Assembly: GCF_000380505.1 (NCBI RefSeq)
Contig: NZ_AQYH01000005.1
Location: 62,001 to 126,000 of the forward strand
Direction of reading: 5' to 3'
DNA from: Kaistia granuli DSM 23481
Lineage (GTDB): Bacteria > Pseudomonadota > Alphaproteobacteria > Rhizobiales > Kaistiaceae
Length of the DNA stretch: 64,000 nucleotides
In this document: in pieces, positions 1-64,000 of the stretch
How positions within the stretch are numbered: position 1 is the stretch's first letter
Layout of the letters: each line of letters begins with the position of its first letter
Position numbers and translations under genes: made by a program
The notes under the pieces: generated by a model
Told to the model about the DNA's origin: nothing
Database searches by the model: none
Seen by the model: only the letters and a program-made list of their open reading frames with translations

Positions 1-1713
1 GGCTTCGACACCGGCATCCGCGCCAAGCACCCGCTGGTGCCGGGCTGGTACCTGCCGGTCTATGTCGCCAATTTCATCTTGATGGATTACGGCACCGGCG
101 CCGTGTTCGGCTGCCCGGCGCATGATCAGCGCGACCTCGACTTCGCCCGCAAATATGGCCTGCCGGTCACGGCGGTCGTGCTGCCGGAGGGCGAGGATTC
201 GCTCACCTTCGAGGTCGGCGACGTCGCCTATACCGACGAGGGCACGCTGTTCCGTTCCGACTTCATGAACGGCATGACGATCCCGGAAGCCAAGGAAGCC
301 GTCGCGCTGCGGCTCGAGGGCCAGATCCTCGGCAATGCACCGCAGGCGAAGCGCCAGGTGAATTTCCGCCTGCGCGACTGGGGCATTTCGCGCCAGCGCT
401 ACTGGGGCTGCCCGATCCCGATCATCCATTGCCCGAGCTGCGGCCCGGTCGCGGTGCCGAAGGCGGATCTGCCGGTCAAGCTGCCGGAAGACGTCACCTT
501 CGACCAGCCCGGCAACCCGCTCGACCGCCATCCGACCTGGAAGCACGTCAACTGCCCGAAATGCGGCGGCGCGGCGACGCGCGAGACGGACACGATGGAC
601 ACGTTCGTCGATTCGTCCTGGTATTTCGCCCGTTTCGCCAGCGAGCCCGGCGCGGCACCGCTTTCGAACGAGGCTGCCGACCAGTGGCTGCCGGTCGACC
701 AGTATATCGGCGGCATCGAGCACGCGATCCTGCACCTGCTCTATTCGCGCTTCTTCACCCGCGCGCTGGAGCGCACCGGGCGCGTCTCGGTGACGGAGCC
801 GTTCGCCGGCCTGTTCACCCAGGGCATGATCGTGCACGAGACCTACAAGGATGCAGCCGGCAAGTGGCTGTTCCCGGAAGAGGTCGAGAAGCGCGCCGAC
901 GGCACCTCGGTCAAGATCGGCACGGATGAGCCGGTGACCGTCGGTCCGCCGGAGAAGATGTCGAAGTCGAAGAAGAATGTCGTGCCGCCGGAAGTGGTGG
1001 CCGAGACCTACGGCGTCGACTGCGCCCGCTGGTTCATGCTCTCCGACACGCCGCCCGAGCGCGACAGCGAATGGACGGAAGCCGGCATCGAAGGCGCCTG
1101 GCGCTTCACCCAGCGTCTCTGGCGCCTGGTCGGCGACGCCGTCGAGCTCTCGCAGGCGGATGCCGCCAAGCCGGAGACCTTCGGTCCCGAGGCCACGGCG
1201 CTGCGCCGGGCGACGCACAAGCTCGCCGCCCATGTCGAGGACGATATCGACCGGCTGCGCTTCAACGTCGCCGTCGCCCGCATCCACGGCTTCGCCAACG
1301 TCTTCGCCGAAGCGATCTCGGCGGCGCGCAAGCAGAGCGAGACCAGCGGCGAACCCCCGGCGGCCGATCTCGCCTTCGCGCTGCGCGAAGCGGCGGAATT
1401 CCTGGTCGCCGCCATCGGCCCGATGATCCCGCACCTCGCCGAGGAATGCTGGGTCCTGCTCGGCCGCGACGGTCTCGCCGCCGAGGCCGCCTGGCCCGTC
1501 GTCGATCCGGCGCTGCTGGCCGAGGACGAGCTCGTCCTGCCGATCCAGATCAACGGCAAGAAGCGCGCGGAATTGACAATCTCCGCCACGGCGTCGGAAA
1601 GTGACATCGAAGCCGCAACCTTGGCCCTCGACGGCGTCATCAAGGCGCTGGAAGGCCGTGCCCCCCGCAAGATCGTCATCGTGCCGAAGAGGATCGTCAA
1701 TGTCGTCGTCTGA
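1..1713 (+). CDS. leuS: Leucyl-tRNA synthetase, 5'-truncated by the window edge
   Basis: Cytoplasmic class I aminoacyl-tRNA synthetase that charges tRNA-Leu. The visible 570 residues are the C-terminal two thirds, and the frame is open from base 1. They begin inside the CP1 editing domain, where [16 protein letters not shown] carries the conserved Asp region used to clear mischarged tRNA. The paired CPSC and CPKC cysteines of a zinc-binding insertion follow (bases about 430-575). The KMSKS loop is complete at 955-969, followed by the anticodon-binding helices and the C-terminal domain. The HIGH motif must lie upstream of the window. lptE starts inside the last codons, so leuS-lptE-holA reads as one transcription unit, the usual order in Rhizobiales. 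Confidence 0.98.
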
Positions 1714-2275
1714 TCACAAAATGGATTCGACGCCGGCCTCCGGCACGACCGCGGGGCGGGTCGCGCGGCTGGCACGGGGCGGCCTCGTCGCCCTGGGCCT
1801 CGGCCTGTTCGCCTCGGCCTGCACGATCCAGCCGGTCTACATGCCGATCGCCAACGGCCCGCAGGTCGCGGCCGATCTCTCGGCGATCTCGATCGAGGAC
1901 GTCAACGACCGCGTCGGCCAGCAGGTCCGCAACAATCTGATCCTCGGCTTCACCGGCGGCGGCAAGGCCGCGCCGCCGCGCTATGATCTCGCCATGCGCG
2001 TGATCTCGCGCGAGGCCCGCCTCGGCTTCGAGCGCGACGAGACGGCGCCGGCCTATTCGGTCACGGTCACCGTCACCTACGAGCTCAAGGAAATCAGCAC
2101 CGGCAAGGTCATCCTGCGCTCGCTCAACCGCGGCGTCGCTTCCTATGACCGCTCGAACCAGGCCTTCGCCAACCAGCGGGCCCGGATCGACGCCGAGGAC
2201 CGCGCCGCCCAGTCGGTCGCCGACGACATCCAGCTCCGCCTCGCCGCGGCGCTGGCGACCCGGAAGCCCGGCTAG
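1700..2275 (+). CDS. lptE: LPS-assembly lipoprotein LptE
   Basis: Outer-membrane lipoprotein expected to plug the LptD barrel and help deliver lipopolysaccharide to the surface. The 191-residue protein has a lipoprotein signal: a basic stretch, a hydrophobic segment and the lipobox-like FASAC. The mature part contains the TIQPVYMP opening typical of alphaproteobacterial LptE. The ATG at 1700 is preferred because GAGGA lies about 7 bases upstream and the start overlaps the leuS 3' end; an ATG at 1721 is also possible. Its place between leuS and holA is the conserved one. Family assignment rests on the lipobox, the size and the gene order, because LptE sequences diverge strongly. Confidence 0.85.
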
Positions 2276-2294
2276 GCTCCGGCCGGCCAACGCC

Positions 2295-3326
2295 ATGGTG
2301 CAGATCAAGCCTCAGGACGCCGACCGGTTTCTCTCCCGGCCGGATCCCGGAATCCGTGTCGTGCTCATCCATGGCAGCGACACGGGTCTCATCTCCGAGC
2401 GGGCCGCCGGCTTCGCCAAGACGATCCTCGGCCAGAATGACGACCCGTTCGCGCTGGTCCGGCTCGATTCGTCCGAGATCGCCGGCGATCCCGGCCGCTT
2501 GGCCGACGAAGCCAACACCATCGCGCTTTTCGGTGGCACGCGGGCGATCTGGGTCAAGGTCGCCGGCAACCGGCCGATCCAGGCCGCCGTCGAGGCCGTT
2601 CTGGCGGCGCCGCCGCAGGACGCCTGGATCGTGCTTGAGGCCGGCGACATCAAGAAGGGCGTCGGACTCCGCAAGCTCTGCGAGAACGCCCGCGGCGCGG
2701 CGGCGATCGCCTGCTATGCCGACAATGAGGCGGCGCTCGACCGGCTGATCGATTCCGAACTGAAGGAAGCCAATCTCGGCATCGATCCGGATGCGCGCGC
2801 GCTGCTCCGCAGCCTGCTCGGCGCCGACCGGCTCGCCAGCCGCTCCGAGGTCGCCAAGCTCTGTCTCTATGCGCTGGGAACGAGGTCGATCGACATCGAC
2901 TCGGTGCGGGCCGTCGTCGGCGATGCCGGCGCTTCCGCGACGGACGAGGCGGTGGATGCCGCTGCCCTCGGCGACGCGGCGGGCCTCGACAGGGCGTTCC
3001 GCCGCATCCTCGGCTCGGGTACGGCCGCCTTCGTCGTCGCCAACGCGGCACTCCGGCATTTCCAGTTGCTGCACCGGATCAAGGCCGCCGCCGAGGACGG
3101 CATGCCGCAATCGGCCGCGATCGAGCGGTATGCCGGCGGCATCTTCTTCCAGCGCAAGGGCAAGCTGGAGCAGCAATTGCGGATCTGGAGCGCCGACCGG
3201 CTGCTGACGGCGCTCGACCGGCTCGACGGCGCGATCTTCGACAGCCGCCTGAAGGCAAGCATAGCCGACGAAGTAATCGGCCAGGCGCTGCTCGCCGTCG
3301 CCATGCTCGCCCGCGCCCGGCGCTGA
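2295..3326 (+). CDS. holA: DNA polymerase III subunit delta
   Basis: Delta subunit of the clamp loader, which opens the beta sliding clamp for loading at primed DNA. The 343-residue length is normal for HolA. The N-terminal domain starts with VVLIHGSDTGLISERA, a degenerate AAA+ domain without a functional Walker A, as is usual for delta. The all-helical C-terminal domain follows, including FFQRKGKLEQQL near the end. The ATG at 2295 gives the standard N-terminus; the frame stays open further upstream, but that part overlaps lptE. It is the last gene of leuS-lptE-holA and converges on parB. Confidence 0.93.
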   Translation: MVQIKPQDADRFLSRPDPGIRVVLIHGSDTGLISERAAGFAKTILGQNDDPFALVRLDSSEIAGDPGRLADEANTIALFGGTRAIWVKVAGNRPIQAAVEAVLAAPPQDAWIVLEAGDIKKGVGLRKLCENARGAAAIACYADNEAALDRLIDSELKEANLGIDPDARALLRSLLGADRLASRSEVAKLCLYALGTRSIDIDSVRAVVGDAGASATDEAVDAAALGDAAGLDRAFRRILGSGTAAFVVANAALRHFQLLHRIKAAAEDGMPQSAAIERYAGGIFFQRKGKLEQQLRIWSADRLLTALDRLDGAIFDSRLKASIADEVIGQALLAVAMLARARR

Positions 3327-3382
3327 TTGGCACCGAATATCAACCCGATCGCGGCGGATTTCCTTACGATTAAGTCAAACAG

Positions 3383-3422
3383 TTTGCCGGCTAAACGGCC
3401 CAAGTCGTTATTAGCCGGCAAA
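3383..3422. terminator. Perfect 12-bp inverted repeat between holA and parB
   Basis: The arms TTTGCCGGCTAA (3383-3394) and TTAGCCGGCAAA (3411-3422) pair perfectly around a 16-base loop. The repeat lies midway between the convergent stop codons of holA and parB, so a bidirectional transcription barrier is the simplest reading. There is no strong U-tract on either side, which makes classical intrinsic termination uncertain. Confidence 0.5.
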
Positions 3423-3495
3423 TGAAGGGATAACGCATCGGCTGTCATCGCGACGGGCTGACGCCGCAATAGCGGCGCGCTCGGCCTGCCGGCGG

Positions 3496-4380
<885 letters not shown>

Positions 4381-4419
4381 TGCGTCAACTCCTGCAATTC
4401 CCGAAAAGACCCGCGCGCC

Positions 4420-5268
4420 TCAGGCGGCGCGCAGGCGCTTCTCGCGTTGAATGATTTCCGAGGCGAGCCGGAGATAGGCCTGGCTGCCGGTGCTCTTGAA
4501 ATCGTAGAGCAGCACGGGCTTGCCATGCGACGGCGCCTCCGAAATGCGCACATTGCGGGGGATCACCGTGTCGTAGACGGTATCGCCCATATGGGCCCGC
4601 ACATCGGCCACCACCTGGCTGGCCAGATTATTGCGACTATCGAACATCGTCAGCACGATGCCGTGGATCGACAGCTCCGGGTTCAGCGCGTGCTTGACCT
4701 GGTCCACCGTCTGCAACAGCTGGCTCAGACCCTCCAGCGCGAAGAACTCGCACTGCAGCGGCACCAGGATCGAATGCGCCGCCGACAGCGCGTTGATGGT
4801 CAGAAGGTTGAGCGAGGGCGGGCAATCGACCAGCACGTAGCTGTAGTTTCGACCCCGAATCGATTCCGGCCGCTGCATGTGGCTGGCGATCGCCCGGCGC
4901 AGCCGGAAAGCGCGATCGGATCGACTGGCGATTTCCAGCTCGACGCCGAGCAGATCCATTGTCGATGGCGCCACCGACAGCCGCGGTACCGCGGTCTCCA
5001 TGACGATTTCCGACAGCGACGACTCGCCGACCAGGACGTCGTAGGTGGAGCGCAGCCGGCTCTTGCGATCGATGCCGAGACCGGTAGAGGCGTTGCCCTG
5101 CGGGTCGAGGTCGACGATCAGCACTTCCTCGCCGATGGCAGCCAGCGCCGTGCCGAGATTGATCGCCGTCGTGGTCTTGCCGACGCCGCCCTTCTGGTTG
5201 GCCAGCGCGATGACGCGCGGCAGCGGCGGCAACAGCGACGGCGGAGAAAACGTGTCGGCATAAGACAT
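4420..5268 (-). CDS. parA: Chromosome-partitioning ATPase ParA (Soj)
   Basis: Deviant Walker-A ATPase that binds DNA non-specifically as an ATP dimer and pulls ParB-parS complexes away from the pole. The 282-residue protein has the deviant P-loop KGGVGKTTT near residue 26, the switch DLDPQGNASTGLG, and VDCPPSLNLLTINAL as the Walker-B segment. It lacks the N-terminal helix-turn-helix of plasmid type Ia ParA, which fits a chromosomal Soj-type protein. It lies 27 bp after rsmG in a mnmG-rsmG-parA-parB run and about 10 kb from the predicted origin, the usual setting in Alphaproteobacteria. Confidence 0.97.
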   Translation of the reverse strand: MSYADTFSPPSLLPPLPRVIALANQKGGVGKTTTAINLGTALAAIGEEVLIVDLDPQGNASTGLGIDRKSRLRSTYDVLVGESSLSEIVMETAVPRLSVAPSTMDLLGVELEIASRSDRAFRLRRAIASHMQRPESIRGRNYSYVLVDCPPSLNLLTINALSAAHSILVPLQCEFFALEGLSQLLQTVDQVKHALNPELSIHGIVLTMFDSRNNLASQVVADVRAHMGDTVYDTVIPRNVRISEAPSHGKPVLLYDFKSTGSQAYLRLASEIIQREKRLRAA

Positions 5269-5295
5269 CGGCGGCCTCTTCGGTTGAGCGCGCGG

Positions 5296-5931
5296 TCAGA
5301 CGGACCGGCGCTCTGCGCGGCAGATTTCGACGATCGAGCTACGCTCGTCGATCATGCTCTTGTGTCTTACCAGATCGAGGGTCCAAGATTTAGAGGCTTC
5401 GGCCAGTTCCCCCTCGAAATCTTCACCTTTGTGAAAGGTTCCTATGCTTCCGGTCGCCAGAACCGGCGCCGAGAGCTCCAGCAGGTCCGAGAGCGAGGCC
5501 AGCGCGCGAGCACTGATGCGCTCGACTGGGTGCTGCCATTGTTTCAGGACCGATTCGATCCGCCCTTCATGCACCACGGCCGCCGCGCCCGTCTCGCGAA
5601 TCACCGTGCGCAGGAAGGCGCATTTGCGCTGATTGGCCTCGACGCAATGGACGACAGCCCCGTCCTGGCCGGTCAAAAGGATGGCGGTGATCATGCCGGG
5701 AAGGCCGGCGCCGCTGCCGAGATCGAGCCAGCGCCTCGTATCCGGGAACATCGCCACCAGCTGCGCGCAGTCGGCGACATGGCGGACCCAGATCTGGCCG
5801 AGCGTATTCGGCGAGACGAGGTTCTGCGCCGGTTGCCACTTGCGCAGCAGCGCGACATAGCGCTCCAGCCGCTCGCGTGTTTCACGTGAAACGGGAAGGA
5901 CGGCCTCGACCGCCGCGATCGTATCGGTCAT
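5296..5931 (-). CDS. rsmG: 16S rRNA (guanine-527-N7)-methyltransferase RsmG
   Basis: S-adenosylmethionine-dependent methyltransferase that forms m7G527 in 16S rRNA, a site linked to aminoglycoside sensitivity. The 211-residue protein has the SAM-binding motif [14 protein letters not shown] and the GidB-type [14 protein letters not shown] segment. The ATG overlaps the mnmG stop by 4 bp (ATGA), indicating translational coupling. Codons near the start (VSRETRE) are written by a parS-like sequence at 5878-5893, so this coding stretch probably also serves as a ParB-binding site. Confidence 0.95.
5878..5893. promoter_or_regulatory. parS: parS centromere-like site inside rsmG
   Basis: The 16-mer TGTTTCACGTGAAACG matches the bacterial parS consensus TGTTTCACGTGAAACA at 15 of 16 positions. 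It lies within the first codons of rsmG, a place where parS is often found, about 0.6 kb upstream of parA. It should nucleate ParB loading. Confidence 0.88.
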
Positions 5932-7814
5932 GCCACCGTCCGAAGGTTGTTCGCCGAACGCCGGCGCGTCGTGGTGAGAAGCAGGGCCAACGCCGCCGGC
6001 GTCATGCCCTCGATGCGGCCAGCCTGGCCAAGCGTCGCCGGCCGGATCTGGATCAGGCGCTGGCGAAGCTCGTTGGAAAGGCCTTCAATGCTGGCATAGT
6101 CGAGATCATCGCCAAGCACGACGGCCTCGTCGCGCTTGACCGATTCGATATCGTTCCGCTGCCGATTCAAATAGACCGCGTATTTTGCATCGGCTTCGAT
6201 CTGGTCGAGGATCGCGGGCGCGAAAGCGCCGAGCTCAGGCCAGACCCCGACAAGCCGCGCCGCGTCGATATCGGGATAAGCGAGCAGGTCGAAAGCTGAA
6301 CGGCGAACGCCGTCCTGGTTGACGCCGAGGCCCACCTTGACCGCTTCGTTAGGCGTCATGCTGCGCGCCGCGAAGGCCTCGCGCGCGGTGGAGAGCTGCG
6401 CCAGCTTGTCGGCAAACGCTTCCCGCCGACGCCCGCCGACCGCGCCGAGTTCGATGCCGTAAGGCGTCAGCCGCTGATCGGCATTATCGGCGCGCAGGGA
6501 CAACCGATATTCGGCTCGCGAGGTGAACATCCGATAGGGCTCGGTGACACCGCGATTGATCAAATCGTCGATCATCACGCCGATATAGCTGTCCGACCGG
6601 CTGAAGGCGACGCCGTCCTGCCCGCCCGCCCGGCGTGCCGCATTGATACCGGCGACGACACCCTGGGCGCCGGCTTCTTCGTAGCCGGTGGTGCCGTTGA
6701 TCTGGCCAGCGAGGAACAGGCCCTCGACTTTCTTGGTCTCGAGCGAGGGGGTCAGCTCGCGCGGATCGACATGGTCATATTCGATTGCGTAGCCCGGCCG
6801 CAGGATCACTGCGTTCTCCAGGCCCGGGATGGTGGCGACCAGAGCCTTCTGCACATCTTCCGGCAGCGAGGTCGAAATGCCGTTCGGATAGATCGTCGGG
6901 TCGTCGAGCCCTTCCGGCTCCAGGAAGATCTGATGCGAGTCTCGCTCGGCGAAGCGGACGACCTTGTCCTCGATGCTCGGGCAATAGCGCGGGCCGCGGC
7001 TCTCGATCTGGCCGGAATACATCGGCGAGCGATGCAGATTGGCCCGGATGACTTCATGCGTCGCTTCGGTCGTGCGGGTAATAAAGCAATCGACCTGCCT
7101 CGTCTCGATCGACCCGGTCAGGGTCGAGAACGGTTCCGGCTGGTCGTCGCCCGGCTGCCGCTCGAGCCGGCTGAAATCGATCGTGCGGCCATCGAGGCGC
7201 GCCGGTGTGCCGGTCTTCAGTCGAGCGACGCTGAACGCGTGACGCAGCAGGGCGCCCGACAATCCCATAGCCGGCTTCTCGCCGACGCGACCGGCCGGGA
7301 TCTTGGTCTCGCCGATATGGATGAGGCCACGCAGGAAGGTACCGGTGGTGATCACCACCGCCCCACAGCGAATGGCCCGGCCATCGGCCAGCACGATGCC
7401 AGCGATGCGACCGTCGACGACGGTCAGATCATCGGCTTCCCCCTCGACAACCGTCAGATTGGCGGTGGCGGCGATCTCGGCCTGCATCGCCTGGCGATAG
7501 AGCTTACGATCCGCCTGGGCGCGCGGGCCGCGAACCGCCGGGCCCTTGCGGCGGTTCAGCATCCGGAACTGGATACCGCCGGCATCGGTCACCCGCGCCA
7601 TCAAGCCGTCCAGGGCATCGATCTCGCGCACGAGATGACCCTTGCCGAGGCCGCCGATCGCCGGATTGCACGACATCACGCCGATCGTCTCGCGAGAATG
7701 GGTGACGAGCGCCGTGCGGGCGCCCAGACGGGCGGAAGCGGCCGCCGCCTCAGTGCCGGCATGGCCACCGCCGATGACGACGACGTCGAAGCTCGCATCT
7801 GCTGCGCTGATCAT
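5928..7814 (-). CDS. mnmG: tRNA uridine-5-carboxymethylaminomethyl modification enzyme MnmG (GidA)
   Basis: FAD-dependent partner of MnmE; together they install the cmnm5 or nm5 group on the wobble uridine of several tRNAs. The 628 residues begin with the Rossmann FAD motif [15 protein letters not shown]. The family signatures [13 protein letters not shown] and [17 protein letters not shown] follow, then the C-terminal helical domain ([11 protein letters not shown]). Its partner mnmE lies just upstream, separated by a 95-bp gap that contains a parS site, and rsmG overlaps its stop. Confidence 0.97.
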
Positions 7815-7877
7815 GGTTCCGATCCTGTTGATCGCGTTTTCCTAGTCGCTTGGCCGAACGACGTCAAAGGCGAAAAC

Positions 7878-7893
7878 TGTTTCACGTGGAACA
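7878..7893. promoter_or_regulatory. parS: Second parS-like site, between mnmE and mnmG
   Basis: TGTTTCACGTGGAACA matches the parS consensus at 15 of 16 positions; the one difference breaks the palindrome. It lies in the mnmE-mnmG gap, exactly 2,000 bp from the site in rsmG. Two sites near parAB and the origin are normal for Alphaproteobacteria. Confidence 0.85.
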
Positions 7894-7909
7894 GGGCCTG
7901 AAACGATGC

Positions 7910-9235
7910 CTATTTGCCGATGCAGAATTCCGAAAAGATGACGTCGAGCAGATCCTCGACATCGACCTTGCCGGTCACCCGGCCGAGCGCATCGGCGGCG
8001 CTGCGTAGCAATTCGGCCTTCACTTCGACCGCATGATCGCCGGCCAGCGCCAGCTCACGCAGATAGCCGAGCGAGCGCGCGATACCATCGCGCTGGCGCG
8101 CCCGGGTTATCATCGCGGTCGGCATAGGACGCGCCAGTCGCAATGTCTCGCCGATCGCCTGGATCAAGGCATCGAGCCCCTCGCCGGTGCGGGCCGATAG
8201 GTGAAGGTCCGCTGACTCGACTCGTTTCGAGTCCGAATCGAGAAGGTCGAGTTTCGTCCGTACATGCAGAACCGGCGCACCGTCCGGAATCGTTTCGGCA
8301 AAGGAGTCCTGGTCGGATAGGGCCAGCACCAGGTCGGCGGTATCGGCGCGGCGCCGGGCGCGGGTGATGCCCTCGCGCTCGACGAGGCTTTCGGTTTCGC
8401 GCAGCCCAGCCGTATCGATCAGCGTGACCGCATGACCATCAATATCGAGCGCCACCTCAATCAGATCGCGCGTCGTACCAGGCTCGGCCGTGACGATCGC
8501 CGCCTCGCGCCGAACCAGGGCATTCATCAGGCTCGATTTACCGACATTTGGGGCGCCCAGCAGCACCACCTCGAAGCCGTCGCGCACTCGTTCGCCGAAA
8601 TGCTGGTCATCCAGATGGGCCGCCATCTCGGTCGCCACGCCCGCGGCTTCCGACCAGGCCGGCGCCATGACGTCATCCGGCACGTCCTCCTCGTCGACGA
8701 AGTCCAGTCCGGCCTCGACCAAGGCGCGCGCCCGGATCAGGCGATGGCGCCAGTCTTCATAGAGCCTGCGCAGGCCGCCATCGGCCTGGCGGATCGCGAG
8801 GCGTCGCTGCATCTCGGTCTCGGCCGCGATCAGGTCGGCCAGCCCCTCGATCTCGGTCAGATCAGCGCGTCCGTTCTCGAAGGCCCGGCGGGTGAACTCG
8901 CCCGCCTCCGCCGCGCGATATCCCGGCAGCGCCGAGAGCGCCTTCAGGATGCCGGCGATAACAGCCCGGCCGCCATGAACCTGCAATTCGGCGACATCCT
9001 CGCCGGTGAAACTGGCAGGGCCGGGAAAGAACAGCACCAGGCCACGATCGAGGATCTCGCCGTTCTCCGGCGCGCGCAGCGTGCGGAGGCTCGCGAGACG
9101 CGCCGGCGGCACGGTGCCCAGCAAGGTTTCGAGACCGAATCGAACCCCTTGGCCCGATAGCCGGATGACGGCGACGCCGGAGGGAGCCGCGCCGCTCGAT
9201 AGCGCGAAGATCGTGTCGTCGCGATGCAATGCCAT
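7910..9235 (-). CDS. mnmE: tRNA uridine-5-carboxymethylaminomethyl modification GTPase MnmE (TrmE)
   Basis: Potassium-activated GTPase that works with MnmG on wobble uridines. The chosen ATG at 9235 gives 441 residues starting MALHRDDTIFALSSG, the usual N-terminus; the frame is open further upstream but without family similarity. The N-terminal folate-binding domain is followed by an all-helical domain split by the G domain. The G domain has the P-loop GAPNVGKS at residues 227-234 and the G3 segment DTAGLRE. The protein ends in CIGK, the C-terminal motif that carries the catalytic cysteine. It is divergent from the YyaL-like gene. Confidence 0.97.
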   Translation of the reverse strand: MALHRDDTIFALSSGAAPSGVAVIRLSGQGVRFGLETLLGTVPPARLASLRTLRAPENGEILDRGLVLFFPGPASFTGEDVAELQVHGGRAVIAGILKALSALPGYRAAEAGEFTRRAFENGRADLTEIEGLADLIAAETEMQRRLAIRQADGGLRRLYEDWRHRLIRARALVEAGLDFVDEEDVPDDVMAPAWSEAAGVATEMAAHLDDQHFGERVRDGFEVVLLGAPNVGKSSLMNALVRREAAIVTAEPGTTRDLIEVALDIDGHAVTLIDTAGLRETESLVEREGITRARRRADTADLVLALSDQDSFAETIPDGAPVLHVRTKLDLLDSDSKRVESADLHLSARTGEGLDALIQAIGETLRLARPMPTAMITRARQRDGIARSLGYLRELALAGDHAVEVKAELLRSAADALGRVTGKVDVEDLLDVIFSEFCIGK

Positions 9236-9386
9236 GCCTGTCCGCCCTGCCCTTGCTGCTTGCTTTCCCGAGCCGCCTCGTCGCCCGCTCTCGGTCTCTT
9301 TCTTGGTCGGCCTCTTGCCTAGCCGTGCCGACCCGACAGGTCTAGGCTTCCAGCAACCGCTACCCGATCCAACCGCCAAGGCTCCG

Positions 9387-11408
9387 ATGTCCGAAAACCT
9401 GCTGCGCTTCGAGACCAGCCCCTATCTGCTCCAGCACCGGGACAATCCCGTGCACTGGCGCGGATGGAACGCCGCCGCGCTCCAGGAGGCCAGAGATCTC
9501 GACCGGCCGATCCTGCTCTCGATCGGCTATGCGGCCTGCCACTGGTGCCACGTCATGGCGCATGAATCGTTCGAAGACGAGGAGACGGCAGCGGTGATGA
9601 ACCGTCTCTTCGTCAACATCAAGGTCGATCGCGAGGAGCGGCCCGACATCGACCAGATCTACATGGCGGCGCTGCACGCGATTGGCGACCAGGGCGGCTG
9701 GCCGCTCACCATGTTCCTGACGCCGGAAGGCAAGCCGATCTGGGGCGGCACCTACTTCCCGAAGACCACCCGCTACGGCCGCCCCGGCTTCGTCGACGTC
9801 CTGACCCAGATCGACGGCTTTTATCGCGGCGATCGCGTGGAGATCCTCGCCCAGGCCGATCGCATCGCGGCCCATATCCAGCCTCGCCCCGGTGAGGGGG
9901 GCCCGGCCCTCGGACCGGATCTGCTCGATCAGGCGGCGCGCTCGATCCTCTCGATCATGGACCTCGACCGCGGCGGCACGCGCGGCGCGCCGAAATTTCC
10001 CAATACGACGGTGATCGACTATCTCTCCCGCAGTGCCTTTCGCACCGGCGATCGCGACTATGCCCGCGCCACAGAGGCGACGCTGACGGGGATTTCGAAT
10101 GGCGGCATCTTCGATCATGTCGGCGGCGGCTTTGCCCGCTACTCGACCGACGCCGACTGGCTAGTGCCGCATTTCGAAAAGATGCTCTCCGACAACGGCC
10201 TGCTGATCGAGCAATTGGCGCTGGCATCGGTGCGAAGCCCGCACGGAGCGATGTATCGGAGCCGAATCGACCGGACCGTCGATTGGCTGGCGCGCGAGAT
10301 GCAGCTTGGGGGCGGCGCCTTCTCCACCAGCCTCGACGCCGATTCCGAAGGGCATGAGGGTCGCTTCTACGTCTGGACCCGGGCCGAGCTCGACACCCTG
10401 CTCGGGGAAGAGGACGCGGCCTTCATCGCCGGGATCTTCGACATCACCCCGGCCGGCAACTGGGAAGGCGTTTCGATCCCGAATCGACTGCGGAGCCCGG
10501 CTGCCCTGCCCGCGCCCGACCAGGCCCGTGCCGATGCCCTGCTGGATCGGATGCTGGCCTATCGCGCGAAGCGCGAAAGGCCGGGGCTCGACGACAAGAT
10601 CCTCGTCGACTGGAACGGTTACGCCATCGCCGGCCTCGCCACCGCCGGCATGCTGCTGGGCCGACCCGACTGGATCGAAATGGCCGAACGCGCCTTTCGT
10701 TTCATAACCGAATCGGTCTCGCGCGACGGCCGGCTCGGCCATGCGCTGCGCCAGGGCAAGACGGTCCATCCAGGCTTCTCGTCCGATCTCGCCGCGATGG
10801 CGAAGGCAGCGCTCGCGCTGAACCAGGCGACGCAGGACACCGCTTACCTTGACGCGGCGGCGCGTTTCCTCACCGCGCTGGAGACCCATCACAGCGACGG
10901 CCGGGGTGGATATCATTTCACCGCCGACGACGCCGAGCCGCTGATCGTGCGGAAATCCGATCGCGTCGACGACGCCTCGCCCAATCCGCATGCGCTCGCC
11001 GTCGACGGCCTGGTCCGGCTCTGGGCGCTGACCGGCGACGATGCCTATCGTGATCGCGCTGACGCGATGCTCGAGGCTGCCTCCGCCGCCATCGCCGCCA
11101 ATGTCTTCGGAACGGCCAGCCTCCTCAGCGCGCTCGATCTTCGCCTGGGCATCCAAACCGTCGTGATCATGACCACGGCCGACGACGACGGCGCCCTACT
11201 GCGGGATGCCGTGCGCGCGACCTGGACCGCGTCGATCGTGCTCGATGTCCGATCCGGGGACGAGCCCTTGCCGGCTGGTCATCCGGCCCATGGTAAGACC
11301 GCGATCGAAGGCAAGGCGACTGCCTATGTCTGCCGCGAGGGCGCCTGTTCCCTGCCCTTGACCGACGCCGAGGCGCTGAGAACCCGGCTCGAAGCCGCGC
11401 ACGGTTAA
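9387..11408 (+). CDS. YyaL/SSP411-type protein: thioredoxin-like domain plus glycosidase-like helical domain
   Basis: The 673-residue protein belongs to the widespread DUF255/spermatogenesis-associated protein 20 family, whose biochemical role is not settled. The N-terminal thioredoxin-like domain is recognised by NLLRFETSPYLLQHRDNPVHW and the redox motif CHWC with cysteines at residues 51 and 54. The rest resembles an alpha/alpha six-hairpin glycosidase fold, with repeats such as GGIFDHVGGGFARYSTD, WLVPHFEKML and DDKILVDWNGYAI. There is no signal peptide, so it should be cytosolic. It is the only plus-strand gene in the mnmE-rho stretch and ends at a strong terminator shared with rho. Confidence 0.9.
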   Translation: MSENLLRFETSPYLLQHRDNPVHWRGWNAAALQEARDLDRPILLSIGYAACHWCHVMAHESFEDEETAAVMNRLFVNIKVDREERPDIDQIYMAALHAIGDQGGWPLTMFLTPEGKPIWGGTYFPKTTRYGRPGFVDVLTQIDGFYRGDRVEILAQADRIAAHIQPRPGEGGPALGPDLLDQAARSILSIMDLDRGGTRGAPKFPNTTVIDYLSRSAFRTGDRDYARATEATLTGISNGGIFDHVGGGFARYSTDADWLVPHFEKMLSDNGLLIEQLALASVRSPHGAMYRSRIDRTVDWLAREMQLGGGAFSTSLDADSEGHEGRFYVWTRAELDTLLGEEDAAFIAGIFDITPAGNWEGVSIPNRLRSPAALPAPDQARADALLDRMLAYRAKRERPGLDDKILVDWNGYAIAGLATAGMLLGRPDWIEMAERAFRFITESVSRDGRLGHALRQGKTVHPGFSSDLAAMAKAALALNQATQDTAYLDAAARFLTALETHHSDGRGGYHFTADDAEPLIVRKSDRVDDASPNPHALAVDGLVRLWALTGDDAYRDRADAMLEAASAAIAANVFGTASLLSALDLRLGIQTVVIMTTADDDGALLRDAVRATWTASIVLDVRSGDEPLPAGHPAHGKTAIEGKATAYVCREGACSLPLTDAEALRTRLEAAHG

Positions 11409-11453
11409 CGGAAGGCTAACAAACCGGACGGCAGAGGTTAACAGCGGAAACGA

Positions 11454-11482
11454 AAAATGGCCGGGACAAGCCCGGCCATTTT
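11454..11482. terminator. Bidirectional intrinsic terminator between yyaL-like gene and rho
   Basis: A perfect 12-bp stem (AAAATGGCCGGG at 11454-11465 pairing with CCCGGCCATTTT at 11471-11482) closes a 5-base loop. A-tract and T-tract sides let it terminate transcription both ways between the convergent yyaL-like and rho genes. Confidence 0.88.
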
Positions 11483-11521
11483 CATGTCACAACCAAACGC
11501 CATGGCGTCCGAAAATCGGGA

Positions 11522-12787
11522 TCAGGTGTTCATCTGGTCGAAGAAATCGGAGTTGTGTTTCGTCTGCTTGAGCTTGTCGAGCAGGAACTCGATCGCATCG
11601 ACGGTGCCCATCGGCATGAGGATGCGGCGCAGCACGTACATCTTCTTGAGCACATCCGGCGGTACCAGCAGCTCTTCCTTCCGAGTACCCGAACGGGTGA
11701 TGTCGATCGCCGGGAAGGTCCGCTTGTCGGCCACCTTGCGGTCCAGGATGATTTCCGAGTTACCGGTGCCCTTGAACTCTTCGAAGATGACTTCGTCCAT
11801 GCGGCTGCCGGTATCGATCAGCGCAGTCGCGATGATCGTCAGCGAACCGCCTTCCTCGATGTTGCGCGCCGCGCCGAAGAAGCGCTTCGGCCGCTGCAGT
11901 GCGTTGGCGTCCACACCGCCGGTCAGAACCTTGCCGGAAGACGGCACGACCGTGTTGTAGGCGCGGCCGAGGCGGGTGATCGAATCGAGCAGGATGACGA
12001 CGTCGCGGCCATGCTCCACCAGGCGCTTCGCCTTCTCGATCACCATCTCGGCGACGGCGACGTGGCGGGTAGCCGGCTCGTCGAAGGTCGAGGAGATCAC
12101 CTCGCCCTTCACCGAGCGCTGCATGTCGGTGACTTCTTCCGGGCGCTCGTCGATCAGCAGGACGATCAGGTAGCACTCGGGATGATTCTCGGCGATCGAG
12201 TGGGCGATGTTCTGCAGGAACACCGTCTTACCGGTGCGCGGCGGCGCTGTGACGAGCGCGCGCTGGCCTTTGCCGAGCGGCGCGACCAGATCGATGATCC
12301 GGGGCGTCATGTCCTTGCCGTGCTGAACCTCGAGCTCCATCTTGAAGCGCTCGTTGGGATAGAGCGGCGTCAGATTGTCGAAGTGGACCTTGTGGCGCGC
12401 CTTGTCCGGGTCCTCGAAATTGATGGTCGAGACCTTGAGCAGGGCGAAATAGCGCTCTCCATCCTTCGGACTGCGGATATAGCCCTCGACCGTATCGCCG
12501 GTCCGCAGCGAAAACCGCCGGATCTGCGAGGGAGAGACATAGATATCGTCGGGTCCGGCGAGATAGTTGGCGTCGGGTGAACGCAGGAAGCCGAAGCCGT
12601 CCTGCAGCACTTCGACGACGCCCTGACCAACGATTTCGACATCGTTGTCTGCCAGCTGCTTCAGGATCGCGAACATCAGTTCCTGCTTGCGCAGCGTGCT
12701 CGCATTCTCGACCTCAAGTTCCTCGGCGAAGGCCAGCAGCTCCGTCGGGGATTTGGACTTGAGGTCCTGCAGTTTCATTTCACGCAT
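11522..12787 (-). CDS. rho: Transcription termination factor Rho
   Basis: Hexameric RNA-dependent ATPase helicase that ends transcription and silences unneeded RNA. The 421 residues begin with the Rho N-terminal helical segment [20 protein letters not shown]. The cold-shock-type RNA-binding fold ([22 protein letters not shown]) and the RecA-like motor with Walker [15 protein letters not shown] and [11 protein letters not shown] follow. An in-frame upstream Met (MREMKLQD) is the annotated start; MKLQD two codons in is an alternative. A 220-bp leader separates it from hemJ, giving room for the autoregulation known for rho genes. Confidence 0.97.
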
Positions 12788-13007
12788 GGGTTTTGTGAAT
12801 CTCGTTTGGATTCAAGAAAGGATGAATTCGAAGGGCATAAAGGGGATTGCGCAGAACTTCAGCCTGGCGGGGACTATGCCCGCCGGCGCGATGCTTCGGT
12901 CGTCCCTGGCAGGTCAACCGGCATCTGTCTGCTTCGACAAGATGGCGCACCATAATCGCTCGCCGGTTCCACGGCAAGCGGCAGAAACGTCGCAAAATCG
13001 CAGAAAT

Positions 13008-13436
13008 TCAGAACGGTTTGACGACAACCAAAATCACGATCAGCACCATCAGGACCGTCGGGATCTCGTTGGCAAGGCGAAAAGCCCGCTCCGAACGCGC
13101 GTTTTTGTCGGCGGCGAAGGCCTTGCGGCACGACGCCAGCCACATATGGAAAACCGACATGGCGATGACAAGCACGAATTTCGCCATGAACCAGGGCTGC
13201 TGTTCCCAGCCGCCGAGCCGAACGATCGCCAACCCGGTGATCCAGGTCAGGATCATCGCCGGATTCATGATCATTCGCAGCAGCTTATTCTCCATCACCT
13301 TGAAGGTCTCTGACTTGTCCGAGCCGGCAGCTGCGCCGGTGTGATAGACGAAAAGCCGAGGCAGATAGAAGATCCCCGCCATCCACGCGATCACCGCGAT
13401 GACGTGCAGAGCCTTGATCCAGTCGTAATAGGCCAT
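13008..13436 (-). CDS. hemJ: Protoporphyrinogen IX oxidase HemJ
   Basis: Membrane enzyme that oxidises protoporphyrinogen IX to protoporphyrin IX, the penultimate step of haem synthesis, in bacteria lacking HemG/HemY. The 142-residue protein has four hydrophobic helices. WIKALHVIAVIAWMAGIFYL carries the conserved His of the first helix, and the family segment PRLFVYH follows it. The last helix is IPTVLMVLIVILVVV. It follows hemE by 14 bp in the same direction, so two haem steps are encoded side by side and probably co-transcribed. Confidence 0.95.
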   Translation of the reverse strand: MAYYDWIKALHVIAVIAWMAGIFYLPRLFVYHTGAAAGSDKSETFKVMENKLLRMIMNPAMILTWITGLAIVRLGGWEQQPWFMAKFVLVIAMSVFHMWLASCRKAFAADKNARSERAFRLANEIPTVLMVLIVILVVVKPF

Positions 13437-13450
13437 CGTTTTCCCCTGCC

Positions 13451-14563
13451 CTAGCCGCGGATCCGGGCGATCAACTGCTCGACATGCGCGATCGGCGTCT
13501 GCGGCACGATCCCGTGTCCGAGGTTAAAAATCAGCCTTGCCCCGCGCATGGACTCGAGGATTTCATCAATCGCCGTGTCGAGTTCGGCGCCGCCGGCCAC
13601 CAGAACCATCGGGTCGAGATTGCCCTGGATCGCCACGCGACCGGCGATTTCGTCGCGAACGGTCTTGAGCGGCACGGTCCAGTCGACGCCGACGGCGTTG
13701 ACGCCTGTCGTCTCGACAAACGAGAGCAGCCCGCGATCCGCGCCCTTCGGGAAGCCGATGAACCGGGCATCCGGGATTTCGGCGCGAACGCCGGCAATGA
13801 TCCGGGCGATCGGCCCGGCCGACCACCGTTCGAACGCCTTCGGCGACAAAACGCGCGACCAGCTGTCGAAAATCTGCACGGCATCGGCACCGGCGCGCAA
13901 TTGCGCGATCAGATAGATGATCGAAGCCCGGACCAGAACGTCGATCAGGCGATCGAGCGCCTCGGGATCGCGCGCCGCCATCAGACGGGAGGGCGCCTGA
14001 TCCGGAGTCCCCTTGCCGGCGATCATGTAGGTCGCAACGGTCCAGGGAGCCCCGCAAAAGCCGATCAAGGCCTTGTCCGGCGCCAGCTCGCGGCGGACTG
14101 CCGCCACCGTCTCCAGCACGGGCGCCAGCCTGTCGAGGACGGCATCGATCGAGAGCTGGGCAATTTCGGCCGGATCGATCGGATCGAGACGAGGTCCCTC
14201 GCCTTCGACGAAGCGGACATCGCGGCCGAGCGCATGCGGAATGACGAGAATATCGGAAAACAGGATGGCGGCATCGAAGCCGAAGCGGCGGATCGGCTGC
14301 AGCGTCACTTCCGTGGCCAGCTCGGGCGTGTAGCAGAGATCGAGGAAGGATCCAGCCTGGGTCCTGAGCGCCCGATATTCGGGAAGATAACGCCCTGCCT
14401 GGCGCATCAGCCAGATTGGCGGCTCGGCGAGAACCTCGCCATCGAGGACGCGCAGCAAGCGCGCTTTCGTCTTCAAAGCCGTCGGAACGTTCTGCACCAC
14501 CACCACCAAAGAAAGAGATCTATCTGTAGTTTCTTCTTCTTCTTGACGGTGGATTACCGTCAT
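13451..14563 (-). CDS. hemE: Uroporphyrinogen decarboxylase
   Basis: Decarboxylates the four acetate side chains of uroporphyrinogen III to coproporphyrinogen III. The family signature [17 protein letters not shown] and the later [14 protein letters not shown] segment are present. The ATG at 14563 gives 370 residues, about 20 more than usual. The extra N-terminus is low-complexity (four Glu and four Val in runs). A start at one of four consecutive GTG codons at 14495-14506, giving about 348 residues, would fit the family better. No clear ribosome-binding site decides between them. Its 5' end borders the predicted replication origin, as in Caulobacter. Confidence 0.94.
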
Positions 14564-14569
14564 TCAGCG

Positions 14570-14578
14570 CTATCCACA
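14570..14578 (+). promoter_or_regulatory. DnaA-box-like 9-mer, left edge of origin
   Basis: CTATCCACA matches the DnaA consensus TTATCCACA at 8 of 9 positions. It lies 7 bases upstream of the hemE ATG, so DnaA bound here could also affect hemE expression. Confidence 0.6.
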
Positions 14579-14726
14579 ATGCGACCGAGACGCCGCCGGA
14601 TAACTCGCCCGATTCATCCCGCGGTTGAGGATGGCTGGGGAAAATCGCTGTTTGTTTCGTTCTATCTATTTGTTTCAGCTTGCATTTTACCGGGTACTTC
14701 CAATTCGAACGATCCGGATCTGGCTG

Positions 14727-14741
14727 TTAATATCCCGTTAA
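14727..14741. promoter_or_regulatory. CtrA-type binding site 1
   Basis: TTAA, seven bases (TATCCCG), TTAA: a perfect match to the full CtrA recognition sequence TTAA-N7-TTAA. It lies in the centre of the predicted origin, 8 bases before a second perfect site. Confidence 0.75.
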
Positions 14742-14749
14742 GGTGTTGG

Positions 14750-14764
14750 TTAATAAATCGTTAA
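14750..14764. promoter_or_regulatory. CtrA-type binding site 2
   Basis: TTAA, seven bases (TAAATCG), TTAA: a second perfect CtrA-type site. The centres of the two sites are 23 bp apart, about two helical turns, which would put bound CtrA dimers on the same face of DNA. Confidence 0.75.
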
Positions 14765-14794
14765 TTCCCGTTGCTCTCGACAGGCCCGGATTCA

Positions 14795-14844
14795 TTGTCC
14801 CCAGGACCAGCCGCTGTTGATCATTTTTGGCTGATCGGGGACAA
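14795..14844. repeat. Interrupted inverted repeat in the origin region
   Basis: TTGTCCCC (14795-14802) pairs with GGGGACAA (14837-14844), and CAGCC (14808-14812) with GGCTG (14829-14833), with small unequal bulges between. The loop contains the palindrome TGATCA followed by a T-run. It sits between the CtrA sites and the ppsR start. It could be part of the origin, a leader-RNA hairpin for ppsR, or a regulator site. Confidence 0.5.
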
Positions 14845-14883
14845 GTCGGTCAACGGACGCCGCGAGGCCGACTTATCCCGTCC

Positions 14884-14892
14884 GTATCCACA
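14884..14892 (+). promoter_or_regulatory. DnaA-box-like 9-mer, right edge of origin
   Basis: GTATCCACA matches TTATCCACA at 8 of 9 positions. It lies 17 bases before the ppsR start codon, in the same orientation as the left-edge box. Confidence 0.6.
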
Positions 14893-14909
14893 GCCCTGGG
14901 GATGACAGT

Positions 14910-15773
14910 GTGAAGAACGAGCTCCGGCACCTGCATTTGCATCTGATTTCGGATGCGACGGGCGAGACGTTGCTGACGGTCGGCAGGGCCGCTTCGGCGC
15001 AGTATCCCGGCGTTTCGGTGATCGAACACATGCATTCCATGGTGCGTGCGCCGAAGCAGATCGACCACCTGCTCGTCGAGATCGAGCAGGAACCGGGCAT
15101 CGTTCTCTACACGCTGGTCGACCGGGTGATGGCGGCGATGCTCGAACAGGGTTGCCGGAACATCGGCGTGCCCTGTTTCTCGGTGCTCGATCCGGTGCTG
15201 CAAGTATTCCAGTCCTACCTCGGCGCCTCGAGCCAGGGCCGGGTCGGCGCGCAGCATTCGCTGGACGGCGACTATTTCCGCCGCATCGAGGCCCTCACCT
15301 TCACGATGATGCATGATGATGGCCAGCTGCCGGAGGATCTCGACCTGGCCGAGATCGTCATCATTGGTGTCAGCCGGACATCGAAGACGCCAACCAGCAT
15401 CTATCTGGCCAATCGCGGTGTTCGCACCGCCAATATCCCGATCGTGCCGGGGATCGGCCTGCCACTCGAACTTGAGGCGGTGACCAAGCCGTTGATCGTC
15501 GCCCTCGTCGCAACGCCGGACCGCATCGTACAGATGCGCGAGAACCGGGTGTTGTCGAACGCAACATTCGGCGAGGACGATCCCTATGTCGACCGCGCCG
15601 CCGTCGCCAACGAGATCGCGGCGACGCGCAAGATCTGTGCGCGCAAGGGTTGGCCCGTGATCGACGTGACGCGCCGTTCGATCGAGGAAACCGCCGCCGC
15701 CATCCTGGCGCTTCGCAACAAGCAGGCGGGAAGCGTCAAGGATGCTTCTTCCCGGGATGGTTTCCTCGCATGA
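14910..15773 (+). CDS. ppsR: Pyruvate, water dikinase regulatory protein (DUF299 kinase/pyrophosphorylase)
   Basis: ADP-dependent kinase and phosphate-dependent pyrophosphorylase of the DUF299 family. Characterised members switch PEP synthase or pyruvate phosphate dikinase off and on by threonine phosphorylation. The 287 residues begin [15 protein letters not shown] and carry the nucleotide-binding motif [18 protein letters not shown]. The start is GTG. This is the gene called RP001 in early descriptions of the Caulobacter and Rickettsia origins. Its stop overlaps the maf start by 4 bp, and it begins a maf-aroE-coaE-dnaQ unit. No PEP synthase gene is visible nearby, so the target is unknown. 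Confidence 0.93.
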
Positions 15774-16357
15774 CCCTGATCCTGGCATCCACCAGTTCGA
15801 CCCGCATCGCCCTCCTCCGCAATGCTGGCCTCACTTTCGAGGCACTGTCGCCCGGCGTCGACGAGCGCGCTCTGGAGGCGCCGCTGCTTTCCGCCGGCGC
15901 CACGCCGACCGAGATCGCCCTGGCGCTGGCGCGCGCCAAGGCTCTGGCAATCGCGGCGCCGGGCAGGCTGGTACTCGGCGGCGACCAGGTTTTGGATCTC
16001 GATGGCCAGCGCTTCGTCAAGCCGGCCGATCGCGCGGCGGCGGCTGCCCAGATCGCCGCGCTCGCCGGCCGGACCCATCGGCTGCGAACGGCGGTGGTAC
16101 TGGCGGAGGACAGCGAGATCGTCTGGGAACATGTCAGCACCGCCAGCCTGACGATGCGGCCGCTGACAGAGGCGGCGATCGAGCACTATCTGGACGAAGC
16201 CGGCGAGACGGCGCTGTGGTCCGTCGGCGCCTATCTGCTGGAAGGTGTCGGAATCCAGTTGTTCTCGGTGATCGAAGGCGACTATTTCAGCATTCTCGGA
16301 CTTCCCCTTCTGCCGCTTCTGGCCGAATTGCGCCGGCGCGGTGTTCTTCCGTCCTGA
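15770..16357 (+). CDS. maf: Maf-like nucleoside triphosphate pyrophosphatase
   Basis: House-cleaning NTP pyrophosphatase that removes modified or non-canonical nucleotides. The 195-residue protein starts with the family motif [18 protein letters not shown] and contains [18 protein letters not shown] with the metal-binding acidic residues. [11 protein letters not shown] lies near the end. The ATG overlaps the ppsR stop (ATGA), pointing to coupled translation. Whether it prefers dTTP/UTP or 7-methyl-GTP cannot be told from the sequence with confidence. Confidence 0.93.
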
Positions 16358-16366
16358 CGAGGCACC

Positions 16367-17245
16367 ATGACGAATTCCGCCGCGCCGAAGCCTGCCGTGC
16401 CGACCGCTTGCGTCATCGGCTGGCCGGTCAAGCATTCGAGATCGCCGATCATCCATCGCTACTGGCTGGCTGAGCTTGGCCTCGCCGGAGACTATGTTCG
16501 CCATCCCGTCGAGCCGGAGCAGGCGTCCGCTTTTTTTGCCGGTTTTGCCAGCGGGCCCTTCATCGGCTGCAACGTCACCGTCCCGCACAAGGAAGTGGCC
16601 TTCGGATCGGTCGATCATGCCGATGCCGTGGCAACAGCGCTCGGCGCCGTCAACACGATCTGGCTGGAGGACGGCAAGCTCTTCGGTTCCAACACCGATG
16701 CCGAAGGCTTCGTCGCCAATCTCGACCAGCGTGCGCCGGGCTTCGACGCCAATCCCGGCCCGGCGATCGTGCTTGGTGCCGGCGGCGCCGCGCGCGCCGT
16801 GATCTGGGCGCTGAAGGCGCGCGGTTTCGCGCCGATCCATGTCGTCAACCGTACGCGCGACCGTGCCGAGGCGATGGCCGATCGTTTCGGTTCCGTGGTT
16901 CGGCCAGCCGGCTGGGAGGATCTCCCTCGCCTGCTGCCGGAAGCAACCTTGCTGGTCAATACCACGTCGCTCGGGATGGAGGGCCAGCCGCCGCTCGTGA
17001 TCGATCTCGGCGCGGCGAAGGACACGCTTCTCGTTACCGATATCGTCTATGTTCCGCTGGAGACGCCGCTGCTCCGGGTCGCGCGCGATCGCGGCCTGCG
17101 GACGGTCGACGGTCTCGGCATGTTGCTGCATCAGGCGGTTCCGGGCTTCGAACGCTGGTTCGGCAAGCGGCCGGCGGTCACGTCGGAACTGCGGCGCCTG
17201 ATCCTGGCAGATATGGGTGTCGTGGAGGAGGGGAACGCGGCGTGA
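16367..17245 (+). CDS. aroE: Shikimate 5-dehydrogenase (NADP+)
   Basis: Reduces 3-dehydroshikimate to shikimate with NADPH in aromatic amino-acid synthesis. The 292-residue protein shows the substrate-binding GWPVKHSRSPIIHRYW near the N-terminus, then NVTVPHKE with the catalytic Lys. AVNTIW, SNTDAEGF and the cofactor fold GAGGAARAV follow, with NRTRDRA as the NADP-selective basic patch. It ends in a GTGA overlap with coaE. Short gaps to maf and coaE indicate one operon. Confidence 0.97.
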   Translation: MTNSAAPKPAVPTACVIGWPVKHSRSPIIHRYWLAELGLAGDYVRHPVEPEQASAFFAGFASGPFIGCNVTVPHKEVAFGSVDHADAVATALGAVNTIWLEDGKLFGSNTDAEGFVANLDQRAPGFDANPGPAIVLGAGGAARAVIWALKARGFAPIHVVNRTRDRAEAMADRFGSVVRPAGWEDLPRLLPEATLLVNTTSLGMEGQPPLVIDLGAAKDTLLVTDIVYVPLETPLLRVARDRGLRTVDGLGMLLHQAVPGFERWFGKRPAVTSELRRLILADMGVVEEGNAA

Positions 17246-17850
17246 TCGTCATCGGCGTCACCGGCTCGATCGGCATGGGCAAATCGACGACCGCCCGGGT
17301 GTTCGCCGCGCAGGGCGCCGTGCTGCACGACGCCGATGCCGTCGTCCATGCGCTCTATCGCGGGCCGGCCGTGCCGGCGGTCGGAGCGCGGTTTCCAGAT
17401 GCGATCTGTGACGGCATGGTCGATCGGACCCGCCTTGCCGCCATTCTGGCGGCTGAGCCGTCCGCCTTGCCGGAGCTGGAGGCGATCGTCCATCCGATGG
17501 TGCAGGCCGTCGAGGCGGAAAGCATGGCAGAGGCGCGCCGGCAGGGCCGGTCGATGTTCATCCTCGACGTGCCGCTATTGTTCGAGACGGGCGGCGAGAA
17601 GCGGGTCGATGTCGTCGTCGTCGTCAGCGCGCCGGCCGATATCCAGGCAGCGCGGGTGCTGGAGCGCCCGGGCATGACGCCGGAGCGGTTCGCCACCATC
17701 CTGGCCCGGCAGATGCCGGACGCCGAAAAGCGGCGGCGGGCGCATTTCGTCGTCGAGACGGGCGGCAGCAAGGAAGCGGCCGCGGCGACCGTCACCGATA
17801 TCGTGCGGGCGCTGGCGGCGACCGCCGCGGCGCGGTCGCATCGTGGCTGA
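17242..17850 (+). CDS. coaE: Dephospho-CoA kinase
   Basis: Catalyses the last step of coenzyme A synthesis, phosphorylating the 3'-hydroxyl of dephospho-CoA. The 202 residues start [20 protein letters not shown], with the P-loop at the very N-terminus, and contain HDADAVVHALYRG and LDVPLLFETGGEKRVD as in the family. The GTG start overlaps the aroE stop. The other CoA-pathway kinase, coaA, lies 12 kb away in the same window. Confidence 0.97.
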   Translation: MIVIGVTGSIGMGKSTTARVFAAQGAVLHDADAVVHALYRGPAVPAVGARFPDAICDGMVDRTRLAAILAAEPSALPELEAIVHPMVQAVEAESMAEARRQGRSMFILDVPLLFETGGEKRVDVVVVVSAPADIQAARVLERPGMTPERFATILARQMPDAEKRRRAHFVVETGGSKEAAAATVTDIVRALAATAAARSHRG

Positions 17851-17918
17851 TGCCGAAGCGGTTGCGTTGCCCCTCCGGCGGCGTCACCATCCCCTTAGCG
17901 TTGAAGCGGAGCAGAGCG

Positions 17919-18638
17919 TTGCGCGAAATCGTCTTTGATACGGAAACGACCGGCCTCGAACCGTTGAAGGGCGATCGGCTGGTCGAAATCGGCGCGGTCG
18001 AACTGTTCAACCATCTGCCCACGGGCCGCGATTTCCATATCTACATCAATCCCGAGCGGTCCATGCCGGTCGAGGCGTTCCGGGTGCACGGTTTGTCGGA
18101 TGAATTCCTCGCCGACAAGCCGGTCTTCAGCGCACTCGTCGACGATTTCATCGAGTTCATCGGCGATGCGACGCTGATCGCCCACAATGCGAGCTTCGAT
18201 ATCGGCTTCATCAATGCGGAGTTCGCCCGGCTGGGCAAGCCGCCAATCGGGCCAGAGCGGGTAATCGACACGCTCGCGCTGGCCCGGCGCAAGCATCCGA
18301 TGGGGCCGAATTCGCTCGACGCGCTCTGTTCGCGTTACGGCATCGACTCCAGCAAGCGCACCGTGCACGGCGGTCTCATCGACTCCGTGCTGCTGGCCGA
18401 GGTCTATCTGGAGCTGATCGGCGGTCGCCAGCCCGATCTCGTTCTGGTCCCTGAAGTTGCCTCCGAGGTCCGGGATGATGGCGGTCTGGTCATTGTGGCG
18501 CCGCCGCAGCAGCGGCCGGTGCCGCGTCCGTTCCGCGTCACGGCGGAGGAGCAGGCGGCGCATCGCGCCTTTATCGCCAAAATGGGCGACGGCGCGCTCT
18601 GGAAGAATTATCTGCCCGAGGAAGTCGAGCCGGCCTGA
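17919..18638 (+). CDS. dnaQ: DNA polymerase III epsilon subunit (3'-5' proofreading exonuclease)
   Basis: Proofreading subunit of the replicative polymerase. The exonuclease motifs are complete: ExoI in REIVFDTETTGLEPL, ExoII in LIAHNASFDIGFINAEF and ExoIII in VHGGLIDSVLLAEVYL. The TTG at 17919 is chosen because it puts the family N-terminus first and has GGAGC 6-7 bases upstream. An ATG at 17850, overlapping the coaE stop, would add 23 unconserved residues and cannot be excluded. The C-terminal tail is proline- and glutamine-rich, as expected for the linker to the polymerase subunit. Last gene of the ppsR operon. Confidence 0.94.
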   Translation: MREIVFDTETTGLEPLKGDRLVEIGAVELFNHLPTGRDFHIYINPERSMPVEAFRVHGLSDEFLADKPVFSALVDDFIEFIGDATLIAHNASFDIGFINAEFARLGKPPIGPERVIDTLALARRKHPMGPNSLDALCSRYGIDSSKRTVHGGLIDSVLLAEVYLELIGGRQPDLVLVPEVASEVRDDGGLVIVAPPQQRPVPRPFRVTAEEQAAHRAFIAKMGDGALWKNYLPEEVEPA

Positions 18639-18714
18639 GGTCGACAATTCCTGGTAACCGCGTCTTCTTTCACGCGAACGGGCACGCACTTCGCTTGAAG
18701 ACGCTCAAACAAAA

Positions 18715-18742
18715 AGCTCCTGAACCGGCCGGCTCAGGAGCT
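18715..18742. terminator. Hairpin terminator between dnaQ and secB
   Basis: AGCTCCTGA (18715-18723) and TCAGGAGCT (18734-18742) form a perfect 9-bp stem around a GC-rich palindromic loop. On the minus strand the stem is followed by TTTTTGTTT, so it terminates secB well. On the plus strand CTCTTTC follows, so it may also stop dnaQ transcripts. Confidence 0.82.
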
Positions 18743-18792
18743 CTTTCAATGGGCTGTTTCGCGGCCGCCGCCTTCGGCGGAGGCCGACGATA

Positions 18793-19278
18793 TCAGCTCG
18801 GGCGCGATCCCTGCTGGGCAGCGGCCATTTCCATCAGACGCTGACGGTAGAGCTGGGTGAAATCGACCGGATCGACCAGCAGCGGCGGGAAACCGCCATT
18901 GCGGGTCATGTCGGCCAGGATCTGGCGCGCGAACGGGAACAGCAGGCGCGGGCATTCGATCATCAGGATCGGTGCGAGGTTTTCCTGCGGTACGTTCGAG
19001 ACGCGGAAAACGCCGGCATAGACCAACTCGGCAACGAAGATGGCCTGGTCGCCATCGGTGGCGCGGCCTTCGAGGCGAAGCTCGATCTCGTAGTCGTCGC
19101 CGTCCAGCGGGGTGGCGCCGACATTGATGCCGATATTGATGTTTGGAGCCGTGCGGCGCGGACCGAGCGAGCGGGGCGCACCCGGATTTTCGAAGGAAAG
19201 ATCCTTCACATACTGCAGCAGGATCGAAAGGTTCGGCTGGGCGAGCTGGCCCGCGCCGTTTTCGTTTTCATCGGCCAT
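18793..19278 (-). CDS. secB: Protein-export chaperone SecB
   Basis: Tetrameric cytosolic chaperone that keeps preproteins unfolded and passes them to SecA. The chosen ATG gives 161 residues ([10 protein letters not shown]...), with GGGGAG just upstream as ribosome-binding site. Recognisable segments are [17 protein letters not shown], the beta-sheet core [20 protein letters not shown] and [20 protein letters not shown]. The protein ends with a short Gln/Arg tail. It is divergent from the TimA gene, and the 260-bp gap between them must hold both promoters; I see no gene in it. Confidence 0.96.
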
Positions 19279-19538
19279 AAAGGCGGCTCCCCTGGGACAA
19301 TCGGCCGAATGGCCTGATCTTGACAAGTGGGCTCGCTAACACTTCCGTCTCAGTGATACAAGCGCTGTACGAAGTCCGTCGGAAGCACGAAGCGCTGGCC
19401 TAGCTGGCATTGTGCCCTTGACGGACTTGGATCGACGCCCAACGATTACCACATTGGGTCCATGATCGCTCGAACGCGCATATCCGGTTCACACGCCGGT
19501 CTCATGGGCCCCCCAGAATAGGACAGGATGCCTTCGGC

Positions 19539-20270
19539 ATGAACGGCTTCGTCGACATCTATACGCTGATCTTCCTCGTCCTCGCGGTGGTGATCTTCTT
19601 CAAGCTGCGCAGCGTGCTGGGTCAGCGCACGGGCAGCGAGCGCCCGCCCTTCGACCCGTTCACCCGTCGCAAGGCGAGCGAGCCGGAGGCGGCCGCCAGC
19701 GACAAGGTCGTCAGCCTGCCGCGACGCCCGACGGCGAATGACGATGCCGCCGCAGCGGCGCAGCCCGCGACTGCGGGCGAGGATCAGCGCATCGCCGCGA
19801 TCGCGCCCGCCGGAACGCCGCTCGCCACCGCGCTGGCAGCGATCATCGCGGCCGACCGCAATTTCGATCCGCAGCAATTCATCGATGGCGCCCGCACCGC
19901 CTATGAGATGATCGTCACCGCTTTCGCCCAGGGCGATCGCAAGGCCTTGAAGCCGCTGCTCGGCCGCGAGGTCTATGACGGCTTTGCCGGCGCGATTTCC
20001 GAGCGCGAGGCGCGCGGCGAGACGGTCGAGTTCAATTTCGTCGGCTTTGAGAAGGTCGAGATGGTCGACGCCGCAATGAAGAGCGGCACGGCCCAGGTCT
20101 CGGTCAAGTTCGTCTCCAAGCTGATCTCCGCGACGCGCGACAAGGGCGGCGAGGTCGTCGATGGCGATCCCGTGCACATCGCCGACGTCACCGATATCTG
20201 GACCTTTGCTCGCGACGTGTCGTCCCGAGACCCGAACTGGCTATTGGTGGCGACCGAAACCGTTGAATGA
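19539..20270 (+). CDS. timA: Tim44/TimA family membrane-anchored protein
   Basis: The 243-residue protein has one N-terminal transmembrane segment (FVDIYTLIFLVLAVVIFF), then a charged, disordered linker rich in Ala and Pro. A C-terminal Tim44-like domain follows, with DPQQFIDGARTAYEMIVTAFAQGD and the ending DVSSRDPNWLLVATETVE. It is the bacterial relative of the mitochondrial import component Tim44. Alphaproteobacterial members sit at the inner membrane, but their role is not well defined. Its place between secB and mltA is conserved in Rhizobiales and hints at envelope protein handling. Confidence 0.88.
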   Translation: MNGFVDIYTLIFLVLAVVIFFKLRSVLGQRTGSERPPFDPFTRRKASEPEAAASDKVVSLPRRPTANDDAAAAAQPATAGEDQRIAAIAPAGTPLATALAAIIAADRNFDPQQFIDGARTAYEMIVTAFAQGDRKALKPLLGREVYDGFAGAISEREARGETVEFNFVGFEKVEMVDAAMKSGTAQVSVKFVSKLISATRDKGGEVVDGDPVHIADVTDIWTFARDVSSRDPNWLLVATETVE

Positions 20271-20285
20271 CCGGGAAACCGCGTT

Positions 20286-21383
20286 GTGCCGACGGAAACG
20301 AACACCCGGCTCGTGCCGATCCCCTTCGACGCGCTGGAGGGGTGGCGGGCTGACGACCATGCGGCGGCGTGGCGCGCTTTCCATCGAAGCGCCGAATACG
20401 CCGCCATCCATCCTCCGAAGACGAGGGCGATTGGCATAGACGGCGACGCGCTGGCGCAGATCGCCGCCATCGCCGCCAGCATGCCCGCCGATCTGGATGG
20501 CGACAGCGCGCGGCGCTTCTTCGAGCAGCATTTCGTGCCGATGCGCGTGCAGGAGCCCAGCGAGAGCGGCTTTTTCACCGGATTCTATGAACCCGAAGTA
20601 GCGGCGTCGCTGGTCCCTACGCCGGATTTCGCCGTTCCGCTCTATGCGCGGCCGCCGGAGCTCGTCGAGATCGACGAGGCGAACCCGCCACCCGGTCTGG
20701 AACCGGGCATGCGGTTCGCGCGTCAGACGGGGCAGGGGTTCGAGCCCTATTTCGACCGCGGCGAGATCGAGCGCGGCGCGCTTTCCGGGCGTGGCCTCGA
20801 ACTCGCCTTTCTCGCCGATCGCATCGACGCGCTGTTCGTGCATATCCAGGGTGCGGCACGGCTGCGCCTGCCGGATGGCGGTCTGCTCCGCATCACCTAT
20901 TCGGCAAAGTCTGGCCATGCCTACACGCCTGTCGGCCGCGTGCTGATCGAACGGGGCGCGCTGCCGAAGGGCAGCGTCACCATGCAGTCGATCCGCCAAT
21001 GGTTCGCGACGCATCCGGACCAGGTGTCCGACGTGATCTGGCAGAACCGCTCGTTCATCTTCTTTCGCGAGGCTGCCGTGCAGGATCCTGCGCTCGGTCC
21101 GATCGCGGCTGCCAAGGTGCCGCTGACGGCGGGTCGGAGCCTCGCCGTCGATCGCACGCTGCACACGTTCCACGCCCCGATCTGGATCGATACCCGGCTG
21201 CCGCCGGCGGAAGGGGGCGGAGCCTTGCAGCGCCTGATGATGGCACAGGATACCGGCTCGGCCATTCTCGGACCGGCGCGCGGCGACATCTTCTTCGGAT
21301 CGGGCGACGAGGCGGGACGGATCGCCGGCCGGATGCAGGCCGCGGGCGATTTCGTCGTCCTGGCGCCGCGGGGCCGGTCATGA
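20286..21383 (+). CDS. mltA: Membrane-bound lytic murein transglycosylase A
   Basis: Cleaves the glycan strands of peptidoglycan, forming 1,6-anhydromuramic ends. The 365-residue protein has the MltA barrel domain, with GFFTGFYEPEVAASL and PVGRVLIERGALPKG. The C-terminal 3D (three-Asp) domain follows, with the acidic residues in IDTRLPPAEGG, MAQDTGSAI and RGDIFFGSGDEAG. The start is GTG at 20286. No signal peptide or lipobox is visible at this N-terminus, which is odd for an enzyme that acts in the periplasm. Stop overlaps the Smr gene (ATGA). Confidence 0.92.
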   Translation: MPTETNTRLVPIPFDALEGWRADDHAAAWRAFHRSAEYAAIHPPKTRAIGIDGDALAQIAAIAASMPADLDGDSARRFFEQHFVPMRVQEPSESGFFTGFYEPEVAASLVPTPDFAVPLYARPPELVEIDEANPPPGLEPGMRFARQTGQGFEPYFDRGEIERGALSGRGLELAFLADRIDALFVHIQGAARLRLPDGGLLRITYSAKSGHAYTPVGRVLIERGALPKGSVTMQSIRQWFATHPDQVSDVIWQNRSFIFFREAAVQDPALGPIAAAKVPLTAGRSLAVDRTLHTFHAPIWIDTRLPPAEGGGALQRLMMAQDTGSAILGPARGDIFFGSGDEAGRIAGRMQAAGDFVVLAPRGRS

Positions 21384-21967
21384 CACGCCGCAAGCGCAGT
21401 CTTTCGGGCGAGGAGCGGACGCTCTGGGCCACGGTGGCGCGAACCGTCGCGCCGCTACGGGCGGAAGATGTCATGCCCGAGCCGCCGCTGGCTCCGGTCG
21501 CCGAGCCGCAGTCGTTGCAGGCGGAGCTGGCGAAGCCGGTCGGGGCGGGGACCAAGATCGCCAAGGCGACCAAGCCGGCGCCGCCGCCGGCCCTGCATCC
21601 GATCGAACGGCGCACGCTGACCCGCGTCGCGCGCGGGACGATCGAGATCGACGGCCGCATCGACCTGCATGGCCTGACCCAGATGGATGCGCATGACCGG
21701 CTGCGCGGCTTCCTGGTCGATGCCCAGGCGCGCGGCGCCAAGCTGGTCATCGTCATCACCGGCAAGGGCAAGGCAACCGGCGAGGATCCGTTCGGCATGA
21801 CCGAGCGCGGTGTCTTGCGCCGGCGCGTGCCGCAATGGCTGGCCGAGCCTGGCCTGCGCGGCATCGTCATCGGTTTCGAGGAGGCGCATCGCAGCCATGG
21901 CGGCGGCGGCGCGCTCTATGTGCGGATCCGCAAGAAGCGGACGGCCCACAAGGCAGGCATCGCATGA
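21380..21967 (+). CDS. Smr-domain (MutS2-type) nuclease-like protein
   Basis: The 195-residue protein has a basic, poorly conserved N-terminal half and a C-terminal Smr domain. That domain is recognised by IDLHGLTQMDAHDRLRGF (the LDLHG-type signature), then LVIVITGKGK and RGVLRRRVPQWL. Stand-alone Smr proteins act as nucleases on DNA or on RNA of stalled ribosomes; which applies here is not known. It is wedged between mltA and the XRE regulator, with 4-bp overlaps on both sides, so all three are translated as a unit. Confidence 0.92.
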   Translation: MTRRKRSLSGEERTLWATVARTVAPLRAEDVMPEPPLAPVAEPQSLQAELAKPVGAGTKIAKATKPAPPPALHPIERRTLTRVARGTIEIDGRIDLHGLTQMDAHDRLRGFLVDAQARGAKLVIVITGKGKATGEDPFGMTERGVLRRRVPQWLAEPGLRGIVIGFEEAHRSHGGGGALYVRIRKKRTAHKAGIA

Positions 21968-22383
21968 CGCCGTTCGGCCAGCGCCTGCGCGAAATGCGCG
22001 ACGAGCGCGGTCTGTCGCTGAAGGACATGGCCGAGAAGCTCGGCGTTTCCAGCTCCTACCTCTCGGCGCTCGAGCATGGCCGGCGCGGCAGTCCGAGCTG
22101 GTTCATGGTCCAGCGCATCATCGCCTATTTCAACGTGATCTGGGACGAGGCGGAGGAATTGCAGCGGCTTGCCGAACGCTCGCATCCGCGTGTCACCGTC
22201 GAGACGGCCGGGCTGGCGCCGGAGGCGACCGAACTCGCTCATCTCCTCGCCGCCGAGATCGGCAATCTGAGCGTCAAATCCCTGCAGGAACTGAAGAAGG
22301 CGCTTCATGACGCCACGGATCGCGACACCGCGCGCCGGGCGCTGCGGACCGAGCACGCGCTCGATTTGCCGACCCTGAAATAG
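21964..22383 (+). CDS. XRE-family helix-turn-helix regulator
   Basis: The 139-residue protein has a clear N-terminal XRE/Cro helix-turn-helix: GQRLREMRDERGLSLKDM then LGVSSSYLSALEHGRRGSPS. The C-terminal half is a helical segment without a recognised ligand-binding domain. The start codon overlaps the smr stop (ATGA). Because it closes the timA-mltA-smr run it may control that operon, but no operator is recognisable. It converges on the DUF1402 gene 15 bp away. Confidence 0.9.
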   Translation: MTPFGQRLREMRDERGLSLKDMAEKLGVSSSYLSALEHGRRGSPSWFMVQRIIAYFNVIWDEAEELQRLAERSHPRVTVETAGLAPEATELAHLLAAEIGNLSVKSLQELKKALHDATDRDTARRALRTEHALDLPTLK

Positions 22384-22398
22384 CGGCGCGCCCGCGCC

Positions 22399-23349
22399 TC
22401 AGAGCAGCTTACGCAACTCGTCTTGCCGGTCGTTGACCAGCCAGCCATAGTAGTTCTCCTGCGGCATCGCGTTCTTGTTGCGCTTGCGCTCGGCCGCGAG
22501 CGCGCGGGCGCGGACCTTGACGTCGCCGACATTGTAGAGCGTCGCGGTGATGCCGGGATTGTTCGAGATGTCGACACCGGCCGTGTCGCGATAGACATCG
22601 ATCGACAGGCGGATGATCGCCGCCATGTAGTCGAGCGACATGTTGGGATCCATGATCGCCTGGTAGAGCTGCGGCGCCTGCTCGGCGCTGAGCAGCGGCA
22701 GGCCGCTCTTCTTGTGCACGATGTCGGTGACGGTCAGCGCCGTCAGTGGGTTGATCTGGCCGAGGCCGAAGGTCTGGCCGGCGTAGAGCGGCTGGAAGAA
22801 CACCTTGGAGAAGCGGTCGCGCGGGAACGACTTGCCGTCGACCGTCTTGCCGCGGAATTCTGCGTCCCAGACGTCCTCGCGGCAGGTCCAGAGGTCGTAG
22901 GACGACTTCAGGTTGTCGCAGCCGTCGAATTCCGGCCGGGCGACGAAATCGGTGACGCTTTCACCCTTGTAGCCGAAGGCGAGATCCTTGGTGCCGAGAT
23001 AGGCCAGCGCCTTGACGTAGTAGGACTGGGCGCTGTCGAGACCGCCGACATTGTAGGTATGCTCGCCGATGATCGCGCCGATCAGGTGGACCGGGTCGAC
23101 GCCATAGGTCTTGGCGGCGCGCTTGATCGAACGGATCAGGGTCTTGTCACGCTGCAGCAGCGCGTAGATCCGGCGATATTTAGCGTCGAAACTTTCCTTC
23201 GTCTCACCGGCCCGCTTGATCGAGCTCATGTCGATCGTCGGTTGCTCGGCCGAGCGATTGCCGGCGGGTGCCACGACGGCGGCTGCCAGCGCGGGCAGGG
23301 CGGTTGCAAGGACGAGAGTGGCGAGCAAGGCGCTACGCAGCAGGCGCAT
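22399..23349 (-). CDS. DUF1402 family exported protein, lysozyme-like
   Basis: The 316-residue protein begins with a signal peptide (LLRSALLATLVLATALPALAAA) and belongs to the Rhizobiales DUF1402 family, which has no established function. The segments TYGVDPVHLIGAIIGEHTYN, FGLGQINPLTALTVTDI and YMAAIIRLSIDVYRD look like a lytic-transglycosylase-type fold, with a possible catalytic Glu at IGEHT. That points to the periplasm and cell-wall work, in keeping with nearby mltA, but this is inference. It stands alone on the minus strand between the XRE gene and hslUV. Confidence 0.88.
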   Translation of the reverse strand: MRLLRSALLATLVLATALPALAAAVVAPAGNRSAEQPTIDMSSIKRAGETKESFDAKYRRIYALLQRDKTLIRSIKRAAKTYGVDPVHLIGAIIGEHTYNVGGLDSAQSYYVKALAYLGTKDLAFGYKGESVTDFVARPEFDGCDNLKSSYDLWTCREDVWDAEFRGKTVDGKSFPRDRFSKVFFQPLYAGQTFGLGQINPLTALTVTDIVHKKSGLPLLSAEQAPQLYQAIMDPNMSLDYMAAIIRLSIDVYRDTAGVDISNNPGITATLYNVGDVKVRARALAAERKRNKNAMPQENYYGWLVNDRQDELRKLL

Positions 23350-23482
23350 GGGAAGCGATCCGTCGGTCGAACGAAAGACCGCACCCGTGACGGATCGGCC
23401 GATCCGGGCTTATAGCATCGGAAATCGGCCGTCGAAAACGGCTTCTCGGCCACAGTGGCGCGGATAAAGCCCCCGGGAGGTG

Positions 23483-23519
23483 TTGCGGCCCCGCCAGCAA
23501 GGGCAGGGCGGGGCCGCAA
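23483..23519. terminator. GC-rich 13-bp inverted repeat downstream of hslU
   Basis: TTGCGGCCCCGCC (23483-23495) pairs perfectly with GGCGGGGCCGCAA (23507-23519). It begins 6 bases after the hslU stop codon, reading on the minus strand. No U-tract follows, so it may act with Rho or protect the transcript end rather than terminate alone. Confidence 0.55.
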
Positions 23520-23525
23520 TTGGCG

Positions 23526-24830
23526 TCAGAGGATGTAGCGCGACAGGTCGATATTGCGCGAGAGATCGCCGATATGCGCCTCGATATAGGCGGCGTCGAT
23601 CGTCACCGTATCGCCGGAGCGATCGGGGGCCGAGAAGCTGATCTCGTCGAGAATCCGCTCCATCACCGTCTGCAGGCGGCGCGCGCCGATATTCTCGACC
23701 GAGCCGTTCACCTCGACCGCGATGCGGGCGATGGCGTCGATCGCATCCTCGGCGATGACCAGGTTGACGCCTTCGGTCTGCAGCAGCGCCACATACTGCT
23801 TGATCAGGCTCGCTTCCGGTTCGGTCAGGATCTGGCGGAAATCGGCCTGGGTCAGCGCCTGCAACTCGACGCGGATCGGCAGTCGGCCCTGCAATTCCGG
23901 CAGCAGGTCGGACGGCTTGGCGATGTGGAAGGCGCCCGACGCGATGAACAGGATGTGATCCGTCTTCACCGGTCCGTACTTGGTTGCGACCGTTGTTCCT
24001 TCAATCAAGGGTAGAAGATCGCGCTGCACGCCTTCACGGGAAACATCGCCGGCCCGGCCCTCGCGGGCGCAGATCTTGTCGATCTCGTCCAGGAAGACGA
24101 TGCCGTCATTCTCGACGATATGGATCGCCTCGGCCGTCAGCTGCTCGTCGTCGAGCAGCTTGTCGGACTCCTCGTCGATCAGCACCTTGTAGCTGTCCTT
24201 GACCGTGACGCGCCGCGTCTTGGTTTTGCCGCCGAAGGCCTTGCCGAGCATGTCGCCGATGTTCATGACGCCGATCGAGGCGCCCGGCATGCCGGGAACG
24301 TCGAACTGCGGCAGGCCGCCGGACTGGTCGCGGACCTGAATCTCGATTTCCTTGTCGTCCAGCTCGTTGGCGCGCAGCTTCTTGCGGAAGCTCTCGCGGG
24401 TCGCCGGGCTGGCGCTCTCGCCGACAAGCGCGTTCAGCACGCGTTCCTCGGCCGAGAGATGGGCCTTGGCCTCGACGTCCTTGCGCTTCTTCTCGCGGGT
24501 TAGGCTGATGCCGACCTCGACCAGGTCGCGGATGATCTGCTCGACGTCGCGGCCGACATAGCCGACCTCGGTGAACTTGGTCGCCTCGACCTTCAGGAAA
24601 GGCGCACCGGCGAGCCGGGCGAGCCGGCGCGAGATCTCGGTCTTGCCGACGCCGGTCGGCCCGATCATCAGGATGTTCTTCGGCAGCACTTCTTCGCGCA
24701 TCGTGCCTTCGAGCTGCTGGCGGCGCCAGCGGTTGCGAAGGGCGATGGCAACGGCGCGCTTGGCGTCGTTCTGGCCGATGATGTAGCGGTCGAGCTCGGA
24801 GACGATCTCGCGGGGAGAGAAATTGGTCAT
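23526..24830 (-). CDS. hslU: ATP-dependent protease ATPase subunit HslU
   Basis: AAA+ unfoldase of the HslUV protease, which threads substrates into the HslV chamber. The 434-residue protein starts [20 protein letters not shown]. It has Walker [10 protein letters not shown] near residue 57, the inserted I domain, Walker B FLDEIDKI and sensor motifs, and ends in SRYIL as HslU proteins do (the C-terminal tail docks on HslV). hslV lies 16 bp upstream. The pair is usually heat-inducible. Confidence 0.97.
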
Positions 24831-24846
24831 GGGATGTCCTGTCCGC

Positions 24847-25413
24847 TCAGACGGCGTCGAGCTGTTCGAGCGTGACACTGGTGTTGGTGTAGACGCAGAT
24901 CTCGGCGGCGATCGCCATCGCCTTGCGGGCGACCTGTTCGGCGGTCATGTCGGTGTCAATGAGCGCGCGGGCGGCGGCGAGGGCGTAATTACCGCCGGAG
25001 CCGATGCCCATGACGCCGCCTTCCGGCTCCAGCACGTCGCCATTGCCGGTCAGGACCAGGCTGGTGGACTTGTCGGCGACCAGCATCATCGCCTCGAGAT
25101 GGCGCAGATAGCGGTCGGTGCGCCAGTCCTTGGCGAGCTCGACGCAGGCGCGCGTCAATTGTCCGGGATATTGCTCCAGCTTGGCCTCGAGGCGCTCGAA
25201 GAGCGTAAAGGCATCGGCGGTCGAGCCGGCGAAGCCGGCGATCACGTCGCCTTTGCCGAGCGGGCGGACCTTGCGGGCCGTATGCTTGATGACGGTCTGG
25301 CCGAGTGACACCTGGCCGTCGCCGGCGATGACCACCTTGTCGCCCTTGCGAACGGTGATGATCGTCGTCCCGTGCCAAGGCGCATAGGGGCTCTCGTTCT
25401 GGGAATGTGTCAT
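24847..25413 (-). CDS. hslV: ATP-dependent protease proteolytic subunit HslV
   Basis: N-terminal-threonine peptidase that forms the proteolytic core. The 188 residues include a 15-residue propeptide, with Thr16 of the TTIITVRKG segment as the expected catalytic nucleophile. [14 protein letters not shown] and the C-terminal [13 protein letters not shown] are also typical. Upstream on the minus strand is CCTACATAAG (about 25488-25497 in plus coordinates), which resembles an alphaproteobacterial heat-shock -10 element, but the -35 is poor. hisB is transcribed divergently. Confidence 0.97.
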
Positions 25414-25597
25414 GATCTGCTTTCGTGGCGGATCGCCTTGGTCCCTTGAGGCCCCGCGGCGATCCCTGTTGGCTAGAGCGTCTTATGTAGGCGCGTCGTC
25501 CGTCGATGCAAAGGCTTGCTCAACCTTATGGCGTTACATGGAAACGCCTGATAAAAGCCGGCTGTCCCGAGCAAGGCGGACCAAGAAGGAATGCGAT

Positions 25598-26191
25598 ATG
25601 CGTAGCGCCACGATCGAGCGCAAGACGAAGGAAACCGAGATCGCGGTGACGCTGGATCTCGACGGCAGCGGCCGCTCCGACATCGCCACCGGTGTCGGCT
25701 TCTTCGATCATATGCTCGATCAGCTGGCCCGCCACGGCCTCCTCGACCTGACCGTCCGCTGCAAGGGTGACCTGCATATCGACCAGCATCACACGGTCGA
25801 GGATGTCGGCATCGCCATCGGCCAGGCGCTCCGGAAGGCGCTCGGCGAGATGCGCGGCATCACCCGCTATGCCGACACCCACCTCGCCATGGACGAGGCG
25901 CTGACGCGCTGCGCCATCGACGTGTCCGGCCGGCCCTATCTGGTCTGGAAGGTCGAGTTCACGCGCGACAAGGTCGGCGATTTCGATACCGAGCTGTTCA
26001 GGGAATTCTTCCAGGCCTTCGCCCAGAACGCCGGCATCACGCTGCATATCGAGAACCTCTACGGCGACAACAACCATCATATTGCCGAGACCTGCTTCAA
26101 GGCGGTGGCGCGCACGCTGCGGACTGCCGCGTCGATCGATCCGCGCCAGGCCGACCGTGTGCCGTCGACCAAGGGCAAGCTCGGCGACTGA
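25598..26191 (+). CDS. hisB: Imidazoleglycerol-phosphate dehydratase
   Basis: Dehydrates imidazoleglycerol phosphate to imidazoleacetol phosphate in histidine synthesis. The 197-residue monofunctional form has the manganese-binding histidine motifs in [31 protein letters not shown] and [14 protein letters not shown]. The start has AAGGA a few bases upstream. It is the first gene of a tight hisB-DUF2628-hisH-hisA-hisF-hisE series. Confidence 0.97.
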
Positions 26192-26200
26192 GAGGGCGTC

Positions 26201-26692
26201 ATGACGATCTACACCGTGCTCGCGCCGCCTGTTTCCGCGACTGGCGGGCTGGACGAGGCCGACCGCATGATCTTCGTCAGGGACGGGTTCTCGTGGCCGG
26301 CATTCCTGATCCCGGTGGTCTGGATGCTGTACCGTCGCATGTGGGTGGTGCTCTGCTTTTATGCGCTCTACCTCGTCGCAATCGAGCTCGCCGGGCGGTT
26401 TCTCGGCGCGCCGACCGCGACGGCGCTCGGCCTGCTCGGCGCCTTGTTCCTCGGTTTCGAGGGCGCCACGCTGCTGCGCTGGACTCTGAACCGGCGTCGC
26501 TTCACCGAGCAGGGCCTCGTCGAGGCCCGTTCGCGGGACGAGGCCGAGATCCGCTTCTTCCACCGTTTCGCCGACGCGTCGCCGGCCGGCGACGGGCCCA
26601 GGCCGGCCGGTCTTGCCGGCTTCCGCCCGGCGCGACCCGATTCCTCGGCCGATATTGTCGGCCTCTTTCCGACCCCCGGGACGGTCCGATGA
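26201..26692 (+). CDS. DUF2628 membrane protein in the his operon
   Basis: The 163-residue protein has a DUF2628 signature: a conserved [20 protein letters not shown] entry followed by three hydrophobic stretches (about residues 30-95), then a polar C-terminal tail. Small inner-membrane protein of unknown function. It lies between hisB and hisH with a 9-bp gap before it and an ATGA overlap after it. The same placement occurs in other Rhizobiales, so co-expression with histidine genes is likely although no role in histidine synthesis is known. Confidence 0.88.
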
Positions 26693-27339
26693 CCATTGCC
26701 ATCATTGACTACGGCGCAGGCAATCTGCGCTCCGCCGCCAAGGCGCTCGAACTGGCCGCCGCCCGCATCGGCTCGACGAGCCCGGTGGTGGTTACCGCCG
26801 AGCCGGAGGTCGTCGCCAAGGCCGATCACATCGTCCTGCCGGGCGACGGCGCCTTCGCCGACTGCCGCACCAATCTCGACAGCGTCGACGGCATGATCGA
26901 GGCGATCAACGAGGCGATCGACGCGCGCGGCCGGCCGTTCCTCGGCATCTGCGTCGGCATGCAGCTGCTGGCGACGCGCGGCATCGAATACGGCGTCACC
27001 AAGGGCCTCGGCCGCATTCGCGGCGACGTCCGCCGCATCGAGCCGAACGATCCGCGCCTGAAGATCCCGCATATGGGCTGGAACACGCTGAACGCATCCG
27101 CCCCGCATCCCCTCCTCGACGACATCGCGCTCGGCGACGATGGCTGGCATGCCTATTTCCTGCATGGCTACCAGCTCTTCGCCGAACAGGCGGGCGACGT
27201 CGTGGCGACCGCCGACTATGGCGGCCCGGTCACGGCCATCGTCACCACCGGCAATGTCGCCGGCACGCAATTCCACCCCGAGAAGAGCCAGAAACTCGGT
27301 CTCGCCCTTCTCGCCAACTTCCTGAAGTGGAAGCCCTGA
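26689..27339 (+). CDS. hisH: Imidazole glycerol phosphate synthase, glutaminase subunit
   Basis: Class I glutamine amidotransferase that feeds ammonia to HisF. The 216-residue protein starts [15 protein letters not shown]. It has the nucleophile elbow [10 protein letters not shown] with the catalytic Cys and TQFHPEKSQ with the His-Glu pair. It overlaps the DUF2628 stop by 4 bp and the hisA start by 1 bp. Confidence 0.97.
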
Positions 27340-28079
27340 TGATCCTTTTTCCCGCCATCGACCTGAAGGATGGCGCCTGTGTCCGCCTGAAGCTCGGCGA
27401 CATGGAGCAGGCGACGGTGTTCAATACCGATCCCGCCGCCCAGGCGCATGAATTCGAGACCCAGGGCTTCGAATATCTGCACGTGGTCGACCTGAACGGC
27501 GCCTTTGCCGGCCAGCCGGTCAACGGCGCGGCGGTCGAGGCGATCCTTGGTGCCGTCAAGATGCCGGTCCAGCTCGGTGGCGGCATCCGCGACCGTGCCG
27601 GCGTCGAGGCCTGGCTCGACAAGGGTATCGCCCGCGTCATCCTCGGCACCATCGCTGTCCGCGATCCCGAACTCGTCCGCGAAGCCTGCAGGGCCTATCC
27701 CGGCCAGGTCGCCGTCGGCATCGACGCGCGCGGCGGCAAGGTGGCGGTCGAAGGCTGGGCCGAGACGTCCGAGCTGACGACGATAGAGCTCGCTCGGCGT
27801 TTCGAGGATGCCGGCGTGGCGGCGATCGTCTTCACCGACATCGACCGTGACGGCGTGCTGAAGGGCCTCAACATCGAATCGACGCTGGCGCTCGCCGGCG
27901 CCGTCGAGATCCCGGTCATCGCCTCCGGCGGCCTCGCCTCGATCGACGACGTCAAGCGGCTGCTCGAGCCCGATTGCGCAATCCTCGAAGGTGCGATCTC
28001 CGGCCGCGCCCTCTATGACGGCCGGCTCGACCCGGCCGAGGCGCTGCGGCTGATCAAGCAGGCCCGGGAGACCGCCTGA
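27339..28079 (+). CDS. hisA: ProFAR isomerase
   Basis: Isomerises ProFAR to PRFAR in histidine synthesis; a (beta/alpha)8 barrel. The 246 residues start [17 protein letters not shown] with the catalytic Asp, and the second half has VFTDIDRDG and [13 protein letters not shown] with the phosphate-binding loops. The ATG shares its A with the hisH stop (TGATG), the coupling also seen at the hisA-hisF junction. Confidence 0.97.
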
Positions 28080-28864
28080 TGCTCAAGACCCGTGTCATTC
28101 CCTGCCTCGACGTGCATGACGGCCGAGTCGTCAAGGGTGTGCAGTTCGTCGATCTGATCGACGCCGGTGACCCCGTCGAGGCCGCCAAGGCCTATGACGC
28201 CGCCGGCGCCGACGAGCTCTGCTTCCTCGACATCACGGCGACGCACGAGAACCGCGGCACCATCCTCGACGTCGTGGCGCGCACGGCCGAGGCCTGCTTC
28301 ATGCCGGTGACGGTCGGCGGCGGCGTCCGCGCCGTCGAGGATATCCGCGCGCTGATGCTGGCCGGCGCCGACAAGGTGGCGATCAACTCGGCCGCCGTGA
28401 CGGACCGGATGATCGTCGCACGTGCCGCTGAGAAGTTCGGCGCGCAGGCGATCGTCGTCGCCATCGACGCCAAGCAGACGAAACGCCGCGGCAATGGCGA
28501 CCATCACGACCGCTGGGAGATCTTCACCCATGGCGGCCGCAAGGAAACCGGCATCGACGCGATCGAATATGCGATCGAGGTCGCGGCGCTGGGCGCCGGC
28601 GAGATCCTGCTCACCTCGATGGACCGCGACGGCACGCGCGACGGCTTCGATCTCGCCTTGACGCGGGCGATCGCCGACGCGGTGCCGATCCCGGTGATCG
28701 CGTCGGGCGGCGTCGGAGCGCTCGACCATTTCGTCGACGGCGTCATCGAAGGCCATGCCAGCGCCGTGCTCGCGGCGTCGGTGTTCCATTTCGGCCAGTT
28801 CACGATTGGCGATGTGAAGTCGCATATGGCGGCGGCCGGCATTCCCGTCCGCCTCGACGGCTGA
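28079..28864 (+). CDS. hisF: Imidazole glycerol phosphate synthase, cyclase subunit
   Basis: Condenses PRFAR with ammonia delivered by HisH, giving imidazoleglycerol phosphate and AICAR. The 261-residue barrel starts [20 protein letters not shown] with the first catalytic Asp. The second lies in [14 protein letters not shown], with VGGGVR and IASGGVG phosphate loops. TGATG overlap with hisA. Confidence 0.97.
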
Positions 28865-28875
28865 GGAGACGGGGC

Positions 28876-29199
28876 ATGTCGAACTTCACGCTGGCCGATC
28901 TGGCCGCGATCATTCGGGATCGCGCCCATTCCGGCGATCCGGGTTCCTATACGGCCAAGCTGGTCGCGAAGGGACCGTCGCGTTGCGCCAAGAAATTCGG
29001 CGAGGAAGCGGTCGAGGCCGTCATCGCCGCCACCGAGCACAACGCCCGGGATCTGACGGCGGAAGCGGCCGACGTGCTCTATCATCTGCTCGTCGTGCTG
29101 GAGGCGTCCGAAGTGCCGCTCGACGCGGTGATGGACGAACTCGAAGGCCGGACCCGGCAGACCGGGCTTCAGGAAAAGGCGTCGCGGCCGGCGGAGTGA
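28876..29199 (+). CDS. hisE: Phosphoribosyl-ATP pyrophosphatase
   Basis: Hydrolyses phosphoribosyl-ATP to phosphoribosyl-AMP, the second histidine step. The 107-residue all-helical protein shows the MazG-like metal-binding pattern in [14 protein letters not shown] and [13 protein letters not shown]. It is a free-standing HisE, not fused to HisI as in enterics. Last his gene of the cluster and 23 bp before coaA. Confidence 0.96.
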
Positions 29200-29222
29200 T
29201 CCGTCCGCCCGGGAGAACCAAC

Positions 29223-30176
29223 ATGGACAAGTCCGCGCGGATCGAGCACACCCCGCACCGCACATTCGGGCGCAAGGAATGGGCCAGCCTCCGGGCGGAC
29301 ATGCCGCTGACGCTGACCGAGGACGACCTCGTCCGGCTGCGCAGCCTGAACGATCCGATCTCGATCGACGAAGTCGTGACGATCTACCTGCCGCTGTCGC
29401 GTCTGCTCAGCCTCTATGTCGCGGCGACGCAGGGCCTCTACAACGCCACCCGCACCTTCCTCGGCGCGAACGAGGGCAAAACTCCCTACATCATCGGCAT
29501 CGGCGGTTCCGTCGCCGTTGGCAAGTCGACCACGGCGCGCGTGCTGAAGGCGCTTCTGGCGCGCTGGACCAATACGCCGAAGGTCGACCTGATCACCACC
29601 GACGGCTTCCTCTATCCCAACGCCGTGCTCGAGCGCGAAGGGCTGATGGAGCGCAAGGGCTTCCCGGAGAGCTACGACCTGCCGGCGCTGCTTTCGTTCC
29701 TGTCCGACATCAAGGCCGGGCGCGGCAGCGTCTCGGCGCCGCTTTATTCGCACCTCGTCTACGATATCGTTCCGAGCGAGCGGGTGACCATCGACCGGCC
29801 GGACATCCTGATCGTCGAGGGCATCAACGTGCTGCAGGCGCCGCGGCTGCCGCGCGACGGCACGGCGGTCCCCTTCGTGTCCGACTTTTTCGACTTCTCG
29901 ATCTATATCGACGCGGCCGAGGCGGATATCCGGCGCTGGTATGTCGAGCGCTTCCAGCGCCTGCGCGAAACCGCCTTCCGCGACCCGAATTCCTACTTCC
30001 ATCGCTATGCGATGGTGTCGGACGAGGAAGCGCTGGCGATCGCCGAACGGCTCTGGTCGCGGATCAATCGGGTCAATCTCTACGAGAATATCCTGCCGAC
30101 CCGGCCGCGCGCCGATCTGATTTTATCCAAGGGTGAAAGTCACCTGATCGAACAGGTCGCACTGCGCCGTCTTTGA
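29223..30176 (+). CDS. coaA: Pantothenate kinase, type I
   Basis: Phosphorylates pantothenate, the first committed step of CoA synthesis, and is usually feedback-inhibited by CoA. The 317-residue protein has the P-loop [17 protein letters not shown] near residue 100, TTDGFLYPN and [12 protein letters not shown] as in bacterial CoaA. The preceding short gap suggests read-through from the his operon, as is common in Rhizobiales. Confidence 0.97.
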
Positions 30177-30296
30177 GGCGCAGCCTGGGTTTTCGGCACC
30201 CTTGATTGCCACTCGTTCGCAGTTGCGAAGATAGCCGTTGAAGCGTCCTCCGGGCGATGCTACTGCGCCGCTTCGCTTGAACTGCCGGGGACGATC

Positions 30297-31196
30297 ATGC
30301 CGAAATGGAACGACAGGATAACGCTTGTCGCGCTCAGCTCGATCGTCATCGCGCTGGTGGTGATGGCGTTGAAATATGCCGCCTATCTGCAGACCGGCAG
30401 CGTCGCGCTCTATTCCGACGCGCTGGAGAGCATCGTCAATCTGGCGACGGCGGTGGCGGCGTTCTGGGCAATCCGTCTCAGCCACAAGCCCGCCGACAGC
30501 GACCACCAGTTCGGCCATCACAAGGCCGAATATTTTTCCGCCGTGCTCGAGGGTGTGCTGATCGTCGTCGCGGCGCTGCTGATCCTGCGCCAGGCCTGGC
30601 TCAGCTACGCGACGCCCACCCCGCTCGAGAACACCACCCTCGGCCTGACGATCAATCTGATCGCCACCGGCATCAACGGGCTCTGGGCGCTGTATCTGTT
30701 CCGCTTCGGTCGGCGCCGGCGCTCGCCCGCCTTCATCGCCGAGGCCTGGCATCTCACCAGCGACGTCGTCAGCTCGATCGGCGTGTTCTTCGGCCTCGTG
30801 CTGGTCGCGCTGACCGGCTGGCTCGTCCTCGATCCGCTGCTCGCCGTCATCGTCGCCGTCAACATCCTGTGGTCGGGCTGGCGCGTGATCCGGGATTCGG
30901 TCGGCGGACTGATGGACCATGCCGTTGCCGCCGACGTTGAGAGCGAGATCCGGGCGATCATTTCGGCGGAGGCGACGGGCGCGATCGAGGTGCATGACCT
31001 CAGGACTCGCAACGCCGGCCGTGTCATTTTCATCGAGTTCCATCTGGTCGTGCCGGGATCGATGACGGTCGCCGCCGGTCATGTCATCTGCGACCGCATC
31101 GAGGCGGCCCTCAATAAGGCGATCGAGGGATCGGAAGTGCTGATCCATGTCGAGCCCGAGGCCGAAGCGCTGCACCACGGCGTCATCGTGCTCTAG
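30297..31196 (+). CDS. Cation diffusion facilitator family transporter
   Basis: The 299-residue protein has six hydrophobic helices and the paired metal-site residues of CDF proteins: Asp in ALYSDALESIVN (helix 2) and the His/Asp pair in AWHLTSDVVSS (helix 5). HQFGHHKAEYF in the first loop is also typical. The C-terminal cytoplasmic domain has VHDLRTRNAG. It should export divalent metals such as zinc, iron or manganese from the cytosol in exchange for protons; the metal cannot be read from the sequence. Free-standing gene. Confidence 0.93.
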   Translation: MPKWNDRITLVALSSIVIALVVMALKYAAYLQTGSVALYSDALESIVNLATAVAAFWAIRLSHKPADSDHQFGHHKAEYFSAVLEGVLIVVAALLILRQAWLSYATPTPLENTTLGLTINLIATGINGLWALYLFRFGRRRRSPAFIAEAWHLTSDVVSSIGVFFGLVLVALTGWLVLDPLLAVIVAVNILWSGWRVIRDSVGGLMDHAVAADVESEIRAIISAEATGAIEVHDLRTRNAGRVIFIEFHLVVPGSMTVAAGHVICDRIEAALNKAIEGSEVLIHVEPEAEALHHGVIVL

Positions 31197-31307
31197 TCTC
31201 CGGCGGGCGGTCATTCGCCGGCATGTTCGGGCCGGAGCTTGATTTTCTGTTCCAAACTCATGATATCGGGCCTAACCCTTTGTCCTGACGAGAAACGAGA
31301 GTTCGCC

Positions 31308-31910
31308 ATGTCCGACGATACCCAGTCTGTGCCCAACACCGAGCCTGCCGCCGACGCGGCATCGGCGACGGCAGAGGCAGACGTCGCCGCGGCGCGTATC
31401 GCGGCGCTCGAGGCCGAGACGGCCGAGTTGAAGGATCGTGTCCTGCGCACGATCGCCGAGATGGAAAACCTGCGCCGCCGCACCGAGCGCGAGGTCGGCG
31501 ATGCCCGCCAGTACGCCATCGCCGCCTTTGCCCGCGACATGCTGACGGCCGGCGACAATCTGGCCCGCGCCATCGACGCGGTCCCCGATGAAGCCCGCGC
31601 CGGCAACGAGGCGCTGACGGCGCTGATCGACGGCGTCGAGATGACCGAACGCGATCTGCAGAATTCGCTGGAAAAGCACGGCGTCCGCAAGCTGGAGCCG
31701 CTTGGCCAGAAGTTCGACCCGCATCTGCATCAGGCCGTGTTCGAGATTCCGACCGAGGAACAGCCGGCCGGCACGGTGATGCAGGTCATGCAGTCCGGCT
31801 ATGTGATCGGCGATCGCGTGCTGCGCCCGGCCATGGTCGGCGTCGCCAAGGGCCCCGCCAAGCCGCGGGAGCCCAAGCCACAAGGCGACGCTGCCGCCTC
31901 TCGCAGCTAA
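31308..31910 (+). CDS. grpE: Nucleotide exchange factor GrpE
   Basis: Speeds ADP release from DnaK. The 200-residue protein has an acidic disordered N-terminus, a long coiled coil (from about residue 28, [18 protein letters not shown]) and then RRTEREV. The beta-domain contains [20 protein letters not shown] and the ending [19 protein letters not shown], the GrpE signature. The usual alphaproteobacterial neighbour hrcA is not adjacent but 11 kb downstream. Confidence 0.96.
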
Positions 31911-31922
31911 GGACGCGGGGCT

Positions 31923-32561
31923 GTGGACGCTGGATTGCTCTACAGCCTCGACCTCCTTGGGGTCTTTGTCTTCGCCCTGACCGGCGCGCTGGCCGCCTCG
32001 CGGCGGCAGATGGATATCGTCGGCTTCGCCTTCCTGGCCGCCGTCACCGGAGTCGGCGGCGGCACGACGCGCGATGTGATCCTCGGCGTCACGCCGGTTT
32101 TCTGGATCGGCCAGCCGGCCTATGTCGTACTCTGCGTCGTGACAGCGGCCGGAACCTATTTCCTGGCGCCATTCGTCGAATATCGCTACCGGCTGCTGCT
32201 GTGGGCCGATGCGATCGGCATCGCCGGCTATTGCGTCATGGGCGCCGCGCGGGCGCTGCATGCCGGCGCCAGCCCGTTCGCGGCCGTTGTGATGGGTGTC
32301 GTGACGGCGACCGTCGGCGGCATCATCCGCGACATCATCACCGGCGAGCCCTCCGTCCTGCTGCGCAAGGAAATCTACGTGACGGCGACGGTGGTGGGAG
32401 CCGGTCTGTTCGTGCTCGCCACGCTCGCCGGGCTTTCGCTCTGGCCGGCAGCATTCCTCGGCGCTTTCTCGGCCTTCTTCGTCCGCGCGGGGGCGCTCTA
32501 TTTCGGCTGGACGCTGCCGACCTACCGCTCGCGGCCCGGCCGTCCGATTCCGCCGCGCTGA
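31923..32561 (+). CDS. TRIC-type (UPF0126) cation channel family protein
   Basis: The 212-residue membrane protein has seven predicted hydrophobic segments arranged as two related halves. Each carries the glycine-rich signature: GVGGGTTRDVILG in the first half and TVGGIIRDIITGEPS in the second. Structures of bacterial relatives show trimers with a pore in each subunit, conducting monovalent cations. Start is GTG, 12 bp after grpE, so it may be co-transcribed with it. Confidence 0.9.
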   Translation: MDAGLLYSLDLLGVFVFALTGALAASRRQMDIVGFAFLAAVTGVGGGTTRDVILGVTPVFWIGQPAYVVLCVVTAAGTYFLAPFVEYRYRLLLWADAIGIAGYCVMGAARALHAGASPFAAVVMGVVTATVGGIIRDIITGEPSVLLRKEIYVTATVVGAGLFVLATLAGLSLWPAAFLGAFSAFFVRAGALYFGWTLPTYRSRPGRPIPPR

Positions 32562-32568
32562 TTGCGGT

Positions 32569-33516
32569 TCAGGCGGCGTAGCGGGTCGCGTCGACGCCGT
32601 AATGGTTCACGTAGCGCTCGTTGATCGACTGCACCGGCAGGATGATCAGCACGTCCGTCGTGCCGAACTGGCGGTCGACGACGGCGCCGTCGCCGATATA
32701 GGCGCCGAGGCGGAGATAGCCCTTGATCAGCGGCGGCAGCGTCTTCAGGGCCGCCTTCATGTCGATCTCTGCTTCGCCCAGCCTGTCCATCGCGACATGG
32801 CGACCAGCCAGCGCGCTCACCGACCATTCGGCCGGCGCGCGGGCATGGTGATGCAGGAAGGAGAGCGGCAGCGCCAGCGCATCCGGATCCGTGCCTTCCA
32901 GCGAGGCGCAGCCGACCATCACATCGACATTGTGGCTGCGGACATAGCTCCAGATGCCGTGCCAGAGCAGTTCCACGGTACGCTTGGTGCGGTAGGGCTT
33001 GAGGACGCAGGAGCGACCGAGCTCCAGGAAATTCAGCTGTTCGTGCCGCGAGACGAGCGCGCCGATGTCGAACTCGTTCGCCGTGTAGAAACCGGTGTGG
33101 CGCTCGGCCACTTCCTGGCGCAGCAGCCGGTAGGTGCCGACGATCGCCGCCTCGCCGGATCCCGTGCGGGTGTCGTGGTCGATGACGAGAAGGTGGTCGC
33201 AGATCTTGTCGAAGCCGTCGCGGTCGCGACGCGACAGCTGCGCCTGCATGTCGGGGATCGCCGACATCTCCTCGTAGAACACCTTGTAGCGAAGCTTCTG
33301 CGCCTTCTTGACCTCGCGCGGCGTGGCCGCGAGACGCACTTCGAGCGGGCCGATTCTTCCGAGCGGTTCAGGCACGACAGGGGCAGGGCGAAGAGACTTG
33401 GTCATCGACAGCTTTATACCGCCGAATACAAGCTGGGATAGTGCCGGCAGGGTCACGGTCGCGCCGGAAACGCGCTCGACCTGCCGGGATGCCGCCGCAT
33501 CGCCGCGTTTCGCCAT
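32569..33516 (-). CDS. olsB: OlsB-like GNAT acyltransferase (ornithine lipid synthesis)
   Basis: The 315-residue protein belongs to the family that contains L-ornithine N-alpha-acyltransferase OlsB, which makes lyso-ornithine lipid from 3-hydroxyacyl-ACP. Conserved segments are KAQKLRYKVFYEEM near the N-terminus, DHLLVIDHD, GTYRLLRQEVAE, FLELGRSCVLKPYR and GYLRLGAYIGDGAVVD. A downstream start (MTKSLRPAP) would shorten it by 37 residues, closer to the family length. No olsA acyltransferase is visible nearby, so the family name is firm but the substrate is inferred. It converges on the TRIC-type gene 7 bp away. Confidence 0.78.
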   Translation of the reverse strand: MAKRGDAAASRQVERVSGATVTLPALSQLVFGGIKLSMTKSLRPAPVVPEPLGRIGPLEVRLAATPREVKKAQKLRYKVFYEEMSAIPDMQAQLSRRDRDGFDKICDHLLVIDHDTRTGSGEAAIVGTYRLLRQEVAERHTGFYTANEFDIGALVSRHEQLNFLELGRSCVLKPYRTKRTVELLWHGIWSYVRSHNVDVMVGCASLEGTDPDALALPLSFLHHHARAPAEWSVSALAGRHVAMDRLGEAEIDMKAALKTLPPLIKGYLRLGAYIGDGAVVDRQFGTTDVLIILPVQSINERYVNHYGVDATRYAA

Positions 33517-33738
33517 CTTGCCTCACTCCCGTTCCCGCCGCGCCGGGGCCGTTCCGGCGCTCGCGCCACCAAAGCACAGCTCTCCGACAGTTTGGTGACG
33601 AAGGAGGTTTGGCCGTCCCGTCGACAGCATGCCCGATCCCGGCCACCTTTGCCCCGGGCCGACGGCGGAAGTCCGATCGCATTGGCGGGGCGGCCGAATG
33701 CGCGGTACGCGCGGCGGCGCCGCCTACTTCGGGCCGGA

Positions 33739-35271
33739 TCAGGCGGCGGCCAATATCCGTTCGCCGCCGACGCGGTAGCTGAGCGCCTCGGCCAGGTGGA
33801 TCCGCCCGACCGTCTCGGCTCCGTCGAGATCGGCGATGGTGCGGGCGACCTTGAGCACGCGATGATAGCCGCGCGCTGACAGCTTCAACGCTGTCGCCGC
33901 GTCGTGAAGCAGCCGTTCGCCGGCCGGGTCCAGCGCCGCGATGGTCTCGATCAGCGATGTCGCGCAATGGGCGTTGATGCCGGAGCTTCCAGGCGCGAGC
34001 GCCAGGAAGCGCTCCGCCTGGATCGCTCGCGCCACCGCCACGCGGCCGGCGACCGTGACGCTCGCCTCCGAGGCGGACGCGCCGATCAGGTCGGTGGCGG
34101 CGACGGCCGGCACCTCGATGCGCATGTCGATGCGGTCGAGGAAGGGCCCGGAGAGGCGAGCCTGATAGTCGGCCGCGCAGCGCGGGCCCCGCGCGCAGCT
34201 CTGGCCGGGCTCGCCCGCCATGCCGCACCGGCACGGATTCATCGCGGCGACGAGCTGAAACCGGGCGGGATAGCTGACCCGGTGGTTGGCGCGGGCGATC
34301 ACCACCTCACCGGCCTCGAGCGGCTGGCGCAGTGAATCGAGGACTTGCGGGGTGAATTCCGGCAGTTCGTCGAGGAAGAGCACGCCGTGATGGGCCAGCG
34401 ACGCCTCGCCGGGCCGCGCGCGCAGTCCGCCGCCGACCATGGCGGCCATCGAGGCGGAGTGGTGCGGAGCGCGGAACGGTCGCCGGTCGGTCAGCTTGCC
34501 GCCGGAGAGTTCGCCGCCGATCGAGGCGATCATCGAGACCTCGAGCAGTTCCTTCGGCGCCAGCGGCGGCAGGATCGAGGGCAGGCGGCTCGCCAGCATC
34601 GATTTTCCCGCGCCGGGCGGCCCGGCCATCAAGAGGTTGTGGCCGCCGGCTGCGGCGATCTCCAGCCCCCGGCGCGCGCTCTCCTGGCCCCGTATGTCGG
34701 CGAGGTCGGCGAGCCCGCCGGCGTCGCGCCGCAGCGCCGGCTCGGGCCGGGTGAGCACCTGCGTGCCCTTGAAGTGGTTGGCGAGCGCGATCAGGCTGCG
34801 CGGCGCGAGGATTTCCATGTCGCCGCCGGCCCAGGCTGCCTCCGGGCCGCAGGCGGCCGGGCAGATCAGCCCGCGTCCCATCGCGTTGGCGCCGATCGCC
34901 GCCGGCAGCACGCCGGCGACGGGTGCGACGGTGCCATCGAGCGCCAGTTCGCCCAGCACGACGAAGTCGGCCAGCTGCTCGCCCGGAAGAACGCCGAGCC
35001 CGGCCATCAGGCCGAGCGCGATCGGCAAATCGTAATGGCTGCCTTCCTTCGGCAGGTCGGCCGGCGCGAGATTGACGACGATCCGCTTCGGCGGCAGAGC
35101 GAGACCGGAGGCATGCAGCGCGGCGCGGACTCGCTCGCGGCTTTCGGCGACCGCCTTGTCGGGCAGGCCGACAATGACGATGCCCGGAAAGCCCGGCGCG
35201 ATCTGCACCTGGACGTCGACGGGCACCGCCTCGATGCCCTGGAACGCCACCGTCGTGACATGCGCGACCAT
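33739..35271 (-). CDS. comM: ComM/YifB-type magnesium-chelatase-like AAA+ ATPase
   Basis: The 510-residue protein has the N-terminal Lon-substrate-like domain (VDVQVQIAPGFPGIVIVGLPD). The MCM-like AAA+ core follows, with Walker A GPPGAGKSMLAS and LFLDELPEF as Walker B, then the C-terminal Mg-chelatase domain (LSARGYHRVLKVARTIADL). ComM is a helicase that aids branch migration during integration of foreign DNA in transformable bacteria, but the family is widespread in bacteria not known to be competent. Stand-alone minus-strand gene. The 222-bp gap between it and olsB holds nothing I can name. Confidence 0.94.
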   Translation of the reverse strand: MVAHVTTVAFQGIEAVPVDVQVQIAPGFPGIVIVGLPDKAVAESRERVRAALHASGLALPPKRIVVNLAPADLPKEGSHYDLPIALGLMAGLGVLPGEQLADFVVLGELALDGTVAPVAGVLPAAIGANAMGRGLICPAACGPEAAWAGGDMEILAPRSLIALANHFKGTQVLTRPEPALRRDAGGLADLADIRGQESARRGLEIAAAGGHNLLMAGPPGAGKSMLASRLPSILPPLAPKELLEVSMIASIGGELSGGKLTDRRPFRAPHHSASMAAMVGGGLRARPGEASLAHHGVLFLDELPEFTPQVLDSLRQPLEAGEVVIARANHRVSYPARFQLVAAMNPCRCGMAGEPGQSCARGPRCAADYQARLSGPFLDRIDMRIEVPAVAATDLIGASASEASVTVAGRVAVARAIQAERFLALAPGSSGINAHCATSLIETIAALDPAGERLLHDAATALKLSARGYHRVLKVARTIADLDGAETVGRIHLAEALSYRVGGERILAAA

Positions 35272-35414
35272 TGCCCGCGACCCCCGTTGCAGGTTGACGC
35301 TACGTCAATCTGTGCGGGAACACAAGAACAGGGCGTGAACGTCAGTGGCAGGCCTTGTCGGGACGAGCCGTCCGCATGAAGCTGGCGCCGCCAAGGCCGA
35401 TGGAAGGTGCTGCG

Positions 35415-36362
35415 ATGAGCTCGACACTGGAGCGTATCCTTGCCGATACGGAAGTGCCCGATCTGCTCGAGATTCTGAGCGAGCGTCTGAGTCCAACCGA
35501 TCTGCAATCGCTGATGCTCGCCGTCTATGCCCGTCGCTCCGCCGCCCGTTCGCCGGCCGATGTGCTCGCCGACTATGAGCGCAGCCGCTTCTTCGGCGCG
35601 GCGCCATTCGCCCGGGCCGACTATGCGGCATGGGAGCACGTCGCCGATGCCGTCATGGCGGATCGCTTCGAAGTCCTGGCGCTGTCGCCAGTGGCGCCGC
35701 TGGCGAGCTGCGCGGCGGTCGCGACGGTAGGGCAGGGCTGGTCCGTGCCCACGGTCCGCACTGGCGAGGTCGTTTCGGATTCGACCAATATTCTCGCGCT
35801 CGAGGCGGCCTTGCGCCGCAGGCGCCGCCCGTCCGATCGAGCGTTGGTGCACCTGGCCACGACTCAGCGCGTCGTCCGCCCGCAGGCCTATGCCGATCCC
35901 GGCATGCTCGCCCATTTCGCCCTCATGGCGCTGGTGAGCACGGGCCGCGATCACGGTAGTCACAGTATCGAAGCGGAGGCCGTCGGGCTTCATCTCGATA
36001 CCCATCTCGCCGCGTTCAGCCGGCTCTTCGGCGCCGGTGTCCGGCTCTCGGTGGGCTACACCATCGTCTCGAACAGCCATGACGACGCCCGTCGGAACGC
36101 CGTCATGGCGGCGGCGACGCGTCATGGCGTGGCGGTCGCGGAAGAGCCTGGCCGCGAGGCCGCGCACGGCTACTACGCCGGGTTCTGCTTTCACATCTGG
36201 GGCGAAATTGGCGGCGAGCGTTACCAACTGTCGGATGGTGGCGCGGTCGACTGGGTAGGAAGGCTGCTGTCGAATGCCAAGGAACGGACGCTGATCAGCG
36301 GATGCGGAGTCGAGGGCGCCCTCGCCATGCGCGCTAGGATGCAGGGAGAGACGGCTGCCTGA
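35415..36362 (+). CDS. Uncharacterised 315-aa protein, possible class II aaRS-like fold
   Basis: I recognise no named family with certainty. The ATG at 35415 is preferred over one 60 bases upstream because GGAAGG precedes it at good distance. Visible features are an N-terminal helical part with LSPTDLQSLMLAVYARR (residues 26-41) and a core with LALSPVAPLASCA (88-100), RTGEVVSDSTNILALEAAL (115-133), LVHLATTQRVVRPQ and HFALMALVSTGRDHG. The C-terminal part has GYYAGFCFHIW and YQLSDGGAVDW. The order of these blocks recalls the catalytic core of class II synthetase-like proteins such as HisRS/HisZ, but this is inference. No signal peptide or membrane helix. It is isolated between comM and gshB. 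Confidence 0.75.
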   Translation: MSSTLERILADTEVPDLLEILSERLSPTDLQSLMLAVYARRSAARSPADVLADYERSRFFGAAPFARADYAAWEHVADAVMADRFEVLALSPVAPLASCAAVATVGQGWSVPTVRTGEVVSDSTNILALEAALRRRRRPSDRALVHLATTQRVVRPQAYADPGMLAHFALMALVSTGRDHGSHSIEAEAVGLHLDTHLAAFSRLFGAGVRLSVGYTIVSNSHDDARRNAVMAAATRHGVAVAEEPGREAAHGYYAGFCFHIWGEIGGERYQLSDGGAVDWVGRLLSNAKERTLISGCGVEGALAMRARMQGETAA

Positions 36363-36442
36363 TCCGGCAGCCGTCACGGTCTGATGGCCGTTCCTGGCGG
36401 AGCCTTGTCGGCAGTCAGAAGGGTACGGTATCGGCTAGCCGA

Positions 36443-37384
36443 TCAGCGCTTCGCTTCGACCGCGTCCCAGATCAGCGAGGCGATGTCGGCGCCGCCGAAG
36501 CGCTTCACTTCGCGGATGCCGGTCGGCGAGGTGACATTGATCTCGGTCAGGTAGTCGCCGATCACGTCGATGCCGACGAACAGGAAGCCGCGCTTCTTCA
36601 GATCCGGCCCGATCGCCTCGCAGATCTCGCGGTCGCGGCGGGTCAGCTCGATCGGCTCGGGGCGGCCGCCGACATGCATGTTGGAGCGGGATTCGCCGTC
36701 GGCCGGCACCCGGTTGATGGCGCCGACCGCGACGCCGTCGACCAGGATGATGCGCTTGTCGCCGGCCCGCACCGCCGGCAGATAGCGCTGCACGACATAG
36801 GGTTCGCCGCGATAGGCGGCGGCGAAGATCTCGAGCAGCGAGGCGAGGTTCTGGTCGCCCTCGGAGAGACGGAACACGCCGGCGCCGCCATTGCCGAACA
36901 GGGGCTTGATGATGATGTCGCCATGCTCCTGGCGGAAGCGGCGGATCTCGTCGGCATCGCGCGAAATCAGCGTCGGCGGCATCAGCTTCGGATATTCGGT
37001 GACGAAGATCTTTTCCGGGGCGTTGCGCACTTCGGCGGGGTCGTTGACCACCAGCGTCTTCGGATGGATGCGCTCGAGCAGATGCGTCGTCGTGATGTAG
37101 CCCATGTCGAAGGGCGGATCCTGGCGCAGGAACACGACGTCGAGCGTCGAGAGGTCGGTGCGCTCCTTCTCGCCGAGCGAGAAATGGTCGCCCGGCACGT
37201 CGCGGACGGTGACGGCCTCGATCGCCGCCTCGACGCGGCCGTCGTTCAGCGACAGCCGGTCCGGCGTGTAGTGGTAGAGCTTGTGGCCGCGCCGCTGGCC
37301 CTCCAGCATGATGGCGAAGGTGGAATCGCCCCGGATGTTGATGTTGGCGATGTGGTCCATCTGGACGGCGACGGAAAGCGACAT
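36443..37384 (-). CDS. gshB: Glutathione synthetase
   Basis: ATP-grasp enzyme that joins gamma-glutamylcysteine and glycine. The 313-residue protein starts [20 protein letters not shown] (a Met four codons upstream is possible). It shows the family segments [40 protein letters not shown] (ATP grip) and [21 protein letters not shown] (metal site). It lies in the usual gshB-yraN-rsmI order, but the gap to yraN is stretched by an inserted 271-bp element. Confidence 0.97.
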
Positions 37385-37441
37385 GAAGGCCCCCAATGCG
37401 GAATAGGCCTCTTATGTCGTGTGGCGGGGCCGAATGGCAAT

Positions 37442-37712
37442 GCTAGGGTCCAAACTCAATTGAGAATGGGGCAGCGTTGGGCCAAAATCCCGCGCGGGCA
37501 GGAGCGGACCGGAGCCGATGGCTATCCATCGGCGAGGATCGGCGACGCACCGGCGCGGGATTTTCGTCCAACCCGCAGGGCTCGATGGAAACCGGGCCAT
37601 TTCGGCGTCGCCGTCGGCTCGTTGGGGGAGGCCCAACGTCGCCGCCAGCTCCTGGAACTGACCCGGTTTCCATCGAGCGCTGCCTCGTTCCCAATTGAGT
37701 TCGGACCCTAGC
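37442..37712. mobile_element. MITE-like element with long terminal inverted repeats and two hairpin arms
   Basis: The ends are inverted copies of about 30 bp with four mismatches, beginning GCTAGGGTCC(A/G)AACTCAA, at 37442-37471 and 37683-37712. A TA or CTAG at both outer ends could be the target duplication used by IS630- or IS5-type transposases. Inside are two large arms. Arm 1 has AAAATCCCGCGC (37484-37495) pairing with 37553-37564 and GTTGG/CCAAC outside it, with a 7-bp hairpin (37515-37532) within. Arm 2 has a perfect 16-bp stem (37581-37596 with 37662-37677) and an inner GTTGGG/CCCAAC. There is no transposase gene. It ends 1 bp from the yraN stop codon. Confidence 0.8.
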
Positions 37713-37713
37713 G

Positions 37714-38082
37714 TCAGCGATCGGCGCCAAAAGCGTCGACGATGTGGTGCGGCAGCCGCCGTGGCAGCACGGCGACGATGTCGAAGCGGAGCCGCATCGC
37801 CGCTGCTTCCGGATGGCGGGCGAGGAAGCTCTCCGCCGCGCGCAGCAGCCGCTTCCGCGCCGCCGGGGTGATCGCCAGGATGGCGGCGTCATGGCTGCGC
37901 CGCGCCTTGACCTCGACGAAAACGAGCGTTCCGCCGCGCCGCATCACGAGATCGATCTCGCCGAGCGGGCTGCGGAAACGCCGGGCGATCGTCCGGTAGC
38001 CCTTCAGGTTCAGGAACAGCGCGGCCACCGTTTCGGCGAAACGGCCATGGCGTTCGGAGGCGCGGCGGTCAGGCCTCGCCAT
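37714..38082 (-). CDS. yraN: YraN/UPF0102 family endonuclease-like protein
   Basis: The 122-residue protein has a PD-(D/E)XK nuclease-like core: GRFAETVAALFLNLKGY, then the acidic GEIDLVMRRGG followed by LVFVEVKAR with the Glu-x-Lys pair. The role of the family is unsettled, with Holliday-junction-type activity proposed from the fold. The start MARPDRRAS is chosen because it gives the family N-terminus and only a small overlap with rsmI; an ATG 33 bases upstream is possible. Its stop codon lies 1 bp from the end of the MITE-like element, so the C-terminus is just intact. Confidence 0.92.
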   Translation of the reverse strand: MARPDRRASERHGRFAETVAALFLNLKGYRTIARRFRSPLGEIDLVMRRGGTLVFVEVKARRSHDAAILAITPAARKRLLRAAESFLARHPEAAAMRLRFDIVAVLPRRLPHHIVDAFGADR

Positions 38083-39040
38083 CGTCGTCGCGATCCGTGC
38101 CGGGATCGTCGTCATCCGCGTCGCCGGCGGCTTCCGCCTTCAGTTCGAGCGCGCGCTGGTAGAGGTCGCGCTTGGCCATACCGGTGGCCGTCGCGGCGAG
38201 GGCCGCCGCCTCCTTCAGCGGGTGGTTCTCCAGCAACCGCGCCAGCAGCGTGTCGATTTCGTCGGCCCCCGGCTCCGTGACGGTCGGCGGGCCGATCAGG
38301 ATGACGATCTCGCCCTTGGGCGGCGCTTCGCCGCCATAGGCCTCGGCGAGCGAGCCGAGCGTGCCGCGACGGACCGTCTCGAAGGTCTTGGTCAGCTCGC
38401 GCGCCACCACCGCGGGGCGATCGGCACCGAGCGTCTCGGCCATGTCGATCAGGGAATCGAGCGTCCGGTGCGGCGATTCATAGAAAATGAGCGTTGCCGG
38501 GATGTCGCCGAGCGCCGCCAGCCGCTTCTTGCGGCCCACGGTGCGGTTGGGCAGGAAGCCGGCGAACAGGAAGGTGTCGGTCGGCAGGGCCGCGGCAACC
38601 AGGGCTGTGAGTAGGGCCGAGGCGCCGGGGATCGGCACGACGCGGTGGCCCGCCGCCACCATGTCGCCGACGAGGCGGAAGCCCGGGTCGGAGACGAGCG
38701 GCGTGCCGGCGTCGCTGACCAGCGCGATCACCTTGCCGGCCGCGAGCGCCGCGAGCAGCTTCGGCCGCTGCCGGTCGGCATTGTGCTCATGATAGGCCAT
38801 CAGCTCGGTGTCGATGCCGTAGTGGCGGGTCAGCACGCGGGTGACGCGGGTATCCTCGCAGGCGATCAGGTCGGCTGCGGCGAGCGTCGCCAGCGCCCGG
38901 AGCGTTATGTCGCGCAGATTGCCGATCGGCGTCGCCACGACGTAGAGGCCGGGCTCGATCGTCGGCGCGCGCACGCGCTGTCCATCGATCGTGTAGCTGG
39001 CGTCGCCTTCCGGCGCGGCCTGTCCGGTCTGCGCGCTCAT
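38069..39040 (-). CDS. rsmI: 16S rRNA (cytidine-1402-2'-O)-methyltransferase RsmI
   Basis: Methylates the 2'-OH of C1402 in 16S rRNA. The 323-residue tetrapyrrole-methylase-fold protein has LYVVATPIGNLRDITLRAL, CEDTRVTRVL, SDAGTPLVSDPG and IFYESPHRTLDSL as family signatures. An acidic tail (DDDDPGTDRDDDGEA) closes it and overlaps the yraN start. The PBP-activator gene is divergent, the common arrangement. Confidence 0.96.
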   Translation of the reverse strand: MSAQTGQAAPEGDASYTIDGQRVRAPTIEPGLYVVATPIGNLRDITLRALATLAAADLIACEDTRVTRVLTRHYGIDTELMAYHEHNADRQRPKLLAALAAGKVIALVSDAGTPLVSDPGFRLVGDMVAAGHRVVPIPGASALLTALVAAALPTDTFLFAGFLPNRTVGRKKRLAALGDIPATLIFYESPHRTLDSLIDMAETLGADRPAVVARELTKTFETVRRGTLGSLAEAYGGEAPPKGEIVILIGPPTVTEPGADEIDTLLARLLENHPLKEAAALAATATGMAKRDLYQRALELKAEAAGDADDDDPGTDRDDDGEA

Positions 39041-39115
39041 CGCTCGCCCGCGCCGACGTTGTGGAGATGTGACACCCGACTTGAATTCACTGAGACCGCC
39101 GCTCTTTGCCGCTGA

Positions 39116-40381
39116 ATGACCAAAGCCTTTCCAGTACAGTTACATCTTGCGATTGAACAGGAGAAGGCTGTGGGTTGGTTCCGTTCCGAACGGCAGGGTG
39201 GCAGGCTGAAGGGGATGGCGCCGCTGCTGGCGGCGCTTGGCCTGCTGTCGGCTTGTTCGTCGACCCTCGATGCCCCCGGCGCCGGCCTGGCGCCCGCGGC
39301 GGGCACCCCGCCGGTCCGCGGCGCGACACTTGGCAATGGAACCGTCCGTGTCGCGCTCCTGGTGCCTAGTTCGGCGACCGGCAATGCCGGCGTGATCGCC
39401 GCCAATCTGAGGAACGCCGCCGATCTGGCGCTGCGCGAATTCCAGGACGGCGCCAATCTGCAGATCCTGGTCAAGGACGACCGCGGCACACCGGAGGGCG
39501 CGCGCGAAGCCGCGACCGAGGCGATCGCAGAGGGTGCCGAGCTGATCATGGGCCCGCTCTTCGCCCAGTCCGTGGCGACGGCCGCCTCCGTCGCGCGGCC
39601 GGCCGGCATACCGGTCGTCGCCTTCTCGACCGATACCAGCATCGCCGCCCGCAATGTCTATCTCCTGAGCTTCCTGCCGCAATCCGATGCCGACCGCATC
39701 ATCGGCTATGCGGCGGGGCAAGGGAAACGCTCGATCGCCGCGCTGCTGCCGGACAATGGCTATGGCACCGTCATGCAGGCGGCGCTGCAACGCGCAGCCA
39801 CCACGAGCGGCGCAAGGATCGTCACGATCGAGCGCTACGGCTCCGACCGCGCCGCCAAGCAGCAGAAGGCCGAGGCGATCGCCAAAATCGTGCAAAGCGG
39901 CCAGGTCGACGCCGTGTTCATGCCGGATGGCGGCGACACCGCGCCGTTCCTGGCGCAGGTCCTGACCGCGCAGGGCGTTCGGCCCGGGCAGGTCAAATTC
40001 CTCGGCTCCGGCCAGTGGGACGATCCGCGCATCGCGGCCGAGCCTACGCTCAAGGGTAGCTGGTATCCGGCACCCGACCGGGCGGCCTTCGCTGCCTTCG
40101 CCAACCGCTACCAGAGCGTCTTCGGCGCGCCGCCGCTGCGCACGGCCTCGCTCGGCTATGACGCGACCAGCCTCGCCGCCGGCCTTGCCGCGCGCTACGG
40201 CCAGAAGCGCTTCTCCGCCGAGACGCTGGCAAGCCCGAACGGCTTCATCGGTGTTGACGGGGCGTTCCGTTTCCTGCCCGACGGCACCAACCAGCGCCAG
40301 CTCGCGGTCTACGAGCTCGGCGGCGGCACGCCGGTCCTGATCGACCGCGCGCCGCAGACTTTTTCGCGGACGGGCACGTAG
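39116..40381 (+). CDS. Penicillin-binding protein activator, LppC/LpoA-like lipoprotein
   Basis: The 421-residue protein has an N-terminal lipoprotein signal with lipobox LLSAC (about residues 43-47). A periplasmic type-1 binding-protein fold follows, with VRVALLVPSSATGNAG, AAEGAELIMGPLF-like strands and VFMPDGGDTAPFL. It is related to the COG3107 LppC/LpoA group that activates PBP1A from the outer membrane in enterics; alphaproteobacterial members also resemble amino-acid-binding proteins. The true start may be the internal Met before the hydrophobic segment, because the first 30 residues are not signal-like. Divergent from rsmI. Confidence 0.85.
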   Translation: MTKAFPVQLHLAIEQEKAVGWFRSERQGGRLKGMAPLLAALGLLSACSSTLDAPGAGLAPAAGTPPVRGATLGNGTVRVALLVPSSATGNAGVIAANLRNAADLALREFQDGANLQILVKDDRGTPEGAREAATEAIAEGAELIMGPLFAQSVATAASVARPAGIPVVAFSTDTSIAARNVYLLSFLPQSDADRIIGYAAGQGKRSIAALLPDNGYGTVMQAALQRAATTSGARIVTIERYGSDRAAKQQKAEAIAKIVQSGQVDAVFMPDGGDTAPFLAQVLTAQGVRPGQVKFLGSGQWDDPRIAAEPTLKGSWYPAPDRAAFAAFANRYQSVFGAPPLRTASLGYDATSLAAGLAARYGQKRFSAETLASPNGFIGVDGAFRFLPDGTNQRQLAVYELGGGTPVLIDRAPQTFSRTGT

Positions 40382-40413
40382 CACGCTTGGTATTTGCTGC
40401 TGCCTTCCTTGAA

Positions 40414-40430
40414 CCTCCCTTGAGGGGAGG
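40414..40430. repeat. Small CCTCCC/GGGAGG palindrome
   Basis: CCTCCC (40414-40419) and GGGAGG (40425-40430) form a short hairpin in the 67-bp space between the convergent PBP-activator and hemW genes. Similar GC-rich palindromes are scattered through many Rhizobiales genomes. There is no U-tract, so it is called a palindromic unit rather than a terminator. Confidence 0.4.
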
Positions 40431-40448
40431 GGTCAGCAAGGGGTGATC

Positions 40449-41606
40449 TTACGCGGCGAGGTCGGCTACGACGGCGTCGAGGACGAAGGAGCCCGAACGG
40501 GTGCAGCGGATCCGGTTTTCGTCGATCTGCTCGACCATGCCGTGCTCGATCAGGTCGGCGAGCCGCTTCGGATCGAGGTCACGTCCCGAAATCGACCGGT
40601 AGCGGCGGAGATCGATGCCTTCGATCAGGCGGAGGCCCATCAGCAGCATCTCGTCGCCGGCTTCCTCCGGATTGAGGATATCGTCGGTCTCGATGCCGTC
40701 GCCCCAAGATTCGACCCGGCTCAGCCACTGCTCGGGCTCGCGCGCGATCGCGGTGGCGTGGCGGCGGCCGTCGATCACCAGCCTGCCATGCGCGCCGGGG
40801 CCGATGCCGGCATATTCGCCATAGCGCCAGTAGACGAGATTGTGCCGGCATTCGCCGCCGGGAACCGCGTGGTTGGAGATCTCGTAGGACGGGCGGCCGT
40901 GCTGCTCGCAGACCTCCTGCGTGATCTCGAACAGGGTCGCTGCCGTGTCCTCGTCGGGGATCGCCAGCTTGCCGGCCCTGTAGAGCTTCTCGAACATCGT
41001 GCCCGGCTCGATGGTGAGCTGGTACAGCGACATGTGGTCGGAGGCGCGGTCGAGTGCCTGTAGCAGCTCGGCGCGCCACATGTCCGGTGTCTGGCCGGGG
41101 CGGGCATAGATCAGGTCGAAGGAAAGGCGCGGGAAGGTGGCGCGTGCAATGTCGATGGCGCGCATCGCCTCCTCGACATTGTGGATGCGGCCGAGCGCCT
41201 TCAAATCGGCGTCGTTCAGAGCCTGCACGCCGAGCGAGACGCGGTTGACGCCGGCGGCGCGATAGCCGCGGAAGCGCTCCGCCTCGACGCTGGAGGGGTT
41301 CGCCTCCATCGACACCTCGGCGTCCGGCGCGACGTTCCATGCCTCGCCGATGGCGTCGAGGATGGTGCCGACGGTCTTCGGATCCATCAGCGACGGTGTG
41401 CCGCCGCCTAGAAAGATCGAGTCGACCGTCTTGCCGGGCGATTTCGCCGCCATCGTCTTGATCTCGGTGACGAAGGCTTTCGCGAAGCGCTCCTGATCGA
41501 CCCCCTGGTGGCGGACATGCGAGTTGAAGTCGCAATAGGGGCACTTGGCCGCACAGAACGGCCAGTGCACATAGACGCCAAAACCGGGTTCGATCGGAAC
41601 GGGCAT
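40449..41606 (-). CDS. hemW: Radical SAM protein HemW (haem chaperone, HemN-like)
   Basis: Binds and probably delivers haem; older annotation as oxygen-independent coproporphyrinogen oxidase is usually wrong for this subfamily. The 385-residue protein starts MPVPIEPGFGVYVHWPFC, and the radical-SAM cluster motif CAAKCPYC (C-x3-C-x2-C) lies near the N-terminus. The extra Cys of true HemN after CPYC is replaced (CPYCDF), as in HemW. FLGGGTPSLMD and YEISNHAVPGGECRHNLVYW are family segments. It follows rdgB by 4 bp in the rph-rdgB-hemW run. Confidence 0.94.
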   Translation of the reverse strand: MPVPIEPGFGVYVHWPFCAAKCPYCDFNSHVRHQGVDQERFAKAFVTEIKTMAAKSPGKTVDSIFLGGGTPSLMDPKTVGTILDAIGEAWNVAPDAEVSMEANPSSVEAERFRGYRAAGVNRVSLGVQALNDADLKALGRIHNVEEAMRAIDIARATFPRLSFDLIYARPGQTPDMWRAELLQALDRASDHMSLYQLTIEPGTMFEKLYRAGKLAIPDEDTAATLFEITQEVCEQHGRPSYEISNHAVPGGECRHNLVYWRYGEYAGIGPGAHGRLVIDGRRHATAIAREPEQWLSRVESWGDGIETDDILNPEEAGDEMLLMGLRLIEGIDLRRYRSISGRDLDPKRLADLIEHGMVEQIDENRIRCTRSGSFVLDAVVADLAA

Positions 41607-41610
41607 GAGC

Positions 41611-42261
41611 TCAGGCCCCGAGTTCGGAACGGGCGAACAGCGCGAAGGCGCGCGCCCGGTGCGACAGGGCGTCGGTGCGGCCCGAGGACCAGCCGTGTTT
41701 CTCTTCCGCCACCATCTCGCCAAAGCTGCGCTCATGGCCTTCCGGCAGGAAGGCGGGATCATAGCCGAAGCCGAGCTCGCCGCGCGGCGGCCAGATCATC
41801 GTGCCGTCGATCTCGCCGCGGTAATAGCGCGTCGTGCCGTCCGGGAAGGCGAGGCAGAGCACGGCGACGAAGCGGGCGCTCCGCTTGTCGGGCGAAACCG
41901 CGCCGGCCTGCTGCAGCTTCTCTTCGACATTGCGCATGGCGCGGGCGAAATCGCCGTCGGGCGCTGCCCAATCGGCCGAATAGACGCCGGGCTCGCCGCC
42001 GAGTGCATCGACGCAAAGGCCGGAATCGTCCGAAAGCGCCGGGAAGCCCGACGCCTTGGCGGCGGCATGCGCCTTGATCGCGGCGTTTTCCTCGAAGGTC
42101 GTGCCGGTCTCGTCCGGCACCGGCAGGCCGAGTTCGCCGACCGAGACGACCTTGAGCCCGAACGGCGCCAGCAGGCCGGCGAATTCGCGCAGCTTGCCGC
42201 CATTATGGGTGGCGATGACGAGCGTGTCGCCGGCCGAAAGGCGGGAATCGGGCTTCGTCAT
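41611..42261 (-). CDS. rdgB: XTP/dITP pyrophosphatase (RdgB/HAM1)
   Basis: Removes inosine and xanthosine triphosphates from the nucleotide pool. The 216-residue protein has [18 protein letters not shown] near the N-terminus, [24 protein letters not shown] with catalytic acidic residues and [19 protein letters not shown]. The ATG overlaps the rph stop (ATGA), so the two are translationally coupled. Confidence 0.97.
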
Positions 42262-42974
42262 CAAAGGATGGCCAGCTTCTGCAGTTCGACCAGATCGATG
42301 ATGCCGGCCTTGGCGAGCTGCAGCATGGCGGTCAGCTCTTCCTCGTTGAACGGCTTGCCCTCGGCCGTGCCCTGGATCTCGACGATGCCGCCGGAACCGG
42401 TCAGGACGAAGTTGGCATCGGTCTCGGCCTCGGAATCCTCGGCATAGTCGAGGTCGAGAACAGGCGTGCCGCGATACATGCCGACCGAGACGGCGGCGAC
42501 GTGGTCGCGGATCACCTTCGGGCCGACCATGTCGCGCGACTTCATCCACTGCACGCAGTCATAGAGCGCGATCCAGGCGCCGGTGACGGAGGCGGTACGG
42601 GTGCCGCCATCGGCCTGGATGACGTCGCAGTCGATGGTGATCTGCTTCTCGCCGAGATGGACGAGATCGACGACGGCGCGCAGCGAGCGGCCGATCAGGC
42701 GCTGGATTTCCTGCGTCCGGCCCGACTGCTTGCCGGTCGCCGCCTCGCGGCGCATGCGGTCGCCGGTGGAACGGGGCAGCATGCCGTATTCGGCTGTCAC
42801 CCAGCCCTTGCCGGATCCGCGCAACCAGGATGGCGGCTTTTCCTCGAGGCTTGCCGTGCAGAGCACGTGCGTATCGCCGAATTTGACCAGGCAGGAGCCT
42901 TCCGCATGCTTGGCAACGCCGCGTTCAAGCGTTACCGCACGCAGGGCATCCGCGGCGCGTTTTGAAGGTCGCAT
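42261..42974 (-). CDS. rph: Ribonuclease PH
   Basis: Phosphorolytic 3'-5' exoribonuclease that trims tRNA 3' ends. The 237-residue protein starts [19 protein letters not shown] and contains [40 protein letters not shown] and [20 protein letters not shown], the full RNase PH set. Frame continues upstream but without similarity. hrcA is divergent from it, the classic rph/hrcA arrangement of Alphaproteobacteria. Confidence 0.97.
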
Positions 42975-43120
42975 TGGGGTATCCTGGCTGTTTCGTTGGT
43001 CCGCTTGTACAGGTCGGCGGCTCGAAACGTAAAGCCCTGCTTGAACCGGGCGCCAAAATCGACACTTAATCAAGGAGATCGCGGAATTCCGCGTTTCGTC
43101 TCACGAGAGGAACAGGCGTC

Positions 43121-44209
43121 GTGACCGCCGACCACAGGGTTCCAGATGCGAGGGGATCGGTGCTTTCGGCACTCGACCAGCGTTCGCGCGAGATCTTCAA
43201 GCGGATCGTCGACAGCTATCTCGAGACCGGCGAGCCGCTCGGATCGCGCAATCTCGCCCGGATCCTGCCGATGGCGCTGTCGCCGGCCTCGGTGCGCAAT
43301 GTCATGGCCGATCTCGAGGGACTCGGCCTGATCTACGCGCCACATACCTCGGCCGGCCGGCTGCCGACGGAAAGCGGGCTGCGCCTGTTCGTCGATGCCA
43401 TGCTGGAAGTCGGCGACCTGACATCGGACGAACGGCGCGACATCGAAAGCCGGGTCGCCGGCGGCGGCGCCGGTCGGACAGTGGATGATGTCCTGTCCGA
43501 GGCCGGCCGGATGTTGTCCGGCCTGTCGCGTGGCGCCGGCGTCGTGCTGGCGTCGAAGAGCGACCAGCGGCTCAAGCATATCGAATTCGTGCGGCTCGAG
43601 CCGGGTAAGGCGCTGGTCGTGCTGGTCGGGGAGGACGGTTCGGTCGAGAACCGGCTGATCGATCTCGATCCCGGCACGACGCCGTCGAGCCTGGTCGAGG
43701 CCACCAACTACCTCAACACGCATCTGCGCGGGCGCAGCCTGGCCGAGGCCAGGGCCGAGCTGAATCAGCGGCAGCGGCAGGTCCGGGCCGAGCTCGACCA
43801 GCTCACCGCGCGCCTGATCGATGCCGGGCTCGCCAGCTGGGTCGAGGCGAGCGGCGGCCGGCCGGATACGCTGATCGTTCGCGGCCAAGCCAATCTGCTC
43901 GACGATGTTCGCGCGGCGGAGGATCTGGAACGCATCCGGCTGCTGTTCGACGATATCGAGACGCAGCGGGAACTGGTGCACCTTCTCGGCAGCGCCGAGG
44001 CCGGCGACGGTGTGCGCATCTTCATCGGCTCGGAGAACAAGCTGTTCTCGCTGTCCGGTTCGTCGCTCGTCGTCTCGCCCTATCGCGACAGCGAGAGCCG
44101 GGTCGTCGGCGTGCTCGGCGTGATCGGGCCGACGCGGCTCAACTATGCGCGCATCGTGCCGATGGTCGACTATACGGCCAAGCTGGTTGGCCGCCTGATC
44201 GGCCCATAG
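43121..44209 (+). CDS. hrcA: Heat-inducible transcription repressor HrcA
   Basis: Represses chaperone genes by binding CIRCE elements; its own folding depends on GroEL. The 362-residue protein has the N-terminal winged helix ([24 protein letters not shown], with [17 protein letters not shown] as recognition part) and [18 protein letters not shown]. The GAF-like middle and the ending [21 protein letters not shown] follow. The start is GTG. I find no CIRCE inverted repeat in this window, so its targets (probably groESL) lie elsewhere. Confidence 0.96.
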
Positions 44210-44284
44210 ACGCGACCCTCTGGCGTCTGTACAGCGCCGTGGCGAGCCGATATGAGAACGTTTCAAAGACAATGGAGACGAAAC

Positions 44285-45256
44285 ATGGCGATGGGTACCG
44301 ACAAACTGGTCACGGTTTTCGGAGGCTCGGGCTTTATCGGCCGTCATGTCGTGCGCGCGCTCGCCAAGCGCGGCTGGCGCGTTCGGGTGGCCGTGCGCCG
44401 ACCGGATCTCGCCGGTCATCTTCAGCCGCTGGGCGCCGTTGGCCAGATCATGCCGGTGCAGGCCAATCTGCGCTATCGCTGGTCGGTCGATCGCGCCCTC
44501 GAGGGCGCTGACGCCGTCGTCAACCTTGTCGGCATCCTGGCCGAGAGCGGCCGGCAGAATTTCTCGGTGGTGCACAATTTCGGCGCCCGCGCCATTGCCG
44601 AGGCGACGCGCGCCGCCGGCATCACCACCCTGGTGCATCAGTCGGCGCTCGGCGCCGACGCGAAATCGGAATCGGCCTATGCCCGCTCCAAGGCGCAGGG
44701 CGAAGCCGCTGTGCTCGAGACGATGCCGGGCGCCGTCATCATCCGGCCGTCGGTTGTGTTCGGGCCCGAGGATAATTTCTTCAATCGTTTCGGCGATCTC
44801 GCCCGCGTCTCGCCCTTCCTGCCCCTGATTGGTGGCGGCCAGACCAAGCTGCAGCCTGTCTTCGTCGGCGATGTCGCCGAGGCGATCGCCCGCGCGGTCG
44901 AGGGTCAGCTTGCCGGCGGCACGGTCTACGAGCTGGGCGGTCCGGAAGTGAAGACCTTCCGCGGCTGCATGGAGCTGCTGCTGGCCGAGATCGAGCGCAA
45001 GCCGCTTCTGGTCTCGGTGCCGTGGACGATGGCGCATTACGGCGCCTCGATCGCCCAGTGGCTGCCGAAGCCGCTCCTGACCGTCGACCAGGTCCGCCTG
45101 CTGAAGCAGGACAACATCGTCTCGACCGCCGCCGAGGCGGAGGGCCGGACGCTGAACGGTATCGGCATTCAGCCGAGCAACCTGCTCGCGGTGCTGCCGT
45201 CCTACATCCAGCGCTTCAAGCCGCACGGCCAGTTCGACCACAAGCGCACGGCCTGA
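44285..45256 (+). CDS. Complex I NDUFA9-type NAD(P)-binding protein
   Basis: The 323-residue protein is an atypical short-chain dehydrogenase related to the mitochondrial complex I accessory subunit NDUFA9. The N-terminal Rossmann motif is VFGGSGFIGRHVVRALAKRG, followed by DAVVNLVGILAESG, SALGADAKSESAYARSKAQGE (Tyr-x3-Lys) and VIIRPSVVFGPEDNFFNRF. The C-terminal part faces the substrate site. AlphaproteobacteriaI members bind NADPH, and some are complex I subunits. Start has GGAG 9 bases upstream. Confidence 0.9.
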   Translation: MAMGTDKLVTVFGGSGFIGRHVVRALAKRGWRVRVAVRRPDLAGHLQPLGAVGQIMPVQANLRYRWSVDRALEGADAVVNLVGILAESGRQNFSVVHNFGARAIAEATRAAGITTLVHQSALGADAKSESAYARSKAQGEAAVLETMPGAVIIRPSVVFGPEDNFFNRFGDLARVSPFLPLIGGGQTKLQPVFVGDVAEAIARAVEGQLAGGTVYELGGPEVKTFRGCMELLLAEIERKPLLVSVPWTMAHYGASIAQWLPKPLLTVDQVRLLKQDNIVSTAAEAEGRTLNGIGIQPSNLLAVLPSYIQRFKPHGQFDHKRTA

Positions 45257-45278
45257 CGCCGTCGCGATTCATTGATTC

Positions 45279-45320
45279 ATGAAAAGGGCCTCTGCCGTCG
45301 TCGGCAGAGGCCCTTTTCAT
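45279..45320. terminator. Strong bidirectional terminator, 19-bp perfect stem
   Basis: The arms at 45279-45297 and 45302-45320 are perfect inverted copies (core GGGCCTCTGCCG) closing a 4-base loop, with A4 and T4 on the outer stem. It lies between the convergent NDUFA9-like and uppP genes and should stop both transcripts. Confidence 0.9.
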
Positions 45321-45338
45321 ATCCGGATGTCGGGTGGC

Positions 45339-46148
45339 TCAGCCGAAGGTGAGCAGGGCGGCGAGGCCGACGGCGCCGACGATGATCCGCCAATAGGCGA
45401 AGGGCGCGAAACCGCGCTGGCTGACGAAATCGAGCAGGCGCCGCACGACAAACACGCCGGCGACGAAGGCGGCCGCGAAACCGACGACGATGTTCCAGGC
45501 GCCGGCCGACGTGATCTGGTCGTGGCTCTTGTAGAGGTCGTAGGCGAAGGCGCCCGCCATCGTCGGCATCGCCAGGAAGAACGAGAATTCGGCCGCTGAC
45601 CGCTTGTCGCTGCCGAACAGCATGGCGGCGACGACCGAGGCGCCGGAACGCGACACGCCGGGGATCATGGCAACGCATTGCGCCAGTCCGATGCCGAAAT
45701 AGATCGGCAGCGAGAAGTCCATGGCGTCGTGATAGCGCGGCCGCAGGTCCAGGCGATCGACCACCAGCAGCACAAAGCCGCCGACGATGAGCATGATGCA
45801 GATCAGCATCGGGCTTTCGAACAGCACCTGCTTGATGAAGCCATGCGCCGCGACGCCGATGACAACAGCCGGCAGGAAGGCGAGCAGGATTCCAACGACG
45901 AAACGGCGCGTGCGCGGATCGGACGGAAGATCGCGCAGGATCTTAACCAGTCGGCCGGAATAGACCGTTAGGATCGCCAGGATCGCGCCAAGCTGGATCA
46001 GTACCTCGAAGGCCCGGCCGGGGCTGTCGAAGCCGAGGAAATGGCCCGCCAGCAGGATGTGTCCGGTCGAGGAGACAGGAATGAATTCAGTGAGACCTTC
46101 TAGCAGGCCGAGCACAAGCGCATTCAGCAAACCGTGGATATCCATCAT
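45339..46148 (-). CDS. uppP: Undecaprenyl-diphosphatase (BacA type)
   Basis: Integral membrane enzyme that recycles undecaprenyl diphosphate to the monophosphate for peptidoglycan and O-antigen synthesis. The 269 residues contain [16 protein letters not shown] near the N-terminus (catalytic Glu and Ser region) and the second half-site [16 protein letters not shown] with the Arg motif, plus at least seven hydrophobic helices. Divergent from the glutathione S-transferase gene; the 153-bp gap shows no other gene. Confidence 0.97.
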
Positions 46149-46301
46149 TGCTCCCGTGTGCAGGGCAGAAGGTCAAATGCCGCGAATCGGCTTGATACTC
46201 GCCACAATCGCAGCCTATATGCGAGCGCTGAAGCCGTTCTCGCAATCGCCCTTGGCGCCGCAGAATCGCGTCGCACCCTCAGCTCTCGCCCTGCCATAAC
46301 G

Positions 46302-46994
46302 ATGCCATTTCTTCATCATCATCCCTTTTCCGCCGCCTCGCGCTATGCCCGCCTTGTCCTTGCGGAATATGACGAGACCGTCGAATTCGTCGAAGAGAAG
46401 CCGTGGGTGCGCAACGCAGCACTCCTGGCGATGAATCCGGCTGGCATCCTGCCGGTGTTCGTGGACGACAATGAGTCGGTGGTCGCGGGCGGTTCGGTGA
46501 TTACCGAATATCTGGTCGAAACCAAGGGCGCGCGAATGGGCGAGGTCCGGCTGATGCCGGAGCACGCCGCCGACCGCGCCGAGGTGCGCCGGCTGGTCGA
46601 ATGGTTCGCCGGCAAGCTGCATGGCGAAGTGACCGGCTATCTCATCAACGAGAAGATCTACAAGCGCCAGATGAAGGCGGGCGAGGGCAACACCTCCCCC
46701 GATCCAGCGGCGATCCGTGCCGCGCGGGCCAATATCCGCTATCATATCCAGTATATCGGATATCTGGCGGCACGCCGGAACTGGCTGGCGGGGCGCGAGT
46801 TGACGCTGGCCGACTTCGCGGCCGCCGCCGAGATCTCCTGCATCGACTATCTTGGCGAGGTGCCATGGGAGGCGGACGAGGCGGCGAAGGCGTGGTACGC
46901 CCGGGTGAAGTCGCGGCCGTCCTTCCGGCCGCTGCTGAGCGACGTGGTACGGGGCGTCCCGCCGTCGCCGCACTACGCCGATCTGGACTTCTGA
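46302..46994 (+). CDS. Glutathione S-transferase family protein
   Basis: The 230-residue protein has an N-terminal thioredoxin-like domain with [16 protein letters not shown], the cis-Pro segment NPAGILPVF and SVITEYLVE that contact glutathione. A helical C-terminal domain follows with [23 protein letters not shown]. The first position of the active-site loop is Ser in PFSAASR, suggesting a Ser-type enzyme. Substrate unknown. The queG gene begins at its stop codon. Confidence 0.92.
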
Positions 46995-48145
46995 ACCCGC
47001 TGACGGCGACGCCCAAGCAGCTCGCGGCGGAAAAGGCGAGGCTGGTCGCCGACGCCCTGGCCGAAGGCTTCAGCGCCGTTCGCATCACCGCGCCGGACGC
47101 CATACCGCTGGCCCCGGAACGGCTTGACGCTTTCCTGAAGGATGGCCATCACGGCTCCATGGGCTGGATGGCGGAGACGGCCGAGCGTCGCGCCGATCCG
47201 CGCGTGCTCTGGCCCGATGTCCGCTCCGTCGTCATGCTCGGCCTCAACTATGGGCCCGACGAGGATCCGCGCTCGCTGCTCGAGGCGCGGACGCGCGGCA
47301 ACATCTCCGTCTATGCGCGCAATCGCGACTATCACGACATCATCAAGGGCAAGCTGAAGCTTGTTGCCGGCCGGCTCGCCTCGCGCACCGGCGCCGAGGT
47401 CAAGGTCTTCGTCGATACCGCGCCGGTGATGGAGAAGCCGCTCGGCGAGGCGTCCGGCCTCGGCTGGCAGGGCAAGCACACCAATCTCGTCTCGCGCGAG
47501 TTCGGCTCGTGGCTGTTCCTCGGCTCGATCTTCACCGCGCTGGAACTGCCAGTCGACGCGCCGGAGCGGGATCATTGCGGCAAATGCCGCGCGTGCCTGG
47601 ACTGCTGCCCGACCCAGGCCTTCCCGGCGCCCTACCGCATCGATGCGCGGCGCTGCATCTCCTATCTGACGATCGAGAATGCCGGGCCCATCCCGCTCGA
47701 GTTCCGTGAGGCGATGGGAAACCGCATCTATGGCTGCGACGATTGCCTCGCCGCCTGTCCGTGGAACAAGTTCGCGAAATCCGCCTCCGAGATGAAGCTG
47801 AAGGCGCGTCCCGAATTCGAGGGACCGAGGCTGTCGGATCTCGCGGCTCTCGACGACGCCGCCTTCCGGGCGTTCTTCTCCGGCTCGCCGGTGAAGCGGA
47901 TCGGTCGCGATCGCTTCGTCCGCAACGTGCTGGTGGCAATCGGCAATTCGGGGGAGGGCGACCTGCTGCCGGCGGTGCGTCGCCTGCTCGCCGATCCGGC
48001 GCCGGTGGTCCGGGGCGCGGCGGTCTGGGCGCTCTCGCGGCTGGCTCCGGAAGCGTTTTTCGCGGCGCGGATCGAAGCGGTCGCCAGCGAGGATGACGAG
48101 GCCGTGAAACAAGAATGGCGGGCCCTGGGGCCCGCCATCGGATGA
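46991..48145 (+). CDS. queG: Epoxyqueuosine reductase QueG
   Basis: Cobalamin-dependent enzyme for the last step of queuosine synthesis in tRNA. The 384-residue core has [23 protein letters not shown], two ferredoxin-type 4Fe-4S motifs ([16 protein letters not shown] and [14 protein letters not shown]) and a C-terminal HEAT-like repeat ([21 protein letters not shown]). No ATG, GTG or TTG is available at the family start. A CTG at 46991, overlapping the GST stop as CTGA, matches best; a GTG about 100 bases upstream, deep in the GST gene, is the alternative. The protein identity is firm, the start is not. Confidence 0.9.
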
Positions 48146-48173
48146 TCGCGCGTAGACTGGCGACGCCGGCTGC

Positions 48174-48794
48174 TCAGCCCTTCAGGACTTTCTTCTCGGC
48201 AATGGTCGTGTCGGCGTTCAGCCGGTAGACGATCGGCACGCCGGTCTCGAGCTCGCGCTCCAGGATCTCGGCCGGCGTCAGGCCTTCCAGCGCCATGATC
48301 AGCGCGCGCAGCGAATTGCCGTGCGCCGCGACGATGACCTTCTCGCCGCGCATGACGGGCGGCAGGATGTTGAAGATGTAGTAGGGCCAGACGCGGGCGC
48401 CGGTATCCTTCAGCGACTCGCCGCCGGGCGGCGGCACGTCATAGGAACGGCGCCAGATCTTGACCTGCTCCTCGCCCCACTTGGCGCGCGCATCGTCCTT
48501 GTTGAGGCCGGCGAGGTCGCCATAGTCGCGCTCGTTCAGGGCAAGGTCGCGGACCGTCGTCAGATCGGGCTGGCCGAGCTCGCCGAGGATCAGCTTCAGC
48601 GTGTTCTGGGCGCGGGAGAGTTCGGAGGTGAAGGCGAGACCGAAGGAAAGGTCGAGCGCCTTGAGGCGCTTGCCGGCGGCCGTGGCCTCGGCGATACCCT
48701 GCTCGGTCAGCGCGGGGTCGCGCCAGCCCGTGAACAGGTTCTGCAGGTTCCACTCACTCTGGCCATGGCGGACGAGCACGAGAAGGCGATCCAT
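48174..48794 (-). CDS. gpmA: 2,3-bisphosphoglycerate-dependent phosphoglycerate mutase
   Basis: Interconverts 3- and 2-phosphoglycerate in glycolysis. The 206-residue protein starts with the phosphohistidine motif [20 protein letters not shown], followed by [31 protein letters not shown] (acid/base Glu) and [15 protein letters not shown] with the second His. The lack of the longer C-terminal insert of enteric GpmA is usual in Alphaproteobacteria. 20 bp after dapB. Confidence 0.95.
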
Positions 48795-48814
48795 ACGGAA
48801 GGCTCCTTTTGGGG

Positions 48815-49627
48815 TCAGTCGGTGAAGCCGAGCACGTCGGCCATGGAATAGCGGCCGGGCTTGCGGCCGTGGGCCCAGAGCGCCGCCTTGACGGCGCCAC
48901 GGGCGAAGAGGGCGCGATCCGAGGCGTGATGCGACAGGGTGATCATCTCGCCTTCGCCGGAAAGCAGCACGGAATGGTCGCCGATGACGCTGCCGCCGCG
49001 CAGCGTGGCAAAACCGATCGAGCCTCGCTCGCGTGGACCGGTGATGCCGTCGCGCACGCGGACGGAATGCTCGGCCAAGTCGATGCCTCGGCCCTCGGCG
49101 GCGGCCTGGCCAAGCATCAGCGCGGTACCGGACGGTGCGTCGACCTTGTGGCGGTGGTGCATCTCCAGCACCTCGATGTCGAAATCGGCGTCGAGCGCGC
49201 GGGCCGCCTGCCGGACCAGCTGGGCCAGCAGATTGACGCCGAGGCTCATATTGCCGGCCTGCACGATGACGGCGTGGCGGGCGGCCGCGTCGATTGCGGC
49301 GTGGTCGTCGACCGAGAGGCCGGTGGTGCCGATGACATGGACGATGCGGGCCTGGGCCGCGATCTCGGCGAAGCCCAGCGTCGCGGCGGGCATGGTGAAG
49401 TCGAGAACGCCCTGCGCCTTGGCGAAGACGGGCAGCGGATCGTCGCTGACGGTGACGCCGAGCGGCGGCAGGCCGGCGAGAATGCCCGCGTCCTGGCCGA
49501 GGAACGGCGAGCCTTCGCGCTCGATCACACCGACGACGGCGACGCCTTCCGTCTCGGAGACGGTGCGGATCAGCGTCCGGCCCATGCGGCCGGCGGCGCC
49601 GACGATGACGAGACCCATATCGGTCAT
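48815..49627 (-). CDS. dapB: 4-hydroxy-tetrahydrodipicolinate reductase
   Basis: NAD(P)H-dependent step of lysine and diaminopimelate synthesis. The 270-residue protein has the nucleotide fold [30 protein letters not shown], the substrate motif [20 protein letters not shown] and the C-terminal [19 protein letters not shown]. The dapB-gpmA pair is common in Rhizobiales. Confidence 0.97.
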
Positions 49628-49694
49628 GACGAGTTTCCCCCGGGTTCAGAGCGCATATAGCAGGCTGGTCGCCTGTGCGGGAAGGGGTGGTGGC

Positions 49695-50414
49695 CTAGAT
49701 GGCCGAGGCGACCTCGATTTCCGAGAGAATGGCCTTCGCCGCCGCTTTCGGGTCGGCGGCTTCAATGATCGGCCGCGCCACGACGAGGTGATCGGCGCCC
49801 GCCCGGATCGCGGCCGCCGGTGTCGCGATCCGCTTCTGGTCGCCGACCATCGCGCCGGCCGGCCGGATGCCCGGCGTGACGATGGCCATGCCGGCGCCGA
49901 CAACGGCGCGCATCGCGCCGGCTTCCTCCGGCGAGCAGACGATGCCGTTCATGCCGGCGGCGCGGGCGTCGGCGGCGCGGCGCGCCACCAGCTCGGCCGG
50001 GCCGCCGCGATAGCCGGCGGCGGCGAGGTCGCTCTCGTCCATCGAGGTCAGCACGGTGACGGCGAGCAGGCGCAGGTCGCTGGCGCCCTTGCCCTGCACG
50101 GCGGCGCGCATCGCCTTCGGATAGGCGTGGATGGTACAGAAATGCATGCCGAGCTTGGCGATGTTCTGTACGGCATGCTCGACGGTGTTGTCGATGTCGA
50201 GCAGCTTGACGTCGAGGAAGACCTTCTTGCCGCTATCGACCAGGCGCTCGGCGAATTGGAGACCGCCGGCGAAGCAGAGCTGCAGGCCTACCTTGTAGAA
50301 GGTGACCGTATCGCCCAGCGTGGCGACCATTTCCTCCGCAGCCTCCACGGTGGGGACGTCGAGGCCGACGATCAGGCGGTCGCGAATATCGAGGAGGGGC
50401 ATGTCGGGCCTCAT
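49695..50414 (-). CDS. pyrF: Orotidine 5'-phosphate decarboxylase
   Basis: Forms UMP from OMP, the last step of de novo pyrimidine synthesis. The 239-residue barrel has [15 protein letters not shown] at the N-terminus, the catalytic Lys/Asp array [17 protein letters not shown] and the phosphate loops VTPGIRPAG and [10 protein letters not shown]. Two Met codons 12 bases apart could start it; the longer is given. It is the last minus-strand gene of the dnaK-dnaJ-pmtA-pyrF stretch, although separated from pmtA by 144 bp. Confidence 0.96.
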
Positions 50415-50558
50415 GGTTCTGCCACCGGAGGGCGGCGCGTCGGTATCCATTCGCGCGTCGGGACGCGCAAGGCAATGGTCGTCTTCGATTTGGCCCCGCC
50501 AGGGCGAAGCGCGGCACCCCGTTGTGGGGGAGGGCGTTTCGGGGGCCGGAATGGCGGG

Positions 50559-51155
50559 TCAGTGCGCGCGCCGATAGACCCAGACACGGGCCGGCGGCAC
50601 GTTCTTCATCACCCAGCCGGTGTGCGATGTCGAGAACAGCGCGGTATCGGGGGGGACGGGCGAGGCCAGGCCGTAGGAGAACTGGATGAAGGGCTGGCCG
50701 GGAGCAAGCCGGTCGAAGGCGGCCTGAATCAGCCCGCTGCGACGTGCCGGTGGCTGGGTCAGGAGCGGCAGGCTGGAGATCACAGCGCTGACCGGACCGG
50801 CGATGCAGCCGTTCAGCGAACGCTCCAGCGCATAGGCGTCGCCCTCGATGATCTTCACCCCGGTGAAGCGCTTCTCGAGCAACCGGCAGAAATCGGCGCT
50901 GTATTCGATCGAAACGATCCGCTCCGGCGCCACGCCCCGCTCCAGCAGCGCCTGCGTGACGACGCCGGTGCCCGGCCCCAGTTCGATGACCGGCAGCGTG
51001 TCGTCGGGGTCGACGAAGCTTGCCATCAGCTTGGTCAGCGCCTTGCCCGACGGGCTGACGGCGCCCATCGAGAGAGGCTTGCCCATCCAGCTTCGAAAAA
51101 AGCGGACCTCGTCGGCAACGAGCGCTTTGAGCTTTCGCTTCTGGATTGAGGACAT
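50559..51155 (-). CDS. pmtA: Phospholipid N-methyltransferase PmtA
   Basis: SAM-dependent enzyme that methylates phosphatidylethanolamine towards phosphatidylcholine in rhizobia. The 198-residue protein has the SAM motif PVIELGPGTGVVTQALLERG near residue 55, IEYSADFCRLLEKRF, and VSAVISSLPLL as motif IV, followed by FIQFSYGLASPVP. It resembles rRNA adenine dimethylases in fold but is short and has no RNA-binding tail. Its place beside dnaJ is that of pmtA in Sinorhizobium and Agrobacterium. With OlsB-like at 32.6 kb it indicates a membrane with non-standard lipids. Confidence 0.88.
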   Translation of the reverse strand: MSSIQKRKLKALVADEVRFFRSWMGKPLSMGAVSPSGKALTKLMASFVDPDDTLPVIELGPGTGVVTQALLERGVAPERIVSIEYSADFCRLLEKRFTGVKIIEGDAYALERSLNGCIAGPVSAVISSLPLLTQPPARRSGLIQAAFDRLAPGQPFIQFSYGLASPVPPDTALFSTSHTGWVMKNVPPARVWVYRRAH

Positions 51156-51226
51156 GGAGGACCCGAATCGTTGAGAGTACGGACTATGCGCGACGCATCG
51201 CGGCAATCCTGTGACGGCCCATCGTG

Positions 51227-52363
51227 TCAGGTGCCGCCGAAAAAGTCTCGGATCCGTGCGAAGAAACCTGCCGATTCAGGGTTGGTTTCTTCCGACGATG
51301 CCTTCTCGAACTCCTCGAGCAGCTCGCGCTGGCGGCGGGACAGGTTCCGCGGCGTCTCGACCACGACCTGGATATACATGTCGCCCATCTGGCTCGAGCG
51401 CAGCACGGGCATGCCCTTGCTCTTCAGGCGGAACTGCTTGCCGGTCTGGGTCCCTTCCGGAACCTTGACGCGGGTCTTGCCGCCATCGACGGTCGGCACG
51501 TCGAACTGCCCGCCGAGCGCCGCCGTTGTCAGTGAGATCGGCACGCGACAGAAGATGTCGGCGCCCTCGCGCTGGAACAGGCTGTGCGGCTTGACCGACA
51601 GGAAGAGATAGAGGTCGCCGGCCGGTCCGCCGCGCAGCCCGGCTTCGCCCTCGCCCGAGAGGCGAATGCGGGTGCCGTCCTCGATACCGGCCGGAATGTT
51701 GACAGAAAGCGTGCGCTCCTGCGTCTTGCGGCCGGAGCCCGCGCACTTGTCGCACGGGTCGGAGATGATCTCGCCGCGACCCTGGCAGGTCGGGCAGGTG
51801 CGCTCGATCGAGAAGAAGCCCTGCGCCGCGCGGACGCGTCCATGGCCGTCGCAGGTGGTGCAGACCTTGGGATGCGAGCCCGGCTTGGCGCCGGTGCCGG
51901 AGCAGGCGTCGCAGGCGATCTTGGTCGGGACATGCACTTCCGCGGTCTTGCCGGAGAAGGCTTCCTCGAGCGTGATTTCCATGTTGTAGCGAAGATCGGC
52001 GCCGCGTTCGCGTCCGCCCGAGCGCTGTCCGCCGCCGCCACCGCGACGACCGCCCATGAACTCGCCGAAGATGTCGTCGAAGATATCGGACATCGAGGAG
52101 GAGAAATCGCCGGAGAAGCCGGGTCCGCCGCCGCCATTCTCGAAGGCGGCATGACCGAAGCGGTCATAGGCTGCCCGCTTCTGCGGGTCCTTCAGCATCT
52201 CGTAGGCTTCGTTGATTTCCTTGAACTTGGCCTCGGCAGCGTGATCGCCCGGATTCTTGTCGGGGTGGTACTGCATCGCGAGCTTGCGGAAGGCAACCTT
52301 CAGGCCCTTGTCGTCGCAATCGCGCGCGACGCCCAGCAATTCATAATAATCGATTTTTGCCAT
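51227..52363 (-). CDS. dnaJ: Chaperone protein DnaJ
   Basis: Hsp40 co-chaperone that loads substrates on DnaK and stimulates its ATPase. The 378 residues show the J domain with the HPD loop ([12 protein letters not shown]), a glycine-rich region with [14 protein letters not shown], and four zinc-finger repeats ([36 protein letters not shown]). The C-terminal substrate-binding beta-domain ([21 protein letters not shown]) follows. It lies 119 bp downstream of dnaK in the same direction, with a hairpin between them. Confidence 0.97.
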
Positions 52364-52435
52364 GCGGCGCCCGTGGTGAAAGCGAGCCGAAACTCAAAGG
52401 GAAGAAACACGGCGAATGGATGTCTTGCCGTGATC

Positions 52436-52462
52436 GAGGCCCGGCGCGGCGCGCCGGGCCTC
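52436..52462. terminator. GC-rich hairpin between dnaK and dnaJ
   Basis: GAGGCCCGGCG (52436-52446) and CGCCGGGCCTC (52452-52462) form a perfect 11-bp stem. It starts about 20 bases after the dnaK stop on the minus strand. Without a U-tract it may attenuate read-through into dnaJ or protect the dnaK mRNA end, giving more DnaK than DnaJ. Confidence 0.6.
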
Positions 52463-52482
52463 TGTGTTCTAGCGAAGCTGTA

Positions 52483-54384
<1,902 letters not shown>

Positions 54385-54518
54385 ATTCTCTCTCCTTTCG
54401 GCGGGCCGTGCGGACCCTCTTTGAGGCTTCCGCCGTGCCGGGCAGGTGCCCGAACGGCCCCCATGAACGCTACGATTTGCGTGGTCTCGGCGAATGGCCG
54501 GCCTGCGCAGGTTCTGGG

Positions 54519-54550
54519 CGTATATAAGAAGATGCCTAAACGGCCGCAAG
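54519..54550 (-). promoter_or_regulatory. Heat-shock (RpoH) promoter of dnaK
   Basis: Read on the minus strand, CTTGCG (54550 to 54545) is followed after 16 bases by CTTATATACG (54528 to 54519). The -10 fits the alphaproteobacterial RpoH consensus CYTATNTNNG at every position. The -35 fits CTTGAA at four of six. It points at dnaK and lies just before the divergent alkB gene. Confidence 0.65.
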
Positions 54551-54607
54551 TCGGCTCTCAGCCTGATCTTGTGCCGATGTGCCGATCGCGGGGAGACACG
54601 CTACGAA

Positions 54608-55240
54608 ATGCCGATATCGGAACGGGGAACGCCGACCTTCGATGGTTTCAGATTGGTGCCGGGGCGTCTGGACCGGACGGAGCAGGAAGCCCTTCGCGAT
54701 GCCATCCGCGCTGTCGCGGCCGAGGCGCCGCTCTACCGCCCCAGCATGCCCAGGACCGGCAAGCCGTTCTCGGTCCGGATGACCAATTGCGGTTCGCTCG
54801 GATGGGTGTCCGACCAGAGCGGCTATCGCTATCAGCCGGCCCATCCGCTGACCGGCCGGCCCTGGCCCGAAATCCCCGAGATCCTGCTCGTTCTCTGGCG
54901 CGAGCTGGCCGACTATCCGCATCCGCCGGAAGCCTGCCTGGTCAATTTCTACGATCCGGAAGCCCGCATGGGGCTACATCAGGATTCCGACGAGGCGGAA
55001 TTCGCTGCGCCGGTGCTGTCGGTGTCGCTCGGCGACAGCTGCCTGTTCCGGGTGGGTGGAACGAACCGCCGCGATCCGACCCGCTCGGTCCGGCTGGCAT
55101 CGGGCGATGTCCTGCTGCTGGGCGGCCCCTCGCGGCTCGCCTTCCACGGCGTCGATCGGATCTATCCCGGCACGTCGAAATTGTTGCCGCAGGGCGGCCG
55201 CATCAACTTGACGCTTCGCCGGGTCACAAAACCCGAATAG
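54608..55240 (+). CDS. alkB: AlkB-type alkylated-DNA repair dioxygenase
   Basis: Fe(II)/2-oxoglutarate oxygenase that removes methyl groups from 1-methyladenine and 3-methylcytosine in DNA. The 210-residue protein has the iron triad His124 and Asp126 (LHQDSD) with His180 (AFHGVDRIY), and the 2-oxoglutarate motif R198-x-N-x-T-x-R204. The nucleotide-recognition lid contains FSVRMTNCGSLGW. The frame stays open upstream, but this ATG gives the family N-terminus. It is divergent from dnaK, so heat-shock and alkylation repair share one 223-bp control region. Confidence 0.95.
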   Translation: MPISERGTPTFDGFRLVPGRLDRTEQEALRDAIRAVAAEAPLYRPSMPRTGKPFSVRMTNCGSLGWVSDQSGYRYQPAHPLTGRPWPEIPEILLVLWRELADYPHPPEACLVNFYDPEARMGLHQDSDEAEFAAPVLSVSLGDSCLFRVGGTNRRDPTRSVRLASGDVLLLGGPSRLAFHGVDRIYPGTSKLLPQGGRINLTLRRVTKPE

Positions 55241-55322
55241 GGCCTTTGACGTTCGGGAATAGTTGGTTAACAAGGCCTCAACAGCCGAAATGGCCGCGAT
55301 CCAGTGCCGAGAGGGAGATATC

Positions 55323-55949
55323 GTGCCGGATTCGAACACCGTTCTCATCGTTACGGACATCCAGAACGACTTTCTGCCCGGCGGCGCTCTCGCCGTCGCG
55401 GATGGCGATGCCATCGTTCCGCTGGTCAACCAGCTCGCGCGCGGCTTCAAGAATGTCGTCATCACGCAGGACTGGCATCCCGCCGGCCACATCTCGTTCG
55501 CCTCGTCGCATGCCGGCCGCGCGCCGTTCGAGACGATCGGGCTGCGCTATGGCCCGCAGGTGCTGTGGCCGGACCATTGCGTGCAGGGCACCCCGGGCGC
55601 GGCGCTGGCGGCGGGTCTCGACATTCCGCACGCCCAGCTGATCCTCCGCAAGGGCTACCACGCCCATACCGACAGCTACTCGGCCTTCTTCGAGGCGGAT
55701 CGCAAGACGCCGACCGGACTGACCGGCTACCTGTTCGAGCGCAATATCGAGCATGTCTTCGTTGTCGGCCTGGCGCTCGATTTCTGCGTGTCCTGGACGG
55801 CGCAGGATGCGCGGGCGCATGGTTTTCAGACAACCGTGATCGAGGATGCGTGCCGCGCCATCGACACCCAGGATTCGCTGGCCGAGGCGATCGCGGTGAT
55901 GAACAAGGTCGGCATCCAGCGCGTCCAGTCGGTGGCGCTGGCCCGCTGA
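55323..55949 (+). CDS. pncA: Nicotinamidase
   Basis: Deamidates nicotinamide to nicotinate for NAD salvage. The GTG at 55323 is preferred because GAGGGAG lies just upstream and the product starts MPDSNTVLIVTDIQNDF. The 208-residue protein has the catalytic triad Asp12, Lys110 (LRKGYHAHTDSYS) and Cys155 (LALDFCVSW). The metal ligands are Asp50, His52 and His56 (DWHPAGH). An upstream ATG at 55290 is possible. Free-standing gene, convergent with the glycosyltransferase gene. Confidence 0.95.
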   Translation: MPDSNTVLIVTDIQNDFLPGGALAVADGDAIVPLVNQLARGFKNVVITQDWHPAGHISFASSHAGRAPFETIGLRYGPQVLWPDHCVQGTPGAALAAGLDIPHAQLILRKGYHAHTDSYSAFFEADRKTPTGLTGYLFERNIEHVFVVGLALDFCVSWTAQDARAHGFQTTVIEDACRAIDTQDSLAEAIAVMNKVGIQRVQSVALAR

Positions 55950-55953
55950 GCCG

Positions 55954-56853
55954 TTAGCCCCGCGTTAGCGTCCTGTAATCCGTCAGCGTCTGCGCCGAGG
56001 CGATCAGCCCGGCGAAGCGATCGGGATTGTCGCGGATGAAGGCGGGCAGCCGCTCGAGCGGCTCGAGCCGGGGCGTCGCCCCGGCGCCGTTCGCGGTCGC
56101 CTGCTCCAGCACGGCCGTGATCTGGCCGATGATCGTCGCCTCGTTCTCCAGCTCCGGCCGGACATGCGAATAGGCCATCATCTTCTCGCGCACCGCCGCG
56201 GGGCCGTTCATCGAAGTGAAGTGCCAGCCGGCGTTCGGCACCCGCACCCAGGGCCGCGGCCGGACGCCGAACACCATCCGCTTCCACTGCCGCAGCACCG
56301 CGAGAACCCGCCCTTCCTTCGGCGCCCATCCGGGACCGCCGGAGCGCAGCGCCTGCAGCCGGCGGATGTCGCCGAAGCGCGCCATGCGCGGCTTGTCCCA
56401 GGCGGTCGAGGTCAGGAGATTCAGGAAGAAGCTGTAGTAGTCCATCTCCAGCAGGTGGACCGCTTTCGGCCCGTCCGCCCGGACGATGGCCTCGATCACG
56501 CTCGCCCGCGGGATTTCGTCGACATCACAGAGAATGACAAAATCATCCGGACTGGCACCGCGCAGACCACGCGCCAGCGCATTGCGCTGGAAGCGCTCCT
56601 TCTTGAAGTAGTCGTGCTCCTTCTTGCGGCCGCCGAGAGGCAGGTCGTCGATGACGACATGCTCGATCTTGGGGAGGAACCGCGCAAAGCGGGCGCGGTT
56701 CTCCTGGAAGACGAGCGGCTTGGGCTGGCCCCTGAAGGTGTAGGGCGATTCGGCCAGCACAAAGCGGTCGACGATGCCGTCGAGTTCGTTCAGCCGCACC
56801 TCCAACAAGTCGAGCTCGTTGAAGAAAGTGAAGCAGTCATAGACTTGCGGCAT
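55954..56853 (-). CDS. Glycosyltransferase family 17 protein
   Basis: The 299-residue protein starts with the GT17 signature VYDCFTFFNELDLLEVRLNE and has VDRFVLAESPYTFRGQPKPL. DDFVILCDVDEIPRASVIEAI carries a DxD-type metal motif, and GWHFTSMNGP follows. Animal members add the bisecting GlcNAc to N-glycans. Bacterial members are common in Alphaproteobacteria near polysaccharide genes, and their acceptors are not known. No other sugar gene lies beside it. It ends 4 bp from the pncA stop. Confidence 0.88.
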   Translation of the reverse strand: MPQVYDCFTFFNELDLLEVRLNELDGIVDRFVLAESPYTFRGQPKPLVFQENRARFARFLPKIEHVVIDDLPLGGRKKEHDYFKKERFQRNALARGLRGASPDDFVILCDVDEIPRASVIEAIVRADGPKAVHLLEMDYYSFFLNLLTSTAWDKPRMARFGDIRRLQALRSGGPGWAPKEGRVLAVLRQWKRMVFGVRPRPWVRVPNAGWHFTSMNGPAAVREKMMAYSHVRPELENEATIIGQITAVLEQATANGAGATPRLEPLERLPAFIRDNPDRFAGLIASAQTLTDYRTLTRG

Positions 56854-56888
56854 CGTGGGGCCCGAGGGTTGGCGGTTGCCGCGCCTGT

Positions 56889-59171
56889 TTAGCCGCCCAC
56901 GTTGAAGGCCGCCAGTGCCGCCATGTTGACGATATCGCTGTCGCGCGCGCCGAGCGACAGGATCTGCACCGGCTTGTCGAGGCCAACCAGCAGCGGGCCG
57001 ATCACGGTGGCGCCGCCCAGCTCCTGCAGCATCTTGGTCGAGATCGAGGCCGAGTGGAACGCCGGCATGACCAGGACATTGGCCGGGCCCGACAGGCGAC
57101 AGAACGGATAGGCCGCCATAGCCTTCGCGTTCAGCGCGACATCGGCCGCCATCTCGCCGTCGAACTCGAAGCCGACGCGCCGCCGCTCGAGGATCTGCAC
57201 CGCCTCGCGGACATGGCGCGAACGCTCGCTTTCGGGCTGGCCGAAGGTCGAATAGGCCAGCATGGCGACGCGCGGTTCGTAGCCGAGACGCTTGGCGACG
57301 CCGGCCGCCTCGACCGCGATGTCGGCCAGTTCCTCGCCCGACGGCATGTCGTGCACGGCGGTATCGGCGACGACCACGGTCCGGCCCCGGATCAGGGCGA
57401 TCGAAACGCCGATGACGCGATGACCCGGCCGTGTATCGATGACCTTGCGGACATCGCTGAGCACGGTGGAGTAGTTGCGCGTCACGCCGGACACCATGGC
57501 GTCGGCATCGCCGAGCGCCACCATGGTGGCACCGAAATAGTTGCGGTCGGTGTTAATCAGGCGCTGGCTGTCGCGATGCAGGTAGCCCTGGCGCTGCAGG
57601 CGCGCATAGAGGAAGTCGATATAGGCCGGGTTGCGCTTCGACAGCCGCGCATTGTGGATCTCCATGCCGTCCGACAGCTCGATGCCGGCATTCGCCGCCG
57701 TCTCGCGGATGATGTCCTCGCGGCCGATCAGGATCGCCGTGCCGAGTTCCTGCGACACGAAGCTGGCGGCGGCGCGGATTACCTGCTCTTCCTCGCCCTC
57801 GGCGAAGACGACGCGCTTCGGATTGCGGCGGACGCGCTCATAGATGCGCGCCAGCGTGCCGACGATCGGATCGCGGCGGGCCGAGAGCTGGATCTTGTAG
57901 GCGGCCATGTCCTCGATCGGCTTGCCGGCGACGCCACTGTCCATCGCGGCCTGGGCCACGGCGGCCGGGATGTCCGACAAGAGGCGCGGATCGAACGGCA
58001 CGGGAATGATGTAGTGCGGGCCGAAACGCGGCCGGACGCCCTGATAGGCGGCGGCGACCTCGTCGGGAACGTCCTTGCGGGCCAGCGCGGCAAGCGCGTT
58101 GGCCGCCGCGATCTTCATGTCCTCGTTGATCGTCGTGGCGCGGACGTCGAGCGCGCCACGGAAGATGTAGGGGAAGCCGAGGACGTTGTTGACCTGGTTC
58201 GGATAGTCGGAGCGGCCGGTCGCCATGATGGCGTCGTCGCGGATCTCGGCCACTTCCTCGGGCGTGATCTCCGGATCGGGATTGGCCATGGCGAAGATGA
58301 TCGGCTTCGGCGCCATGGAGCGGACCATGTCGGGCGTCAGCGCGCCCTTGGCCGAGACGCCGAAGAAGATGTCGGCGCCCTTCATGGCGTCTTCGAGCGT
58401 GCGCGCCTCGGTCGCCGTCGCATGCGCCGTCTTCCACTGGTTCATGCCCTCGGTGCGGCCCTGGTAGACCACGCCCTTGGTGTCGCAGAGCAGCACGTTC
58501 TCCGCCGGCATGCCCATCGCCTTGACCAGCTCGATGCAGGCGATGCCAGCCGCGCCGGCGCCGTTGCAAACGAGGCGGGTGGTCTTGATGTCGCGTCCGG
58601 TCAGGTGCAGCGCGTTGATCATGCCGGCGGTGGCGATGATGGCGGTGCCGTGCTGGTCGTCATGGAAGACGGGGATGTCCATCAGCTCGCGCAGGCGGCT
58701 TTCGATGATGAAGCAGTCCGGCGCCTTGATGTCTTCCAGATTGATGCCGCCGAAGGACGGGCCGAGATAGCGGACCGAGTTGACGAAGGCGTCGACGTCT
58801 TCGGTGTCGAGCTCGAGATCGATCGAGTCGATATCGGCGAAGCGCTTGAAGAGGACTGCCTTGCCCTCCATCACCGGCTTCGAGGCGAGCGGGCCGAGAT
58901 TGCCGAGGCCGAGAATGGCGGTGCCGTTCGAAATCACGGCCACCATGTTGCCGCGCGTCGTGTAGTCATAGGCGAGCGCCGGGTCCTCGGCGATCGCCTT
59001 GACCGGCACGGCGACGCCGGGCGAATAGGCGAGCGACAGGTCGCGCTGCGTCGCCATCGGCTTGGTGGGGGTGATTTCCAGTTTTCCGGGCCGCCCCTGG
59101 GCGTGGAAGTCCAGCGCCTCCTTGTCGGTCAGCACGGGGCCGCTCTTGGCGGGGCGTTTGGTTTCGGTCAT
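56889..59171 (-). CDS. maeB: NADP-dependent malic enzyme with phosphotransacetylase-like domain
   Basis: Oxidatively decarboxylates malate to pyruvate with NADP, supplying NADPH and balancing C4 carbon. The 760-residue MaeB form has the malic enzyme domain first ([31 protein letters not shown] and [17 protein letters not shown]). A C-terminal phosphotransacetylase-like domain follows ([27 protein letters not shown]), thought to be regulatory (acetyl-CoA response). The Met at 59171 gives the usual N-terminus; a longer frame upstream is open. Divergent from mutS, as in other Rhizobiales. Confidence 0.96.
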
Positions 59172-59324
59172 GGATTGGAGCTCGGCGTGGGGCGTTTCCG
59201 GGGCGGACGGCATTCGCCGTCTCAAAATGCGGACAGCGACGATATCACCGGTTTCTGTGATCTCAAGCATGCCGATCACGCACGCGAGGGTGAAACACCT
59301 TCAACGTTTTGCTAGCGTCCCGCC

Positions 59325-62039
59325 ATGCTCGAAACCCGACCCACGCCCGACGCCTCGCTCCCCCGGCCCACACCGATGATGGAGCAGTATGTCGAGATCA
59401 AAAGCGCCAATCCGGGCAGCCTGCTTTTCTACCGGATGGGCGACTTCTACGAACTGTTCTTCGGCGACGCCGAGATCGCCTCGCGGGCGCTCGGCATCAC
59501 GCTGACCAAGCGCGGCAAGCATCTCGGCGAGGACATCCCGATGTGCGGCGTGCCGGTGCATGCCGCCAATGATTATCTGCAGAAGCTGATCTCGCTCGGC
59601 CACCGGGTCGCCGTCTGCGAGCAGCAGGAAGATCCGGCCGAGGCGAAGAAGCGCGGCGGCAAGTCGGTGGTGAAGCGCGGCGTCGTCCGTCTCGTCACGC
59701 CGGGCACGCTGACCGAGGACACGCTGCTCGACGCCGGTCGCAACAACTACCTGGCCGCCGTGGCGCGCCTGCGCGGTGGCGCCGCCGACGGCGGCGACCG
59801 CTTCGCCATTGCCTGGATCGACATCTCGACCGGCGATTTCCGCCTGGCCGAAACCGACCAGCTGCGCCTCTCCGCCGATGTCGCCCGCGTCGACCCGCGC
59901 GAATTGCTGGTGCCGGACAGCTTCTTCGCGGATGAGGAACTCGGTCCGTTCGTGCGCGAGCTGCCGGTCGCCGTGACGCCGCTGCCCGGCGCCTTCTTCG
60001 ACGGCTCCACCGCCGGTACGCGGCTCGCCGCCTATTTCGGCGTCGGCACGCTGGACGGCATCGGCTCGTTCACCCGCGTCGAGCTCTCGGCCGCGGCCGC
60101 GGCGCTCGCCTATGTCGAGAAGACGCAGATCAGCGAGCGACCGCCGCTCGCCCGGCCGATCCGCGAGAGCGACGGCGCCGTCATGCTGATCGACGCGGCG
60201 ACGCGCGCCAATCTGGAGCTGGTGCGGACTCTTTCCGGCGAGCGGCGCGGCAGCCTGCTCGCCGCCATCGACCGGACAGTGACGGGCGCCGGCTCGCGCC
60301 TGCTGGCCGAGCGGCTCGCCAGCCCCTCGACCGATCCGGCGCTGATCGAGCGCCGGCTCGATGCGCTCGACCACATGCTGAAGCTCGGGCGACGCCGCGC
60401 CGTTATCCGCGAGGCGCTCGGCGCCAGCCCGGATCTTGCCCGCGCGCTCTCCCGCCTGACACTCAATCGCGGCGGTCCGCGCGATCTCGCCGGCATCCGC
60501 TACTCGCTCGACGCGGCAGCCCGGCTGGCCGGCGTGCTGGGCGAGGATGACACGGCGTTGCCGGATGAACTGGCGGCGGCGCGCGCCGCACTCGCCAGCG
60601 CCCCGCATGATCTCGCAACCGAACTGGCGGGGGCGCTCGCCGACGAATTGCCGCTCTTGAAGCGCGACGGCGGCTTCGTCCGCGCCGGCTATGATGAGGA
60701 TCTCGACACCACGCGGGCCCTGCGCGACGAAAGCCGGCAGGTGATCGCCGGCCTGCAGGCGACCTATGCGTCCGAGACCGACATCAAGGCGCTGAAGATC
60801 AAGCACAACAACGTGCTCGGCTATTTCATCGAGGTGCCGCAGCAGCATGGCGAGCGCCTGCTCGGCGCCGATTTCGCCGGCCGCTATATCCATCGCCAGA
60901 CCATGGCCGGCGCGATGCGCTTCATCACCACCGAGCTTGCCGACCTGGAGGCGAAGATCGCCTCGGCCGGCGACCGGGCGCTGGCGATCGAGCAGGCGAC
61001 CTTCGATGCGCTGCTCGCCCATGTCGTCGGTGTCTCGGATTCGTTGCGCGCCGTTGCCGCCGCTCTGGCGGTCATCGACGTCACGGCGGCGCTGGCGACC
61101 CTCGCCGAGACTGACAACTACGCCCGGCCGGTGGTCGACCGCTCGCTCGCCTTCGCCATCGAAGGCGGCCGCCATCCCGTCGTCGAGCAGGCGCTGAAGC
61201 GCGACAACGGCGCCGCCTTCGTCGCCAATGGTTGCGACCTCGGCGCCCGCAAGGAAGGCAATCCGGGCCTGATCTGGCTGATCACCGGTCCCAACATGGC
61301 CGGTAAGTCGACTTTCCTGCGCCAGAACGGCCTGATCGCCATCCTGGCGCAGATCGGCTCCTACGTTCCGGCCGACAGCGCCCATCTCGGCATCGTCGAC
61401 CGGCTGTTCAGCCGCGTGGGTGCTGCCGACGATCTCGCGCGCGGCCGTTCGACCTTCATGGTCGAGATGGTCGAGACGGCGGCGATCCTCAATCAGGCGA
61501 CCGAGCGCTCGCTGGTCATCCTGGACGAGATCGGCCGCGGCACGGCGACCTTCGACGGCCTGTCGATCGCCTGGGCGGCGATCGAGCATCTGCACGAGGT
61601 CAACCGCGCCCGCGGCCTGTTCGCGACGCACTATCACGAGCTGACGGCGCTGTCGCAGCGGCTCGACCGGCTGGAGAATGCCACCGTCCGCGTCAAGGAA
61701 TGGAACGGCGACGTCGTCTTCCTGCACGAGATCGTCGCCGGCGCCGCCGACCGTTCCTATGGCATCCAGGTGGCGAAGCTCGCCGGATTGCCGGCCTCCG
61801 TGGTGGCGCGCGCCCGCGATGTGCTCTCGCATCTCGAGGAAACCGACCGCAAATCGCCGGCCGCGACGCTGATCGACGACCTGCCGCTATTTGCCGCGCT
61901 GGCGGCCAAACCGCAGCCTGTCGTGGCGGAAGACCCGCTCGGACCGGTGCTCGACGGGTTGCAGCCGGACGAAATGACCCCGCGCCAGGCGCTGGAGGCG
62001 CTCTACAGCCTGAAAGCCGTGCGGGCGCAGAAGCGCTGA
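59325..62039 (+). CDS. mutS: DNA mismatch repair protein MutS
   Basis: Recognises mismatches and starts repair. The 904-residue protein has the N-terminal mismatch-binding domain with the Phe-x-Glu contact in [11 protein letters not shown], then connector, lever and clamp domains. The C-terminal ABC-type ATPase has Walker [15 protein letters not shown] and the Walker B region [17 protein letters not shown], followed by the helix-turn-helix dimer segment ([17 protein letters not shown]). Start ATG at 59325 is 154 bp from maeB. glnD follows in the same direction. Confidence 0.98.
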
Positions 62040-62140
62040 CCGGGCCGGCAGGGGCGAGCGGGGGCGGGCCACTATTGGCGCGGTCCTGAAAAGCGGTTTA
62101 CGCTTTGCTCCCCTGCCACGACCCAGAGCCGATCGCCTCC

Positions 62141-64000
62141 ATGACCAGAACCGAGACAGCGCTCCTCGACGGCTCGCCGCTCGCGGCGGAACTGCACGCG
62201 TTGGCATCCGGTCTCGACAAGTCGGCCTTGCGGTCGGCGGTGCTCGCCCATCTGAAGCAGGGGATGAAGGCCGGCCGGGCCGAGGCCGAGGCGCAGCTGA
62301 TCGCCGACGGCCATGGCAGCGATTGCGCGCGCCGGCTGTCGAACCTGCAGGACGAGGTGATCGGCGCGATCTACGAGGTCGCGGTTCGCCACATCTATCC
62401 GGCCGAGAACCCGACCTCGGCCGAGCGCATGGCGCTGGTCGCCGTCGGCGGCTATGGCCGCGGCATGCTGGCGCCCGGCTCCGACATCGACCTGCTGTTC
62501 GTCCTGCCCTACAAGCAGACGCCCTGGGGCGAGAGCGTCGTCGAATTCGTGCTCTACATGCTGTGGGATCTCGGCCTCAAGGTCGGCCACGCCACCCGCA
62601 ATGTCGACGAATGCATCCGCCTGTCGCGTGGCGACATGACGATCCGCACGGCGATCCTCGAATCCCGCTTCCTCTGGGGCGACCAGCATCTCTTCGACGA
62701 ATTGACCCAGCGCTTCGATACCGAGGTGGTCAAGGGAACCGGGCCGGAATTCATCGCCGCCAAGCTCGCCGAGCGGGACGATCGCCATCGGCGCCAGGGC
62801 GCCTCGCGCTATCTGGTCGAGCCGAACGTGAAGGAAGGCAAAGGCGGCCTCAGGGACCTGCACACGCTGTTCTGGATCGCCAAATATTTCTACCGCGTCC
62901 GCTCCGGCGACGCGCTGGTCGAGGCGGGGCTGTTCTCCCGCTCCGAGCTGGCGCTGTTCCGCAAGTCGGAGGATTTCCTCTGGTCGGTGCGCTGCCATCT
63001 GCACTTCCTGACCGGGCGGCCGGAGGAGCGGCTTTCCTTCGACGTCCAGCGCGAGATGGCGGTGCGTCTGGGCTACACCTCGCATCCGGGCATGAAGGAT
63101 GTCGAGCGCTTCATGAAGCACTACTTCCTGGTCGCCAAGGATGTCGGCGACCTGACGATGATCTTCTGCGCCGGCCTCGAGGAGGAGAACGCCAAGCCGA
63201 CGCCGCTCCTGAACCGGTTCTTCCAGTTCGGCGCCCGCCGCCGCCACCGCAAGATCCCCGGCTCGAGCGATTTCGTCGTCGAGCATGACCGCATCAACAT
63301 GGCGTCGGCCGACGTCTTCAAGCGCGATCCGGTCAATCTGATCCGCATCTTCCATCTCGCCGACAAATATGACCTCGCCTTCCATCCCGACGCGATGAAG
63401 CAGGTGACGCGTTCGCTGAAGCTGATTGACGGCAAGCTGCGCGACGATCCCGAGGCGAACCGGCTGTTCCTGGAGCTGGTGGCGTCGCGCAACCAGCCGG
63501 AAGTCGTGCTGCGGCGGATGAACGAGGCGGGCGTGCTCGGCCGCTTCGTGCCGGATTTCGGCAAGGTCGTCGCGATGATGCAGTTCAACATGTACCACCA
63601 CTATACGGTGGACGAGCACCTGATCCGCTCGATCGGCGTGCTGTCGGAGATCGACGGCGGCGACCGCGGCAGCGAGCATCCGCTCGCCAACACGGTGATG
63701 CCGACGATCCAGGACCGGACGCCGCTATTCGTCGCGATGTTCCTGCATGATGTCGCCAAGGGGCGGCCGGAGGATCATTCGATCGCCGGCGCCCGCGTGG
63801 CGCGCAAGCTCGGGCCGCGCTTCGGGCTGTCGCCGGCGCAGACCGAGACGGTCGCCTGGCTGATCGAGCACCACCTGCTGATGAGCATGACGGCGCAGTC
63901 GCGCGATCTCGGCGACCGCAAGACGATCCAGGATTTCGCGGCCGTCGTGCAGAGCCTCGACCGGCTGAAGATGCTGATGGTGCTGACCATCGCCGACATC
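62141..64000 (+). CDS. glnD: Bifunctional uridylyltransferase/uridylyl-removing enzyme GlnD, 3'-truncated by the window edge
   Basis: Senses glutamine and adds UMP to, or removes it from, the PII proteins, the top of nitrogen control. The frame is open from ATG 62141 to the last base, giving the first 620 residues of a protein usually over 900 long. The nucleotidyltransferase motif [18 protein letters not shown] (Asp115 and Asp117) lies near residue 103. [14 protein letters not shown] is the GlnD-specific segment. The HD domain has FLHDVAKG (His536, Asp537) and WLIEHHLLM. The two C-terminal ACT domains must lie beyond the window. It follows mutS by 101 bp. Confidence 0.96.

Follow-up and report, generated by a model that had tools for sequence, protein, structure and literature searches.

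We propose that the interval from about 14498 to 14909 of the window, the 64,000-nucleotide stretch analysed here (bases 62001–126000 of the 396,348-base contig C5), is very likely the chromosomal replication origin of this bacterium, and that it is of the hemE|ppsR type known from Caulobacter. The window comes from a draft genome (G000) of 4.77 Mb, assembled into 20 contigs. The proposal draws on a skew turn that lies in the gap between the two genes on the organism's own contig and near that gap in a complete genome of the same genus (G011), on the adjoining par cluster, on the local density of DnaA-type boxes, on a close pair of predicted CtrA sites and on synteny, all of which agree with the original prediction that had placed an origin between hemE and ppsR.

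Location and boundaries of the proposed origin

The expected gap of 346 bp is present, with hemE on the minus strand and the DUF299 gene ppsR pointing away from it on the plus strand (Table 1). The genome encodes one dnaA-family gene (PF00308) and, by profile search, a ctrA gene (NF045991, 423.5 bits against a cut-off of 350).

Table 1. Features in and around the proposed origin (window coordinates)
Feature	Position	Strand	Details
parB	3496..4380	-	TIGR00180, 193 bits (cut-off 58)
parA	4420..5268	-	ParA-type matches, all below curated cut-offs; adjoins parB
parS-like site	5878..5893	+	1 mismatch
parS-like site	7878..7893	+	1 mismatch
hemE as called (uroporphyrinogen decarboxylase)	13451..14563	-	TIGR01464, 400 bits (cut-off 303)
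Candidate DNA unwinding element	14508..14557		Least stable 50-mer of 14401-15000; nearest-neighbour sum -59.9 kcal/mol
DnaA-trio-like tract, AAG AAG AAG AAG AAA	14530..14544	-	Register conserved in relatives; 3-base spacer at 14545-14547
DnaA box a, TAATCCACC	14548..14556	-	7 of 9; weaker box, just left of 14564
DnaA box b, CTATCCACA	14570..14578	+	8 of 9
W-box-like TCCCCA	14636..14641	-	
CtrA site 1 (predicted), TTAATATCCCGTTAA	14727..14741	+	Perfect TTAA-N7-TTAA; perfect in 7/14 genus rows
CtrA site 2 (predicted), TTAATAAATCGTTAA	14750..14764	+	Perfect TTAA-N7-TTAA; perfect in 6/14 genus rows
W-box-like TCCCCA	14798..14803	+	Kept at the same place in 14/14 genus rows
DnaA-like box c, TGATCAACA	14815..14823	-	Matches the Caulobacter G-box TGATCCACA at 8 of 9 bases
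DnaA box d, GTATCCACA	14884..14892	+	8 of 9
W-box-like TCCCCA	14897..14902	-	
ppsR (PEP synthase/PPDK regulator, DUF299)	14910..15773	+	NF003742, 320 bits (cut-off 225)

The left edge of the gap as annotated is doubtful, since the TIGR01464 match to the called HemE protein begins only at residue 36 and the called start is not conserved in the genus: among the 14 rows of the genus comparison the ATG at 14563 is in frame and open in six, four of which carry an ATG at the equivalent of HemE residue 21, and is out of frame or stopped in the other eight. The sequences suggest that this ATG is probably not the true start, that the gene was called about 54–66 bases too far upstream, and that translation probably begins at a TTG or GTG codon at 14509–14497, in which case positions 14510–14563 would be origin DNA and not hemE coding sequence. 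The origin had been predicted at 14564–14909; the place stands, but the extent does not, as the candidate unwinding element falls to the left of that interval, and the origin is very probably broader, extending from about 14498 to 14909.

On contig C5 the running (G+T)-(A+C) sum is lowest within the gap, at C5:76620 (window 14620), and the T-A and G-C sums have their minima at window positions 14518 and 16761 respectively; these values describe contig C5 alone, one part of a draft assembly. In G011, 20 samples of 20 kb gave negative skew in 9 of 11 to the left of the gap and positive skew in 8 of 9 to its right, and the best two-state fits turn at 4.70–4.94 Mb, the gap lying at 4.76 Mb. Over 400 kb of tiles from the same genome, the distance of the minimum from the gap is 1.2 kb for the combined measure, 2.6 kb for G-C and 193 kb for T-A, so that two of three measures place the turn at the gap. 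A second complete genome of the genus, G005, shows no skew turn at its gap (left negative in 10 of 14 samples, right positive in only 6 of 15), an outcome that nine further samples did not change, and no skew minimum occurs at the gap in 400 kb of tiles. Its skew is weak, and the best two-state fit (1.98–2.30 Mb) is 0.5–0.8 Mb from the gap at 2.80 Mb. This offset may reflect a rearrangement, possibly an inversion, or else a displaced origin in that genome. The terminus lends no support, since a search of G000, G005 and G011 with an E. coli-type dif consensus, allowing up to three mismatches, gave no match.

A par cluster adjoins the gap in all three of these genomes. It had been predicted that parAB and parS would lie within 10 kb of the origin, which is correct for the parS-like sites (6.7–8.7 kb), while parA (9.3–10.1 kb) reaches slightly past that distance and parB (10.2–11.1 kb) lies just beyond it. 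The two parS-like sites in Table 1, both near parAB, are the only ones in the genome at no more than one mismatch, and a third site with two mismatches is present on the contig.

Conservation of the hemE|ppsR junction in other Alphaproteobacteria, also predicted, was confirmed in a survey of the order Hyphomicrobiales, in which the two genes are adjacent and divergent at 165 of 179 loci, and in other orders, where the same holds for 38 of 40 loci (40 of 97 genomes with ppsR). The 179 loci were collected in sets of 30, 18, 51 and 80 (one of the last titled only Alphaproteobacteria); beyond the first set, 69 of 250 ppsR-bearing genomes of the order were covered, 51 of them in a non-random choice of about one per genus. 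Eleven of the excluded loci had no hemE match (two on cut contigs, seven titled Bradyrhizobium and two others) and three had no ppsR match, only about 100 bp of ppsR having been retrieved in these. The 165 gaps, four of them identical to another, were reduced to 140 by shared 12-mers. All seven Bradyrhizobium loci (L239, L241, L256, L264, L284, L290 and L291) lack a hemE match in the 2 kb flank beside ppsR, where the junction seems to be broken or stretched. A ppsR match is absent from 47 of 297 genomes of the order, at least three of them of the same family; the gene may have been lost, have diverged, or be missing from the draft.

An alternative explanation is that the gap is simply a busy divergent promoter, in which CtrA and DnaA sites regulate the transcription of hemE and ppsR while replication starts elsewhere. 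CtrA and DnaA are both reported to double as transcription factors (PMC4468827), and G005, where the skew turns far from the gap, would fit such a reading. Against this stand the turn inside the gap on contig C5 and close to the gap in G011, the par cluster beside the gap in three genomes, the DnaA cores found on both sides of the gap across the order (see below), and the description of the same hemE/COG1806 junction as the mapped Caulobacter origin (PMC1914354), and we consider the promoter-only explanation very improbable.

DnaA boxes and the hemE-side tract

The two 8-of-9 DnaA boxes expected at the edges of the gap, CTATCCACA and GTATCCACA, are the only two in the window. That number is not above chance (2 observed, 2.66 expected in 64 kb), and DnaA boxes alone were therefore rejected as evidence for an origin. 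On the whole 396 kb contig there are seven such boxes, two of them in the gap, and no other 400-bp place holds two. The gap is also the densest 400-bp place for TCCACA and TCCCCA combined (five sites, against four at the next unrelated place), a comparison made on contig C5 only, 396 kb of the 4.77 Mb. Two weaker boxes had been predicted as well; both exist, but one of them, box a, falls just outside the interval in which they had been placed. Perfect DnaA boxes are absent from the gap, the three in the genome lying elsewhere. In the genome as a whole the perfect box TTATCCACA looks avoided, with three occurrences in 4.77 Mb compared to 18 for the backward-read pattern.

Several of these elements recur in relatives. 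Within box b, TCCACAAT is invariant across the 14 genus rows, while its first three bases vary. Among the 140 dereplicated gaps of the order, the box a form GTGGATTA occurs in 35 (0.4 in shuffles), TGTTGA or TGTGGA is found 75–115 bp before ppsR in 89 (shuffles mean 1.8, at most 7), and TCCACA is present somewhere in the gap in 119 (14 in shuffles); in 64 gaps it lies no more than 60 bp from ppsR, a raw count with no shuffle control.

The predicted AT-rich core is present but modest, the richest 50-bp windows having 56–64% AT compared to 31–34% for the contig. Only 0.057% of 50-mers on the contig are as weak as the candidate unwinding element or weaker, and box a lies within this element. Reading along the minus strand, box a (14556–14548) is followed by GTC and then by AAG AAG AAG AAG AAA, a box followed by A at every third base, as in the pattern of the published DnaA-trio search, which is described as asking for three or more NAN triplets, their central base being A, no further than 16 bp from a box that has up to two mismatches (PMC8287927). 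Here box a has two mismatches, the spacer is three bases and there are five NAN triplets. Canonical 3'-GAT-5' triplets were not found in this tract, which consists of AAG and AAA, the triplets of relatives being mostly [A/C/T]A[A/G]; in the published search, any NAN triplet is accepted. The register was taken from the relatives, since a second one, CAA GAA GAA GAA GAA, is also open in the organism's own tract.

We examined this periodicity in the 40 of 140 dereplicated gaps that carry GTGGAT[TA] near hemE, comparing A at positions 6, 9, 12, 15 and 18 after the eighth base of the box with the other positions between 5 and 19, by permutation within rows. A occupies 87% of the former and 52% of the latter, a difference that none of 2000 permutations reached. 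The result is similar when the genus is left out (34 rows, 85% and 51%) and when a relaxed box is used in 27 of the remaining 100 gaps (71% and 42%), again with 0/2000 permutations in each case. Coding for HemE was rejected as the cause, as the frame of the tract relative to HemE is mixed (21/11/8 among the 40 rows) and the 26 rows in which the tract cannot encode HemE are periodic on their own (85% and 54%, 0/2000 permutations). At the same fixed register, ten gaps of other orders gave a negative result (622 of 2000 permutations). Inspected by eye, some origins of other orders (L338, L339, L354 and L359) have NAC triplets in another register and further from the TCCAC box, which are perhaps trios following a second weak box.

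By analogy with Caulobacter (PMC4468827, PMC4285127) and Bacillus (PMC8287927, PMC6669920), from which binding, opening and repression are all inferred here, DnaA would gather on weak boxes in two groups, one on the hemE side (a and b) and one on the ppsR side (c and d), aided by the TCCCCA half-sites, and would then extend from box a onto the trio-like tract, the weakest duplex, and open it. Trio-type opening by DnaA at the hemE side is, in our view, quite probable. The tract could instead be a plain AT-rich unwinding element or a hemE leader, as its own AAG triplets with their two open registers, the negative outcome for other orders when the register is kept, and the 14 of 40 tracts in which HemE coding is possible might suggest. 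We think this unlikely, although a real contender, given that the three-base recurrence of A, set at a constant distance from the box, is seen in 40 dissimilar gaps and 27 relaxed-box rows, and that the 26 rows whose tract cannot encode HemE show it too.

CtrA sites in the gap and across Hyphomicrobiales

CtrA sites had been predicted in the gap, and it contains two perfect ones, compared to none in 100 shuffles. A single such site is not rare, since the genome has 13 perfect sites and 8 matches to the backward-read pattern; a close pair is rare, and this is the only one in the genome. Elsewhere in the genome, one 15-mer CtrA-type site, TTAACGAGTGGTTAA, is present twice (G000:C2:83428–83442 and G000:C8:256560–256574). 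Within the genus, nine of the 14 gaps have a perfect site and five have none.

Across the order, TTAA-N7-TTAA is present in 54 of the 140 dereplicated gaps (46 of 128 outside the genus), compared to 0–8 for spacers of 2–6 and 8–14 bases and to a mean of 0.69 (at most 3) in shuffles. The full set of 165 gaps holds 64 sites in 75 kb, against 2 in 525 kb of flanks, a weaker control than the spacer scan and shuffles since the flanks are mostly coding. AT-richness by chance was rejected as the source of the sites on these three grounds. In other orders a site is present in 5 of 38 gaps (0.24 in shuffles).

The distribution is uneven among families. Counted before dereplication, sites were found in 0/10 Rhizobiaceae, 1/28 Phyllobacteriaceae, 0/4 Xanthobacteraceae, 1/3 Methylobacteriaceae, 1/2 Stappiaceae, 1/2 Afifellaceae, 0/2 Nitrobacteraceae, 1/1 Alsobacteraceae, 0/1 Hyphomicrobiaceae, 0/1 Pleomorphomonadaceae and 5/18 loci with no family given. 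When the 201 rows, of which 63 have a site, are placed on a quick HemE tree, the trait requires 32 changes, whereas 100 shuffles of the labels required 53.8 on average and never fewer than 47. This indicates, as far as a tree of this kind can tell, that the trait is passed down within clades and yet is often changed.

If these sites act as in Caulobacter, phosphorylated CtrA on the two central sites would block or delay initiation, and we lean towards control of this kind, by repression, at the present origin. It is also conceivable that the origin is real and its CtrA sites serve transcription of hemE or ppsR, not replication. The patchiness of the sites (54/140) and the 15 of 64 that lie towards one gap edge (3 nearer ppsR, 12 further) are compatible with such a role, as is the report that weakening all five Cori CtrA sites perturbed the Caulobacter cycle only mildly in laboratory culture (PMC4468827). 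The other 49 sites lie mid-gap, 150–319 bp before ppsR and between the groups of DnaA boxes, and CtrA is described as inhibiting DnaA binding at Caulobacter Cori (PMC4285127), so that a purely transcriptional role appears doubtful to us, with direct control of replication preferred.

Relation to known origins and wider significance

Judged by its sequence, the proposed origin is of an already known, Caulobacter-type kind. According to published descriptions, Caulobacter crescentus Cori lies at the same junction and likewise has weak DnaA boxes, W-box-like TCCCCA half-sites and TTAA-N7-TTAA sites (PMC1914354, PMC4285127, PMC4468827). Cori has five CtrA sites, however, compared to two here, and G-boxes TGATCCACA in place of the 8-of-9 boxes CTATCCACA and GTATCCACA, the present origin having in addition one TGATCAACA, a single base off the G-box. 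For IHF, 28 rows contained no exact match to the pattern WATCAA-N4-TTR; the account in PMC1914354 used a looser form.

Sinorhizobium meliloti and Brucella abortus are likewise rhizobial alphaproteobacteria with CtrA, but their origins are reported not to be bound by it (PMC4433202 and PMC2877005, respectively), in contrast to the perfect predicted sites found here. Origins of Rickettsiales (Rickettsia, Wolbachia, Ehrlichia and Anaplasma) have been predicted at hemE, most of them with CtrA sites (PMC1914354), although these belong to another order with AT-rich genomes and partly other neighbour genes. A CtrA ChIP peak is described as adjoining the origin in Hyphomonas neptunium (PMC7200025), a likeness at the level of description. 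The hemE-side module resembles the basal origin unwinding system (BUS) of Bacillus subtilis (DnaA-box, spacer and DnaA-trios; PMC8287927) in having a box with three or more NAN triplets no further than 16 bp away and A at every third base, and differs from it in its AAG triplets and three-base spacer.

A 2015 review reports no CtrA sites at origins outside Caulobacter and possibly Rickettsia. Origin finders are described as already labelling CtrA sites and trios (PMC10225481), and the survey of DnaA-trios is stated to have spanned 2070 species (PMC8287927), and single cases may thus already be present in supplements or databases. Our search of titles and the beginnings of abstracts, with few subscription journals among them, returned no report of CtrA sites across Hyphomicrobiales origins or of a hemE-side trio module.

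For a genus that has received little study, the analysis locates the very probable origin, revises its boundary and points to a site where opening probably occurs. We lean slightly towards the wider view that CtrA controls the origin directly in much of Hyphomicrobiales, a trait repeatedly lost or gained, with the studied model rhizobia being the exceptions, and that opening takes place at a conserved hemE-side DnaA box and DnaA-trio module lying partly inside the annotated start of hemE. The three-base register would allow a sharp test of DnaA-trio function, none being reported for the group in the literature covered. It also becomes a testable question whether CtrA control of initiation, missing in Sinorhizobium and Brucella, may be common in the order and absent only in some of its lineages.
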